Part shown: positions 1 through 36,326 of the stretch, piece after piece | Layout: each line of letters opens with the position of its first letter | How positions within the stretch are numbered: position 1 is the first letter of the stretch | From: a virus | Direction: 5' to 3' (one strand) | IMG/VR virus record: IMGVR_UViG_3300032291_001037 | Coordinates: 1-36,326 of that record | Length of the DNA stretch: 36,326 nt | Program-made: the position numbers and the translations under genes | Notes under the pieces: model-generated | Told to the model about the DNA's origin: nothing | Databases searched by the model: none | The model's input: only the letters and a program-made list of their open reading frames with translations

Positions 1-1
1 A

Positions 2-2395
2 TTGAGCGCCGTTGCACAAACAATGGCCGACATTGTATCCCTTGGTTTTGAAGCAGAAAACTTCACCAATGTTCAAAGAAGAAGCAGATTTCTTGGGGTT
101 ACGGTAAGGACAAGGTATAGCACCGAAACCACAGAAGCCAGTGACGAAGTTAATCGTCAATTTACGCTTATTCTAAAAGGCTTTTATGATGCAATCAGTG
201 CAGCATCAAATCCGTTGGGCTTGGCCCTTAATGAAGTGCAAGAGCGGTTAAACAGCTTTGTTGTCAACATCGGCCAAATAGACCTTCAAGGGCTTACGGG
301 TCAGGAAATACAAGAGAAGCTGACTGCTGTTTTTGGCGCTGCCGCTGATAGCATGGCACGGGCCGCAATCACTGGCCTTGATGACTTCCAGAAAGTTGGT
401 GAAGGTTATTTTGAAACCATCGTTCGTGTCGCATCTGGCGTTGAGCAAGCGCAGCAATTCTTGCGTCAACTTGGTGTTGAAGCAATTTCTTATACAGAAA
501 TCTTGAATAAGCAGGGCGATGTAACCGCTGAAATCATCCGTCAGTCCGTTATGTTGAACGATGCAAGCGCAGGTATTGCTGGCGGCTTTGCGGAAATAAT
601 TGGCAATGCTGATGGCACTGGTCAGGAACTGTATGATTTAGTTTTGACATTGCGCGACCTTCAGCAGCAAATATCAGCGACTGGTCAAAAAGCTGAATAC
701 ATGACCATTGCGATGATTTCTGCGGCTGGCGGTTTGGACGCATTCCAAAGCGGCTTACAATCATTCTATGATGACATTTTGACTGATAGCGAACGTAGCG
801 CGATTGAACTTGCACGCTTGACGGCGCAATTCCAATCACTCGGCGTGGCAATGCCAGCAAGCAGGGAAGCGTTCAAAACGCTCATTCAATCTATTGATGT
901 CACTACGGCTGCTGGTCAAGCACTGTATGGTTCGTTGATTGCGCTTACTCCAGCATTCGTTGATTTGATTGAAAATACTACCGTTGCTGGTGAGCAGATT
1001 GATTTGAGCAATCAAAGGCGCGAACTTGAAATTCAGCTAATGGAGGCCACTGGTAATGCGGCTGGCGCACTTGCTGCTCGTCGTCAACTTGAATTGGCTT
1101 CGATTGATGAAACCTTGCGTTCACTGCAACAGCAGATTTATGATGCTCAAGACGCAAAAGCTGCAAGTGAGGCAGCGGCGGCGGCGGCAAAAGCTGCTGC
1201 CGATGAGCAAGCTAAGATTGCAGAAGCCGCAGCAAAATTAGCCCGTGACCGCGCCCAATTAGAAATCGCCTTGATGGAAGCACAGGGCAATGCTGCTGGT
1301 GCATTAGCCGCAAGGCGCGAACTTGAACTTGCTGGCATGGATGAAAGCCTCCGCGCTTTGCAACGTCAAATTTACACGGCGCAAGATGCAGCGAAGGCAA
1401 CGCAGGAACTTGCAGACGCACAAGCAAGGGCCGCTGATTTGACGCGCCAAAGACGTGGCTTTGAAATTCGCCTTTTGGAATTGCAGGGCAATGCCACCGC
1501 TGCATTGTCGGCCACCCGCCAGCTTGAATTAGAAGGCACGGACGAAACGCTCCGCGCTTTGTTAAGGGAAATCCACGCAGCAGAGGACGCGAAAGCTGCA
1601 AGTGAAGCTGCTGCTGAAGCTGCTGCACGCGCCGCTGAAGAACAAGCACGGGCATTGGAGGCTGCAACTGCACTAAACAGACAGCGCCGTGAACTTGAAA
1701 TTGAACTTCTGGAAGCACAGGGCTTCGCAGTGCAAGCATTGGCTGCACGTCGCGCCTTGGAACTTGAAGGCATGGACGCCAGCCTTCGTGCATTGAAAGA
1801 GCAAATCTGGGCCGCCCAAGCTAAGGCAGAGGAAGATGCTAAGGCCGCTAAGGTCTTGGAAGATGCTGCTAATGCTATGAAGCAATATCAAGATGCACTG
1901 GCTAACGTAACGGAAACCGTGATGGACGAAATAAAGCGTCTGCGCGGCATCAACGCATCGTCCTCGTCCGTGCTTCTTAAGGCGCAGTTTGCAACGCTGA
2001 CTGCACAGGCACGCACTGGCAACCTTGATGCTCTTGGCAAGCTACCGGAACTTAGCCGCGCTATTGAAGAAGCAACCATAGGAACTGCGACATCTGCACT
2101 TGAAGTTGCACGCATCCGCGCATGGTTGGATGCAAGCTTGAGCGAAACCTTGGCTCAACAAAACTCATCTGCCAACATGGTAAATGCCACAAGCTCTGGC
2201 CTAACCTTTGATGGCAACAGCACTGCATCGGCAAATGCTGAACAAACATCTGGCGAACTTTCCAACATGAGCAATGTGCTGTATCAAGCACTATATCAAG
2301 TCGCAAGAAACACAGGCAAGTCTTACGAATTGCTTGACCGTTGGGATGGCGATGGCTTGCCAGACATTAGGGAGGACGCAAGTGATTATTATTAA
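2..2395 (+). CDS. Tape measure protein, C-terminal part (continues from 34360 across the window ends)
   Basis: This is the 797-residue C-terminal part of the tail tape measure protein. The codon broken at the window edge (two bases at 36325-36326 plus base 1) reads Glu, and the frame is unbroken from 34360, so the TTG at position 2 is an internal Leu codon and not a start. The middle holds four copies of a roughly 41-residue helical unit with Ala-rich coiled-coil linkers, followed by a non-repetitive C-terminus ending in an acidic tail. Tape measure proteins set tail length and sit inside the tail tube. The joined length of 1,453 residues suggests a long siphovirus tail. Tail-tip genes follow directly, which is the usual order. 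Confidence 0.9.
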   Translation: MSAVAQTMADIVSLGFEAENFTNVQRRSRFLGVTVRTRYSTETTEASDEVNRQFTLILKGFYDAISAASNPLGLALNEVQERLNSFVVNIGQIDLQGLTGQEIQEKLTAVFGAAADSMARAAITGLDDFQKVGEGYFETIVRVASGVEQAQQFLRQLGVEAISYTEILNKQGDVTAEIIRQSVMLNDASAGIAGGFAEIIGNADGTGQELYDLVLTLRDLQQQISATGQKAEYMTIAMISAAGGLDAFQSGLQSFYDDILTDSERSAIELARLTAQFQSLGVAMPASREAFKTLIQSIDVTTAAGQALYGSLIALTPAFVDLIENTTVAGEQIDLSNQRRELEIQLMEATGNAAGALAARRQLELASIDETLRSLQQQIYDAQDAKAASEAAAAAAKAAADEQAKIAEAAAKLARDRAQLEIALMEAQGNAAGALAARRELELAGMDESLRALQRQIYTAQDAAKATQELADAQARAADLTRQRRGFEIRLLELQGNATAALSATRQLELEGTDETLRALLREIHAAEDAKAASEAAAEAAARAAEEQARALEAATALNRQRRELEIELLEAQGFAVQALAARRALELEGMDASLRALKEQIWAAQAKAEEDAKAAKVLEDAANAMKQYQDALANVTETVMDEIKRLRGINASSSSVLLKAQFATLTAQARTGNLDALGKLPELSRAIEEATIGTATSALEVARIRAWLDASLSETLAQQNSSANMVNATSSGLTFDGNSTASANAEQTSGELSNMSNVLYQALYQVARNTGKSYELLDRWDGDGLPDIREDASDYY
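1016..1810 (+). repeat. Four imperfect in-frame repeats inside the tape measure gene
   Basis: Units start at about 1016, 1250, 1451 and 1685 (spacings 234, 201 and 234 nt). Each encodes a core of the form RRELEI-LLEAQGNA-ALAARR-LELEGMDETLRAL-QI, joined by Ala-rich linkers of variable length. Repeats of this sort in tape measure proteins are thought to tune tail length. The copies differ at many codons, so the duplication is old. Confidence 0.85.
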
Positions 2396-3281
2396 GCCAG
2401 CGAATGTCACTGCGGCGACCTTAACGGCAAGCAACGTAGCTGAAACGGATTACCCCGCATGGACTGCGGGAACCTATACTGTCGGCACACGCAAAATATA
2501 TGACCACAAAGTATATGAGGTAGTAGCATCATCGACCACTGACAGGCCCGATATTGGCGCGGCAGCGGTTCCAGCTACATGGTTATATATCAGCGCAACA
2601 AACCGCTTTAAGATGTTTGACATATCTGTCGGCTCTGGAACTGTTAATGCTGATAGCATTGACGTAACCGTCACACCTTCCACCGTCTGCAATTCGGTTG
2701 TGTTGTTTGACGTTGATGGAGCCAGCGCACAACTAATTGTCCGCACATCTGGCGGGACGATTGTTTATGACGAAACCGTTAGCCTCACAGATTATAGCGG
2801 ATTGACTAGCTATTTCAGCTATTATTTCCTGCCGATAGCGGAAACAGGCGCAACAGAATTAGCCTTCATTGACATCCCAAATTATTCGGGCGCATCATTT
2901 CAACTTATCATTGATGCTGGCGGCGGCACTGCGTCATGCGGCGAAATGATTATTGGTCAAAAGTCTGCGCTGGCTGTTACAAACTTCGGCACATCTGTCG
3001 GCATTAAGGATTATTCGGTAAAAACCATTGATGACTTTGGCAACGTAACTATCACGCCAAGGGCTTATAGCAAGCGTGCGGATTATGACGTAACCGTTGA
3101 AACAGCACAAGTCGGTCAATTCAATAAATTTTTGGCTTCTATACGTTCAGCCCCTGCGGTTTACATTGGCGACCCAAATCGCAGCGAAACAATCGTTTTA
3201 GGGTATTACCGTGACTTCAGTGTTGTGCTATCTAATCCCTCTATTTCGGAATGCTCGCTTTCGGTGGAGGGATTGATATAA
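2382..3281 (+). CDS. Putative tail-tip/baseplate protein with CBM5/12-like N-terminus
   Basis: A 299-residue protein directly after the tape measure gene, in the position of distal tail or tail-tip proteins. I chose the GTG at 2382, which has a good AGGGAGG ribosome site about 8 nt upstream; longer starts lie deep inside the tape measure gene. Residues 22-75 (AWTAGTYTVGTRKIYDHKVY, then a Trp near 70) resemble the short aromatic carbohydrate-binding fold of CBM5/12 seen in many phage tail proteins. The middle is beta-rich. The last 90 residues (KDYSVKTIDDFGNVTITPR and onward) look like the end of a distal-tail-type domain. It overlaps the previous gene by 14 nt and the next by 1 nt. The function is inferred mainly from position. 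Confidence 0.6.
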   Translation: MIIIKPANVTAATLTASNVAETDYPAWTAGTYTVGTRKIYDHKVYEVVASSTTDRPDIGAAAVPATWLYISATNRFKMFDISVGSGTVNADSIDVTVTPSTVCNSVVLFDVDGASAQLIVRTSGGTIVYDETVSLTDYSGLTSYFSYYFLPIAETGATELAFIDIPNYSGASFQLIIDAGGGTASCGEMIIGQKSALAVTNFGTSVGIKDYSVKTIDDFGNVTITPRAYSKRADYDVTVETAQVGQFNKFLASIRSAPAVYIGDPNRSETIVLGYYRDFSVVLSNPSISECSLSVEGLI

Positions 3282-3889
3282 TGCCATATCCTGCAATCTC
3301 TGCACTTCCGGCTGCACCATCAAGGTTGGGTGACCCTAATAACTTTGTCACAGAAAGCCTTGATTTTTTAGATGCACAAATTGATTTTACCAGTGAATGC
3401 AACGCAGTATCGTCTTATCTAAACGCAGCTAAATTTGACCCATACGAATGGGGAAATCTATCTGCCATTACAGGAAGTGCGCCTGTATCTATTACGCATT
3501 TTATTAATGCAGCACCTTCAACTGTCACGCTGTCAGGCTCGGCTTTAGCAGATGCTATTGATGAAATGCTTTCTAGCATGGTCGCCTTTGTTCCTGACGC
3601 TAATACAGTTGGCGAATGGATTGACACCATTGAAGACCCAGCCGCTCCAGAGATTGTTGACCCATCACGCCCGACTGTCAGCACCATCGCTGACACGCCA
3701 CTACGCAATGATGGGCAGTTGACCTTTGAAAGCAAGGCTATTGCTTTTTATGGCAGCGCAGGTTCATTTTCCATATCTATGCAAAACTTTGCTGATTATG
3801 TTGGTTCATTTTCAAGCGGTTATGAAGATTGGAATGGCATAGACGTTGTATATGATGAACAGGACGATTGGGGATTTATAAATGAGTAA
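3281..3889 (+). CDS. Tail-associated protein of unknown function
   Basis: A 202-residue protein. The ATG at 3281 overlaps the previous stop (TAATG), and a GGTGGAGGG ribosome site sits just upstream, so I prefer it to the longer frame from 3251. It starts MPYPAISALPAAPSRLGDP and contains FVTESLDFLDAQIDFTSECNA, a pattern familiar from small proteins encoded next to tail-tip and fibre genes in siphoviruses. No catalytic motif or membrane segment is visible. It overlaps the next fibre gene by 8 nt, so the two are probably translated together. Virion or tail assembly role is inferred from position. Confidence 0.65.
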   Translation: MPYPAISALPAAPSRLGDPNNFVTESLDFLDAQIDFTSECNAVSSYLNAAKFDPYEWGNLSAITGSAPVSITHFINAAPSTVTLSGSALADAIDEMLSSMVAFVPDANTVGEWIDTIEDPAAPEIVDPSRPTVSTIADTPLRNDGQLTFESKAIAFYGSAGSFSISMQNFADYVGSFSSGYEDWNGIDVVYDEQDDWGFINE

Positions 3890-4424
3890 ACAAGTCAAAA
3901 TGCGGCGCGGAACCGCGGCGGAACATAACAGCTTCACTGGCGTTGTCGGTGAAGTTACTGTTGACACAACCAACCATAATTTGCGCGTTCATGATGGCGC
4001 TACTGTTGGCGGCAACCCTACTGCTAAGGCTGGAGCTAACACTGACATCACTTCGCTAAAGCAAGATGTGGCAGTTGCGGCATCTGGAACTATTGCCGCT
4101 ACATCAATCGGCTATCGTGGATTGCCACAAAATAGCCAAACATCTGCCTACACGTTGGCGCTTTCGGATATTGGCAAGCAAATTTCTATCACCACAGGTG
4201 GTATCGTTATTCCTGCTAATGCTTCGGTGGCCTTTCCTATCGGCGCAGCTATTGCGATATTCAATAACAGTGCAAGTAGCCAAACTATTTCCATCACTAG
4301 TGATACATTGCGCCTTGCGGGGACTGCCGGAACAGGCACTCGCACACTTGCACAATATGGCTTGGCAACTTTGGTCAAAGTTACTGCGACTATATGGGCT
4401 ATTACTGGCGCGGGCATAAGCTAA
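3882..4424 (+). CDS. Tail fibre protein with Mtd/hyaluronidase-type N-terminal domain
   Basis: A 180-residue fibre protein. Its N-terminus (KMRRGTAAEHNSFTG, then GEVTVDTTNHNLRVHDG) is the short beta domain found at the start of many phage fibre proteins and in the major tropism determinant family. It serves as an attachment or trimerisation module. The rest is low-complexity Ser/Thr/Ala/Ile-rich beta sequence, with a repeated type of segment (ISITTGGIVIPANASVAFPI) expected of a fibre shaft. It starts 8 nt inside the previous gene and is followed by the next gene with a TAATG junction. The length is short for a complete fibre, so it may assemble with the next product. Confidence 0.7.
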   Translation: MSKQVKMRRGTAAEHNSFTGVVGEVTVDTTNHNLRVHDGATVGGNPTAKAGANTDITSLKQDVAVAASGTIAATSIGYRGLPQNSQTSAYTLALSDIGKQISITTGGIVIPANASVAFPIGAAIAIFNNSASSQTISITSDTLRLAGTAGTGTRTLAQYGLATLVKVTATIWAITGAGIS

Positions 4425-4852
4425 TGACTGGAATTATGTGTTCTTTATTGGGTAGTAGCGGACAAATAAGTTTTAGCGGTTCAGTCACCGTGACTGTTGG
4501 CTATTACAATTTGACCATACCGCCAAGTTATAGTGTTGATTATTGGGGATATACCATCGGTCAGGCTGGGAGTGTTTCGCCAAATAATTGGGCTGGTTCT
4601 GGAATATCTTTTACAACCATCCGCCATATCAATGATAATTCTGGCACGACACTTATAGCTTTTTCTTTGGCTGGATACGTTCCTAATGCTGGGTGGACTT
4701 CAATGGTCATCGGTTCGTCAACTTACACAAGGGCATCAGCAAGCTATACTTATGATGCTGATAATAACATAACCGCATGGTTTTGGTCGCCAAACCCAAC
4801 CAATGATTTTGGAACAACTGTTGGCGCTACAAGGGTTGTAACATGGTCTTAA
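4424..4852 (+). CDS. Putative tail fibre/receptor-binding protein
   Basis: A 142-residue protein translated from an ATG that overlaps the preceding stop (TAATG at 4422-4426). It is rich in Tyr, Trp, Ser, Gly and Asn and predicted to be all beta. Segments such as TVTVGYYNLTIPPSY and SYTYDADNNITAWFWSPNP resemble phage fibre tip domains. No enzyme motif is seen. Its place right after the Mtd-type fibre gene suggests that it forms the distal receptor-binding tip or a fibre partner. I do not recognise a named family. Confidence 0.55.
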   Translation: MTGIMCSLLGSSGQISFSGSVTVTVGYYNLTIPPSYSVDYWGYTIGQAGSVSPNNWAGSGISFTTIRHINDNSGTTLIAFSLAGYVPNAGWTSMVIGSSTYTRASASYTYDADNNITAWFWSPNPTNDFGTTVGATRVVTWS

Positions 4853-5022
4853 TAATCAAATATCCAGCAAATGCTGTTGAATGGTATGCTAAAGGCACGG
4901 CAGAAAATGGCGTATATTTTGAAGTGCCAGCCATATTCAAAAATGATGGCACTTGCGATGAGGCGGCAACGGAACAAAAGGTGCTGCAATTTTTAGAAGT
5001 TATTAAGGCCAACGCGAAATGA
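4843..5022 (+). CDS. Small hypothetical protein between fibre and lysis genes
   Basis: A 59-residue protein, MVLIIKYPANAVEWYAKG to KVLQFLEVIKANAK. The ATG lies 10 nt inside the fibre gene and its stop overlaps the next ATG as ATGA, so it sits tightly in the operon. No ribosome site stands out, so translation is probably coupled. It has a small mixed alpha/beta composition with no membrane segment. Similar small proteins often sit between fibre and holin genes, and a role as fibre assembly helper is possible but unproven. Confidence 0.6.
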   Translation: MVLIIKYPANAVEWYAKGTAENGVYFEVPAIFKNDGTCDEAATEQKVLQFLEVIKANAK

Positions 5023-5327
5023 CACCGCCTGACGTTCTTTCTCTAAAGCTTGAAATGCTCCACAGCGATGTTGTGGAGGTAAAAACTGCGCTCAACAAAC
5101 TATCGGAGGCAATCACTAAATTGGCACTGGTCGAGCAACAACAAACGCAAACGGCTGAAGCATTAGAGCGTGCGTTTAAGACCATATCCAAGATTGATGA
5201 CCGCCTATCTGCGCTTGAACTGGCAGCGCCAAAGCAAAAGGAAACATCCGGCTGGGTAGACAGGCTTATCCTTGCCGTAATTGTGGCAGCGATGGGCTTT
5301 ATCGGAACTAAATTAGGGGCGTTATGA
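5019..5327 (+). CDS. Coiled-coil protein with C-terminal membrane anchor (XhlA-like, lysis region)
   Basis: A 102-residue protein. Residues 5-70 form an amphipathic coiled coil (KLEMLHSDVVEVKTALNKL and onward), and residues 80-100 are a single membrane helix (LILAVIVAAMGFIGTKLGAL). This architecture matches small XhlA-type haemolysin/holin-accessory proteins that sit next to phage lysis genes. The start overlaps the upstream stop as ATGA. It precedes the endolysin and holin genes, so an accessory role in membrane disruption is likely but not certain. It could instead be an unrelated coiled-coil membrane protein. Confidence 0.6.
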   Translation: MTPPDVLSLKLEMLHSDVVEVKTALNKLSEAITKLALVEQQQTQTAEALERAFKTISKIDDRLSALELAAPKQKETSGWVDRLILAVIVAAMGFIGTKLGAL

Positions 5328-5328
5328 T

Positions 5329-5472
5329 ATGCCGTTGATTAAAGGTTACTCACCTAAGAGCGTATCAAAAAACATTAAGCGCGAAATGAAGCGCGGCCAT
5401 AGCCAAAAGCAATCCGTTGCCATAGCTTTGTCGGTAGCTGAAGAAGCAAAGAAAAAACGTAAGAAGCGTTAG
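5329..5472 (+). CDS. Small basic phage protein (MPLIKGYS type)
   Basis: A 47-residue, very basic protein: MPLIKGYSPKSVSKNIKREM at the start, QSVAIALS in the middle and a Lys/Arg-rich end. It begins 1 nt after the preceding stop. Proteins with the pattern PLIKG-S-K-IS-NI-E-GK-QKQAVAIAL are common in phage genomes, mostly near structural or lysis genes, and their function is not established. The charge suggests nucleic-acid binding. Its stop codon overlaps the stop of the convergent minus-strand gene by 3 nt. Confidence 0.75.
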   Translation: MPLIKGYSPKSVSKNIKREMKRGHSQKQSVAIALSVAEEAKKKRKKR

Positions 5473-5612
5473 CCCCAGATGGCATAATATAGCACGTAGA
5501 ACCAACCAAAGATACCATGAAGCACCGCCCATAAAATGCTTTGGTTGACGCTCCAGCTAATTGCCACAGCGATTATTGTTCCAAGGGTATTCACCCATTC
5601 ACCTAATGACAT
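5469..5612 (-). CDS. Small membrane protein on the opposite strand of the lysis cassette
   Basis: A 47-residue protein encoded against the direction of the surrounding lysis genes. The ATG at 5612 has GAAAGG 8 nt upstream; a longer frame up to 5672 lacks such a site. The sequence has two hydrophobic segments (NTLGTIIAVAISWSV and ILWAVLHGIFGWFYVLYYAI). Short proteins ending in SILWA-LHGIFGWFYV-YYA are seen in other phages, so this is likely a real gene. A holin/antiholin or superinfection role is possible, but nothing in the sequence decides it. Confidence 0.65.
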   Translation of the reverse strand: MSLGEWVNTLGTIIAVAISWSVNQSILWAVLHGIFGWFYVLYYAIWG

Positions 5613-5677
5613 TGCGTTGCCTTTCGTTAAAATCCAGTTTGTTGTGTATAAATAAATTATCTGGTAGGGCAAACATT

Positions 5678-6070
5678 ATGAGCATTATTTTAGGGCAGCG
5701 TTCATTAAGTCGGCTGGAGGGTGTTCACCCTGACTTGGTTCGTGTTGTTAAAAGAGCGGCGGCTATGTCTGACCTTGATTTTACTATCTTGGAAGGCTTG
5801 CGGACTACTGACAGGCAGAGGCAGCTAGTCAAACAAGGCGCGTCAAAAACAATGAACTCTAGGCACATCACAGGCCATGCCGTTGACATTGCGCCATTGA
5901 TAGCTGGCAAGGTTGCTTGGGATTGGCCGCTATATCATAAATTGGCAAAAACTATTAAAGCGGCTGCGGTTGCTGAAAAGGTTGCTTTGACTTGGGGCGG
6001 CGATTGGCGCAGTTTCAAGGATGGGCCACACTGGGAACTATCGTGGAAATCATATCCGAAGGGAAAGTAA
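5678..6070 (+). CDS. Endolysin, peptidase M15 family
   Basis: A 130-residue peptidoglycan peptidase of the M15 (VanY / L-alanyl-D-glutamate peptidase) type. Zinc ligands are seen as SRHITGHAVD (His63 and Asp70) and DGPHWEL (His118); the ILEGLRTTDRQRQLV block around 37-51 is also typical. It has no signal peptide or cell-wall-binding domain, so it should accumulate in the cytoplasm and depend on a holin. The ATG at 5678 is used because the family N-terminus (LGQRSLSRLEGVHPDL) starts just after it. The ribosome site (TAGGGC) is weak. The next gene, 1 nt downstream, is the probable holin. Confidence 0.9.
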   Translation: MSIILGQRSLSRLEGVHPDLVRVVKRAAAMSDLDFTILEGLRTTDRQRQLVKQGASKTMNSRHITGHAVDIAPLIAGKVAWDWPLYHKLAKTIKAAAVAEKVALTWGGDWRSFKDGPHWELSWKSYPKGK

Positions 6071-6071
6071 T

Positions 6072-6251
6072 ATGGATAAAGCAAAAATTTTTGGCATCAT
6101 TCGCACTATCGCTGCTGCTGGCTTCGGCTACATTGCAGGTCGCGGATTGATTGATGGCGCTACGGCTGAAGCACTCGCTGGCGCTGTGGCAACCATTGGC
6201 GTTGCTGTATGGTCAGTAATGAGCAAGGCTCCTGCACCAGAGGCAGAATAA
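6072..6251 (+). CDS. Putative holin (Pam3-gp28-like)
   Basis: A 59-residue protein with two hydrophobic stretches (FGIIRTIAAAGFGYIAG and ALAGAVATIGVAVWSVMS) separated by a short loop, plus a short acidic tail. The pattern matches the small holins of phages such as Pam3 gp28. It should form the membrane lesion that releases the upstream endolysin. GGGAAAG at 6061-6067 serves as ribosome site for the ATG at 6072. It sits between endolysin and spanin genes. Identification rests on size, topology and context. Confidence 0.75.
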   Translation: MDKAKIFGIIRTIAAAGFGYIAGRGLIDGATAEALAGAVATIGVAVWSVMSKAPAPEAE

Positions 6252-6463
6252 TGAAATTCTTGACGGCCTTGCTGGGTGTCCTAAACAAATTGTTGGGATT
6301 TTGGGTAGAGCATCGTTGGAAGCGGCAGGGCCGTCAAGATACCATCAAAGAAATGAATGAGGTTATCAATGAGCAAATTGCACTTGGCGAAGCTGCCATT
6401 GTTACTCCTGACCCTGAGCGCACTGAGCGGTTGCGCGACCGTTTCGACCGTTCCCGTAAATAG
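6251..6463 (+). CDS. Putative i-spanin (Rz-like)
   Basis: A 70-residue protein: an N-terminal hydrophobic segment (FLTALLGVLNKLLGFWV), then a charged helix likely to form a coiled coil in the periplasm. This is the layout of an inner-membrane spanin. The ATG overlaps the holin stop (TAATG). A lipoprotein gene lies nested out of frame in its 3' half, as with lambda Rz/Rz1, and that arrangement is the main support. It is shorter than typical Rz. No homology can be claimed by eye. Confidence 0.6.
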   Translation: MKFLTALLGVLNKLLGFWVEHRWKRQGRQDTIKEMNEVINEQIALGEAAIVTPDPERTERLRDRFDRSRK

Positions 6464-6590
6464 CTATTGCGCTATTGCGAAACCCATCACCTATGACGCA
6501 ACAAAAGACACGCCAGAAACTGTGGCGGAAATAGAGGCGCATAATAGCGTCTTGGTTTGCTTGTGCGAGGATGATTGTCCGAAAGGCTGA
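6369..6590 (+). CDS. Putative o-spanin lipoprotein (Rz1-like), nested in the i-spanin gene
   Basis: A 73-residue protein with a clear type II signal: Lys-containing N-terminus, hydrophobic core LPLLLLTLSAL and lipobox LSGC with Cys22, so the mature form has about 52 residues. The ATG at 6369 lies inside the i-spanin gene in another frame and the frame extends past it. The mature part has several further cysteines (CAIAKP, VCLCEDDC). Outer-membrane lipoproteins of this kind pair with an i-spanin to fuse inner and outer membranes at the last lysis step. This implies a Gram-negative host. Confidence 0.75.
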   Translation: MSKLHLAKLPLLLLTLSALSGCATVSTVPVNSYCAIAKPITYDATKDTPETVAEIEAHNSVLVCLCEDDCPKG

Positions 6591-6595
6591 CAATT

Positions 6596-7771
6596 ATGCA
6601 TCCGTTAAAAATCGACCCTAATTTATATGATTATTGCACACCGCGCCAAAAAGAAGTTTTAGAAGCAATAGAGCGGTTTGGCAGCGCACGGGGAGCATCC
6701 ACCGCGCTTGGAATGGCTATAGGCGGCGCAAGCGAAACCTATATTTGCGTCAAGAAAAAGGCGGCAAAGGCTGGCTATTCACCAGAGCATGACTTCACGC
6801 GGCCTGTGCCGGATGGGTTTGTCGCCAAGGGCGTTTCCACCTACTACAACAAAGAAGGCAAACCATCTGGGCAATGGGTGAAGGCATCGCTAACGCACCA
6901 AGCCTTGCTGGACGCCATGCAAGAGGTTGTAGATGGCTTTAAGGGTAATATAGACCAAGCAAGCCCTATCGTTGCTCCAGTGGCCTCTGACGAGCATCTG
7001 TGCAACCTTTACACGTTCACCGACTACCACCTTGGGATGCTGGCATGGCATAAGGAGGGTGGCAGCGATTGGAATATTTCTATCGCAGAACGGACTATAA
7101 TTGCTGCACTGCAACAAATGATAGAGCAAAGCCCGAAGGCTCACACGGCAGTCATTAATATCCAAGGCGACTTTCTGCATACAGACGGCAAAACACCCGT
7201 AACGCCAGCGTCAAAGCACGTTCTGGATGCTGACAGCCGTTTCCCTAAGATACGCAAGTCGGCAATTCGCGTCATTCGCTCAATGGTGGCAATGTCATTG
7301 CTGCGCCATCAAGACGTTCATCTGGTTATCGCTGAAGGCAACCATGATGAAGAAAGTGCTGGCTGGCTGGCTGACTTGTTTTGCGTCCATTACGAGGATG
7401 AGCCTCGCGTCACCGTCAATGATAGCGTCCTGCCATTCTATGTGTTTGAATGGGGAGCCACCATGCTCGGCATTCATCATGGCCACAAGGTCAAGAATGA
7501 AAGCCTCCCGCTATTATTTGCAGCACAGTTTCCGCAAGAATGGGGCCGCACTACTCGCCGCGAGATACACTGCGGACATCGCCACCATAGGGACGAAAAG
7601 GAATACAATGGCGTGACGGTGGTGCAGCATCCAACCTTGGCCGCTAGGGACGCTTATGCCGCCCGTGGCGGCTGGATTGCTGACAGGGCGGCATGGGCTA
7701 TAACGTATCACAAAAGGTTCGGTGCTGTTGGCCGCGTAATGATTACCACCGAAATGCTGGAAGCTAGTTAA
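6596..7771 (+). CDS. Calcineurin-like metallophosphoesterase with N-terminal HTH
   Basis: A 391-residue enzyme. Residues 10-65 look like a helix-turn-helix (YCTPRQKEVLEAIERFGSAR, ASTALG). The catalytic part shows DYH (143-145), GD (191-192), GNHD (248-251), HHGH (294-297) and GHRHH (327-331), which are the metal-binding motifs of calcineurin-like phosphoesterases. Phage members are predicted DNA exonucleases or phosphatases. The ATG at 6596 has GAAAGG 9 nt upstream and is preferred to a TTG at 6575. It follows the spanins and overlaps by 4 nt, tail to tail, with the leftward operon. The substrate is unknown. Confidence 0.8.
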   Translation: MHPLKIDPNLYDYCTPRQKEVLEAIERFGSARGASTALGMAIGGASETYICVKKKAAKAGYSPEHDFTRPVPDGFVAKGVSTYYNKEGKPSGQWVKASLTHQALLDAMQEVVDGFKGNIDQASPIVAPVASDEHLCNLYTFTDYHLGMLAWHKEGGSDWNISIAERTIIAALQQMIEQSPKAHTAVINIQGDFLHTDGKTPVTPASKHVLDADSRFPKIRKSAIRVIRSMVAMSLLRHQDVHLVIAEGNHDEESAGWLADLFCVHYEDEPRVTVNDSVLPFYVFEWGATMLGIHHGHKVKNESLPLLFAAQFPQEWGRTTRREIHCGHRHHRDEKEYNGVTVVQHPTLAARDAYAARGGWIADRAAWAITYHKRFGAVGRVMITTEMLEAS

Positions 7772-7944
7772 TCCTCAATATAATCCAGCACCCGCGCTAT
7801 CGCCTTGATGATTTTTTTATACTCTTTGACATCACGGGTATCAATGACATCATTATCTATGGCCCACTGCGCTGTTTCCGCTGCGTCCCTAAGACACGCG
7901 CAGACAATTCCGTTAAAGGCCGTTGCTTCTATATCAATTATCAT
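7768..7944 (-). CDS. Small hypothetical protein, last gene of the leftward operon
   Basis: A 58-residue protein (MIIDIEATAFNGIVCACLRD to ARVLDYIED). The ATG at 7944 has GGAAACC upstream and overlaps the end of the HTH/sigma-like gene by 11 nt; a longer frame to 8028 lies fully within that gene. It is acidic and predicted helical, with no recognised motif. The stop overlaps the stop of the convergent phosphoesterase gene. It is probably translated from the same message as the upstream regulator. Confidence 0.6.
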   Translation of the reverse strand: MIIDIEATAFNGIVCACLRDAAETAQWAIDNDVIDTRDVKEYKKIIKAIARVLDYIED

Positions 7945-8575
7945 GAACTTGGTTTCCGTCTTTATAATACAAAAATAAGGGTTTAAATTTAAACTTTCGC
8001 GGCTCGTCTTTTTTCTTTTGGTATACACTAAAAGTCTTGGCGATTGATGGCTGCTTTAGCCTTCTTAGTGCTCTGTTCTCAATCTGTCTTATTCGCTCCC
8101 TGCTAATCCCGAAGTCAGCGGCTAATTCATCGAGCGTTTTGTCCTCAAAGAACCTGCCAGTTATAACTTTCTGCTCCCGTTCGCCTAACGTTTGGATTGC
8201 CCTGCCAACAGCTTCTGCATCAAGCACGCCTTGCACTATTTGTTCAGTGCCTTGCCCACTGGCAAGTTGCATTACAGCATCTTCGCTCATGCTAATTTCG
8301 CGTGAATTACGCTCAAGCGCCATGCCCCTTTGCTTTTCTGTCCATAAATATTCTGGTTCAGTTTGTAGTGCGGCAGATAATGTAAAGGCATTGTCAGTCC
8401 ATTCACCAGACCAAGCGTCAGTGGGCCTACGTTTCATATTGACGTATTGGTTTACCACTGCTTGACCTAGACCAGATATATTTCCTAGCTCCGTTTGACT
8501 GGGAATACCTAACTGCTTCATGCGTTGAATAATAAGGTTATTGCGAACGCTTACCTTAACAGAATATTCGTTCAT
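7934..8575 (-). CDS. Regulator with N-terminal HTH and C-terminal sigma-70 region 4
   Basis: A 213-residue DNA-binding protein. Residues 12-50 form an XRE-like HTH (MKQLGIPSQTELGNISGLGQ). Residues 122-178 are a clear sigma-70 region 4: TLGEREQKVITGRFFED, then LDELAADFGISRERIRQIEN and RALRRLK, the -35-binding HTH signature. No sigma region 2 is seen, so it cannot melt a promoter alone. The last 35 residues are very basic. The start has AGGAG upstream and overlaps the preceding gene by 4 nt. It may act as an activator or appropriator at phage promoters. The gene lies near the end of the early leftward operon, so late gene control is possible. Confidence 0.8.
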   Translation of the reverse strand: MNEYSVKVSVRNNLIIQRMKQLGIPSQTELGNISGLGQAVVNQYVNMKRRPTDAWSGEWTDNAFTLSAALQTEPEYLWTEKQRGMALERNSREISMSEDAVMQLASGQGTEQIVQGVLDAEAVGRAIQTLGEREQKVITGRFFEDKTLDELAADFGISRERIRQIENRALRRLKQPSIAKTFSVYQKKKDEPRKFKFKPLFLYYKDGNQVHDN

Positions 8576-8808
8576 TTGACCTGCTCCTGTGTTGCGCCCA
8601 ATTCCGTTAGCATCTTACGCAAATCCTTTATTTGGTTCTGTGCTGCCCTGCCATCAGAGGCTGAAATTGATAACGTAATAAAGCGACTGCCAGCGTTTGT
8701 TTTAACGATAAACTTTCTATGCTTGCCGCCCGTTTCAAATCGGTAGTCTTGAACGCCTTGCCAACGGCGTAATTCGTCCAATATATTTCGCTTGTCTCTA
8801 TGGTTCAT
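8572..8808 (-). CDS. Hypothetical protein, 78 residues
   Basis: A 78-residue protein with the core YRFETGGKHRKFIVKTNAGS and RFITLSISASD, followed by a helical end. The fold looks like a small beta-beta-alpha domain resembling HicA-type dsRNA-binding toxins (GGKHRKF), but the catalytic pattern is not convincing and no antitoxin is next to it. ATGA overlap couples it to the downstream HTH/sigma gene. The start region shares an 18-nt segment with the start region of the 8985 gene. Function unknown. Confidence 0.7.
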   Translation of the reverse strand: MNHRDKRNILDELRRWQGVQDYRFETGGKHRKFIVKTNAGSRFITLSISASDGRAAQNQIKDLRKMLTELGATQEQVK

Positions 8809-8820
8809 TTGCTTTGTTCC

Positions 8821-8985
8821 TTATACTAGTCTGGTGATAAATTTAACGCCTTCAACAATGCGACACTTAAACGCTTTGCCGCTGCTAATTATGTAACGCT
8901 TCATGCCAGCGTCATAACCTGATTGCCGTTCGACTGCTGCATTGCCATTCAGTTGCTCTATTGATTGGCGCAATCGCTCGTTCAT
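8821..8985 (-). CDS. Small hypothetical protein, 54 residues
   Basis: A 54-residue protein, MNERLRQSIEQLNGNAAVE to IVEGVKFITRLV. The ATG at 8985 overlaps the stop of the preceding 43-residue gene as ATGA, and GGAACAAAGCAA upstream gives the ribosome site. A longer frame up to 9051 overlaps that gene and lacks a site. It has a charged N-terminal helix and a beta-rich C-terminus. No family is recognised. It belongs to a run of small early proteins that may act on the host. Confidence 0.6.
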   Translation of the reverse strand: MNERLRQSIEQLNGNAAVERQSGYDAGMKRYIISSGKAFKCRIVEGVKFITRLV

Positions 8986-9113
8986 TTGCTTTGTTCCTGT
9001 TCTTTGCGGCGCTCTGCAAACGTCTTTCCGTCTGCACCGCGCAAAGGCCATGCGCTGTCGGATGATACACGGTGGCTTTTGCCCATAGGGGCTGCTTGTG
9101 CTGGCTTAATCAT
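8982..9113 (-). CDS. Small hypothetical protein, 43 residues
   Basis: A 43-residue protein (MIKPAQAAPMGKSHRVSSDS, then AWPLRGADGKTF and a charged helical end). The ATG at 9113 has a strong CGGAGG ribosome site about 9 nt upstream. It overlaps its neighbours by 8 nt (upstream) and 4 nt (downstream), the same tight packing seen along this operon. It is basic with no membrane segment. Function unknown. Confidence 0.6.
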   Translation of the reverse strand: MIKPAQAAPMGKSHRVSSDSAWPLRGADGKTFAERRKEQEQSK

Positions 9114-9294
9114 CTGCCAATACCTCCGGTGCTGGCTGCAAGCCTTCCATAAACTTTGCCCATACTGCCAAAGCGCCTTTTATAAACGGGCCGTCATCTT
9201 GCTCACCATCCCTAATCTGACGGATAAATTCTACGTTGCCATGCGTCATTGCCACATGGTCAGCGACTACACTCCTAAGCTCTATCAACGTCAT
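9106..9294 (-). CDS. Small hypothetical protein, 62 residues
   Basis: A 62-residue acidic helical protein (MTLIELRSVVADHVAMTHGN, ending EVLADD). AAAGGA lies upstream of the ATG at 9294 within the stop region of the 29-residue membrane peptide gene. The end overlaps the next gene by 8 nt. No motif is recognised. It is probably an accessory early gene. Confidence 0.6.
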   Translation of the reverse strand: MTLIELRSVVADHVAMTHGNVEFIRQIRDGEQDDGPFIKGALAVWAKFMEGLQPAPEVLADD

Positions 9295-9295
9295 C

Positions 9296-9385
9296 TTAAA
9301 ATGTCCTTTCCGTTGCGAACATTGTTATCATTACCGCAAACCATATTACTACAAGCCAAAACTGTGTCTTTGAAATTTTTTGCAT
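9296..9385 (-). CDS. Single-pass membrane peptide, 29 residues
   Basis: A 29-residue peptide: short polar start (MQKISKTQ), one hydrophobic helix (FWLVVIWFAVMITMFA), polar end (TERTF). The ribosome site AAGGAGATATATC before the ATG at 9385 is close to ideal, which is the main reason to believe in so small a gene. It lies 1 nt before the 9294 gene. Small membrane peptides in early operons may modify host envelope functions, but no role can be assigned. Confidence 0.6.
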   Translation of the reverse strand: MQKISKTQFWLVVIWFAVMITMFATERTF

Positions 9386-9396
9386 GATATATCTCC

Positions 9397-9570
9397 TTAA
9401 TTTTGTAGGCAGGATGCTGCACGTTTTGATATACGCGCCAATGTTCTTGCACCTTGCGTTCTAAGTTTGGTGTCTTGCTCGTAATTTACGTCGGCAATGT
9501 TTTTTATCCACTGCAAAGTTTCTTGCATTTCTGCAATTTGAGCCTTCAATTGCTTGATGTCAGTTTCCAT
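9397..9570 (-). CDS. Small coiled-coil protein, 57 residues
   Basis: A 57-residue protein starting METDIKQLKAQIAEMQETLQ, a heptad-like coiled coil, and ending with a basic segment. TTAGGAG lies 8 nt before the ATG at 9570. It is the first gene after the promoter at 9615-9655 and opens the distal leftward operon. The ribosome site of the next gene lies at its end. Function unknown. Confidence 0.65.
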   Translation of the reverse strand: METDIKQLKAQIAEMQETLQWIKNIADVNYEQDTKLRTQGARTLARISKRAASCLQN

Positions 9571-9588
9571 GGCTTACTCCTAAATGGC

Positions 9589-9601
9589 GGGGCGCGGCCC
9601 C
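9589..9601 (-). other. Short leader hairpin before the 9570 gene
   Basis: The untranslated leader of the distal leftward operon forms a GGGGC-CGC-GCCCC hairpin when read on the minus strand. A matching hairpin lies in the leader of the rightward operon at 15389-15401. The same short blocks surround both hairpins (AAGAGGGCATCA before, CGCCA and GGAG after), which implies a duplicated leader. It may protect the mRNA 5' end or control translation. Confidence 0.5.
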
Positions 9602-9614
9602 TTGCTGATGCCCT

Positions 9615-9655
9615 CTTATAAAATCGCATTTTACAAAAGAAAAGCGTTTTTTTCA
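9615..9655 (-). promoter_or_regulatory. Leftward early promoter of the shared phage type
   Basis: On the minus strand: TGAAAAAAACGC block (9655 to 9644), -35 TTTTCT, a 17-nt spacer and -10 TATAAG (9620 to 9615). The same layout occurs at 12711-12751, 15269-15309 and 15333-15373. It lies just after a terminator and 45 nt before the ATG at 9570, so it should restart transcription for the 9570-7768 genes. Confidence 0.7.
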
Positions 9656-9660
9656 TATTA

Positions 9661-9700
9661 TACAAAAATAATGGCGGGAAGCGCATTGCCACCCGCCATT
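9661..9700 (-). terminator. Intrinsic terminator of the recombination operon
   Basis: A 9-bp inverted repeat (AATGGCGGG at 9670-9678, CCCGCCATT at 9692-9700) is followed on the minus strand by ATTTTTGTAT. It lies 5 nt after the stop of the 9705-9935 gene and before the next promoter, which fits termination of the leftward SSB/recombination transcript. Confidence 0.65.
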
Positions 9701-9704
9701 TTGC

Positions 9705-9935
9705 TTAGAACAACGTGGGTTGTAAGCAGTATTGCCAGCCATATTTTTTGATGACTGCCTGTAAGCTTTCCTGTGTAAGCGTATGATGGCCAGCCTTTAG
9801 CTGTGCCTTCAACAATGCGGCAGAACTATCAGCGATAGCCTCTTTGCTCTGCCTGTAACGCTGCTCCAGATATTCAGACGGTGGCGGAATATTCCTTGTG
9901 CGCTTTGGCAACTCTGGTCGGGATTTCCTTATCAT
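9705..9935 (-). CDS. Hypothetical protein downstream of SSB
   Basis: A 76-residue protein, basic at the start (MIRKSRPELPKRTRNIPPPS) with a helical middle and an aromatic end (KKYGWQYCLQPTLF). The ATG at 9935 has AAGGGTGG 6-7 nt upstream; the GTG at 9944 lacks proper spacing. It lies 11 nt after the SSB gene and just before a terminator, so it is the last gene of the recombination unit. No family is recognised. Confidence 0.65.
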   Translation of the reverse strand: MIRKSRPELPKRTRNIPPPSEYLEQRYRQSKEAIADSSAALLKAQLKAGHHTLTQESLQAVIKKYGWQYCLQPTLF

Positions 9936-9946
9936 ATTTACCACCC

Positions 9947-10333
9947 TTAAAACGGAACGTCATCGTCAAGGTCTTGGTTGTTATCCCAAGATGTATGGTC
10001 ACCCTTTGACGGGTCAACGGACGCATCCAATGGCCGTGGCTCACCCCTAGCGCCGCCTGTATCAATGCTGCCAACCCGCACGTTGAATTGTGGCTTGCCT
10101 TCGTATTCGTCGTGCGTCAACTCGCCAGAAATAAAGACCTTCGTGCCTTTCTTGATGCTGCCAGCGAATGCTTCCGCTGCTTTGCCCCATAAGCTGCAAC
10201 GATACCAAACGCTTCCAGCATCGCGGCCAAAGCCATTCTTAACGCCAACATTGAAGCTTAGAACCTTGCTGTCGCGGGTGTCGCGCAATTCGGCATCCTT
10301 GCCGACGTTTCCTGATATTGTGATATTCTGCAT
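9947..10333 (-). CDS. ssb: Single-stranded DNA-binding protein
   Basis: A 128-residue OB-fold SSB. It opens with MQNITISGNVGKDAELRDT, has the VWYRCSLWGKAAEAF core and the KGTKVFISGELTHDEYEGK strand, and ends in an acidic tail DDDVPF that normally recruits partner proteins. It is somewhat shorter than bacterial SSB because the linker is short. GGGGA lies 8 nt before the ATG. It is encoded with the ERF annealase and YqaJ exonuclease, so it serves replication and recombination of phage DNA. Confidence 0.92.
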   Translation of the reverse strand: MQNITISGNVGKDAELRDTRDSKVLSFNVGVKNGFGRDAGSVWYRCSLWGKAAEAFAGSIKKGTKVFISGELTHDEYEGKPQFNVRVGSIDTGGARGEPRPLDASVDPSKGDHTSWDNNQDLDDDVPF

Positions 10334-10344
10334 TGATATTCCCC

Positions 10345-10578
10345 TTATAGACCAAGAGCGGTTAAATATGTGTCGAGCACGGCTTGATATTCCTGACGGT
10401 CATTATCTTCCATTGCACGAAGGCGTATAACGGCACGAACGATTTTGACGTCATAACCATGCGCTTTTGTTTCGTTGTAAACGTCGCGGATGTCATCTTG
10501 GATGCCCTTCTTTTCTTCGTTCAAACGCTCAATACGCTCAATCAAAAGACGTAACTGCTCGGTATGTGGTTCACTCAT
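10345..10578 (-). CDS. GapR-like DUF2312 protein
   Basis: A 77-residue protein of the DUF2312 family, whose studied member is GapR, a nucleoid protein of Caulobacter that binds overtwisted DNA. The pattern [20 protein letters not shown], then [19 protein letters not shown] and RLR, is characteristic. The ATG at 10578 has GGAG 8 nt upstream. A GTG at 10587 is less likely. The family is largely alphaproteobacterial, which points to the host class. In a phage it may assist replication fork progression or replace host GapR. Confidence 0.88.
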
Positions 10579-10951
10579 ATTCTTCACTCCATTTTACGCC
10601 ATGCTTGCTTGCATATGCGTAGATAAACTCAATCAGGTCTGACATTTGCGCCTTGGTTAGCTTTGATGTCCTAAACCCTATTGGGAAGGGCTGGTTATCC
10701 AACCCCATCTCAAATTTCACTTCGTGGCCCAGTGCCGCCATAAAGATGCACTTCCACACTTCTGGTATATGCGCTCTGCCTTCTGGCTTTGCGCGGCTTA
10801 TATCGGACAGCATGGCCCACATCTTTGCGTTCTGGTCATCACTGCGCTTTGCTGCACTTACCTTTACGACTGCATCCTGTGGAGCCTTGTCGATAAGCTG
10901 GTGCGCTAATCGCCTTTGATGCTCACCGCGAAGCCAAACTGTTTGCGTCAT
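10571..10951 (-). CDS. ninB: NinB-like recombination protein
   Basis: A 126-residue protein with the NinB pattern: [20 protein letters not shown] near residues 30-49, a [16 protein letters not shown] segment, then [20 protein letters not shown]. Lambda NinB (Orf) binds single-stranded DNA and helps load annealing protein in RecF-type recombination. It lies between a DUF968-like HNH gene and the GapR-like gene, with 4-8 nt overlaps. The association with ERF and YqaJ supports the call. Confidence 0.85.
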
Positions 10952-11280
10952 TGCCCTTGTGCCTCTTTAATTTCTCTGGCCTTCGGGCTGGCTTTGCAAA
11001 ACGCTTCAATCAAGCCCTCAATGTCAATGCCTTTCCAAAATGTTTGCTCACCAACTGTATGCTGCTGGATATGATGGGTGCGGCATAGTGGGACTACTCG
11101 CCAATCATCTGGCTTTTGTCCCATCCCTGTGTTGCTGCCAAAACGAACGTGAGCGCACTCAATAGGCATATCCTGACAGCCATTGATGCAGCAATGAAAG
11201 CCCCTAATAAAATTAAGATGGCCCTGTGAGCGCCACCGCGACGTGCGCTTTGGCTTCTTTGCGATGCGGCTAGGTAACAT
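10948..11280 (-). CDS. DUF968/YbcO-like HNH-type nuclease
   Basis: A 110-residue protein with a Cys/His-rich nuclease core: FHCCINGCQD, ECAHVRFGSNTG, GMGQKPDDWRVVPLCRTHH and HTVGE. These match the DUF968/YbcO family, phage HNH-like nucleases thought to resolve recombination intermediates. The ATG at 11280 has GAGG 6 nt upstream and is preferred over a TTG at 11286. It overlaps the upstream HTH gene by 11 nt. The Cys pairs suggest a structural zinc. Confidence 0.82.
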   Translation of the reverse strand: MLPSRIAKKPKRTSRWRSQGHLNFIRGFHCCINGCQDMPIECAHVRFGSNTGMGQKPDDWRVVPLCRTHHIQQHTVGEQTFWKGIDIEGLIEAFCKASPKAREIKEAQGQ

Positions 11281-11491
11281 TTTCAACCTCTAGGCTGTAT
11301 TCTGCGATAAGGGCTGGCTCACCAAAGCGGTTGACCACTTCAACGCGCTTGGTTCCTATCTTATGCCCTTCTTGGCGCAAGTCATAAATTACCGCGCTTA
11401 AGCGATAAATGCCAAGGTCGCGCCATGCTTCTAATGGCTGCAACGAGCCTTTTTCTTTAAGATGCGATAACACCCTATCCGTCTGTGCCAT
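11270..11491 (-). CDS. Small helix-turn-helix protein (HTH_39-like)
   Basis: A 73-residue winged-helix-like protein: VLSHLKEKGSLQPLEAWRDL, GIYRLSAVIYDLRQEGHKIG, then FGEPALIAEYSL. The 'G-Y-R-LSA-IYDLR-EGH-I' pattern is typical of the HTH_39 family, common in phage genomes. It shares one base with the preceding exonuclease stop and overlaps the nuclease gene. The likely role is DNA binding; the target is unknown. Confidence 0.85.
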   Translation of the reverse strand: MAQTDRVLSHLKEKGSLQPLEAWRDLGIYRLSAVIYDLRQEGHKIGTKRVEVVNRFGEPALIAEYSLEVENVT

Positions 11492-12123
11492 TATGCCTCT
11501 CCTATTTTTGATAACGCTTTTACGTCTGCATCGACCTCTGCAAGAAACTCGATAACTTCGCTTTCTAAAATTTTCAGCATATCATCGTCACGTTGCACGC
11601 GCTGGATGTAGAGCATAAGATGGTCTGGCATCCGTGGGTCGAAACTTACAAAGTCGCACCATTCGCGGTCAGTGCAAGCCATTTGCCACTGCATCTGCAA
11701 AAGATACCTATGAGCAATCAAATTGCTTTTAAGGGTTTCGATGTGCGTAGCTGAATTAGGACATTTAATCTCAATGCAACCTGTCCAGCCAACAAGTCCG
11801 TCAGGGCTGGCGTGAGTGCCGACAATGGTTGGATGCTTATATAGCCCTACCTCTGATACATCGCGCCCTGTGACGAAGCTGTAGGCAATGCGTGCTTCTT
11901 CTTCTTTATCTACTCCCCATTGCATCGCTGCACTGCGGATAAAGCCTTCGTCCTGCTGGCCTGTGAGCCGTTCGACCACAAGCTTAGCACGAAGGTTTGC
12001 TCGTGACGCTCCCCAGCCAGATTTAGTCTTGGCTAGGGCGTCGGCTAGTTGGGAAGCGCCAAGGCTCCCGCAACGCTCTGCATACCACTCGGGGCTGCGC
12101 TGGATAATATCTGCGTCCGTCAT
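11491..12123 (-). CDS. YqaJ-family recombination exonuclease
   Basis: A 210-residue PD-(D/E)XK exonuclease of the YqaJ/lambda-exo family. Recognisable motifs are RSPEWYAERCGSLGAS near the start, WGVDKEEEARIAY (helix carrying the first acidic residue), ASPDGLVG and the catalytic EIKCP, then YLLQMQWQMACTDRE. It degrades one strand of double-stranded DNA to make 3' overhangs for the annealing protein encoded just upstream (12120-12680), as in Red-type systems. The start overlaps the annealase stop by 4 nt, so the pair is translationally coupled. Confidence 0.92.
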   Translation of the reverse strand: MTDADIIQRSPEWYAERCGSLGASQLADALAKTKSGWGASRANLRAKLVVERLTGQQDEGFIRSAAMQWGVDKEEEARIAYSFVTGRDVSEVGLYKHPTIVGTHASPDGLVGWTGCIEIKCPNSATHIETLKSNLIAHRYLLQMQWQMACTDREWCDFVSFDPRMPDHLMLYIQRVQRDDDMLKILESEVIEFLAEVDADVKALSKIGEA

Positions 12124-12680
12124 GCTAGTTTCTTTTCTAATGCTGACTTAACTGCATCAAAGCGACTTTCCGGCAATTCATCAAGCGCGTCGATTTTGTA
12201 ATGCTTGCAAAGCAAAGCTAGGTCAGTTTCCGTGCGGAACACTAATTCTTCTAAAAAGGCGAATTGGTCTTTGCTGATAAACTTAGCCCGTGGCGCTGGT
12301 TCGCTTTTGCCTGTGGTAGCATCCAAAGCGTCATGCTCGACAATGCAAAGGGCTGCCGTCCAGAGGTAGCGGGTGCTGTATGTCTCGCAAGCGCCAATGT
12401 TCTGTATCTCATGGCAACCTTTAAGATTGGCTGAACCCATTGGGCTGTGAATGATGACTTGGCTACCATCTTCGACATCGACAATGTGCATCGACGCTGT
12501 AGTTTCCGAAAAGCTAATGATGGCGCACAAACCGACATCGTTAAAGATGCGGAGGGCTGGAATTACAAAGTCCGATAGCTCGAAGTATTTGTAACCCGCA
12601 AAGGTATTATGGCCCGACTTTTTAAGGGGCAATGCGTGGAAGGCAATCCGCGCTTCGTTAATCTTTTTATGCACTGGCAT
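12120..12680 (-). CDS. ERF-family single-strand annealing protein
   Basis: A 186-residue protein of the ERF family. The N-terminal signature reads INEARIAFHALPLKKSGHNT then FAGYKYFELSDFVIPALR; the SANLKGCHEIQNIGACETYS and TRYLWTAAL stretch is also typical. It anneals complementary strands produced by the exonuclease gene that follows. It is the first gene of the leftward recombination operon, with AAGGAGATACCAA before the ATG and the promoter at 12711-12751 upstream. Confidence 0.9.
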   Translation of the reverse strand: MPVHKKINEARIAFHALPLKKSGHNTFAGYKYFELSDFVIPALRIFNDVGLCAIISFSETTASMHIVDVEDGSQVIIHSPMGSANLKGCHEIQNIGACETYSTRYLWTAALCIVEHDALDATTGKSEPAPRAKFISKDQFAFLEELVFRTETDLALLCKHYKIDALDELPESRFDAVKSALEKKLA

Positions 12681-12710
12681 TTGGTATCTCCTTTTTTATT
12701 TGCCAAAGCC

Positions 12711-12751
12711 CTTGTAATCAATTCACATAAGATTAAAAGCGTTTTTTATCA
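12711..12751 (-). promoter_or_regulatory. Leftward early promoter for the ERF/YqaJ operon
   Basis: Minus strand: TGATAAAAAACGC block (12751 to 12739), -35 TTTTAA, a 16-nt spacer and -10 TACAAG (12716 to 12711). It is the weakest match of the four shared-type promoters but keeps the 12-mer AAAAAACGCTTT and the spacing. The predicted start is about 25 nt before the ATG at 12680. It lies in the divergent gap to the HTH gene at 12773. Confidence 0.65.
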
Positions 12752-12772
12752 CCAACCGAAAGAAAGTTTGAA

Positions 12773-12979
12773 ATGACAAATGTAGAACAAGCTGTTGCGG
12801 ACTTTTATGGAATAGCCAAAGCGCATAAAATTAGGGCTTATCAGATAGCGAACGAAGCTGGCCTTACTCGCGTCACGCTGTCTAACTGGAAAAGCAAACG
12901 CAACGAACCAACCCTTGGCGCATGGCTTTTGGCTAATGATGCGCTTGACCGCTTAGTAGAGCAAAAACTAAAGGCATGA
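12773..12979 (+). CDS. Small HTH (Cro/XRE-like) protein
   Basis: A 68-residue protein with one helix-turn-helix: FYGIAKAHKIRAYQIANEAG then LTRVTLSNWKSKRNEPTLG. It is divergent from the leftward recombination operon and separated from it by 92 nt that hold the leftward promoter, the classic position of a Cro-like regulator. GAAAG lies upstream of the ATG. It could bind the TGAAAAAAACGC blocks, but this is inference. The next gene overlaps as ATGA. Confidence 0.8.
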   Translation: MTNVEQAVADFYGIAKAHKIRAYQIANEAGLTRVTLSNWKSKRNEPTLGAWLLANDALDRLVEQKLKA

Positions 12980-13320
12980 GGCGCTTCGGCAAATATCGCG
13001 CCGTTAAGTCGCATTGCAACTCTGGACATACACACGATAGCAAGCGTGAGGCTATCAGGTGCAATGAACTGCACGCATTACAAGAGGCTGGCGCGATAAG
13101 CGAATTGACAGTGCATCCGCAATACTGGTTCGTTATCAATGGTCGGCAGCTTAAGCACGCTAATGGTAGGCGCGTTGGCTATAAATCCGATTTTGAATAT
13201 ATCGAAAATGGCGCAAAAATCACTGAAGACGTAAAAGGCGTCATCGTTCGTGATTGGCCTTTGCGCCGCGCCGTATTTATTGCGCTGTTCCCTGACCGCC
13301 AGTTGCGTGAAACCAAATAA
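12976..13320 (+). CDS. DUF1064 family nuclease-like protein
   Basis: A 114-residue protein of the DUF1064 family of phage PD-(D/E)XK nuclease-like proteins. Pattern: GKYRAVKS, then DSKREAIRCNELHALQEAGA, ISELTVHPQYW, YKSDFEYIENG and EDVKGVIVRDWPLRRAVF. The conserved acidic residues of SDFEY and EDVKG are the expected catalytic site. Related proteins act as resolvase-like or recombination nucleases. The start overlaps the HTH gene by 4 nt. The stop runs directly into a leftward terminator. Confidence 0.88.
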   Translation: MRRFGKYRAVKSHCNSGHTHDSKREAIRCNELHALQEAGAISELTVHPQYWFVINGRQLKHANGRRVGYKSDFEYIENGAKITEDVKGVIVRDWPLRRAVFIALFPDRQLRETK

Positions 13321-13371
13321 AAAGGGGTGACCGAAGCCACCCCAAGGTTACATTGATAAGGAGGAACCAAT
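13314..13371 (-). ncRNA. Candidate small RNA with anti-Shine-Dalgarno stretch
   Basis: A leftward promoter at 13378-13406 predicts a start near 13371, and the terminator at 13319-13343 predicts an end near 13316, giving an RNA of about 55 nt. Its 5' single-stranded part contains GGTTCCTCCTTATC, complementary to strong ribosome sites (AAGGAGGA). On the plus strand this is an AAGGAGG with no usable ORF after it, which supports a role on the minus strand. CCUCC-loop small RNAs are known in Alphaproteobacteria. Predicted only, no expression evidence. Confidence 0.4.
13319..13343 (-). terminator. Strong leftward intrinsic terminator
   Basis: Read on the minus strand: GGGGTG stem, CTTCGG tetraloop region, CACCCC stem, then TTTTTATTTG. 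The UUCG-type loop and T-run make a textbook intrinsic terminator. On the plus strand the hairpin is followed by AAGG, so it is not suited to ending the DUF1064 message. No annotated leftward gene enters it, which points to a small leftward RNA. Confidence 0.7.
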
Positions 13372-13377
13372 TCGCGG

Positions 13378-13406
13378 AAAATACGCATAGTTTCTGCGGA
13401 GGTCAA
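13378..13406 (-). promoter_or_regulatory. Leftward sigma-70-like promoter for the candidate small RNA
   Basis: On the minus strand: -35 TTGACC (13406 to 13401; 5 of 6 to TTGACA), a 17-nt spacer and -10 TATTTT (13383 to 13378; 4 of 6 to TATAAT). It differs from the shared phage promoter type because the TGAAAAAAACGC block is missing. Chance occurrence in an intergenic region cannot be excluded. Confidence 0.45.
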
Positions 13407-13458
13407 TCACACGCGAAAATTCAGTTTTACAAATGTGTTTGTCTGTTTATAGGAGAGC

Positions 13459-13501
13459 GAGCGGGGAGTGCTGAAAGGCAAGAAAAGCACTCAACCCGCT
13501 C
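13459..13501 (+). other. Long two-part hairpin in the leader of the replication genes
   Basis: GAGCGGG (13459-13465) pairs with CCCGCTC (13495-13501), and AGTGCT (13467-13472) with AGCACT (13486-13491), leaving a 1/3-nt internal loop and a 13-nt purine-rich apical loop. It lies in the 256-nt untranslated stretch between the DUF1064 and initiator genes. No T-run follows, so a regulatory RNA fold is more likely than a terminator. The remainder of the stretch holds the small RNA region and the 15-codon leader ORF. Confidence 0.5.
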
Positions 13502-13532
13502 TAACAACGCCCATCTAGGAGGCATCGCTATA

Positions 13533-13580
13533 ATGAGTAATAAACGCCATAAATCTATGACGCAAGGGGCTTTGCAATGA
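13533..13580 (+). CDS. Leader peptide of 15 residues before the replication initiator
   Basis: ATG at 13533 with a strong TAGGAGG ribosome site 10 nt upstream, encoding the basic peptide MSNKRHKSMTQGALQ. Its TGA overlaps the initiator ATG (ATGA at 13577). The initiator has no ribosome site of its own, so translation of the peptide probably feeds ribosomes to it. The peptide itself may have no function. Confidence 0.5.
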   Translation: MSNKRHKSMTQGALQ

Positions 13581-14299
13581 GCGCCCATCATTTTGACCCT
13601 GACATTGCTGCACAGGTGGGCTGCAACGCCGCTGTGATTTACCAGAACATATTTTACTGGGCTGAAAAGAATGCTGCCAACGATAGGCATTTTTACGATG
13701 GCCGCTGGTGGACTTATAACAGCATAACGGCATTTGCTGACTTATTCCCCTACCTCACTAGCAAGCAGATACGGACTGCATTAGACAAGCTAGAGGTTAC
13801 TGGCCTCATTGTAAGTGGCAGTTTCAATCAATCTAATTACGACCGCACCAAATGGTATTCGCCGACTTGCCTTAACGAGCAAGCCCATTTGCCCAAAAAG
13901 GCAAATGAAGTTGCCCAGAAGGGCAAACCTATACCAGATATAAACACATATAATAAACCAGATATAATTATAGAGGGCTTTCCGCTCTGGATGCCTATTG
14001 ATGCTTGGAAGGGATGGGTTGAAATGCGGAAGCAGCGCAAACGCCCATTGACCGATAGGGCCAAGACAAGAGCAATCAATAAATTAGAGGCTCTGCATAC
14101 CGCTGGGCATGACATAGGAGAGTTGCTAGACCGTTCGACAATTAACGGCTGGCTTGATATATACGAACCCAAGGAGAACAATCGTGCAGGAAATAGTGCC
14201 AAGCCAACAGAACCAACTAACCCAATGGTCAGAGCCGTCCTTGCCAGCCAAGCTAAACGAGCTGCTAATGGGAAGCGACCTTCCGACGATTGGGCCTAA
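13577..14299 (+). CDS. Replication initiator, lambda O-like
   Basis: A 240-residue protein. The N-terminal half is a winged helix (AAVIYQNIFYWAEKN, RWWTYNSITAFADLFPYLTS, KQIRTALDKLEVTGLIVSG), as in phage O and replisome-organiser proteins. A polar linker around 110-130 is encoded by the candidate origin. The C-terminus (WKGWVEMRKQRKRPLTDRAK, then WLDIYEPKENN) is the helical domain usual in phage initiators. It binds the origin and recruits the helicase loader, whose likely gene overlaps its 3' end. No phage helicase or polymerase is present, so host enzymes must be used. Confidence 0.82.
   Translation: MSAHHFDPDIAAQVGCNAAVIYQNIFYWAEKNAANDRHFYDGRWWTYNSITAFADLFPYLTSKQIRTALDKLEVTGLIVSGSFNQSNYDRTKWYSPTCLNEQAHLPKKANEVAQKGKPIPDINTYNKPDIIIEGFPLWMPIDAWKGWVEMRKQRKRPLTDRAKTRAINKLEALHTAGHDIGELLDRSTINGWLDIYEPKENNRAGNSAKPTEPTNPMVRAVLASQAKRAANGKRPSDDWA
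13886..13970. other. Candidate replication origin inside the initiator gene
   Basis: Within the linker coding part lie two palindromes, CATTTGCC-6 nt-GGCAAATG (13886-13907) and TTGCCC-4 nt-GGGCAA (13911-13926). An AT-rich stretch with two exact 11-bp direct repeats ACCAGATATAA (13933-13943 and 13957-13967) follows. Palindromic iterons next to an AT-rich unwinding zone inside the O gene are how lambdoid origins are built. Inferred from pattern only. Confidence 0.55.
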
Positions 14300-14708
14300 G
14301 TCTGCTAAGACATTGCAAGAATATGTGGATGCACCACGCCCACCTATGCCAGAGCGCGAACAGGTTGAGGTAATGATTGCAAAGCTGGCGCTTGCCACTG
14401 CTAACCAGAAGCGCAGTCAGGATGAAGAAGCAGAGCGGTTGGAACTTTACTGGATGGCCCTTCGGATTTACCCGCTAGTCGATTTGCGGGGAGCGTTCAT
14501 TAAGCTGCTACGCACCTGCAAGTTTATGCCTACGCCAGCAGAAATAGACACGCTGGTTCAACAGGAGGGATATGACAGGCGCAGGAAGGTGAGCAGGGCA
14601 AAGCATCTGCTAATGATACACCACCGCGACTACACGCCACCGAAGGAATATGTGACCGCCGAAGAATTAGCAGAGCTACGGAGAAACCTACAAATTGGCA
14701 AAGACTGA
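14184..14708 (+). CDS. Putative helicase loader (lambda P/G39P-like position)
   Basis: A 174-residue protein starting at a GTG with AAGGAG 8 nt upstream, 116 nt inside the initiator gene in another frame. The middle (LELYWMALRIYPLVDLRGAF then KLLRTCKFMPTPAEIDTLV) has the 'A-K-R-FMP-PAE' pattern found in phage helicase loaders and related replication proteins. Together with the O-like gene it forms an O-P type pair. The C-terminus is basic and helical. The family is not certain. The longer frame to 14154 has no ribosome site. Confidence 0.62.
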   Translation: MQEIVPSQQNQLTQWSEPSLPAKLNELLMGSDLPTIGPKSAKTLQEYVDAPRPPMPEREQVEVMIAKLALATANQKRSQDEEAERLELYWMALRIYPLVDLRGAFIKLLRTCKFMPTPAEIDTLVQQEGYDRRRKVSRAKHLLMIHHRDYTPPKEYVTAEELAELRRNLQIGKD

Positions 14709-14868
14709 CGGGAGCGCGGCGACAAACCTTATGTGCGACCTTATTCGCTTTCAATCTGGCAAGCTATCAATGGATGACATTCGCAAGCATTGGGCCAAGG
14801 GCCAGTATGCAGGAGCGCCAGAGGCATGGGCGCTGGAAGCCATCGCGCACGCAAAACGGCAAACATAA
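14695..14868 (+). CDS. Small hypothetical protein after the helicase-loader gene
   Basis: A 57-residue protein if it starts at TTG 14695 (GGAGA about 11 nt upstream); an ATG at 14731 would give 45 residues. It carries MCDLIRFQSGKLSMDDIRKH then WAKGQYAGAPEAWALEAIAH. It overlaps the upstream gene by 14 nt and ends just before a terminator, so it closes the replication operon. The sequence is helical and unrecognised. Confidence 0.55.
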   Translation: MAKTDGSAATNLMCDLIRFQSGKLSMDDIRKHWAKGQYAGAPEAWALEAIAHAKRQT

Positions 14869-14908
14869 AAATGGCCCCACCAGTTAAGGCAGGGCCATCT
14901 TTATCATT
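14869..14908. terminator. Bidirectional terminator between convergent genes
   Basis: ATGGCCC (14871-14877) pairs with GGGCCAT (14892-14898). It is followed by CTTTATC on the plus strand and by TTTTTATG on the minus strand, so it can stop both the replication operon (plus) and the 14907-15200 gene (minus). Confidence 0.7.
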
Positions 14909-15200
14909 AAGCCATTGGGTGCTTATATGGTTTCAACACCACTTCACGGCATTCGAGATATTTAACTGGGAACTCCTCTTTTTTGTCCCCAATCACTTCG
15001 CCATCCTGAAAATAACAAACTTCATTTCCAGTGACATCATAGCAGTTGATGGGCATTGTTTTGTTATCAAGGTCGAAAACGCTACCCCAATCACGTTCAA
15101 GGCTGATTTTGCACAACCTTACTGCTTCCGTGATGTTGTGTGCGCGGCCCCATGATGAACCACCCATGATAAAACACACTGCAAGAATGTCTTGTTTCAT
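14907..15200 (-). CDS. Hypothetical early protein, 97 residues
   Basis: A 97-residue protein, MKQDILAVCFIMGGSSWGRA then HNITEAVRLCKISLERDWGS, followed by a DLDNKTMPINCYDVTGN segment. The ATG at 15200 has GGAGATTGAA upstream and is preferred over the start at 15212. It is alone between a terminator and a promoter of the shared phage type, so it is an independently transcribed early gene. SSWGRA at residues 14-19 is found in other phage proteins of unknown function. No signal peptide is evident. Confidence 0.72.
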   Translation of the reverse strand: MKQDILAVCFIMGGSSWGRAHNITEAVRLCKISLERDWGSVFDLDNKTMPINCYDVTGNEVCYFQDGEVIGDKKEEFPVKYLECREVVLKPYKHPMA

Positions 15201-15268
15201 TTCAATCTCCAAATTGTCAAAGAGCGAGACGATTGCCTCATCAACAGCTTTTTGCTGCTGACAAAAAC

Positions 15269-15309
15269 CTTATACCAGCTTCGTAATATAATGTAAAGCG
15301 TTTTTTTCA
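15269..15309 (-). promoter_or_regulatory. Leftward arm of the divergent early promoter pair
   Basis: Minus strand: TGAAAAAAACGC block (15309 to 15298), -35 TTTACA (15297 to 15292), a 17-nt spacer and -10 TATAAG (15274 to 15269). It transcribes the 15200 gene. The block and -35 are an exact mirror of the rightward promoter 21 nt away. Confidence 0.75.
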
Positions 15310-15351
15310 TATAAAATAAAAATGCACTTTAATGAAAAAAACGCTTTACAT
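15291..15351. repeat. Perfect 20-bp inverted repeat at the divergent promoters
   Basis: ATGTAAAGCGTTTTTTTCAT (15291-15310) and its exact complement ATGAAAAAAACGCTTTACAT (15332-15351) are separated by 21 nt of AT-rich sequence. Each arm covers the upstream block and -35 of one promoter. The arrangement suggests a shared regulator binding site as well as promoter duplication. Confidence 0.85.
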
Positions 15352-15373
15352 ATAATTTAGCCGATTATAAAAG
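15333..15373 (+). promoter_or_regulatory. Rightward early promoter for the 15422 operon
   Basis: Plus strand: TGAAAAAAACGC block (15333-15344), -35 TTTACA (15345-15350), a 17-nt spacer and -10 TAAAAG (15368-15373). A TATAAT at 15351-15356 could also serve with other -35 bases. The leader contains a GGGGC-TTT-GCCCC hairpin (15389-15401) before the AAGGAG ribosome site of the first gene. Confidence 0.72.
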
Positions 15374-15421
15374 AGGGCATCAACCACAGGGGCTTTGCCC
15401 CGCCACTTAAGGAGAAATAAA

Positions 15422-15679
15422 ATGACATGGATTACAGACGGAACAGATAGCGGCTGGTCTATTTTGAATGGCGAAAATGAGCGCATTGCAACAGTATGGC
15501 GCACAGCGCATAACTCTCCGCGCATTGCAAGATTGGTTTCGGCAGCACCAGAATTACTAGCTGCGCTGCTTCCATTAGTTGAGGCATCCACTGTTAGTGG
15601 CGGCATCATACGTTTTGATGGTGACGAATTGCAAGCTGCTCGCACTGCTATCGCCAAGGCTACTGGCGCTCAATCGTAA
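15422..15679 (+). CDS. Hypothetical early protein with ARLVSAAPELL motif
   Basis: An 85-residue protein. The N-terminus (MTWITDGTDSGWSILNGENE then RIATVWR) is beta-rich. The C-terminal helical part has RIARLVSAAPELLAALLPLV and ends AARTAIAKATGA. The same 'AARLISAAPELLAAL...ARAAIAKA' block occurs in the 16285 gene and in many phage early proteins of unknown function. AAGGAG lies before the ATG. It is the first gene of the rightward early operon. Confidence 0.75.
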   Translation: MTWITDGTDSGWSILNGENERIATVWRTAHNSPRIARLVSAAPELLAALLPLVEASTVSGGIIRFDGDELQAARTAIAKATGAQS

Positions 15680-15737
15680 TAAAATGGCTTCGGCCCTACC
15701 CACCAGAGGCCCAGCCTCGCTAATATGGAGACGTAAA

Positions 15738-15974
15738 ATGACACGCAAAGATTATCAATTACTCGCTGATACAATCGCGCAATTCAACCGCGACCTTGAT
15801 AAAGATGCAAGCGGCGCTTTGACAGACACAGGTCGGGCAATCATATCGGGCGAACGCATAGCGGCACAGACGATTGCCCATAGGCTTGCATATGAATTGC
15901 AGTTGAATAACGAACGCTTTGACCGCAAACGCTTCATCGAAGCCTGTCAATTAGATGCGGAGGCAGTAGCATGA
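15738..15974 (+). CDS. Hypothetical early protein, 78 residues
   Basis: A 78-residue helical protein: MTRKDYQLLADTIAQFNRDL at the start, AAQTIAHRLAYELQLNNERF then DRKRFIEACQ at the end. The 'N-FDR-RF-EAC' ending is common in small phage early proteins of unknown function. GGAG lies 8 nt before the ATG; the longer frame from 15579 overlaps the upstream gene. The stop overlaps the next gene (ATGA). The 58 nt upstream contain no gene. Confidence 0.72.
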   Translation: MTRKDYQLLADTIAQFNRDLDKDASGALTDTGRAIISGERIAAQTIAHRLAYELQLNNERFDRKRFIEACQLDAEAVA

Positions 15975-16273
15975 GTAAGAACCTCACAACCCTAGCACAA
16001 GCTGCTATCGACGCGCTCAATACCTACACAACAGAGCGTAACCGCCAATATCAAGAATGGTCGGCATCGCGTTACTCTAAGGGCTTTAAGGCTAATTCTT
16101 TTGGCATTAGCGATGAGCAGGAAATAGAATTGCTAACCGCTATTGTTGATTGCGATGATGACGCCTCCGGCACATTACAAGAACTAATCTGGCAAACAGA
16201 ATGGGAATGCCCTGATAACGAAGCGGATTACCGATACGAAGAAATGCGCTCTAATCAATTATTGCAAGGTTAA
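15971..16273 (+). CDS. Hypothetical early protein, 100 residues
   Basis: A 100-residue acidic protein, MSKNLTTLAQAAIDALNTYT then TERNRQYQEWSASRYS; the C-terminal half is Glu/Asp-rich (AIVDCDDDASGTLQELIWQT). The ATG overlaps the preceding stop as ATGA and has GCGGAGG 8 nt upstream. Acidic charge would suit a DNA-mimic or host-interaction protein, but no family is seen. Confidence 0.68.
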   Translation: MSKNLTTLAQAAIDALNTYTTERNRQYQEWSASRYSKGFKANSFGISDEQEIELLTAIVDCDDDASGTLQELIWQTEWECPDNEADYRYEEMRSNQLLQG

Positions 16274-16284
16274 GGGGATATAAC

Positions 16285-16581
16285 ATGAAGCATACAAAAG
16301 GGCCTTGGCATATATGCGAAGTAACTGGCAGATATTTGCGCTACATTCGGGACGAAAAAGGCTTTTGTGTCGCAGAGGCTATTAAGCCTCAAAATAGCAG
16401 CGCGTCATATATCGACATTGATGCAAACGCACGGCTAATTTCCGCCGCGCCTGACCTGTTGGCTGTGCTGGAATGGTGGCAAGCGCAAATGCGGGATGAC
16501 AACTGCGACGATATAGGAACGCTATTAGATGACATGAGCGCAAAGGCTCATGCCGCAATCGCAAAAGCAAAAGGAGCATAA
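16285..16581 (+). CDS. Hypothetical early protein, paralogue-like to the 15422 product
   Basis: A 98-residue protein. It starts KHTKGPWHICEVTGRYLRYI and has IDANARLISAAPDLLAVLEW, ending AHAAIAKAKGA. The ARLISAAPDLL block and the ending match the 15422 gene, so the two share a domain. The 'HTKGPW' start is known from many phage proteins of unknown function. AAGGGGATA lies before the ATG. Confidence 0.78.
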   Translation: MKHTKGPWHICEVTGRYLRYIRDEKGFCVAEAIKPQNSSASYIDIDANARLISAAPDLLAVLEWWQAQMRDDNCDDIGTLLDDMSAKAHAAIAKAKGA

Positions 16582-16582
16582 A

Positions 16583-16885
16583 ATGGATTACGCAAATTTA
16601 ATTCGCAAATGGGCTGAAGACCGCAACCTTATAGAAGGCAGCGACCTCAAAAGCCAATTCGTCAAACTGATTGAGGAGGCTGGCGAACTGGCTAACGCTA
16701 TCGCTAAGAACAACAGGGATGAATTTGCAGACGCTATTGGCGATATGTTCGTCGTGCTGACCATCATGGCAGCGCAGAATGATATGTGGGTAGAAGATTG
16801 CATCGCACGCGCATATATCGAAATTAGGCATCGCAAGGGTAAGATGGTTGACGGCATTTTCATCAAGGAAGAAGCAGATGTTTGA
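16583..16885 (+). CDS. MazG-like nucleotide pyrophosphohydrolase
   Basis: A 100-residue all-alpha protein of the MazG superfamily. The metal-binding residues are seen as EEAGEL (Glu31, Glu32, Glu35) and EFADAIGD (Glu47, Asp50, Asp54). Members hydrolyse (d)NTPs to monophosphates plus pyrophosphate and may clean the nucleotide pool or lower alarmone-type signals during infection. In a phage with a nucleotidyltransferase cassette nearby, it might also remove unwanted nucleotides. AAAGGAGC lies before the ATG. It overlaps the next gene by 8 nt. Confidence 0.85.
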   Translation: MDYANLIRKWAEDRNLIEGSDLKSQFVKLIEEAGELANAIAKNNRDEFADAIGDMFVVLTIMAAQNDMWVEDCIARAYIEIRHRKGKMVDGIFIKEEADV

Positions 16886-17177
16886 TTATGATTTTATGCC
16901 GGAAGAAAAAGTAGATGAAGTGGTGCTTGTTGACAGCCTAGGCATGACGCCACGGCAATTAAACATGGAATTGATAGCAGCTATCGCGCAAGAGTATGAC
17001 TACACGCTTGAGGACGTTTTAGGCAAAAGCAAGCTGAAAGCCTTGGTCGCAGTAAGGCGCAAGTGCATGGTAATGCTGCGGGATAAAGGTTATTCGACTA
17101 CAGAGATTGGGCGGATTATGAAACGCGACCACAGCACCGTTGTTCACGCACTGCAAAAGAGTAGGGCTACAACATGA
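16878..17177 (+). CDS. DnaA domain-IV-like DNA-binding protein without ATPase
   Basis: A 99-residue protein whose residues 30-95 match DnaA domain IV: LIAAIAQEYDYTLEDVLGKS, RRKCMVMLRD, YSTTEIGRIMK and the signature RDHSTVVHA (83-91) that contacts DnaA boxes. The AAA+ domains are absent. It could bind DnaA boxes on phage or host DNA, to regulate phage transcription or block host initiation. Domain-IV-only phage proteins exist but are rarely studied. It overlaps the MazG gene by 8 nt and the next HTH gene by 4 nt. Confidence 0.85.
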   Translation: MFDYDFMPEEKVDEVVLVDSLGMTPRQLNMELIAAIAQEYDYTLEDVLGKSKLKALVAVRRKCMVMLRDKGYSTTEIGRIMKRDHSTVVHALQKSRATT

Positions 17178-17389
17178 CACCCGCAAAGCTAAAGGTTGCC
17201 CGTCACCGCATGGGGTATAGCGTAAACGAAATGGCTGATGCACTGCGCCTATCCGGAGCTAATGGAGGCACAACCATTCGTAAGATGGAAGCTGGCAAAG
17301 TAAATATCACTGGCCCTATAAGCGTTGCAGTCGATGCTATGCTAAAAGGTTACGACCCGTTCGAGGATGATTATGACACAGGCGAATAG
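17174..17389 (+). CDS. XRE-family HTH regulator
   Basis: A 71-residue protein with one HTH: LKVARHRMGYSVNEMADALR then GGTTIRKMEAGKVNITGPIS. It is of the 'KMEAGKVNITGPISVAVDAML' type seen in many phage regulators. ATGA overlap with the DnaA-IV-like gene makes the two co-translated. It is a second candidate for binding the shared promoter block. Confidence 0.85.
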   Translation: MTPAKLKVARHRMGYSVNEMADALRLSGANGGTTIRKMEAGKVNITGPISVAVDAMLKGYDPFEDDYDTGE

Positions 17390-17600
17390 TCATCAAGTGG
17401 GCGGCAACCATTACGCATCTAAGGCTATCCAGCCATGGGAGGCAATGGAGGCGTGGATGAGTAAAGAGGCATTTACTGGCTTCCTTCATGGTAATTGTAT
17501 AAAATACTTAGCAAGGTATATAGACAAGAACGGCATTGAAGACTTAAAGAAGTGCCAGCATTACCTCGCAAAGCTTATTGAGATTGAGGGCGGAGCATGA
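17373..17600 (+). CDS. DUF3310 protein
   Basis: A 75-residue protein of the DUF3310 family: VGGNHYASKAIQPWEAMEAW then FLHGNCIKYLARYIDKNGIE, and LKKCQHYLAKLIE. The family is widespread in phages and is sometimes called nucleotide-kinase related, but its function is not proven. GAGG lies 6 nt before the ATG at 17373; the ATG at 17367 is too close to it. It overlaps neighbours on both sides. Confidence 0.88.
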   Translation: MTQANSHQVGGNHYASKAIQPWEAMEAWMSKEAFTGFLHGNCIKYLARYIDKNGIEDLKKCQHYLAKLIEIEGGA

Positions 17601-18382
17601 TTGAGACACCAAAGATTGAACAGCGCAGCGTTGCGGATTTAATCCCGTATGCAGCCAACAGCCGAACGCATAGCGATGCACAGGTTGCCCAGATAGCGGC
17701 AAGCATTAAAGAATTTGGCTGGACAAACCCAATCCTTGTCTCTGGCGATAACACTATCATTGCGGGACATGGGCGCTTGCTGGCAGCACGCAAGCTTGGC
17801 ATGGAAGAAGTGCCAGCGATTGTCCTTGACCACCTTAGCAAAGCACAGCAACGCGCCTTAGTAATAGCCGATAACCAGCTTGCCTTAAATGCAGGGTGGG
17901 ACATGAATATGTTGAAGGCCGAGATTGAAGACCTAGACCTAGAAAACTTTAACCTTGATATATTAGGATTTGATGAAGACTTTTTGGATGGATTGCTAGA
18001 GACGAAACCATCTGGAGATGCAGAAAATCCTTATACAACTAAAATCAAAACGCCTACTTACGAGCCACAGGGCGAAAAGCCTGCGGTAAAAGAATTGTAT
18101 GACGACGCAAAAGCTGTCGATTTGATTGCCGCCATTAAAGCCAGTAATGTTAGCGAGGAAGAAAAGCTCTTTTTGATGGCAGCGGCTTCGAGGCATATCG
18201 TTTTTGATTATGCAAAAGTCGCCAATTTTTACGCTCACTCGTCGGCAGACTGCCAAGAGCTTATGGAAAATAGCGCGTTGGTTATCATCGACTTTGATAA
18301 GGCGATAGAAAATGGCTTCGTCAAGCTAACGGAAGCCATTAACGAAATGTTCCAATATGGTGAAGATAGCGAGGATGAATAA
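17597..18382 (+). CDS. ParB-like domain protein with an extra C-terminal domain
   Basis: A 261-residue protein. Residues 7-100 are a ParB/sulfiredoxin-type domain (SVADLIPYAANSRTHSDAQV, QIAASIKEFGWTNPILVSG, IIAGHGRLLAARKLGMEEVP), with the GHGR box in place of the usual GERR. Many phage relatives join this to a DNA methyltransferase. Here the C-terminus (YEPQGEKPAVKELYDDAKAV, SRHIVFDYAKVANFYAHSSA, MENSALVIIDFDKAIENGF) carries no methyltransferase motifs. It starts with ATGA overlap and overlaps the next gene by 8 nt, so it belongs to the cassette with the phosphatase/cytidylyltransferase and glycosyltransferase. Confidence 0.78.
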   Translation: MIETPKIEQRSVADLIPYAANSRTHSDAQVAQIAASIKEFGWTNPILVSGDNTIIAGHGRLLAARKLGMEEVPAIVLDHLSKAQQRALVIADNQLALNAGWDMNMLKAEIEDLDLENFNLDILGFDEDFLDGLLETKPSGDAENPYTTKIKTPTYEPQGEKPAVKELYDDAKAVDLIAAIKASNVSEEEKLFLMAAASRHIVFDYAKVANFYAHSSADCQELMENSALVIIDFDKAIENGFVKLTEAINEMFQYGEDSEDE

Positions 18383-19328
18383 CGACTACACCTTTGTCCG
18401 TCATGGGCAAACATATTGGAATAAGAATGGGATAATGCATGGGCAGTATGACATCCCTCTAAATTACACTGGTGTAAAGCAAGCAGCAAAAATTTCTAAT
18501 GAGCTAAAGGACGAATTTTTCGACCTGTGTCTATGCTCCCCGCTGCAACGAGCAAAATCTACCGCCTTTAGCATATTGCGCCACCATAAAAATACGCCAA
18601 TCCTGTATGATGGTAGGCTGAAGGAACTAAGCAAGGGATTGCTAGAGGGTAAGCATTTGAACAGTGAAAAGCTGCTCAAAGATGAAGACCTTAATTTGCT
18701 CAAAAAATTTAATATCGAAAGTAAGGTAGAATTTTTTGAACGGGTGAAGCAATTTGTAGACGAAACTGAAAAAAAATATAAAAATAAGAAAATTCTGATA
18801 GTAGCCCATAGCGGCACTATTAAGATGCTATTTTTTGCTTTTGATTTTCCAAAGGTTCCGCTTCATAGGGCTTACTATGGTTTGCATATAAAAAATTGCA
18901 AAGCGTATAAGGTCGGCTCAATACATTCAGAAAGTAAGAAAATGAAAATTGGTTTCTTCCCGATGGTCGCAGACATTCTACATTCCGGTCATGTCCTATC
19001 CCTTGAGGAAGCTAAGAAGCATTGCGACTTTTTGATTGTCGGCTTGCACTGTGCGCCTAACTACAAAAGCCCACAGCAATCAATCTATGAACGCTATATG
19101 CAGCTAAGGGCTGTGAAGTGGGTAGATGAAGTTATCCCTTATGAGAACATCGAAAAGGATAAGGACATTTTTGTGTCTTTAGACTATGATGTCTACTTCC
19201 TTGGCGAAGACCATAAAAGCGATGACTGGGAGCTAAAGGACAAAATCGAGGAGATGGACAAGGAGATTGTCTATCTGAAGCGTAAGCATAGCTACAGCAG
19301 CCGGAAAATTAAAAATGAGTGCAAATAA
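18375..19328 (+). CDS. Histidine phosphatase fused to a TagD-like cytidylyltransferase
   Basis: A 317-residue two-domain enzyme. Residues 1-185 are a phosphoglycerate-mutase-like phosphatase: FVRHGQT with phospho-His10, SPLQRAKST (Arg59), Glu84 and AHSGTIK (His145). Residues 190-317 are a nucleotidyltransferase: GFFPMVADILHSGH (HxGH, His203 and His206), YERYMQLRAVKWVDEVIPYE, and an end VVYL-R---ISTTKIK-like in TagD, seen here as IVYLKRKHSYSSRKIK. TagD makes CDP-glycerol. It may therefore dephosphorylate a sugar or polyol and activate it as a CDP derivative. AT-richer than flanking genes, so possibly acquired. The ATG at 18375 is preferred to 18357. Confidence 0.82.
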   Translation: MNNDYTFVRHGQTYWNKNGIMHGQYDIPLNYTGVKQAAKISNELKDEFFDLCLCSPLQRAKSTAFSILRHHKNTPILYDGRLKELSKGLLEGKHLNSEKLLKDEDLNLLKKFNIESKVEFFERVKQFVDETEKKYKNKKILIVAHSGTIKMLFFAFDFPKVPLHRAYYGLHIKNCKAYKVGSIHSESKKMKIGFFPMVADILHSGHVLSLEEAKKHCDFLIVGLHCAPNYKSPQQSIYERYMQLRAVKWVDEVIPYENIEKDKDIFVSLDYDVYFLGEDHKSDDWELKDKIEEMDKEIVYLKRKHSYSSRKIKNECK

Positions 19329-20190
19329 AAACATTGCCGTCTTTATCCTTTCCCACGGCAGGCCGGATAATGTCATCACTTATAGGACATTGCGTAGCTG
19401 CGGCTACACCGGAAAAATTTTCATCATAGTAGATGATGAGGATGAGACGTTAAGCCAATACCAAGCCAAATATAAAGACGAGGTTATTGTCTTTAGCAAA
19501 AAAGATTATGAGCAAAAATTTGACATAATGGACAACTTCGATGGCAACAAAGTCATCGTTTATGCGCGTAATGCCTGTTACGACATAGCGCGGGAATTGG
19601 GCTTAGATTACTTCTTTGAGTATGAGGACGATTATCAGCATTTCCAATATAGGTATCCAAAGAACAAATCCTTAAAAGTAATTGGTGTCAAAAATCTTGA
19701 TGAGATATTAGACGCAATGATTACTGGCCTTAACCAAACTAATGCCAGCACAATCTCATTTGCCCAAGGCGGAGACCTCATGGGAGGGATTAAGACTTTA
19801 TACGCAAGCGCGTATAAGAGGAAGGCAATGAACAGCTTTGTGTTCAAGGTTAATAAAGACCCAGCAGATGATGTTCTATTCATTGGCAGGATGAATGACG
19901 ACGTAAATACGTATCTAACGCAGGGCAAGGTGGGTAAGCTCTTTGCTCAAATATCCGTAATAAATTTAGTGCAGCTTCAAACTCAATCTAATTCTGGCGG
20001 CAACACAGAAGCCTATAAATTATTCGGCACTTATGTAAAATCATTCTATAGCATTATGGCCGCGCCAAACTGCTGTAAGATTGACTTGATGGGAACTACA
20101 AACAGGCGGCTTCACCATAGGATAAACTGGAACCATGCCGTTCCTAAGATTATCGGAGAACAGCACCGCAAACCAAGGTATGCAGAATGA
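19315..20190 (+). CDS. TET-associated-type glycosyltransferase (TAGT-like)
   Basis: A 291-residue protein. The N-terminus (IAVFILSHGRPDNVITYRTL then CGYTGKIFIIVDDEDE) and the VIVYARNACYDIARELGLDY block followed by FFEYEDDYQHF (acidic DxD-like site near 104-106) match the TET-associated glycosyltransferase family. Those enzymes are known to glycosylate hydroxymethylated bases in phage DNA, usually near a TET dioxygenase. No TET gene or DNA methyltransferase is present here. The start overlaps the previous gene by 14 nt and the end overlaps terS by 4 nt. Its sugar donor may be the CDP product of the preceding gene, which is inference. Confidence 0.8.
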   Translation: MSANKNIAVFILSHGRPDNVITYRTLRSCGYTGKIFIIVDDEDETLSQYQAKYKDEVIVFSKKDYEQKFDIMDNFDGNKVIVYARNACYDIARELGLDYFFEYEDDYQHFQYRYPKNKSLKVIGVKNLDEILDAMITGLNQTNASTISFAQGGDLMGGIKTLYASAYKRKAMNSFVFKVNKDPADDVLFIGRMNDDVNTYLTQGKVGKLFAQISVINLVQLQTQSNSGGNTEAYKLFGTYVKSFYSIMAAPNCCKIDLMGTTNRRLHHRINWNHAVPKIIGEQHRKPRYAE

Positions 20191-20579
20191 CAGATGTTAA
20201 ACTAACCGCAAAGCAAGAGGCATTCGCTCAAGCAATAGCTGATGGGCTAGGCCAAGCTGACGCATATCGCTTTGCTTATGATGCTGAAAACATGAAGGAT
20301 GAGAGCGTTTATCCGCAGGCATCTAAGCTAATGAAAAACCCTAAGGTCGCTACAAGGGTTGCGGAATTGAAGGCGCAGGTAGCAGATAAGCAGCTATGGA
20401 CGCGAGAGATGTCCGTTAAGGGCCTAATCAGCGCGTATCGTATCGCACTGGAGGCCAAGACCTCAACAGGCATGACGGCAGCGGTAAAAGAGCTAAATAT
20501 CATGCACGGCTATAATGAACCGACCAAGCTTTCGGTCGATGTTAAGTTTAAGCCTATAACGGATGAAGACTGGCTTTGA
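20187..20579 (+). CDS. terS: Terminase small subunit
   Basis: A 130-residue protein of the Terminase_2 family. The N-terminal HTH reads LTAKQEAFAQAIADGLGQAD then AYRFAYDAENMKDESVYPQA and KLMKNPKVATRVAELKAQV. The C-terminus (AVKELNIMHGYNEPTKL) is the typical oligomerisation tail. It recognises the packaging site and feeds DNA to TerL, whose gene overlaps its stop. The pac or cos site is expected nearby but cannot be seen by eye. Confidence 0.92.
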   Translation: MTDVKLTAKQEAFAQAIADGLGQADAYRFAYDAENMKDESVYPQASKLMKNPKVATRVAELKAQVADKQLWTREMSVKGLISAYRIALEAKTSTGMTAAVKELNIMHGYNEPTKLSVDVKFKPITDEDWL

Positions 20580-21823
20580 ACTTCACCGATAGCCAGAAAG
20601 CGTTTGTCTTTAGCCAAGAGCCATTCCCTGCCTTCGTTGGTGGCTTTGGTTCGGGGAAGACGGCTGCTGGCATCGCACGCATCATGCGGCTCAAGCGTTA
20701 TTGCCCATATCAAGATGTAGCATATTACCTGCCGACCTATCCGCTTATTGAAGATATTGCCTTTCAACGCTTCCCCGCACTGTTTGAAAAAAACGGCATC
20801 CCGTTTAAGCTTAACCAGCAAAAGGCGGTGATGGAAACGGAACTAGGCCGCATCATCTTTCGCAACATGGAGCAACCTGACCGCATTGTCGGTTATGAGG
20901 TAGCACATAGCGTAGTAGATGAGCTTGACACACTGCCTATCGAAAAGGCGCGTTCGGTCTGGAATAAGATTATCGCCCGTAACCGCCAAAAGGCTTTCAC
21001 GGTATCTGGTAAGCCTGTCCGCAACACTGTGGCCGTAGCGACAACGCCGGAAGGTTTCCGCTTCGTCTATGACCGCTGGGTAAAGAACAAGGCAGAGGGC
21101 TACGCGCTGTATAGGGCCAAGACCTCGGACAACGCAGCTAACCTGCCCGAAGATTATATTAAGAACCTGCAGAACAGCTATTCATCCAGCCTACTGGCTG
21201 CGTATCTGGATGGAGAGTTTGTCAACCTCACGGCTGGCAGTGTCTATCCAGAGTTTGAACGGAAGCTAAATATCACGCTTGAGCAGATACAGCCAAGGGA
21301 GCCTCTGCACGTTGGGCTAGATTTCAACGTCAACAACATGAGCGCGATTGTCTGCGTCATACGTAATAACAACCCATTGGCACTTGATGAGCTGATAGGC
21401 GTAAGGGACACGCCAACGATGATTAGGGCGCTACTGGAGCGTTACCAAGGACATCAGATAACAGTTTACCCAGATGCGTCAGGCGGGGCCACCAAGAGCG
21501 TCAACGCCAGCCTTTCGGACATAACCTTGCTGCGCTCTGCTAACTTCACTGTGCTTGCACCAAATAAAAACCCAGCCGTGAAGGACAGGGTGATAGCAGT
21601 GAACCAGATTATTCATAATCAAGGCGTCCGTAGATTATTAGTAAATCCTGACAAATGCCCTAATTTAATTGAAGGATTAGAGCGCCAAGCCTACAATAAA
21701 TCTGGCGAACCTGATAAATCTTCGGGCTTTGACCACTTAAACGATGCCATTGGCTACCTTATTGCATATAAGTATGGTATTGGACGTGGAACAGTTTCAT
21801 TTGCACAAATCGCAGGGGTTTAG
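20576..21823 (+). CDS. terL: Terminase large subunit
   Basis: A 415-residue packaging motor. Walker A GGFGSGKT (22-29), Walker B VVDELD (113-118), a coupling-type ATTPEG near 160, and the nuclease domain starting LHVGLDFNVNNMSAIV with further acidic sites PDASGG and HLNDAIGY. The start is a TTG overlapping the terS stop (TTGA at 20576-20579). Length is usual for the shorter TerL types. It cuts concatemers and drives DNA into the prohead through the portal encoded next. Confidence 0.95.
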   Translation: MNFTDSQKAFVFSQEPFPAFVGGFGSGKTAAGIARIMRLKRYCPYQDVAYYLPTYPLIEDIAFQRFPALFEKNGIPFKLNQQKAVMETELGRIIFRNMEQPDRIVGYEVAHSVVDELDTLPIEKARSVWNKIIARNRQKAFTVSGKPVRNTVAVATTPEGFRFVYDRWVKNKAEGYALYRAKTSDNAANLPEDYIKNLQNSYSSSLLAAYLDGEFVNLTAGSVYPEFERKLNITLEQIQPREPLHVGLDFNVNNMSAIVCVIRNNNPLALDELIGVRDTPTMIRALLERYQGHQITVYPDASGGATKSVNASLSDITLLRSANFTVLAPNKNPAVKDRVIAVNQIIHNQGVRRLLVNPDKCPNLIEGLERQAYNKSGEPDKSSGFDHLNDAIGYLIAYKYGIGRGTVSFAQIAGV

Positions 21824-23365
21824 ATGGCCGTCGATACCACCCACAAAGAATATGACGCTAACCGCTACAAATGGCAGCGTTGTCGTGACGTAATACAAGG
21901 CAGGGATGCACTAATCCAGCAAGTAAAATACGGGGCTAAGGTTCAGTATGGCGCGAAGTATGCTGGCAGCTTGTATAACCCAGATTACACAGGCAACGAC
22001 TATTTGCCGCGATTGATTAACCAGACCGACCCTGACTACATTGCGTATCAAGAACGGGCTGGCTTCTTCAATGCCACTGGACGCACCTTAGATGCGTTCA
22101 CAGGTATGATATTTGCCAAAGACCCAACGTGGACGCTACCAACCGCTATTGAGCCGTTTGCAGATGACATAACGCTGTCAGGGACTAACCTACGCGAGTT
22201 TAGTGAGCAGGTAGTTGAGCAACAGATTGCCGTAGGGCGCGTTGGAATAATGGTGGACTATCCATCAAACACTCCAATCAACCTGACTGTGGCGGCGGCG
22301 GAGGCAATGAACGTCCGCCCATTCTTGCGTTGGTATTCTGCCGAAAGCATCATTAACTGGCGCACAAGCTACATCAATGGCGCTGAAACGCTGACGCTTG
22401 TGGTGCTGCGTGAAGCTGCGGAAGTTTACCAAGATGAATTTACGTCTGAAGAAGTGATACGCTATCGCGTGCTTGACCTTACAGAGCAAGGCTATCGCGT
22501 CCGCATGATTGACGACAACAACGAACTGCTTAGCGAAGTATATCCGCTGCAAATGGGCCAGCCTATGCGCTACATCCCGTTCACGGTGCTTGGCGCTAAC
22601 AGCGCATCCACCACAGTGCAAAAGCCACCATTGCTTGACCTAGTAGACACTAACCTTGCTCACTACCGCAACAGCGCCGACTATGAGCATGGCTTGCACT
22701 TCACTGGCTTGCCGACCCCTTACGTAGCTGGCGTCCAGTTGGCAGAGGGACAAACGCTTTCTATCGGCTCAATGACAGCATGGGTATTCCCTGACCCATC
22801 GGCTAAGGCTGAATATCTAGAGTTTAAGGGTGATGGCCTAAAGACGCTGCAACAGGCGCTAAAGGACAAAGAGCAACGCATGGCAGTGCTTGGCGCACGG
22901 ATGCTTGCCGACGACAAGCGCACGGCAGAGGCATTTGGCACTATAGAGCTACGCACGGCTGGTGAGCGTTCGGTGCTGGCCTCTATTAGCCGTTCTGCGT
23001 CGGATGCTATTCAGCGTTCGCTTAACTGGATGGCTGAATGGGTAGGCGCACCACAAGACGCAGAGTTTAACCTTAACACTGACTTTGGTGCAGCACGCAT
23101 GGCTCCACAGATGGTAAGCGCATTGCTTGGCGCATATCAAGGTGACGCAATGCCATTGTCAGTATTGTTCGATAACTTCCAGCGCGGTGAGCTAGTCAAC
23201 CCGCAAATGGAGTTTGAGGAATACGAAGCAATGCTAGCTGACGAAGGCCCGTCTTTTGCAGATGATATGTCACAGGATGACAACGGCGACAGCAACGGTG
23301 ATAATGGCGACAATGTGGCAGAGCAAACTTTGATGGCTAACATCCGTCAGAGGCTTGGTCTCTAA
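21824..23365 (+). CDS. Portal protein, DUF4055 type
   Basis: A 513-residue protein beginning immediately after the terL stop. The pattern (NRYKWQRCRDVIQGRDALIQ, YWPR-like NDYLPRLINQTDPDYIAYQE, RAGFFNATGRTLDAFTGMIF) matches the DUF4055 phage portal family. The DNA-clip and stem region is represented by LAHYRNSADYEHGLHFTGLP and the ERSVLASISRSASDAIQRSL helix. It forms the dodecameric ring at the capsid vertex. The acidic tail contains a DNGDSNGDNGDN run. Confidence 0.9.
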   Translation: MAVDTTHKEYDANRYKWQRCRDVIQGRDALIQQVKYGAKVQYGAKYAGSLYNPDYTGNDYLPRLINQTDPDYIAYQERAGFFNATGRTLDAFTGMIFAKDPTWTLPTAIEPFADDITLSGTNLREFSEQVVEQQIAVGRVGIMVDYPSNTPINLTVAAAEAMNVRPFLRWYSAESIINWRTSYINGAETLTLVVLREAAEVYQDEFTSEEVIRYRVLDLTEQGYRVRMIDDNNELLSEVYPLQMGQPMRYIPFTVLGANSASTTVQKPPLLDLVDTNLAHYRNSADYEHGLHFTGLPTPYVAGVQLAEGQTLSIGSMTAWVFPDPSAKAEYLEFKGDGLKTLQQALKDKEQRMAVLGARMLADDKRTAEAFGTIELRTAGERSVLASISRSASDAIQRSLNWMAEWVGAPQDAEFNLNTDFGAARMAPQMVSALLGAYQGDAMPLSVLFDNFQRGELVNPQMEFEEYEAMLADEGPSFADDMSQDDNGDSNGDNGDNVAEQTLMANIRQRLGL

Positions 23366-24055
23366 ATGGCTATCAGCGAGGAAATTGTCACCTCGCTAGT
23401 CGAGGCTGTTGCCGCGCTCAATTTGCGTGTCAACGATGCAGCTTCAAGGCCAATGATACAAGGGCCACAAGGTGAGGCTGGCCCACAAGGGGAGCGCGGC
23501 GAGGATGCACCACCTGTTAGTGACCAGCAAATCAAAGACGCTGCTGAAAATTGGCTACGCGAAAACATTACGCAGCCAGCGGACGGCATTGATGGCGCAG
23601 ACGGGGAGCAAGGCCCACAGGGAAGGCCACCTAGCGATGAGGAAATACAGGCTGCCGTCGATATATGGTTTGACCTCAACCGTGAAACATTGCGTGGCCG
23701 TGACGGTAGAAATGGTGTTGACGGTGCTGATGGTGCTGCTGGGCGTAATGGCGTTGATGGCCGTAATGGTAGTAATGGTTCCGATGGCGCTGACGGTGTT
23801 GGCATTGCACTTGTGGAACAGCGTGATGATAAGTCATTTTGGATTACGCTCACCAATGGGCAAGAAACAGAAATAGAATTGCCAGTTGCCAAGCCGCTTG
23901 GTTCATTTGGCGGTGGAGGCGGTGGTGCAAAGAGGCTGTCAGATTTAGATGACGTTGTTATAACAGACCTTTCTGACCTTGACGTTTTGCAGTATAACGC
24001 ATCAACATCAAAATGGATAAATACCGCTGGTGTTTTTGATGGCGGAGCTTATTAA
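23366..24055 (+). CDS. Collagen-like virion protein
   Basis: A 229-residue protein with three blocks of Gly-X-Y repeats: GPQGEAGPQGERGED (33-47), GIDGADGEQGPQGRP and a long GRDGRNGVDGADGAAGRNG block, separated by short helices (VSDQQIKDAAENWLRENI). The end (KRLSDLDDVVITDLSDLDVL QYNASTSKW in two pieces) resembles the C-terminal segment common in phage fibre proteins. It starts right after the portal stop. Collagen-like phage proteins are trimeric fibres or head decorations. Gly codons vary, so this is not a recent repeat expansion. Confidence 0.8.
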   Translation: MAISEEIVTSLVEAVAALNLRVNDAASRPMIQGPQGEAGPQGERGEDAPPVSDQQIKDAAENWLRENITQPADGIDGADGEQGPQGRPPSDEEIQAAVDIWFDLNRETLRGRDGRNGVDGADGAAGRNGVDGRNGSNGSDGADGVGIALVEQRDDKSFWITLTNGQETEIELPVAKPLGSFGGGGGGAKRLSDLDDVVITDLSDLDVLQYNASTSKWINTAGVFDGGAY

Positions 24056-24093
24056 GATATTAACCCCGCTATATAGCAATAAAGGGAAGCCAC

Positions 24094-25440
24094 ATGGCAT
24101 TGATGAAGTTTAAGCGCAGCGCGGTTCCGGCCAAGGTTCCAAGTATTGCAGACCTTGCATTAGGTGAGCTTGCTATCAATACCTATGATGGAAAGCTGTA
24201 TCTTAAAAAAGATAATGGAACACAAAGCGTCATTGAGATTGGCGCAGGTGGTGGCGGCGGTTCTGGAACTGTCACAAGCGTATCAGGCACGGGCAGCGTT
24301 AGCGGTCTGACGCTATCAGGCACAGTTACCACATCTGGTTCGCTCACCCTTGGCGGCACGTTGGCGCTCACATCTGGCGACATCACAGGTGGCTTGGGCT
24401 TTACGCCAGCAACGGCGGCACAAGGCGCTAAGGCAGACACCGCCGTTCAAACCATCACATCGACTGATGGTTCTGTATCTATCACTGGAACAACGGCGAT
24501 AGACCTATCGGTTGCTGTCGCTGGTTCAACTTCAAACGTCTTGCTGCCTGTTCGTAACACCACGGGCGCAACGCTCACAAAAGGCACTGCCGTCTATATT
24601 AGCGGCGCTACTGGTCAGATTTCCACTGTCAGTAAGGCAATCGCAACAAGCGATGCAACATCAGCGCAGACATTGGGCTTGGTCACAGCCAACATTGCCA
24701 ACAACGCCAATGGCAATGTGACGCTCATTGGAACCATTACCAACATTGATACCTCTGCATACACAGATGGTCAGCAGCTTTATCTAAGCCCGACAACGGC
24801 TGGAACGCTGACTGCCACCAAGCCTTATGCGCCTAACCACTTGGTTTATATGGCGGTTGTGGAACACGCTCACCCAACGCAAGGTAAGCTGTTTGTCAAA
24901 GTGCAAAACGGCTATGAGATGGATGAGTTGCACGATGTGTCGGCTCAATCCCCTGCCAACAACGATGGCCTATTTTACAATACCACGACAAGCCTATGGG
25001 AAAAGAAGTCGATTGTAACGGCGCTTGGATACACGCCTTACAATGCCACCAACCCCGCTGGGTATACAACAAATGTCGGCACAGTAACATCAGTAAGCGG
25101 AACTGGCACTGTTAGTGGTCTAACTCTGACAGGCAGCGTGACATCTTCTGGTTCGTTGACCCTTGGCGGCACACTGTCCCTGACTTCTGGAAATGTCACT
25201 ACAGCACTAGGTTACACGCCTTACAACGCGACAAACCCAAGCGGCTACCTTTCCACTGTCAGCCTAACCTCTAACGTCACTGGCGTCTTGCCCGTCGCAA
25301 ATGGCGGCACGGGCATCACTTCGGTTGGCGCTGCGGGTAACGTATTGACCAGCGATGGCACGGCTTGGGTATCTTCAACGCCAGCATCTGGTGTTAGCAC
25401 TGGAAAAAGCATTGCATTAAGCATGATATTTGGATTGTAA
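24094..25440 (+). CDS. Tail fibre-like protein with internal duplications
   Basis: A 448-residue protein. The N-terminus MALMKFKRSAVPAKVPSIAD then LALGELAINTYDGKLYLKKD is a fibre-head domain found in many phages. A block starting SGTVTSVSGTGSVSGLTLSG occurs near residue 57 and again near 330 with small changes, each followed by SGSLTLGGTL and GLGFTPATA/ALGYTPYNATN. The 'GYTPYNATNP-GY' motif appears twice. The end (VANGGTGITSVGAAGNVLTS) is typical of fibre shafts. No chaperone domain or lyase motif is visible. Confidence 0.8.
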   Translation: MALMKFKRSAVPAKVPSIADLALGELAINTYDGKLYLKKDNGTQSVIEIGAGGGGGSGTVTSVSGTGSVSGLTLSGTVTTSGSLTLGGTLALTSGDITGGLGFTPATAAQGAKADTAVQTITSTDGSVSITGTTAIDLSVAVAGSTSNVLLPVRNTTGATLTKGTAVYISGATGQISTVSKAIATSDATSAQTLGLVTANIANNANGNVTLIGTITNIDTSAYTDGQQLYLSPTTAGTLTATKPYAPNHLVYMAVVEHAHPTQGKLFVKVQNGYEMDELHDVSAQSPANNDGLFYNTTTSLWEKKSIVTALGYTPYNATNPAGYTTNVGTVTSVSGTGTVSGLTLTGSVTSSGSLTLGGTLSLTSGNVTTALGYTPYNATNPSGYLSTVSLTSNVTGVLPVANGGTGITSVGAAGNVLTSDGTAWVSSTPASGVSTGKSIALSMIFGL

Positions 25441-25449
25441 GGAAGTAAT

Positions 25450-25827
25450 ATGGCAAACCCTAATATAGTAAACGTAGCTGCCATTTATGGCAACAATGCA
25501 AGCGTGGCGCTATCGACCACAAGTGCTACATCAATTGTCAGCAATGCTGCATCAAGTGGTAAGATATTTAAAATCAACGCAATTATTGTGGCCAACGTAG
25601 ATGGCGCAACTGCGGCTGACATAACGATTAACAAATACAGTGCGGCGGCACTTGGCGGCACGGCATTTCCGATTGCGTCAACTATTTCCGTTCCTGCTGA
25701 CGCAACGCTTATTGTGTTGGATAAAACAACGTCAATATATTTAAAAGAAAATGAAAGCATTGGCGCTACGGCTGCTGTCGCTAATGACCTTGTTGTCACC
25801 TGTTCGTGGGAAGAACTGAACTCATAA
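25450..25827 (+). CDS. Small virion-associated beta protein
   Basis: A 125-residue protein: IVNVAAIYGNNASVALSTTS, KIFKINAIIVANVDGATAAD, STISVPADATLIVLDKTTSI, then NDLVVTCSWEELN. The beta-sandwich pattern 'KV--INSI-VANVDG-AAD-T', 'STISVPADATLVV', 'YL-E-ESI' occurs in structural proteins of cyanophages and marine phages. It sits inside the fibre cassette, so it is probably a virion accessory or fibre-associated protein. Confidence 0.7.
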   Translation: MANPNIVNVAAIYGNNASVALSTTSATSIVSNAASSGKIFKINAIIVANVDGATAADITINKYSAAALGGTAFPIASTISVPADATLIVLDKTTSIYLKENESIGATAAVANDLVVTCSWEELNS

Positions 25828-25836
25828 GGACGTTGA

Positions 25837-26724
25837 ATGTTTAGGCGTTACCCTCGCGGCATCATTACAGCCAACCTGCTTGTAGGCACTTCTGGTGTTT
25901 ACGATATAAGCGAGCTTTTTCAAACGCCACCACCAGTTATAACTGCTAGTTATCTGGTTGCCGCTGGCGGCGGTGGCGGTGGTAGCAGTAATAATTTTAC
26001 TAACGCTCCTGCTGGCGGCGGTGCGGGTGGCTTATTAACTGGTTCTCAAACATTAACATCCGGCACGACATATACCATAACTATTGGCGCGGGTGGCAGC
26101 GGCGGTTCAATTTCCTATGGTTCTAATGGCAGTGCATCTTCTTTCAACGCTGTTAGCACTGTGGGCGGCGGTGGCGGCATTGGTGGCAACGGTTACACTT
26201 TAGTAGGCAATGCAGGAGGCTCTGGTGGGGGCGGCGGTTTTCCATCTGGCGCTGGCGGCGCGGGAACATCCGGCCAAGGTAATAACGGCGGCGCGGGTAG
26301 CGCAAGCAATTTGGCTGGCGGCGGCGGCGGTGGTGCTGGCTCTGTCGGCAGCACTTCCATTGGCGTTAATGGTGGCGCTGGTGGCATTGGTTCTGTTTCA
26401 TCAATAACAGGAAGCGCAATTTATCGCGCTGGCGGCGGTGGTGGCTCTGGAGATACTGCGGGTGCTGGTGGTCTTGGTGGTGGTGGCGCTGGTTCTCCAT
26501 TCAACGGCAACGGAACTGCTGGAACTGCGAACACAGGTGGTGGCGGCGGTGGCAGTGGCTGGGCTGGTGGTTCTGGAGTGGGCGGAAGCGGCGGTTCTGG
26601 TGTAGTTATTTTGTCCATACCAACAGCCAATTATAGCGGAATTACTACGGGTTCGCCTACAGTTACAACCAATGGGGCGAACACCATACTTCAATTTAAT
26701 TCATCGGGAAGCTACACAGCATGA
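25837..26724 (+). CDS. Glycine-rich tail adhesin 1
   Basis: A 295-residue protein with a short N-terminus, the segment ITASYLVAAGGGGGGSSNN and long Gly-rich tracts that fit polyglycine helices packed side by side, as in the receptor-binding adhesin of phage S16. Hydrophobic strands lie between tracts. It ends with GGSGVVILSIPTANYSGITT and LQFNSSGSYTA. The 27064 gene is a clear paralogue. It should bind host surface receptors. AAGGACG lies before the ATG. Confidence 0.82.
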   Translation: MFRRYPRGIITANLLVGTSGVYDISELFQTPPPVITASYLVAAGGGGGGSSNNFTNAPAGGGAGGLLTGSQTLTSGTTYTITIGAGGSGGSISYGSNGSASSFNAVSTVGGGGGIGGNGYTLVGNAGGSGGGGGFPSGAGGAGTSGQGNNGGAGSASNLAGGGGGGAGSVGSTSIGVNGGAGGIGSVSSITGSAIYRAGGGGGSGDTAGAGGLGGGGAGSPFNGNGTAGTANTGGGGGGSGWAGGSGVGGSGGSGVVILSIPTANYSGITTGSPTVTTNGANTILQFNSSGSYTA

Positions 26725-27074
26725 GCCACTTTGCAAAAGTCATCGACGGCATCGTCACAGAAGTTTTGGTCATCGAGCAGGATGTTATCAACACAGGCTT
26801 ATTTGGCGACCCATCCCTATGGGTGCAGACATCATACAACACGCACGGCGGTCAGCATCCAGAAGGCCGTCCGCTGCGTATGAATTACGCTGGCGTCGGT
26901 TACACTTATGACGCAGAGCGCGATGCCTTTATTGCGCCACAGCCATTTGCTTCATGGACGCTGGATGATGCAAGGTGCGTATGGGTAGCGCCAATAGCAT
27001 CGCCAGATGACGGTAAGCCTTACCGTTGGGACGAAGCCACATTGACATGGGTTGAGGTAACACATGGCAAATAG
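26721..27074 (+). CDS. MSHFAKV-type phage virion protein
   Basis: A 117-residue protein: MSHFAKVIDGIVTEVLVIEQ, then LWVQTSYNTHGGQHPEGRPL, MNYAGVGYTYDAERDAFIAP and a Trp-rich end. The same pattern is widespread in cyanophages and other marine phages as a structural protein of unknown exact role. It overlaps the upstream adhesin gene by 4 nt and lies between the two Gly-rich paralogues, so an accessory role in fibre assembly or attachment is plausible. Confidence 0.8.
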   Translation: MSHFAKVIDGIVTEVLVIEQDVINTGLFGDPSLWVQTSYNTHGGQHPEGRPLRMNYAGVGYTYDAERDAFIAPQPFASWTLDDARCVWVAPIASPDDGKPYRWDEATLTWVEVTHGK

Positions 27075-28008
27075 ATGGCCCAGTGGCTTAATCCGTAAAA
27101 ATCCCGTAGCCCCTACTGCATCGTCTGCTTCTGGTGTTTGGACGCTGGCAGAGGCTATGTATTGGAAAAAGCAGGGGTTGTGGCCTATGCCTGTAGGCCC
27201 CTCTTACTCTGCAAGCTATCTTGTAATTGCTGGCGGCGGTAGTGGCGGAGGAAACGATGGTGGCGGCGGTGGGGCCGGTGGTTACCTAACAAGCACTGCG
27301 ACATTAACGTCGGGGGCGGTATACACCGTAACTGTGGGTGGCGGTGGAGCCAGTGTTTCTAACGTAACTCGCGGCAACAGCGGGTCAAACTCATCACTTT
27401 CTGGAACGGGCGTAAGTGTTACTTCCTTGAGTGGCGGGGGTGGTGGTGTTCAAAATGGAACTAATACAGGTATAAGTGGCGGCTCTGGCGGCGGCGGCGC
27501 GTATGCAAGCGGTAGCGGTGGAGCGGGCACATCTGGTCAGGGTAATAATGGTGGCACTGGTTCTGGCTTCTCAGGGGCCGGCGGGGGTGGCGGCGGCGCT
27601 GGTGCAGTTGGTGGTAACGCACCCGGTGTCACCAGTTCGGCTGGTGCAAATGGCGGTGCTGGTCTTGCGTCATCAATCACAGGTACATCAGTCACACGCG
27701 CTGGCGGGGGTGGCGGTGGCGGCTATGAACCTACTGGTTTAGGTGGAGCCGGAGGCGGCGGTAACGGTGGTATTGAAACCTCTGGGTTTTTTGGCGTAGC
27801 TGGCACAGCTAATACCGGCGGTGGCGGCGGCGGCGGCGGACCACCAACAAATGCCACGTTTGTTAGCGGCGCAGGCGGCTCTGGCGTGGTCATTATTTCC
27901 GTGCCAACAGCCAACTACACTGGTATAACTACGGGTTCACCTGTGGTGACAACATCTGGCGCAAATACAATTTTGCAGTTTAATTCTTCCGGCAGTTACA
28001 CCGCATGA
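27064..28008 (+). CDS. Glycine-rich tail adhesin 2
   Basis: A 314-residue protein with an N-terminal SGVWTLAEAMYWKKQGLWP segment common to phage adhesins, then SYSASYLVIAGGG and Gly-rich tracts as in the 25837 gene. The last 45 residues (SGVVIISVPTANYTGITTGS then LQFNSSGSYTA) are nearly the same as in the paralogue. Tract lengths differ, which would alter the receptor-contact loops. The ATG at 27064 overlaps the upstream gene by 11 nt and GAGGTAAC lies before it. Confidence 0.82.
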   Translation: MANRWPSGLIRKNPVAPTASSASGVWTLAEAMYWKKQGLWPMPVGPSYSASYLVIAGGGSGGGNDGGGGGAGGYLTSTATLTSGAVYTVTVGGGGASVSNVTRGNSGSNSSLSGTGVSVTSLSGGGGGVQNGTNTGISGGSGGGGAYASGSGGAGTSGQGNNGGTGSGFSGAGGGGGGAGAVGGNAPGVTSSAGANGGAGLASSITGTSVTRAGGGGGGGYEPTGLGGAGGGGNGGIETSGFFGVAGTANTGGGGGGGGPPTNATFVSGAGGSGVVIISVPTANYTGITTGSPVVTTSGANTILQFNSSGSYTA

Positions 28009-28037
28009 TTGATTTACTAAAGAAGGCGGGTTGACCC

Positions 28038-29069
28038 ATGAACGTATCAGACCAACTCCTTGACCTTTTGACCATCAGGCAGCTTCTTTTGGAGCGGATT
28101 ATTGCTGGCGAAAATATTGCGTTGAACAAGCAACTAGATAGCATTGCTGCGGAAATTACCAAGGCGCTAAAAGGCAAAGAGCTAACGGAATATCAGGGCA
28201 AACGTCTTGATAAGGCAATAGCAGAGCTAACTAGCATCATGAAGCTGGATGCGCCTGACCTTGCTGGCATTGCTACATCGGAAGCGTCATTTATGAACGG
28301 CGCGTTTGCCAGTGTAGGCATTGACGCAGTATTGCCAGCCACAAGCGTTATCGCAGAGATAGCCAAGTCATCGCTCACGCAGGGTGCTACCATTGGCACT
28401 TGGTTTAGCCAATTAAACGAAACGGCACGCTTCAATATTAATCGCGCTGTGAAGAATGGCGTGAGCCTTGGTTTGACCAATGCACAGATTGCCAAGTCAA
28501 TCATGGGGACTGGTGACAAAGGCAGTGAGCCTATGGCTAAGGCACGGCGCGATGCAATGGCTATCACACGCACAGCAACGCAGACTGTGGCTAATGACGT
28601 TCGCATGGCAAGCTACATGGAGAACGCTGACATCATCAAGGCCGTGCAATGGGTATCAACACTGGATAGCCGCACGTCAGAGATTTGCATTGCGCGTTCT
28701 GGCAAGACTTGGACATTTCCAGACTTTAAGCCCATAGGCCACAACATACCGTGGAATGGTGGGCCACCCGCACACTGGGCTTGCCGTTCAACATCTATTC
28801 CCGTTACGCGCTCAATGGCAGAGATAACGGGCAAAGCTAAAGACCAGATTGCGCCGCGCACCCGTGCAAGCATGGATGGCGCTGTAGCTCAAGACTTAAC
28901 CTTTGACCAATTCCTAAAGAACAAGCCGCCTGCTTTTGCAGATGAGATGCTAGGTAAGGGCCGCGCTGAACTTTGGCGGTCAGGCAAGATAACTTTAAGC
29001 CAGCTATTAGACCAGCGCGGCAATCCTTTGTCATTAACACAATTAGAAAGCAAATACGGGAAACCATGA
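28038..29069 (+). CDS. Head morphogenesis protein (Mu gpF-like minor head protein)
   Basis: A 343-residue protein. The C-terminal half shows the phage Mu F-type fold: RDAMAITRTATQTVANDVRM, VQWVSTLDSRTSEICIARSG, then GHNIPWNGGPPAHWACRS with the conserved Cys and His residues. The first 150 residues are helical. Such proteins sit at or inside the portal vertex and help capsid assembly or DNA ejection. It normally follows the portal gene directly, but here a 4.6-kb fibre cassette lies between them. Confidence 0.85.
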   Translation: MNVSDQLLDLLTIRQLLLERIIAGENIALNKQLDSIAAEITKALKGKELTEYQGKRLDKAIAELTSIMKLDAPDLAGIATSEASFMNGAFASVGIDAVLPATSVIAEIAKSSLTQGATIGTWFSQLNETARFNINRAVKNGVSLGLTNAQIAKSIMGTGDKGSEPMAKARRDAMAITRTATQTVANDVRMASYMENADIIKAVQWVSTLDSRTSEICIARSGKTWTFPDFKPIGHNIPWNGGPPAHWACRSTSIPVTRSMAEITGKAKDQIAPRTRASMDGAVAQDLTFDQFLKNKPPAFADEMLGKGRAELWRSGKITLSQLLDQRGNPLSLTQLESKYGKP

Positions 29070-29117
29070 CGTTATAGTCAAACATTTCTAAATGTGTTAA
29101 TAGCAAGCTAACGCGGA

Positions 29118-29168
29118 GGCAGAGCCAAAGCGCAAACCGCCCCAGAGGGGCAACAAAGTCCAGAGGAC
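29118..29168 (+). other. Three small hairpins with AGA loops before the scaffold gene
   Basis: GGC-AGA-GCC (29118-29126), GCCCC-AGA-GGGGC (29139-29151) and GTCC-AGA-GGAC (29158-29168) lie in a row in the 105-nt gap between the head morphogenesis and scaffold genes. The last one occupies the ribosome site region of the scaffold ATG at 29175. They could set scaffold translation or mRNA stability. Confidence 0.55.
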
Positions 29169-29174
29169 AAACCT

Positions 29175-29768
29175 ATGAGTGAAGATAAAATTGCAGAGTT
29201 AGAAGCAGCGATTGAGGTTCTTAGCGCAAAGAATAATCAGTTGCTGGGTGAAGTGAAGGTAGCAAAGGCGAAAGCCAAAGGTGCTGAAATTGACCCCGCC
29301 GAATACGCAGCATTGCAGAATGAAAATGAAATGCTGAAATCGGAGCTAACCAAGACCACAAAGGAAAGTGCCAAAGCGATTGAAACATTGAATGCTAGTT
29401 TGTCTGAGAAAGACGGCGCGTTGCAATCATATTTAATCGACAATGGCCTTAACGATGCGATGCTGAAAGCAGGTATCAAGCCAGAATTTATGTCGGCTGC
29501 AAAGGCGATGTTGAAGGCTAATACCAAGGTGACGGCAGAAAATGGTCAATATTCCGCACTCATGGGTGACAAGCCGTTGCTTGATGCAATTACTGAATGG
29601 GCCGCTAGTGACGAAGGCAAGCACTTCGTTTCTGCTCCCGCAAATTCTGGTGGTGGAGCCACTGGCGGAAACAGTAGTGGCACACCTATCGCACCCAAGG
29701 GCAACCTCGGCGGTGATAAAGGGCAGCGGGTAAACGCAATTAAAAATATGTTCCCTGACCTACCATAA
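29175..29768 (+). CDS. Capsid scaffolding protein
   Basis: A 197-residue acidic protein, mostly helical with a coiled coil over residues 1-85 (KIAELEAAIEVLSAKNNQLL, LKSELTKTTKESAKAIETL). A central segment (DNGLNDAMLKAGIKPEFMSA) is typical of siphovirus scaffolds, and the basic C-terminal helix (GQRVNAIKNMFPDLP) should bind coat protein. It lies directly before the major capsid gene. No protease motif is seen. Confidence 0.85.
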   Translation: MSEDKIAELEAAIEVLSAKNNQLLGEVKVAKAKAKGAEIDPAEYAALQNENEMLKSELTKTTKESAKAIETLNASLSEKDGALQSYLIDNGLNDAMLKAGIKPEFMSAAKAMLKANTKVTAENGQYSALMGDKPLLDAITEWAASDEGKHFVSAPANSGGGATGGNSSGTPIAPKGNLGGDKGQRVNAIKNMFPDLP

Positions 29769-29780
29769 GGATTTTAAGTT

Positions 29781-30752
29781 ATGTCACTTTCGCAAATGAA
29801 GGTATTCAATGAATACGTAATGCCAGCTACCATTGAGACGCTGGCTCAAATGGTCGATAAGTTTAATGGTGCATCCAACGGCGCAATCCGTTTGACCACC
29901 ACTGGCTTTGACGGCGACTTCTATCAAGAAAGCTTCTTCGCTGCCGTGCATAGCGCACAGCGCCGCGTTGACCGTTATGCTTCGCAAGCATCGGCAACTG
30001 CTACTGACCTCACGCAGCTTCAGTTGAACGGCGTTAAGGTTGCTGGTGGTTTCGGCCCAATCCGCTTTGAGCCTTCGCAGCTTACATGGTTGCAGAAGCC
30101 TACTTCGGAAGGCATTGAAGTTGCATCGCGTAACTTTGCTGAAGCTTTGATGGCTGACCAGTTGAACACCGCAATCGCTGCTCTTGTTGCTGCAATCGCC
30201 AACCAAGGCGCTGCAACGACTGTAGACGTTTCGGCTGATGCTGCTGTAACCTATGGCACGATGAACTCCGCCAACGCTTTGTTCGGTGACAATTCGTCGA
30301 GCATTGTTGCCAACGTCATGAACGGCGCTGCATATCACAAGCTGATTTCGCAGAACCTGACTAACGGCGCACAGTTGTTCGTTGCACAGAACGTGCAGGT
30401 TGTAGACATCCTTGGCCGTCCTGTCATCGTGACTGACGCCCCTGCGTTGTATGCTACTGGCACACCTAACAAGTCAAAGGTTCTTGGCTTGTCCGATGGT
30501 GCTGCTGTTGTTTATGATGGCGGTGACGTTATCAGCAACATCGAGACTAGCAACGGTCAGACCCGTATCGAAACCACGATGCAAGTCGATTACACCTTCG
30601 GCGTTGCCCTTAAGGGTTATAGCTGGGATGTAGCAAACGGTGGCAAGTCGCCAACGGATGCAGAACTTGCAACTGGTTCCAATTGGGACAAGGTTGCCAC
30701 CTCAATCAAGCACACTGCTGGTGTTCTTGCCATTGGTGATGCTGACGCATAA
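29781..30752 (+). CDS. Major capsid protein
   Basis: A 323-residue protein: MSLSQMKVFNEYVMPATIET, then GAIRLTTTGFDGDFYQESFF and a GPIRFEPSQLTWLQKPTSEG segment. It resembles the major capsid protein family of gp13-like coat proteins with HK97-type fold. The gene shows the strongest codon bias in the genome (for example many GCT and AAC codons), as expected for the most expressed virion protein. Scaffold lies 12 nt upstream. A hairpin follows the stop. Confidence 0.88.
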   Translation: MSLSQMKVFNEYVMPATIETLAQMVDKFNGASNGAIRLTTTGFDGDFYQESFFAAVHSAQRRVDRYASQASATATDLTQLQLNGVKVAGGFGPIRFEPSQLTWLQKPTSEGIEVASRNFAEALMADQLNTAIAALVAAIANQGAATTVDVSADAAVTYGTMNSANALFGDNSSSIVANVMNGAAYHKLISQNLTNGAQLFVAQNVQVVDILGRPVIVTDAPALYATGTPNKSKVLGLSDGAAVVYDGGDVISNIETSNGQTRIETTMQVDYTFGVALKGYSWDVANGGKSPTDAELATGSNWDKVATSIKHTAGVLAIGDADA

Positions 30753-30764
30753 GAGTAAAGGAAT

Positions 30765-30788
30765 GGGGCTGTCGCTAATGACAGCCCC
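30765..30788 (+). terminator. Stem-loop after the capsid gene
   Basis: A 9-bp perfect stem GGGGCTGTC (30765-30773) and GACAGCCCC (30780-30788) with a 6-nt loop. No T-run follows, so it may reduce read-through or protect the capsid mRNA 3' end instead of fully terminating. It begins 13 nt after the capsid stop; the next gene starts 24 nt after it. Confidence 0.6.
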
Positions 30789-30811
30789 TAACCTTATTAA
30801 AAGGATTGTTT

Positions 30812-31090
30812 ATGGCTAAAATCATTTATGAGCCGCATCCCATTAGCCCTGCACGTAAAGCTAAGTTGCAGGCAGAGGGCTATAAAATCATTGATGCTAT
30901 TTTTGCTCCAGCCGGAACGCCAGTGCATCAAAAATTGGACATAGAAGAATATGTCGAGCAAACCGCTGAACTTGAAGTTGAAGTAGAACTTGAAGCGGTA
31001 GATGAACCCGAAGAAGATGCGCTAGAAGCGTATGAAGCTAAGGAACCATCATCGAAGCCATCAAAGCGTGGCCGTCCAAAAAAGGATTAA
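30812..31090 (+). CDS. Capsid-neighbour protein with AT-hook-like tail
   Basis: A 92-residue protein. The N-terminal part (KIIYEPHPISPARKAKLQAE then GYKIIDAIFAPAG) looks like a small helical HeH/LEM-type fold often found after capsid genes. The middle is very acidic and the end is SKRGRPKKD, an AT-hook-like core. It may be a head decoration or DNA-contacting head protein. AAAAGGATTG lies before the ATG. Confidence 0.65.
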   Translation: MAKIIYEPHPISPARKAKLQAEGYKIIDAIFAPAGTPVHQKLDIEEYVEQTAELEVEVELEAVDEPEEDALEAYEAKEPSSKPSKRGRPKKD

Positions 31091-31093
31091 TAC

Positions 31094-31606
31094 ATGGCAT
31101 TCGTAGTCGAAACAGGTTCTGGTGTTCCAAACGCCAATAGTTATGCCAGCGTTTCGGCTGCGGATGGCTATGTTACTGACCGTGGCATTGCTGGCTGGTC
31201 AACGCTTTCAACCACACTAAAGGAACAGGCGCTGATAAATGCGACTGATTACCTTGAGGCTACTTACCGCGATGCGTGGAAGGGTAACCGCATTACCGCA
31301 ACACAATCGCTATCATGGCCGCGCTCTAACGTAATTGTTGATGGCTTCCTGCTAGATGCAAACATCGTGCCAGTGCCTGTAGTTTATTCCTGCATTGAAA
31401 TGGCTATCCGCGCTGCTGGCGGTGAAACGCTAATCGCTGACCAAGGCCAACGGGTAAAGCGCGAAAAGATTGACGTAATTGAGATTGAATATCAAGATTA
31501 TTCAGACCCAACGCAGCGTTACCCATTCGTCAACCGTATGTTGTCGGCTTACCTGCTTTCGTCATCTGACGGCAGCTTTGCACAGGTAAGAATAAACAGA
31601 GTATGA
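31094..31606 (+). CDS. Head-tail connector (DnaT-like/gp6-like)
   Basis: A 170-residue protein with the pattern ANSYASVSAADGYVTDRGIA, LINATDYLEATYRDAWKGNR, LSWPRSNVIVDG and VYSCIEMAIRAAG. It matches the DnaT-like connector family (gp6-type) that forms the first ring below the portal. It starts 3 nt after the previous stop and its own stop overlaps the next ATG (ATGA). Confidence 0.82.
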   Translation: MAFVVETGSGVPNANSYASVSAADGYVTDRGIAGWSTLSTTLKEQALINATDYLEATYRDAWKGNRITATQSLSWPRSNVIVDGFLLDANIVPVPVVYSCIEMAIRAAGGETLIADQGQRVKREKIDVIEIEYQDYSDPTQRYPFVNRMLSAYLLSSSDGSFAQVRINRV

Positions 31607-31956
31607 GCGCACAGGCACAAACTGCTGCTAGACTGCTTGCCAAATATGGCGAGGCTGTAACTGTCACCTTTACGGATTGGGCAGAATACGACCCTATAAC
31701 TGGCGCAGACGTTGGCAGTAGCACTACAAGCACGGTCAATGCCGTTGGCTACCCGTCCAAGTATCACACCAAGGACATAGATGGGGTAGTAATTCAAGCG
31801 GGTGATATACGGTTTATTATGGAGCTAATTACTCCAGAGCCTGTGATTGGTTGCCTTATTGAAATTAATGATACAACCTATCGCATCATGGATATTCAAA
31901 GCATTCGGCTATCAGGCCAAGACGTTATCTTTATTTGTCAGATGAGGGCAAACTAA
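31603..31956 (+). CDS. Head closure/head-tail joining protein
   Basis: A 117-residue beta-rich protein: RLLAKYGEAVTVTFTDWAEY, ITGADVGSSTTSTVNAVGYP and IRFIMELITPEPVIGCLIEI, then YRIMDIQSIRLSGQDVIFI. This is the usual pattern of head-closure proteins of the Siphovirus stopper type. ATGA overlap upstream, TAATG junction downstream. Its job is to seal the DNA-filled head and bind the tail. Confidence 0.78.
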   Translation: MSAQAQTAARLLAKYGEAVTVTFTDWAEYDPITGADVGSSTTSTVNAVGYPSKYHTKDIDGVVIQAGDIRFIMELITPEPVIGCLIEINDTTYRIMDIQSIRLSGQDVIFICQMRAN

Positions 31957-32126
31957 TGCAAATAGGCACACGAGTTTGGTTTCCGTCTGATTGGAATGTA
32001 GGCACGCTGGATAGCATCCTGCACAATACGCATGGCGAAGTTATAGCTTATATCCTTTTGCTAGATAATGGCGAAAAAGTGGCGGTAGATATGCAAATAG
32101 CGGAGCCTTTCGATGAGCCTTACTAA
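31956..32126 (+). CDS. Small protein between head closure and tail terminator genes
   Basis: A 56-residue protein, MQIGTRVWFPSDWNVGTLDS then AYILLLDNGEKVAVDMQIA. The ATG overlaps the upstream stop and the end overlaps the next gene by 14 nt, as expected for an operon gene. The composition suggests a small SH3-like beta barrel. No family is recognised. Confidence 0.65.
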   Translation: MQIGTRVWFPSDWNVGTLDSILHNTHGEVIAYILLLDNGEKVAVDMQIAEPFDEPY

Positions 32127-32508
32127 AATTGGCGCTGCACTATCAACACAACTGGCGACACTAGACCTGCCAACAGCGTGGGAAAACTCGCGCTTCAAGC
32201 CTACTGCGGGGCAAGTTTATCTGGCTGAAAGCCTTATAGCTGGCAACACGATTGCCGTAGGCTTCGCAAACCAAGCGTCAGATGAATATGGCGGCATCTA
32301 TCAAGTGCTGGTCTATTCACCCGCAGACGTTAGCAAGGGCATTGGCCGCGCAACTGCTGATACTGTGGCCGCTGCTTTTGTGCGTGGTGACAGGCTGGTT
32401 TATGATGATGTGACCGTGACCATCCTATCAACGTCACAATCCGCTGCATTCATGTCTGGTGACCGCTGGGTAATTCCAGTGTCAGTTACATACAGGGCGT
32501 TTCTGTGA
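32113..32508 (+). CDS. Tail terminator protein (DUF4128-like)
   Basis: A 131-residue protein: LTKIGAALSTQLATLDLPTA, WENSRFKPTAGQVYLAESLI, YGGIYQVLVYSPADVSKGIG. It matches the DUF4128 family of tail terminator proteins, which cap the tail tube and join it to the head. It overlaps the next gene by 4 nt (GTGA). Confidence 0.82.
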   Translation: MSLTKIGAALSTQLATLDLPTAWENSRFKPTAGQVYLAESLIAGNTIAVGFANQASDEYGGIYQVLVYSPADVSKGIGRATADTVAAAFVRGDRLVYDDVTVTILSTSQSAAFMSGDRWVIPVSVTYRAFL

Positions 32509-32891
32509 GCACATTTGCGCTAGACATAAGCAAGTTTGTAAAAAAGGCTGAAGGCAACGCAGATAAGGTGGTGCGTGAAATTTGCCTTAATTTGCTTAAA
32601 GACATAGTTTACGACACTCCTGTAGATAGTGGTAGGGCTAAGGCTAACTGGTTTACCTCTATAGGCTCACCGTCAAATCAAACCATTGAATTTGAGGGCG
32701 GTAAGTCACCGGCTGAAAGCTTGGCTATTGGTCGTGCCATGCCAGATATTGCCAAGGCTACTGGCAACGTATTTTGGATTAGTAACAATTTGCCATACAT
32801 ATACCGCCTTGAATTCGAAGGGTGGTCTAAGCAAGCAGAACGTGGTATGGTGCGAATTGCTATTGATAACATGAAGCGCGATTTGCGGTGA
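32505..32891 (+). CDS. HK97 gp10-like neck/tail completion protein
   Basis: A 128-residue protein starting at a GTG overlapping the preceding stop. The pattern DKVVREICLNLLKDIVYDTP then VDSGRAKANWFTSIGSPSNQ, and FWISNNLPYIYRLEFEGWS, is characteristic of the gp10 family of siphovirus neck proteins. Its usual position is before the major tail protein gene, as here. Confidence 0.85.
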   Translation: MSTFALDISKFVKKAEGNADKVVREICLNLLKDIVYDTPVDSGRAKANWFTSIGSPSNQTIEFEGGKSPAESLAIGRAMPDIAKATGNVFWISNNLPYIYRLEFEGWSKQAERGMVRIAIDNMKRDLR

Positions 32892-32948
32892 TTTGTTTAT
32901 CATTCGCAAAGAGTTTCATTTTTGTTTCTTCATGCATGGAGGTTTTTA

Positions 32949-33404
32949 ATGTCTGATATTGTTTCTTCGGTTGGGACGATTGTTTCCGTTTCCGCCACTG
33001 CCCCCGCAACTTATGATGCTACGGGTTTTGCTGCTCTTACTTGGTCTGCTTGCGGTGAGCTTTCTGACTTGCCAGCGTTCGGCGCAGAGGCTGCTCTTGC
33101 CACTCACACGCCACTTGGCACTGGTATCGTTGCCAAGCGCCGTGGTTCTCTGAACTATGGTTCCGTTACGCTTGCAATGGCATCTTCGTTTGAAGATACA
33201 GGCCAAGGCGTATTGAAGACCGCTGGTGAAGCTGCCGCTGGTTCTGACGCGCAGGTATCCGTTAAGGTTGCTCTCGTAACTGGTGAAATTCAGTATTTCA
33301 CTGCACAGGTTATGTCATACAAAACGAATGTCGGTAACGCTGACGCTATCACTATGGCTGAAGTTACACTTGAAATTGACAATTCGGTCGTTAAGGTAGA
33401 CTAA
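32949..33404 (+). CDS. Major tail (tube) protein
   Basis: A 151-residue Ala/Ser/Thr/Val-rich beta protein: GTIVSVSATAPATYDATGFA, LTWSACGELSDLPAFGAEAA, HTPLGTGIVAKRRGSLNYGS. This is the pattern of a short siphovirus tail tube protein. The ATG at 32949 has a strong GGAGG ribosome site 7 nt upstream; the longer frame to 32922 includes this site. Codon use resembles that of the capsid gene, consistent with high expression. A strong RNA structure follows the stop. Confidence 0.85.
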   Translation: MSDIVSSVGTIVSVSATAPATYDATGFAALTWSACGELSDLPAFGAEAALATHTPLGTGIVAKRRGSLNYGSVTLAMASSFEDTGQGVLKTAGEAAAGSDAQVSVKVALVTGEIQYFTAQVMSYKTNVGNADAITMAEVTLEIDNSVVKVD

Positions 33405-33416
33405 CGACATAAAAGC

Positions 33417-33470
33417 TTCCCTGCCGTGGCTGCGTCCGACTACGGCAGGGGAGAACTTTAATCGGACGCA
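33417..33470 (+). other. Predicted H-type pseudoknot after the tail tube gene
   Basis: Stem 1 is CCCTGCCGT (33419-33427) with ACGGCAGGG (33442-33450), extendable by two pairs. Its loop holds TGCGTCCGA (33431-33439), which is the exact complement of TCGGACGCA at 33462-33470. Two 9-bp helices therefore interleave as in an H-type pseudoknot, or compete as alternative hairpins. It ends 17 nt before the ATG at 33488, close to the GGAG ribosome site. Confidence 0.7.
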
Positions 33471-33487
33471 TCGGATGGAGTTTTAAT

Positions 33488-33895
33488 ATGTCTTTTGACT
33501 TAAATTCACTAAAGCCAGTAATGGCTGACGACGGCGCTGTTCTTAAAATCGTGCATCCCGAAACGGAAGAAGTTATTGAGGGCATGACTATCACACTGCT
33601 TGGGCAGGATAGTAAGGTCTATCGCAAGCTTCAAATGAGCAAGCAACAGGCTGCATTGAACCGTATTTCTAAGGGCAAGAAGGCTGTCGATTTTGACGCT
33701 GAAAAGCTCGCTGAAGATAGCATTGACGATTTGGTCAAGCTGACAACTGCATGGTCTGGCTTTACTCTTAATGGTAAAGACCTTGAATGCACACCTGAGA
33801 ATGTTCGCACAGTCTATGCTGATTGGTCGTGGATTAAAGAGCAGGTGCAGGAGTTTGTTGGCAATCGCGCCAACTTTTTTCGCGCGAACGATTGA
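33488..33895 (+). CDS. Tail assembly chaperone (gpG-like, 0-frame product)
   Basis: A 135-residue protein, SFDLNSLKPVMADDGAVLKI, then MTITLLGQDSKVYRKLQMSK and DDLVKLTTAWSGFTLNG. This is the usual pattern of the shorter tail assembly chaperone that lies between tail tube and tape measure genes. It ends at a TGA shortly after a TTTTTTC run that permits frameshifting into the 33876-34319 frame. The chaperone pair coats the tape measure protein during tail assembly and is not in the virion. GGAG lies before the ATG. Confidence 0.85.
   Translation: MSFDLNSLKPVMADDGAVLKIVHPETEEVIEGMTITLLGQDSKVYRKLQMSKQQAALNRISKGKKAVDFDAEKLAEDSIDDLVKLTTAWSGFTLNGKDLECTPENVRTVYADWSWIKEQVQEFVGNRANFFRAND
33875..33881 (+). 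other. Candidate +1/-2 programmed frameshift site
   Basis: In the 0 frame the sequence reads AAC TTT TTT CGC with the stop at 33893-33895. The downstream frame reads ACT TTT TTC GCG. Moving from the first to the second needs a +1 (equally -2) shift, which the TTTTTTC run allows. A -1 shift, used by lambda, would lead into a different frame. Confidence 0.65.
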
Positions 33896-34319
33896 ACAAC
33901 TAACCGTATTCGTCAAGCACGCTGCTTGGCTGAACACAATACCGTCTAAGGCCAAGCGCCCAAGACGTGAAACCAAGTCGGACGCCATGCCTCATATTGA
34001 GGCTGGCGCTCACTTGCTTGAAATATTATTTGAGGTTGGCCCTGCCAAGCCATCTGGCATGGGTGGGCAAATTGGCATTGATGAGATTGACCTCGTTGCG
34101 TGGCAATACAACCAAGGCATTAGCCTGACACCGTGGGAAGCCAAGGCTGTCCGCACGCTATCTAAGGAATATGCGTATATGCTGGGGCAGGCCAGTGAAG
34201 CTAATTGCCCCGCACCTTGGGTAGACCCATCTATCATGACAGAAGAACGGCGGCAGAAAATTGCTGAAGCAATGTCATCTTGGTCAGATAAACTTAATGT
34301 GGGCAAGACAAGCCGATAG
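33876..34319 (+). CDS. Tail assembly chaperone extension (gpT-like, by frameshift)
   Basis: This frame supplies the C-terminal part of the longer tail chaperone: ARTIEQLTVFVKHAAWLNTI, MPHIEAGAHLLEILFEVG, IDEIDLVAWQYNQGISLTPW and EAKAVRTLSKEYAYMLGQAS. The frame is open upstream to 33771 but the residues there look random, and no start with a ribosome site lies near the junction; the first in-frame ATG is 33987. I therefore treat it as a fused product starting at 33488. A separately started protein from 33987 remains possible. Confidence 0.75.
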   Translation, partial: FFARTIEQLTVFVKHAAWLNTIPSKAKRPRRETKSDAMPHIEAGAHLLEILFEVGPAKPSGMGGQIGIDEIDLVAWQYNQGISLTPWEAKAVRTLSKEYAYMLGQASEANCPAPWVDPSIMTEERRQKIAEAMSSWSDKLNVGKTSR

Positions 34320-34359
34320 TTTTGCGCTATAAGCAATCAACTTTGAATGGGGTTACAGC

Positions 34360-36326
34360 GTGGCAGATTTAGCAAACCTAAGAATTGGCGTTGATAGCCG
34401 TGATGTTAAATCTGCCATTGCTGACCTTATTGGCTTAGGCAATGCCGCCACTGGCACTGAGCGGTCATTGTCAAGGATTACTAAAACTATCTCATTCGCA
34501 TCGCTAGGAGCTGGCTTTGCGATGGTTGTAAAAAACGCGGTTGATTTTGAAAAGTCGATAGCTGAAATATCTACACTTGTTGATACCAGCGTTGTATCGG
34601 TCGATGAATTAAGCGCCGCTGTTCGTGAGCAAGCCAAGGCATTTGGTGGAGATGTTCAAACACAAGCTAGAGCTTTATATCAAATCATATCTGCTGGCGC
34701 ATCTGATGCGGCTACTGCCAACAATATTCTTACTGCATCCAATAAATTGGCAGCGGGTGGCGTTACGGATGTTCTGACGGCTGCTGACGGCTTAACCAGC
34801 GTATTAAATGCCTATGGCGACAAGGTTGCTGGGGCGACGGCAGTTTCAGATGCAATGTTTGTGGCTATGAAGGGTGGTAAGACAACCATTGCTGAACTGT
34901 CTTCAAACCTTGGCGCGGTTGCTCCGTTAGCGGCGCAGATGGGTATATCATTTGATGAACTAACTGCATCAACGGCGGCCTTAACTAAAGGCGGTGTAAG
35001 CACTAGCGTTGCCATGACGGGTTTACGGGCAATACTTGCGACTATTGCAAAGCCATCCAAGGAAGCAACAGATTTGGCAGCGCAACTTGGGATTGAGTTT
35101 AACTCTGCTGGACTTAAAGCCAAGGGTCTTTCTGGGTTCATGGAGGAACTAAAGCAGAAAACAGGCGGCAATAGTGACGCGATGGCAACGCTGTTTGGCG
35201 GCGTTGAGGCACTTGTTCCTGCGCTTGCCCTATCTGGGAAAGCTGGGCAGGATTTGGCCGTTATCATGGAACAGATGGCGGTTAAAGCTGGCGCAACAGA
35301 TGAGGCTGCTGGCAAAATGGCAAAAACCTTTGCTTTCCAGTTTGGCAAAGCCCTTGCCAATGTAAATGATATTGTGCTGTCGTTTGGTTTAGTTATCCAA
35401 GCCACGCTGCTGCCAGCTTTGACCTTCTTCAACGAAAATCTCAATCAAATCCAAGAAACATTAAAAACTGTTGCCTTCGCCGTTGCTGGCGCGGCGGCTG
35501 CGTTTGTTGCCTTAAAGGCTGCAATGGGTGTGCAAGCACTGGTGCTATTCATAGGCCAAGTTTACGCTTTGGTTGTAGGTTTGGGGCTTGCTGGCACAGC
35601 CAGTGTCGCAGCTACATTTGCACTAAATGCGTTTAAGGCTGCTCTTGCCTCAACAGGCATTGGCTTGATTGTTGTAGCCATTGGCGCACTGGTTGGCGTT
35701 ATATACTCACTGGCTACAGCGCAGTCACGCGCTCGTGAAGAAACCAATGGGCATATTGCTTCCCTAAAAGCATTGGCACAAGCAAGGTCAGTTGATTGGG
35801 CGCAAAAACGTGGCGAAATGGAAATTGACGCCCGTTTGATGGAACGTGATATTCGTTTAATCAAAGAACGGCAAGCCCAGTTGGGTTCAGCAGGGCGCGG
35901 GCCTATCGGCGGTATGCTTATTAAAAATGACATTGCTGCAAAGCAAGAGCGTTTGGACGCTTTAAGGATTGGTATAAAAGAAGCAGATGTTCTTAAAGAA
36001 CAAGCTGACGCAATGGCCGCGATTGCTGTCCCCGCTGCTGCTGCTTCTGCTGGGATTGCTGCTACTGGCAATGCCGCGAAAAAAGCTGAAGACCCGCTGA
36101 AAAAATATCGTGACGCTTTGGCTGATATGGTCGAAGAAGGCAAAAAAATTGGCATGACGCCAGAACAAGTCAAGGCATTTGACGTTGAAAAATTAGCAGT
36201 TCAAGCACTCGCTGCGGGAAGCGAAAAATTAGCTAAGGAAATCTTGGCCGTTGGTGATGCCAATGCTAAAAAACAGGCGCAATATGATGCAACTGAAATG
36301 GCCAATAACTATAAATTAGAGGCAGA
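34360..36326 (+). CDS. Tape measure protein, N-terminal part (continues at position 1)
   Basis: The first 655 residues of the tape measure protein, TP901-type. GTG at 34360 with GGGG about 7 nt upstream; it starts VADLANLRIGVDSRDVKSAI. Residues 60-330 show the TP901 core (VKNAVDFEKSIAEISTLVDT, LYQIISAGASDAATANNILT, ELSSNLGAVAPLAAQMGISF). A hydrophobic segment near 350-450 (AVAGAAAAFVALKAAMG, IGLIVVAIGALVGVIYSLAT) may enter the host membrane on DNA ejection. There is no stop before the window end; the frame carries on at 2-2395. Confidence 0.92.
   Translation, partial: MADLANLRIGVDSRDVKSAIADLIGLGNAATGTERSLSRITKTISFASLGAGFAMVVKNAVDFEKSIAEISTLVDTSVVSVDELSAAVREQAKAFGGDVQTQARALYQIISAGASDAATANNILTASNKLAAGGVTDVLTAADGLTSVLNAYGDKVAGATAVSDAMFVAMKGGKTTIAELSSNLGAVAPLAAQMGISFDELTASTAALTKGGVSTSVAMTGLRAILATIAKPSKEATDLAAQLGIEFNSAGLKAKGLSGFMEELKQKTGGNSDAMATLFGGVEALVPALALSGKAGQDLAVIMEQMAVKAGATDEAAGKMAKTFAFQFGKALANVNDIVLSFGLVIQATLLPALTFFNENLNQIQETLKTVAFAVAGAAAAFVALKAAMGVQALVLFIGQVYALVVGLGLAGTASVAATFALNAFKAALASTGIGLIVVAIGALVGVIYSLATAQSRAREETNGHIASLKALAQARSVDWAQKRGEMEIDARLMERDIRLIKERQAQLGSAGRGPIGGMLIKNDIAAKQERLDALRIGIKEADVLKEQADAMAAIAVPAAAASAGIAATGNAAKKAEDPLKKYRDALADMVEEGKKIGMTPEQVKAFDVEKLAVQALAAGSEKLAKEILAVGDANAKKQAQYDATEMANNYKLEA

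Follow-up and report, generated by a model that had tools for sequence, protein, structure and literature searches.

Phage gene clusters that combine a methyltransferase, a TET enzyme (5mYOX) and a glycosyltransferase are reportedly the subject of Burke 2021 and Pyle 2024. The locus described here lies in a 36,326-base phage record (IMGVR_UViG_3300032291_001037; this whole stretch of DNA is called the window) and has in common with those clusters a GT-A glycosyltransferase presumed to act post-replicatively. However, no methyltransferase was found in the window, TET was not detected in a search run without a positive control, and beside the glycosyltransferase, a member of the TAGT family, lies instead a ParB-like protein that ends in a domain termed PBC. 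The TAGT family PF20691 includes the T2/T6 beta-glucosyl-HMC-alpha-glucosyltransferase, which, in phage DNA, attaches a second glucose to hmC that is already glucosylated (PMC13216743). That enzyme is phage-encoded with a predicted GT-A fold, as is the window TAGT, but T-even phages first synthesise hmC and attach glucose to it, whereas neither a hydroxymethylase nor an alpha- or beta-GT was found in the window, and the window TAGT, unlike the T2/T6 enzyme, is coupled to ParB-PBC. TAGTs without an alpha- or beta-GT were counted in 288 of 753 phages, and those that lack a partner glycosyltransferase have been termed potential novel transferases (PMC13216743).

ParB domains have also been linked to the modification of phage DNA bases. 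In the part of the CmoX/CmoY carboxymethylcytosine study drawn on here, ParBc genes accompany the cytosine carboxymethyltransferase CmoX in phages, with a ParBc-domain protein on many CmoX contigs; the chemistry and enzymes differ from those of the window cassette, and no TAGT is described in that part (PMC12783734). The closest relatives of the window ParB-N domain are the N-termini of phage ParB-N6_N4_Mtase proteins (phrog_498 type), to which it is 55-64% identical, but the window protein carries no catalytic methyltransferase domain and has ParB-N followed by PBC and then by a separate TAGT gene. The closest solved sequence to the cytidylyltransferase encoded between ParB and TAGT is Bacillus subtilis TagD, a glycerol-3-phosphate cytidylyltransferase (1COZ, E 4e-14) with the same HxGH site and nucleotidyltransferase fold. 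The window domain nevertheless scores 54.3 bits against the glycerol-3-phosphate cytidylyltransferase equivalog TIGR01518, far under its cut-off of 165.4, is fused to a histidine phosphatase, and is linked to a glycosyltransferase, whereas the B. subtilis enzyme is linked to wall teichoic acid polymerase.

Gene layout, composition and selection

The last and first ORFs of the window join in frame across its ends with no stop, which by frame alone has a chance of 1/3, and for this reason the window is possibly a whole genome, circularly permuted and opened within a tail gene. The three overlapping genes that a first-pass annotation had placed directly before the terminase were recovered with the same coordinates and overlaps:

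17597-18382, + strand: ParB gene; overlaps the fusion gene
17597..17953, + strand: ParB-N domain (ParB aa 1-119), PF02195, E 4.6e-7; putative DNA clamp or targeting module
17981..18379, + strand: PBC domain (ParB C-terminal, aa 129-261), helical; TAGT-associated
18357-19328, + strand: histidine phosphatase-cytidylyltransferase fusion gene; overlaps the ParB and TAGT genes
18375..18932, + strand: histidine phosphatase domain, PF00300, E 1.5e-35; RHGxT and second His intact
18933..19328, + strand: TagD-like cytidylyltransferase domain with HSGH motif, PF01467, E 1.9e-13; putative maker of a nucleotide-activated donor
19315..20190, + strand: TAGT glycosyltransferase gene (GT-A fold), PF20691 and phrog_842; overlaps TerS
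20187..21823, + strand: terminase small and large subunits, Pfam Terminase_2 and Terminase_6; landmark outside the cassette

The fusion gene more likely starts at the ATG at 18375 than at 18357, and the TerS gene begins at 20187, within the end of TAGT. The earlier domain calls also hold, with the Pfam matches to ParB_N, His_Phos_1, CTP_transf_like and TAGT all above their gathering cut-offs; Pfam, PHROGs and NCBIfam concur on ParB_N, histidine phosphatase and a cytidylyltransferase-like domain, and Pfam and PHROGs on TAGT. Comparison with four relatives gave dN/dS values of 0.02-0.15 across the three cassette genes, and because of these low ratios the reading frames are judged to be genuine and under strong purifying selection.

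The GC content is 39.8% in the fusion, 41.0% in TAGT, 45.4% in ParB and 48-49% in the terminase. The fusion is thus indeed AT-richer than its neighbours, as had been noticed, but the transfer into the window phage that this had suggested is rejected as a recent event, since the fusion or its TagD homologue is the AT-richest of the three genes in 65 of 89 loci (duplicates counted). By this recurrence in homologues, AT-richness is a lasting feature of the cassette.

Two further genes of the window were recorded. Upstream of the cassette, near MazG and DUF3310 genes, a 109-aa protein (16848-17177) consists of the DnaA C-terminal DNA-binding domain alone (PF08299). The Major tropism determinant N-terminal domain (PF18454) encoded at 3882-4424 might be targeted by a diversity-generating retroelement; the window ORFs scanned included no reverse transcriptase.

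The PBC domain and its TAGT partner

Against the full partition-protein profile TIGR00180, the ParB protein scores 34.4 bits, under the cut-off of 58.45, and its C-terminus is occupied by PBC, a name coined here for an undescribed domain. The first-pass annotation had hinted that this C-terminus matters, and the hint proved well founded in that the region forms a domain of its own with a tie to TAGT. PBC had zero matches in Pfam and NCBIfam scans, and phrog_620 spans it only within a 'ParB-like partition protein'. R, H, Y, E and D residues (R71-H72, Y84, E96 and D104 in A1 numbering) are invariant among its homologues, and the AlphaFold model is a small helical domain with core pLDDT >90. Comparison with the PDB returned nothing at E <= 0.001 (Foldseek best E 1.2, VIA-align best Z 3.5), and the two matches at E <= 0.001 in BFVD are both sequence homologues with 47-50% identity. 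No known fold was matched; the ends of the model are poorly predicted, hence a new fold is not proven.

How closely is PBC tied to TAGT? Judged by coordinates, PBC directly precedes TAGT in 28 of 28 phage records, an archaeal virus included, and TAGT lies directly downstream of PBC in 44 of 44 loci from many phyla among GTDB species genomes. The query of the GTDB scan was the PBC alignment alone, and the scan was hence unbiased towards TAGT. PBC was likewise found in nearly all of 121 distinct TAGT loci (99.5% clusters), which were collected with window sequences as bait and include many short contigs. The few without PBC appear to be cut at contig ends, with the exception of L067, where a ParB-N without PBC adjoins a divergent TAGT and then TagD. 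PBC without ParB-N stands before TAGT or TagD-TAGT in Vibrio Va1, L066, L068, L112 and L123, and IMG/VR yielded no PBC relatives of the Vibrio Va1 type. Across 54 loci, PBC and TAGT distances co-vary with a partial r of 0.43 given ParB-N, and the corresponding value for ParB-N and TAGT given PBC is 0.15. On these neighbourhoods and distances, PBC is the partner domain of TAGT, almost always encoded right beside it, and the core of the cassette is two genes, the ParB-N/PBC protein and TAGT.

The assignment of TAGT rests on PF20691 (E 1.7e-29, 103.7 bits against a gathering threshold of 27.5) and phrog_842 (E 9.5e-63). Its invariant residues include D105-D106 and N194-D195-D196, and the model has a GT-A fold (pTM 0.83) with Z scores of 11-14, up to 13.7, to GT-A enzymes. 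Of the three genes it has the highest dN/dS (0.11-0.15), with dS also high; positive selection on it is unsupported, and exchange of alleles or a relaxation of constraint fits the pattern better than adaptive change does. Relative to the ParB and fusion genes, which are mostly 80-97% identical in nucleotides to those of L004, L005, L008, L009 and L011, the TAGT segment 19547-20147 is a local diversification hot spot in which identity to the same loci falls to 67-83%. ParB and the fusion of locus L007 share ~79-95% identity with the window; the match weakens within TAGT and gives way to an unrelated terminase.

Cassettes were found in 31-55-kb phages of many phyla and in one haloarchaeal virus. 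When other phages were searched for the same neighbourhood, as had been proposed, the PBC-TAGT pair recurred, and no TET or methyltransferase gene recurred beside it, the TET search being without a control. Across 75 representative loci the commonest recurrent neighbour families were terminases, and there was no recurrent methyltransferase, dioxygenase, hydroxymethylase or hydroxylase neighbour. Among 5,426 complete E. coli genomes, 1,572 contain a match and 885 (~16%) carry at least 80% of the ParB-TAGT pair. In the Rac prophage of E. coli C600 (L184 2501-3104), ynaK is the 87-residue ParB-N stump of a ParB-PBC gene, with a 97.7% identical protein; trkG and ynaK persist there, matching the intact version in 99.7% of nucleotides across 2,431 bases, and the remainder of the ParB gene (PBC) and TAGT are missing.

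The ParB-PBC/TAGT cassette is thus widespread and uncharacterised. No paper on ParB with TAGT was found in the literature searched, which did not extend to key phage DNA-glycan papers, where a prior description is possible. A large group of orphan TAGTs is now tied to a specific partner domain, and near-complete copies in about one-sixth of complete E. coli genomes make the system testable in ordinary laboratory hosts.

The phosphatase-TagD fusion

The first-pass annotation had treated the three genes as a unit, which does not stand, for the fusion is optional. A phosphatase-TagD fusion sits between ParB-PBC and TAGT in most close relatives in IMG/VR, but TagD occurs in only one of 44 PBC-TAGT cassettes of bacterial genomes. 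TagD without phosphatase holds the same position in L101, L103, L109, L110 and L112, precedes PBC in L068, follows TAGT in L067 and L172, and lies among the five consecutive TAGTs of L123, a 115-kb phage. At least five gene orders thereby keep TagD with TAGT: TagD fused, on its own, ahead of PBC, behind TAGT or within the five-TAGT array. In Vibrio Va1-type phages TAGT and TagD are in separate places. In a midpoint-rooted FastTree tree, of which the topology alone was used, the cassette TagDs group in a single clade separate from other phage TagDs. The RHGxT motif is kept in 87 of 90 phosphatase homologues, and the phosphatase is missing from several TagD-TAGT cassettes.

As far as gene order and phylogeny can tell, the fusion is an add-on to the cassette and not a recent arrival, with an optional phosphatase. 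Since TagD stays with TAGT through several gene orders as one clade, and the phosphatase is optional, TagD is regarded as a linked companion of TAGT, with the phosphatase as its probable helper. This persistence strengthens the activated-donor role that had been proposed for the TagD-like domain. One TAGT lineage is thereby tied to a putative donor-making enzyme as well; together with the partner domain, this makes a former orphan family open to experiment as a system. Two of these arrangements may be given in full. L123 5413-10837 reads PBC, four TAGTs, TagD and a further TAGT, which suggests stepwise building of an oligosaccharide, and L172 7950-9674, from a Firmicutes genome bin, has the order PBC-TAGT-TagD, with TagD downstream of TAGT.

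Proposed function and alternatives

We place a probability of roughly 0.5 on the window cassette being one for phage DNA glycosylation. DNA is inferred as the target, since it is phage DNA that the TAGT family modifies and N6/N4 DNA methyltransferases are the fusion partners of the closest ParB-N relatives. ParB-N would bind or clamp phage DNA and PBC would dock TAGT, so that the ParB-N/PBC protein delivers TAGT to the DNA. TAGT would then transfer a sugar or a CDP-linked polyol onto phage DNA bases, and the glycosylated bases would shield the DNA from host nucleases. For the donor, the phosphatase would take a phosphate off a sugar or polyol (bis)phosphate, leaving a phosphate ester for TagD to couple to a nucleotide. 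Against this reading, no hydroxymethyl-acceptor enzyme was found, the nearest solved folds to TAGT are protein- or glycan-directed, and TagD falls under its equivalog cut-off and is absent from most PBC-TAGT cassettes of bacterial genomes.

Profile searches of the window record found neither a cytosine C5-methyltransferase (PF00145; control positive in 10 genomes) nor a thymidylate-synthase-family dCMP hydroxymethylase (PF00303; control positive). N6_N4_Mtase, present in the ParB-N relatives, was also absent from the window record, and Pfam scans of about 50 window ORFs contained no DNA methyltransferase or hydroxymethylase. Tet_JBP had no match in 51 carrier records or in the Pfam scans of window ORFs, but, for want of a positive control in the Tet_JBP search, the exclusion of a divergent TET-type dioxygenase from the window is less firm. 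The earlier statement that methyltransferase, hydroxymethylase and dioxygenase are all lacking is accordingly upheld for the first two and less firm for the third. The literature searched contained no measurement of a modified base in any cassette carrier.

In one specific form of the DNA-glycosylation reading, which we consider doubtful, ParB-PBC and TAGT would act without prior hydroxymethylation, on an unmodified base or on an acceptor made by PBC, with a CDP-activated sugar or polyol from the fusion as the donor here. By analogy with the bases targeted by the ParB-N-fused N6/N4 methyltransferases, an exocyclic amine is a possible unmodified acceptor. If true, it would add to the known DNA modifications a kind absent from the literature searched, present in phages and prophages of many bacterial phyla, and a sugar placed on DNA without a known hydroxymethyl pathway would constitute a new class of anti-restriction modification and provide a useful enzyme.

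An alternative hypothesis, which we regard as unlikely, is that TAGT glycosylates a protein, be it a host defence protein, RNA polymerase, the terminase, a capsid protein or ParB/PBC itself, and that PBC is a presenting adaptor. In its favour, no base-preparing enzyme was found in the window or recurring nearby. The nearest solved folds to the TAGT model are also protein- or glycan-directed, such as N-acetylglucosaminyltransferase I and GalNAc-T2, yet none found is close in sequence, and these neighbours are generic, at ~10% identity, such that the comparison cannot tell DNA- from protein-directed GT-A enzymes. For lack of a solved structure close in sequence, the alignment test suggested in the first-pass annotation likewise does not discriminate. 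RefSeq names the E. coli homologue 'GREB1-related', and vertebrate GREB1 has been reported to glycosylate a protein. However, the ParB-N type found here otherwise accompanies DNA methyltransferases, and the characterised T2/T6 TAGT works on DNA (PMC13216743).

Ordinary glycosylation of a hydroxymethyl-pyrimidine, with the hydroxymethyl group supplied by the host, a co-infecting phage or an unrecognised phage enzyme, seems quite improbable. The characterised TAGT substrate is indeed a hydroxymethylated, already glucosylated pyrimidine (PMC13216743), and many window ORFs have no annotation, in addition to the uncontrolled Tet_JBP search. Against this, cassettes in many phyla and a haloarchaeal virus share no widespread neighbour but the terminase, and a C5-methyltransferase occurs in three of the 51 carrier records and the thymidylate-synthase family in one, that of Vibrio Va1, where the gene bears the annotation thymidylate synthase and stands next to dihydrofolate reductase. 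It is very unlikely that the phosphatase-TagD fusion is a mere neighbour of TAGT with another role, such as host-surface or teichoic-acid-like modification, for although TagD families are best known for cell-wall polymer synthesis and TagD is absent from most PBC-TAGT cassettes, the linkage survives several rearrangements within one TagD clade and the Pfam scans of the window revealed no glycerophosphotransferase.

Finally, in Agathobaculum phage AB434P2 (OP172633.1; L132 769-5582) a TagD-like gene is clustered with a thymidylate-kinase-like gene and a dUMP hydroxymethylase. The cluster also includes a weak choline/ethanolamine-kinase-like match and possibly serves a phosphocholine- or phosphoethanolamine-type hypermodification of 5-hydroxymethyl-dU.
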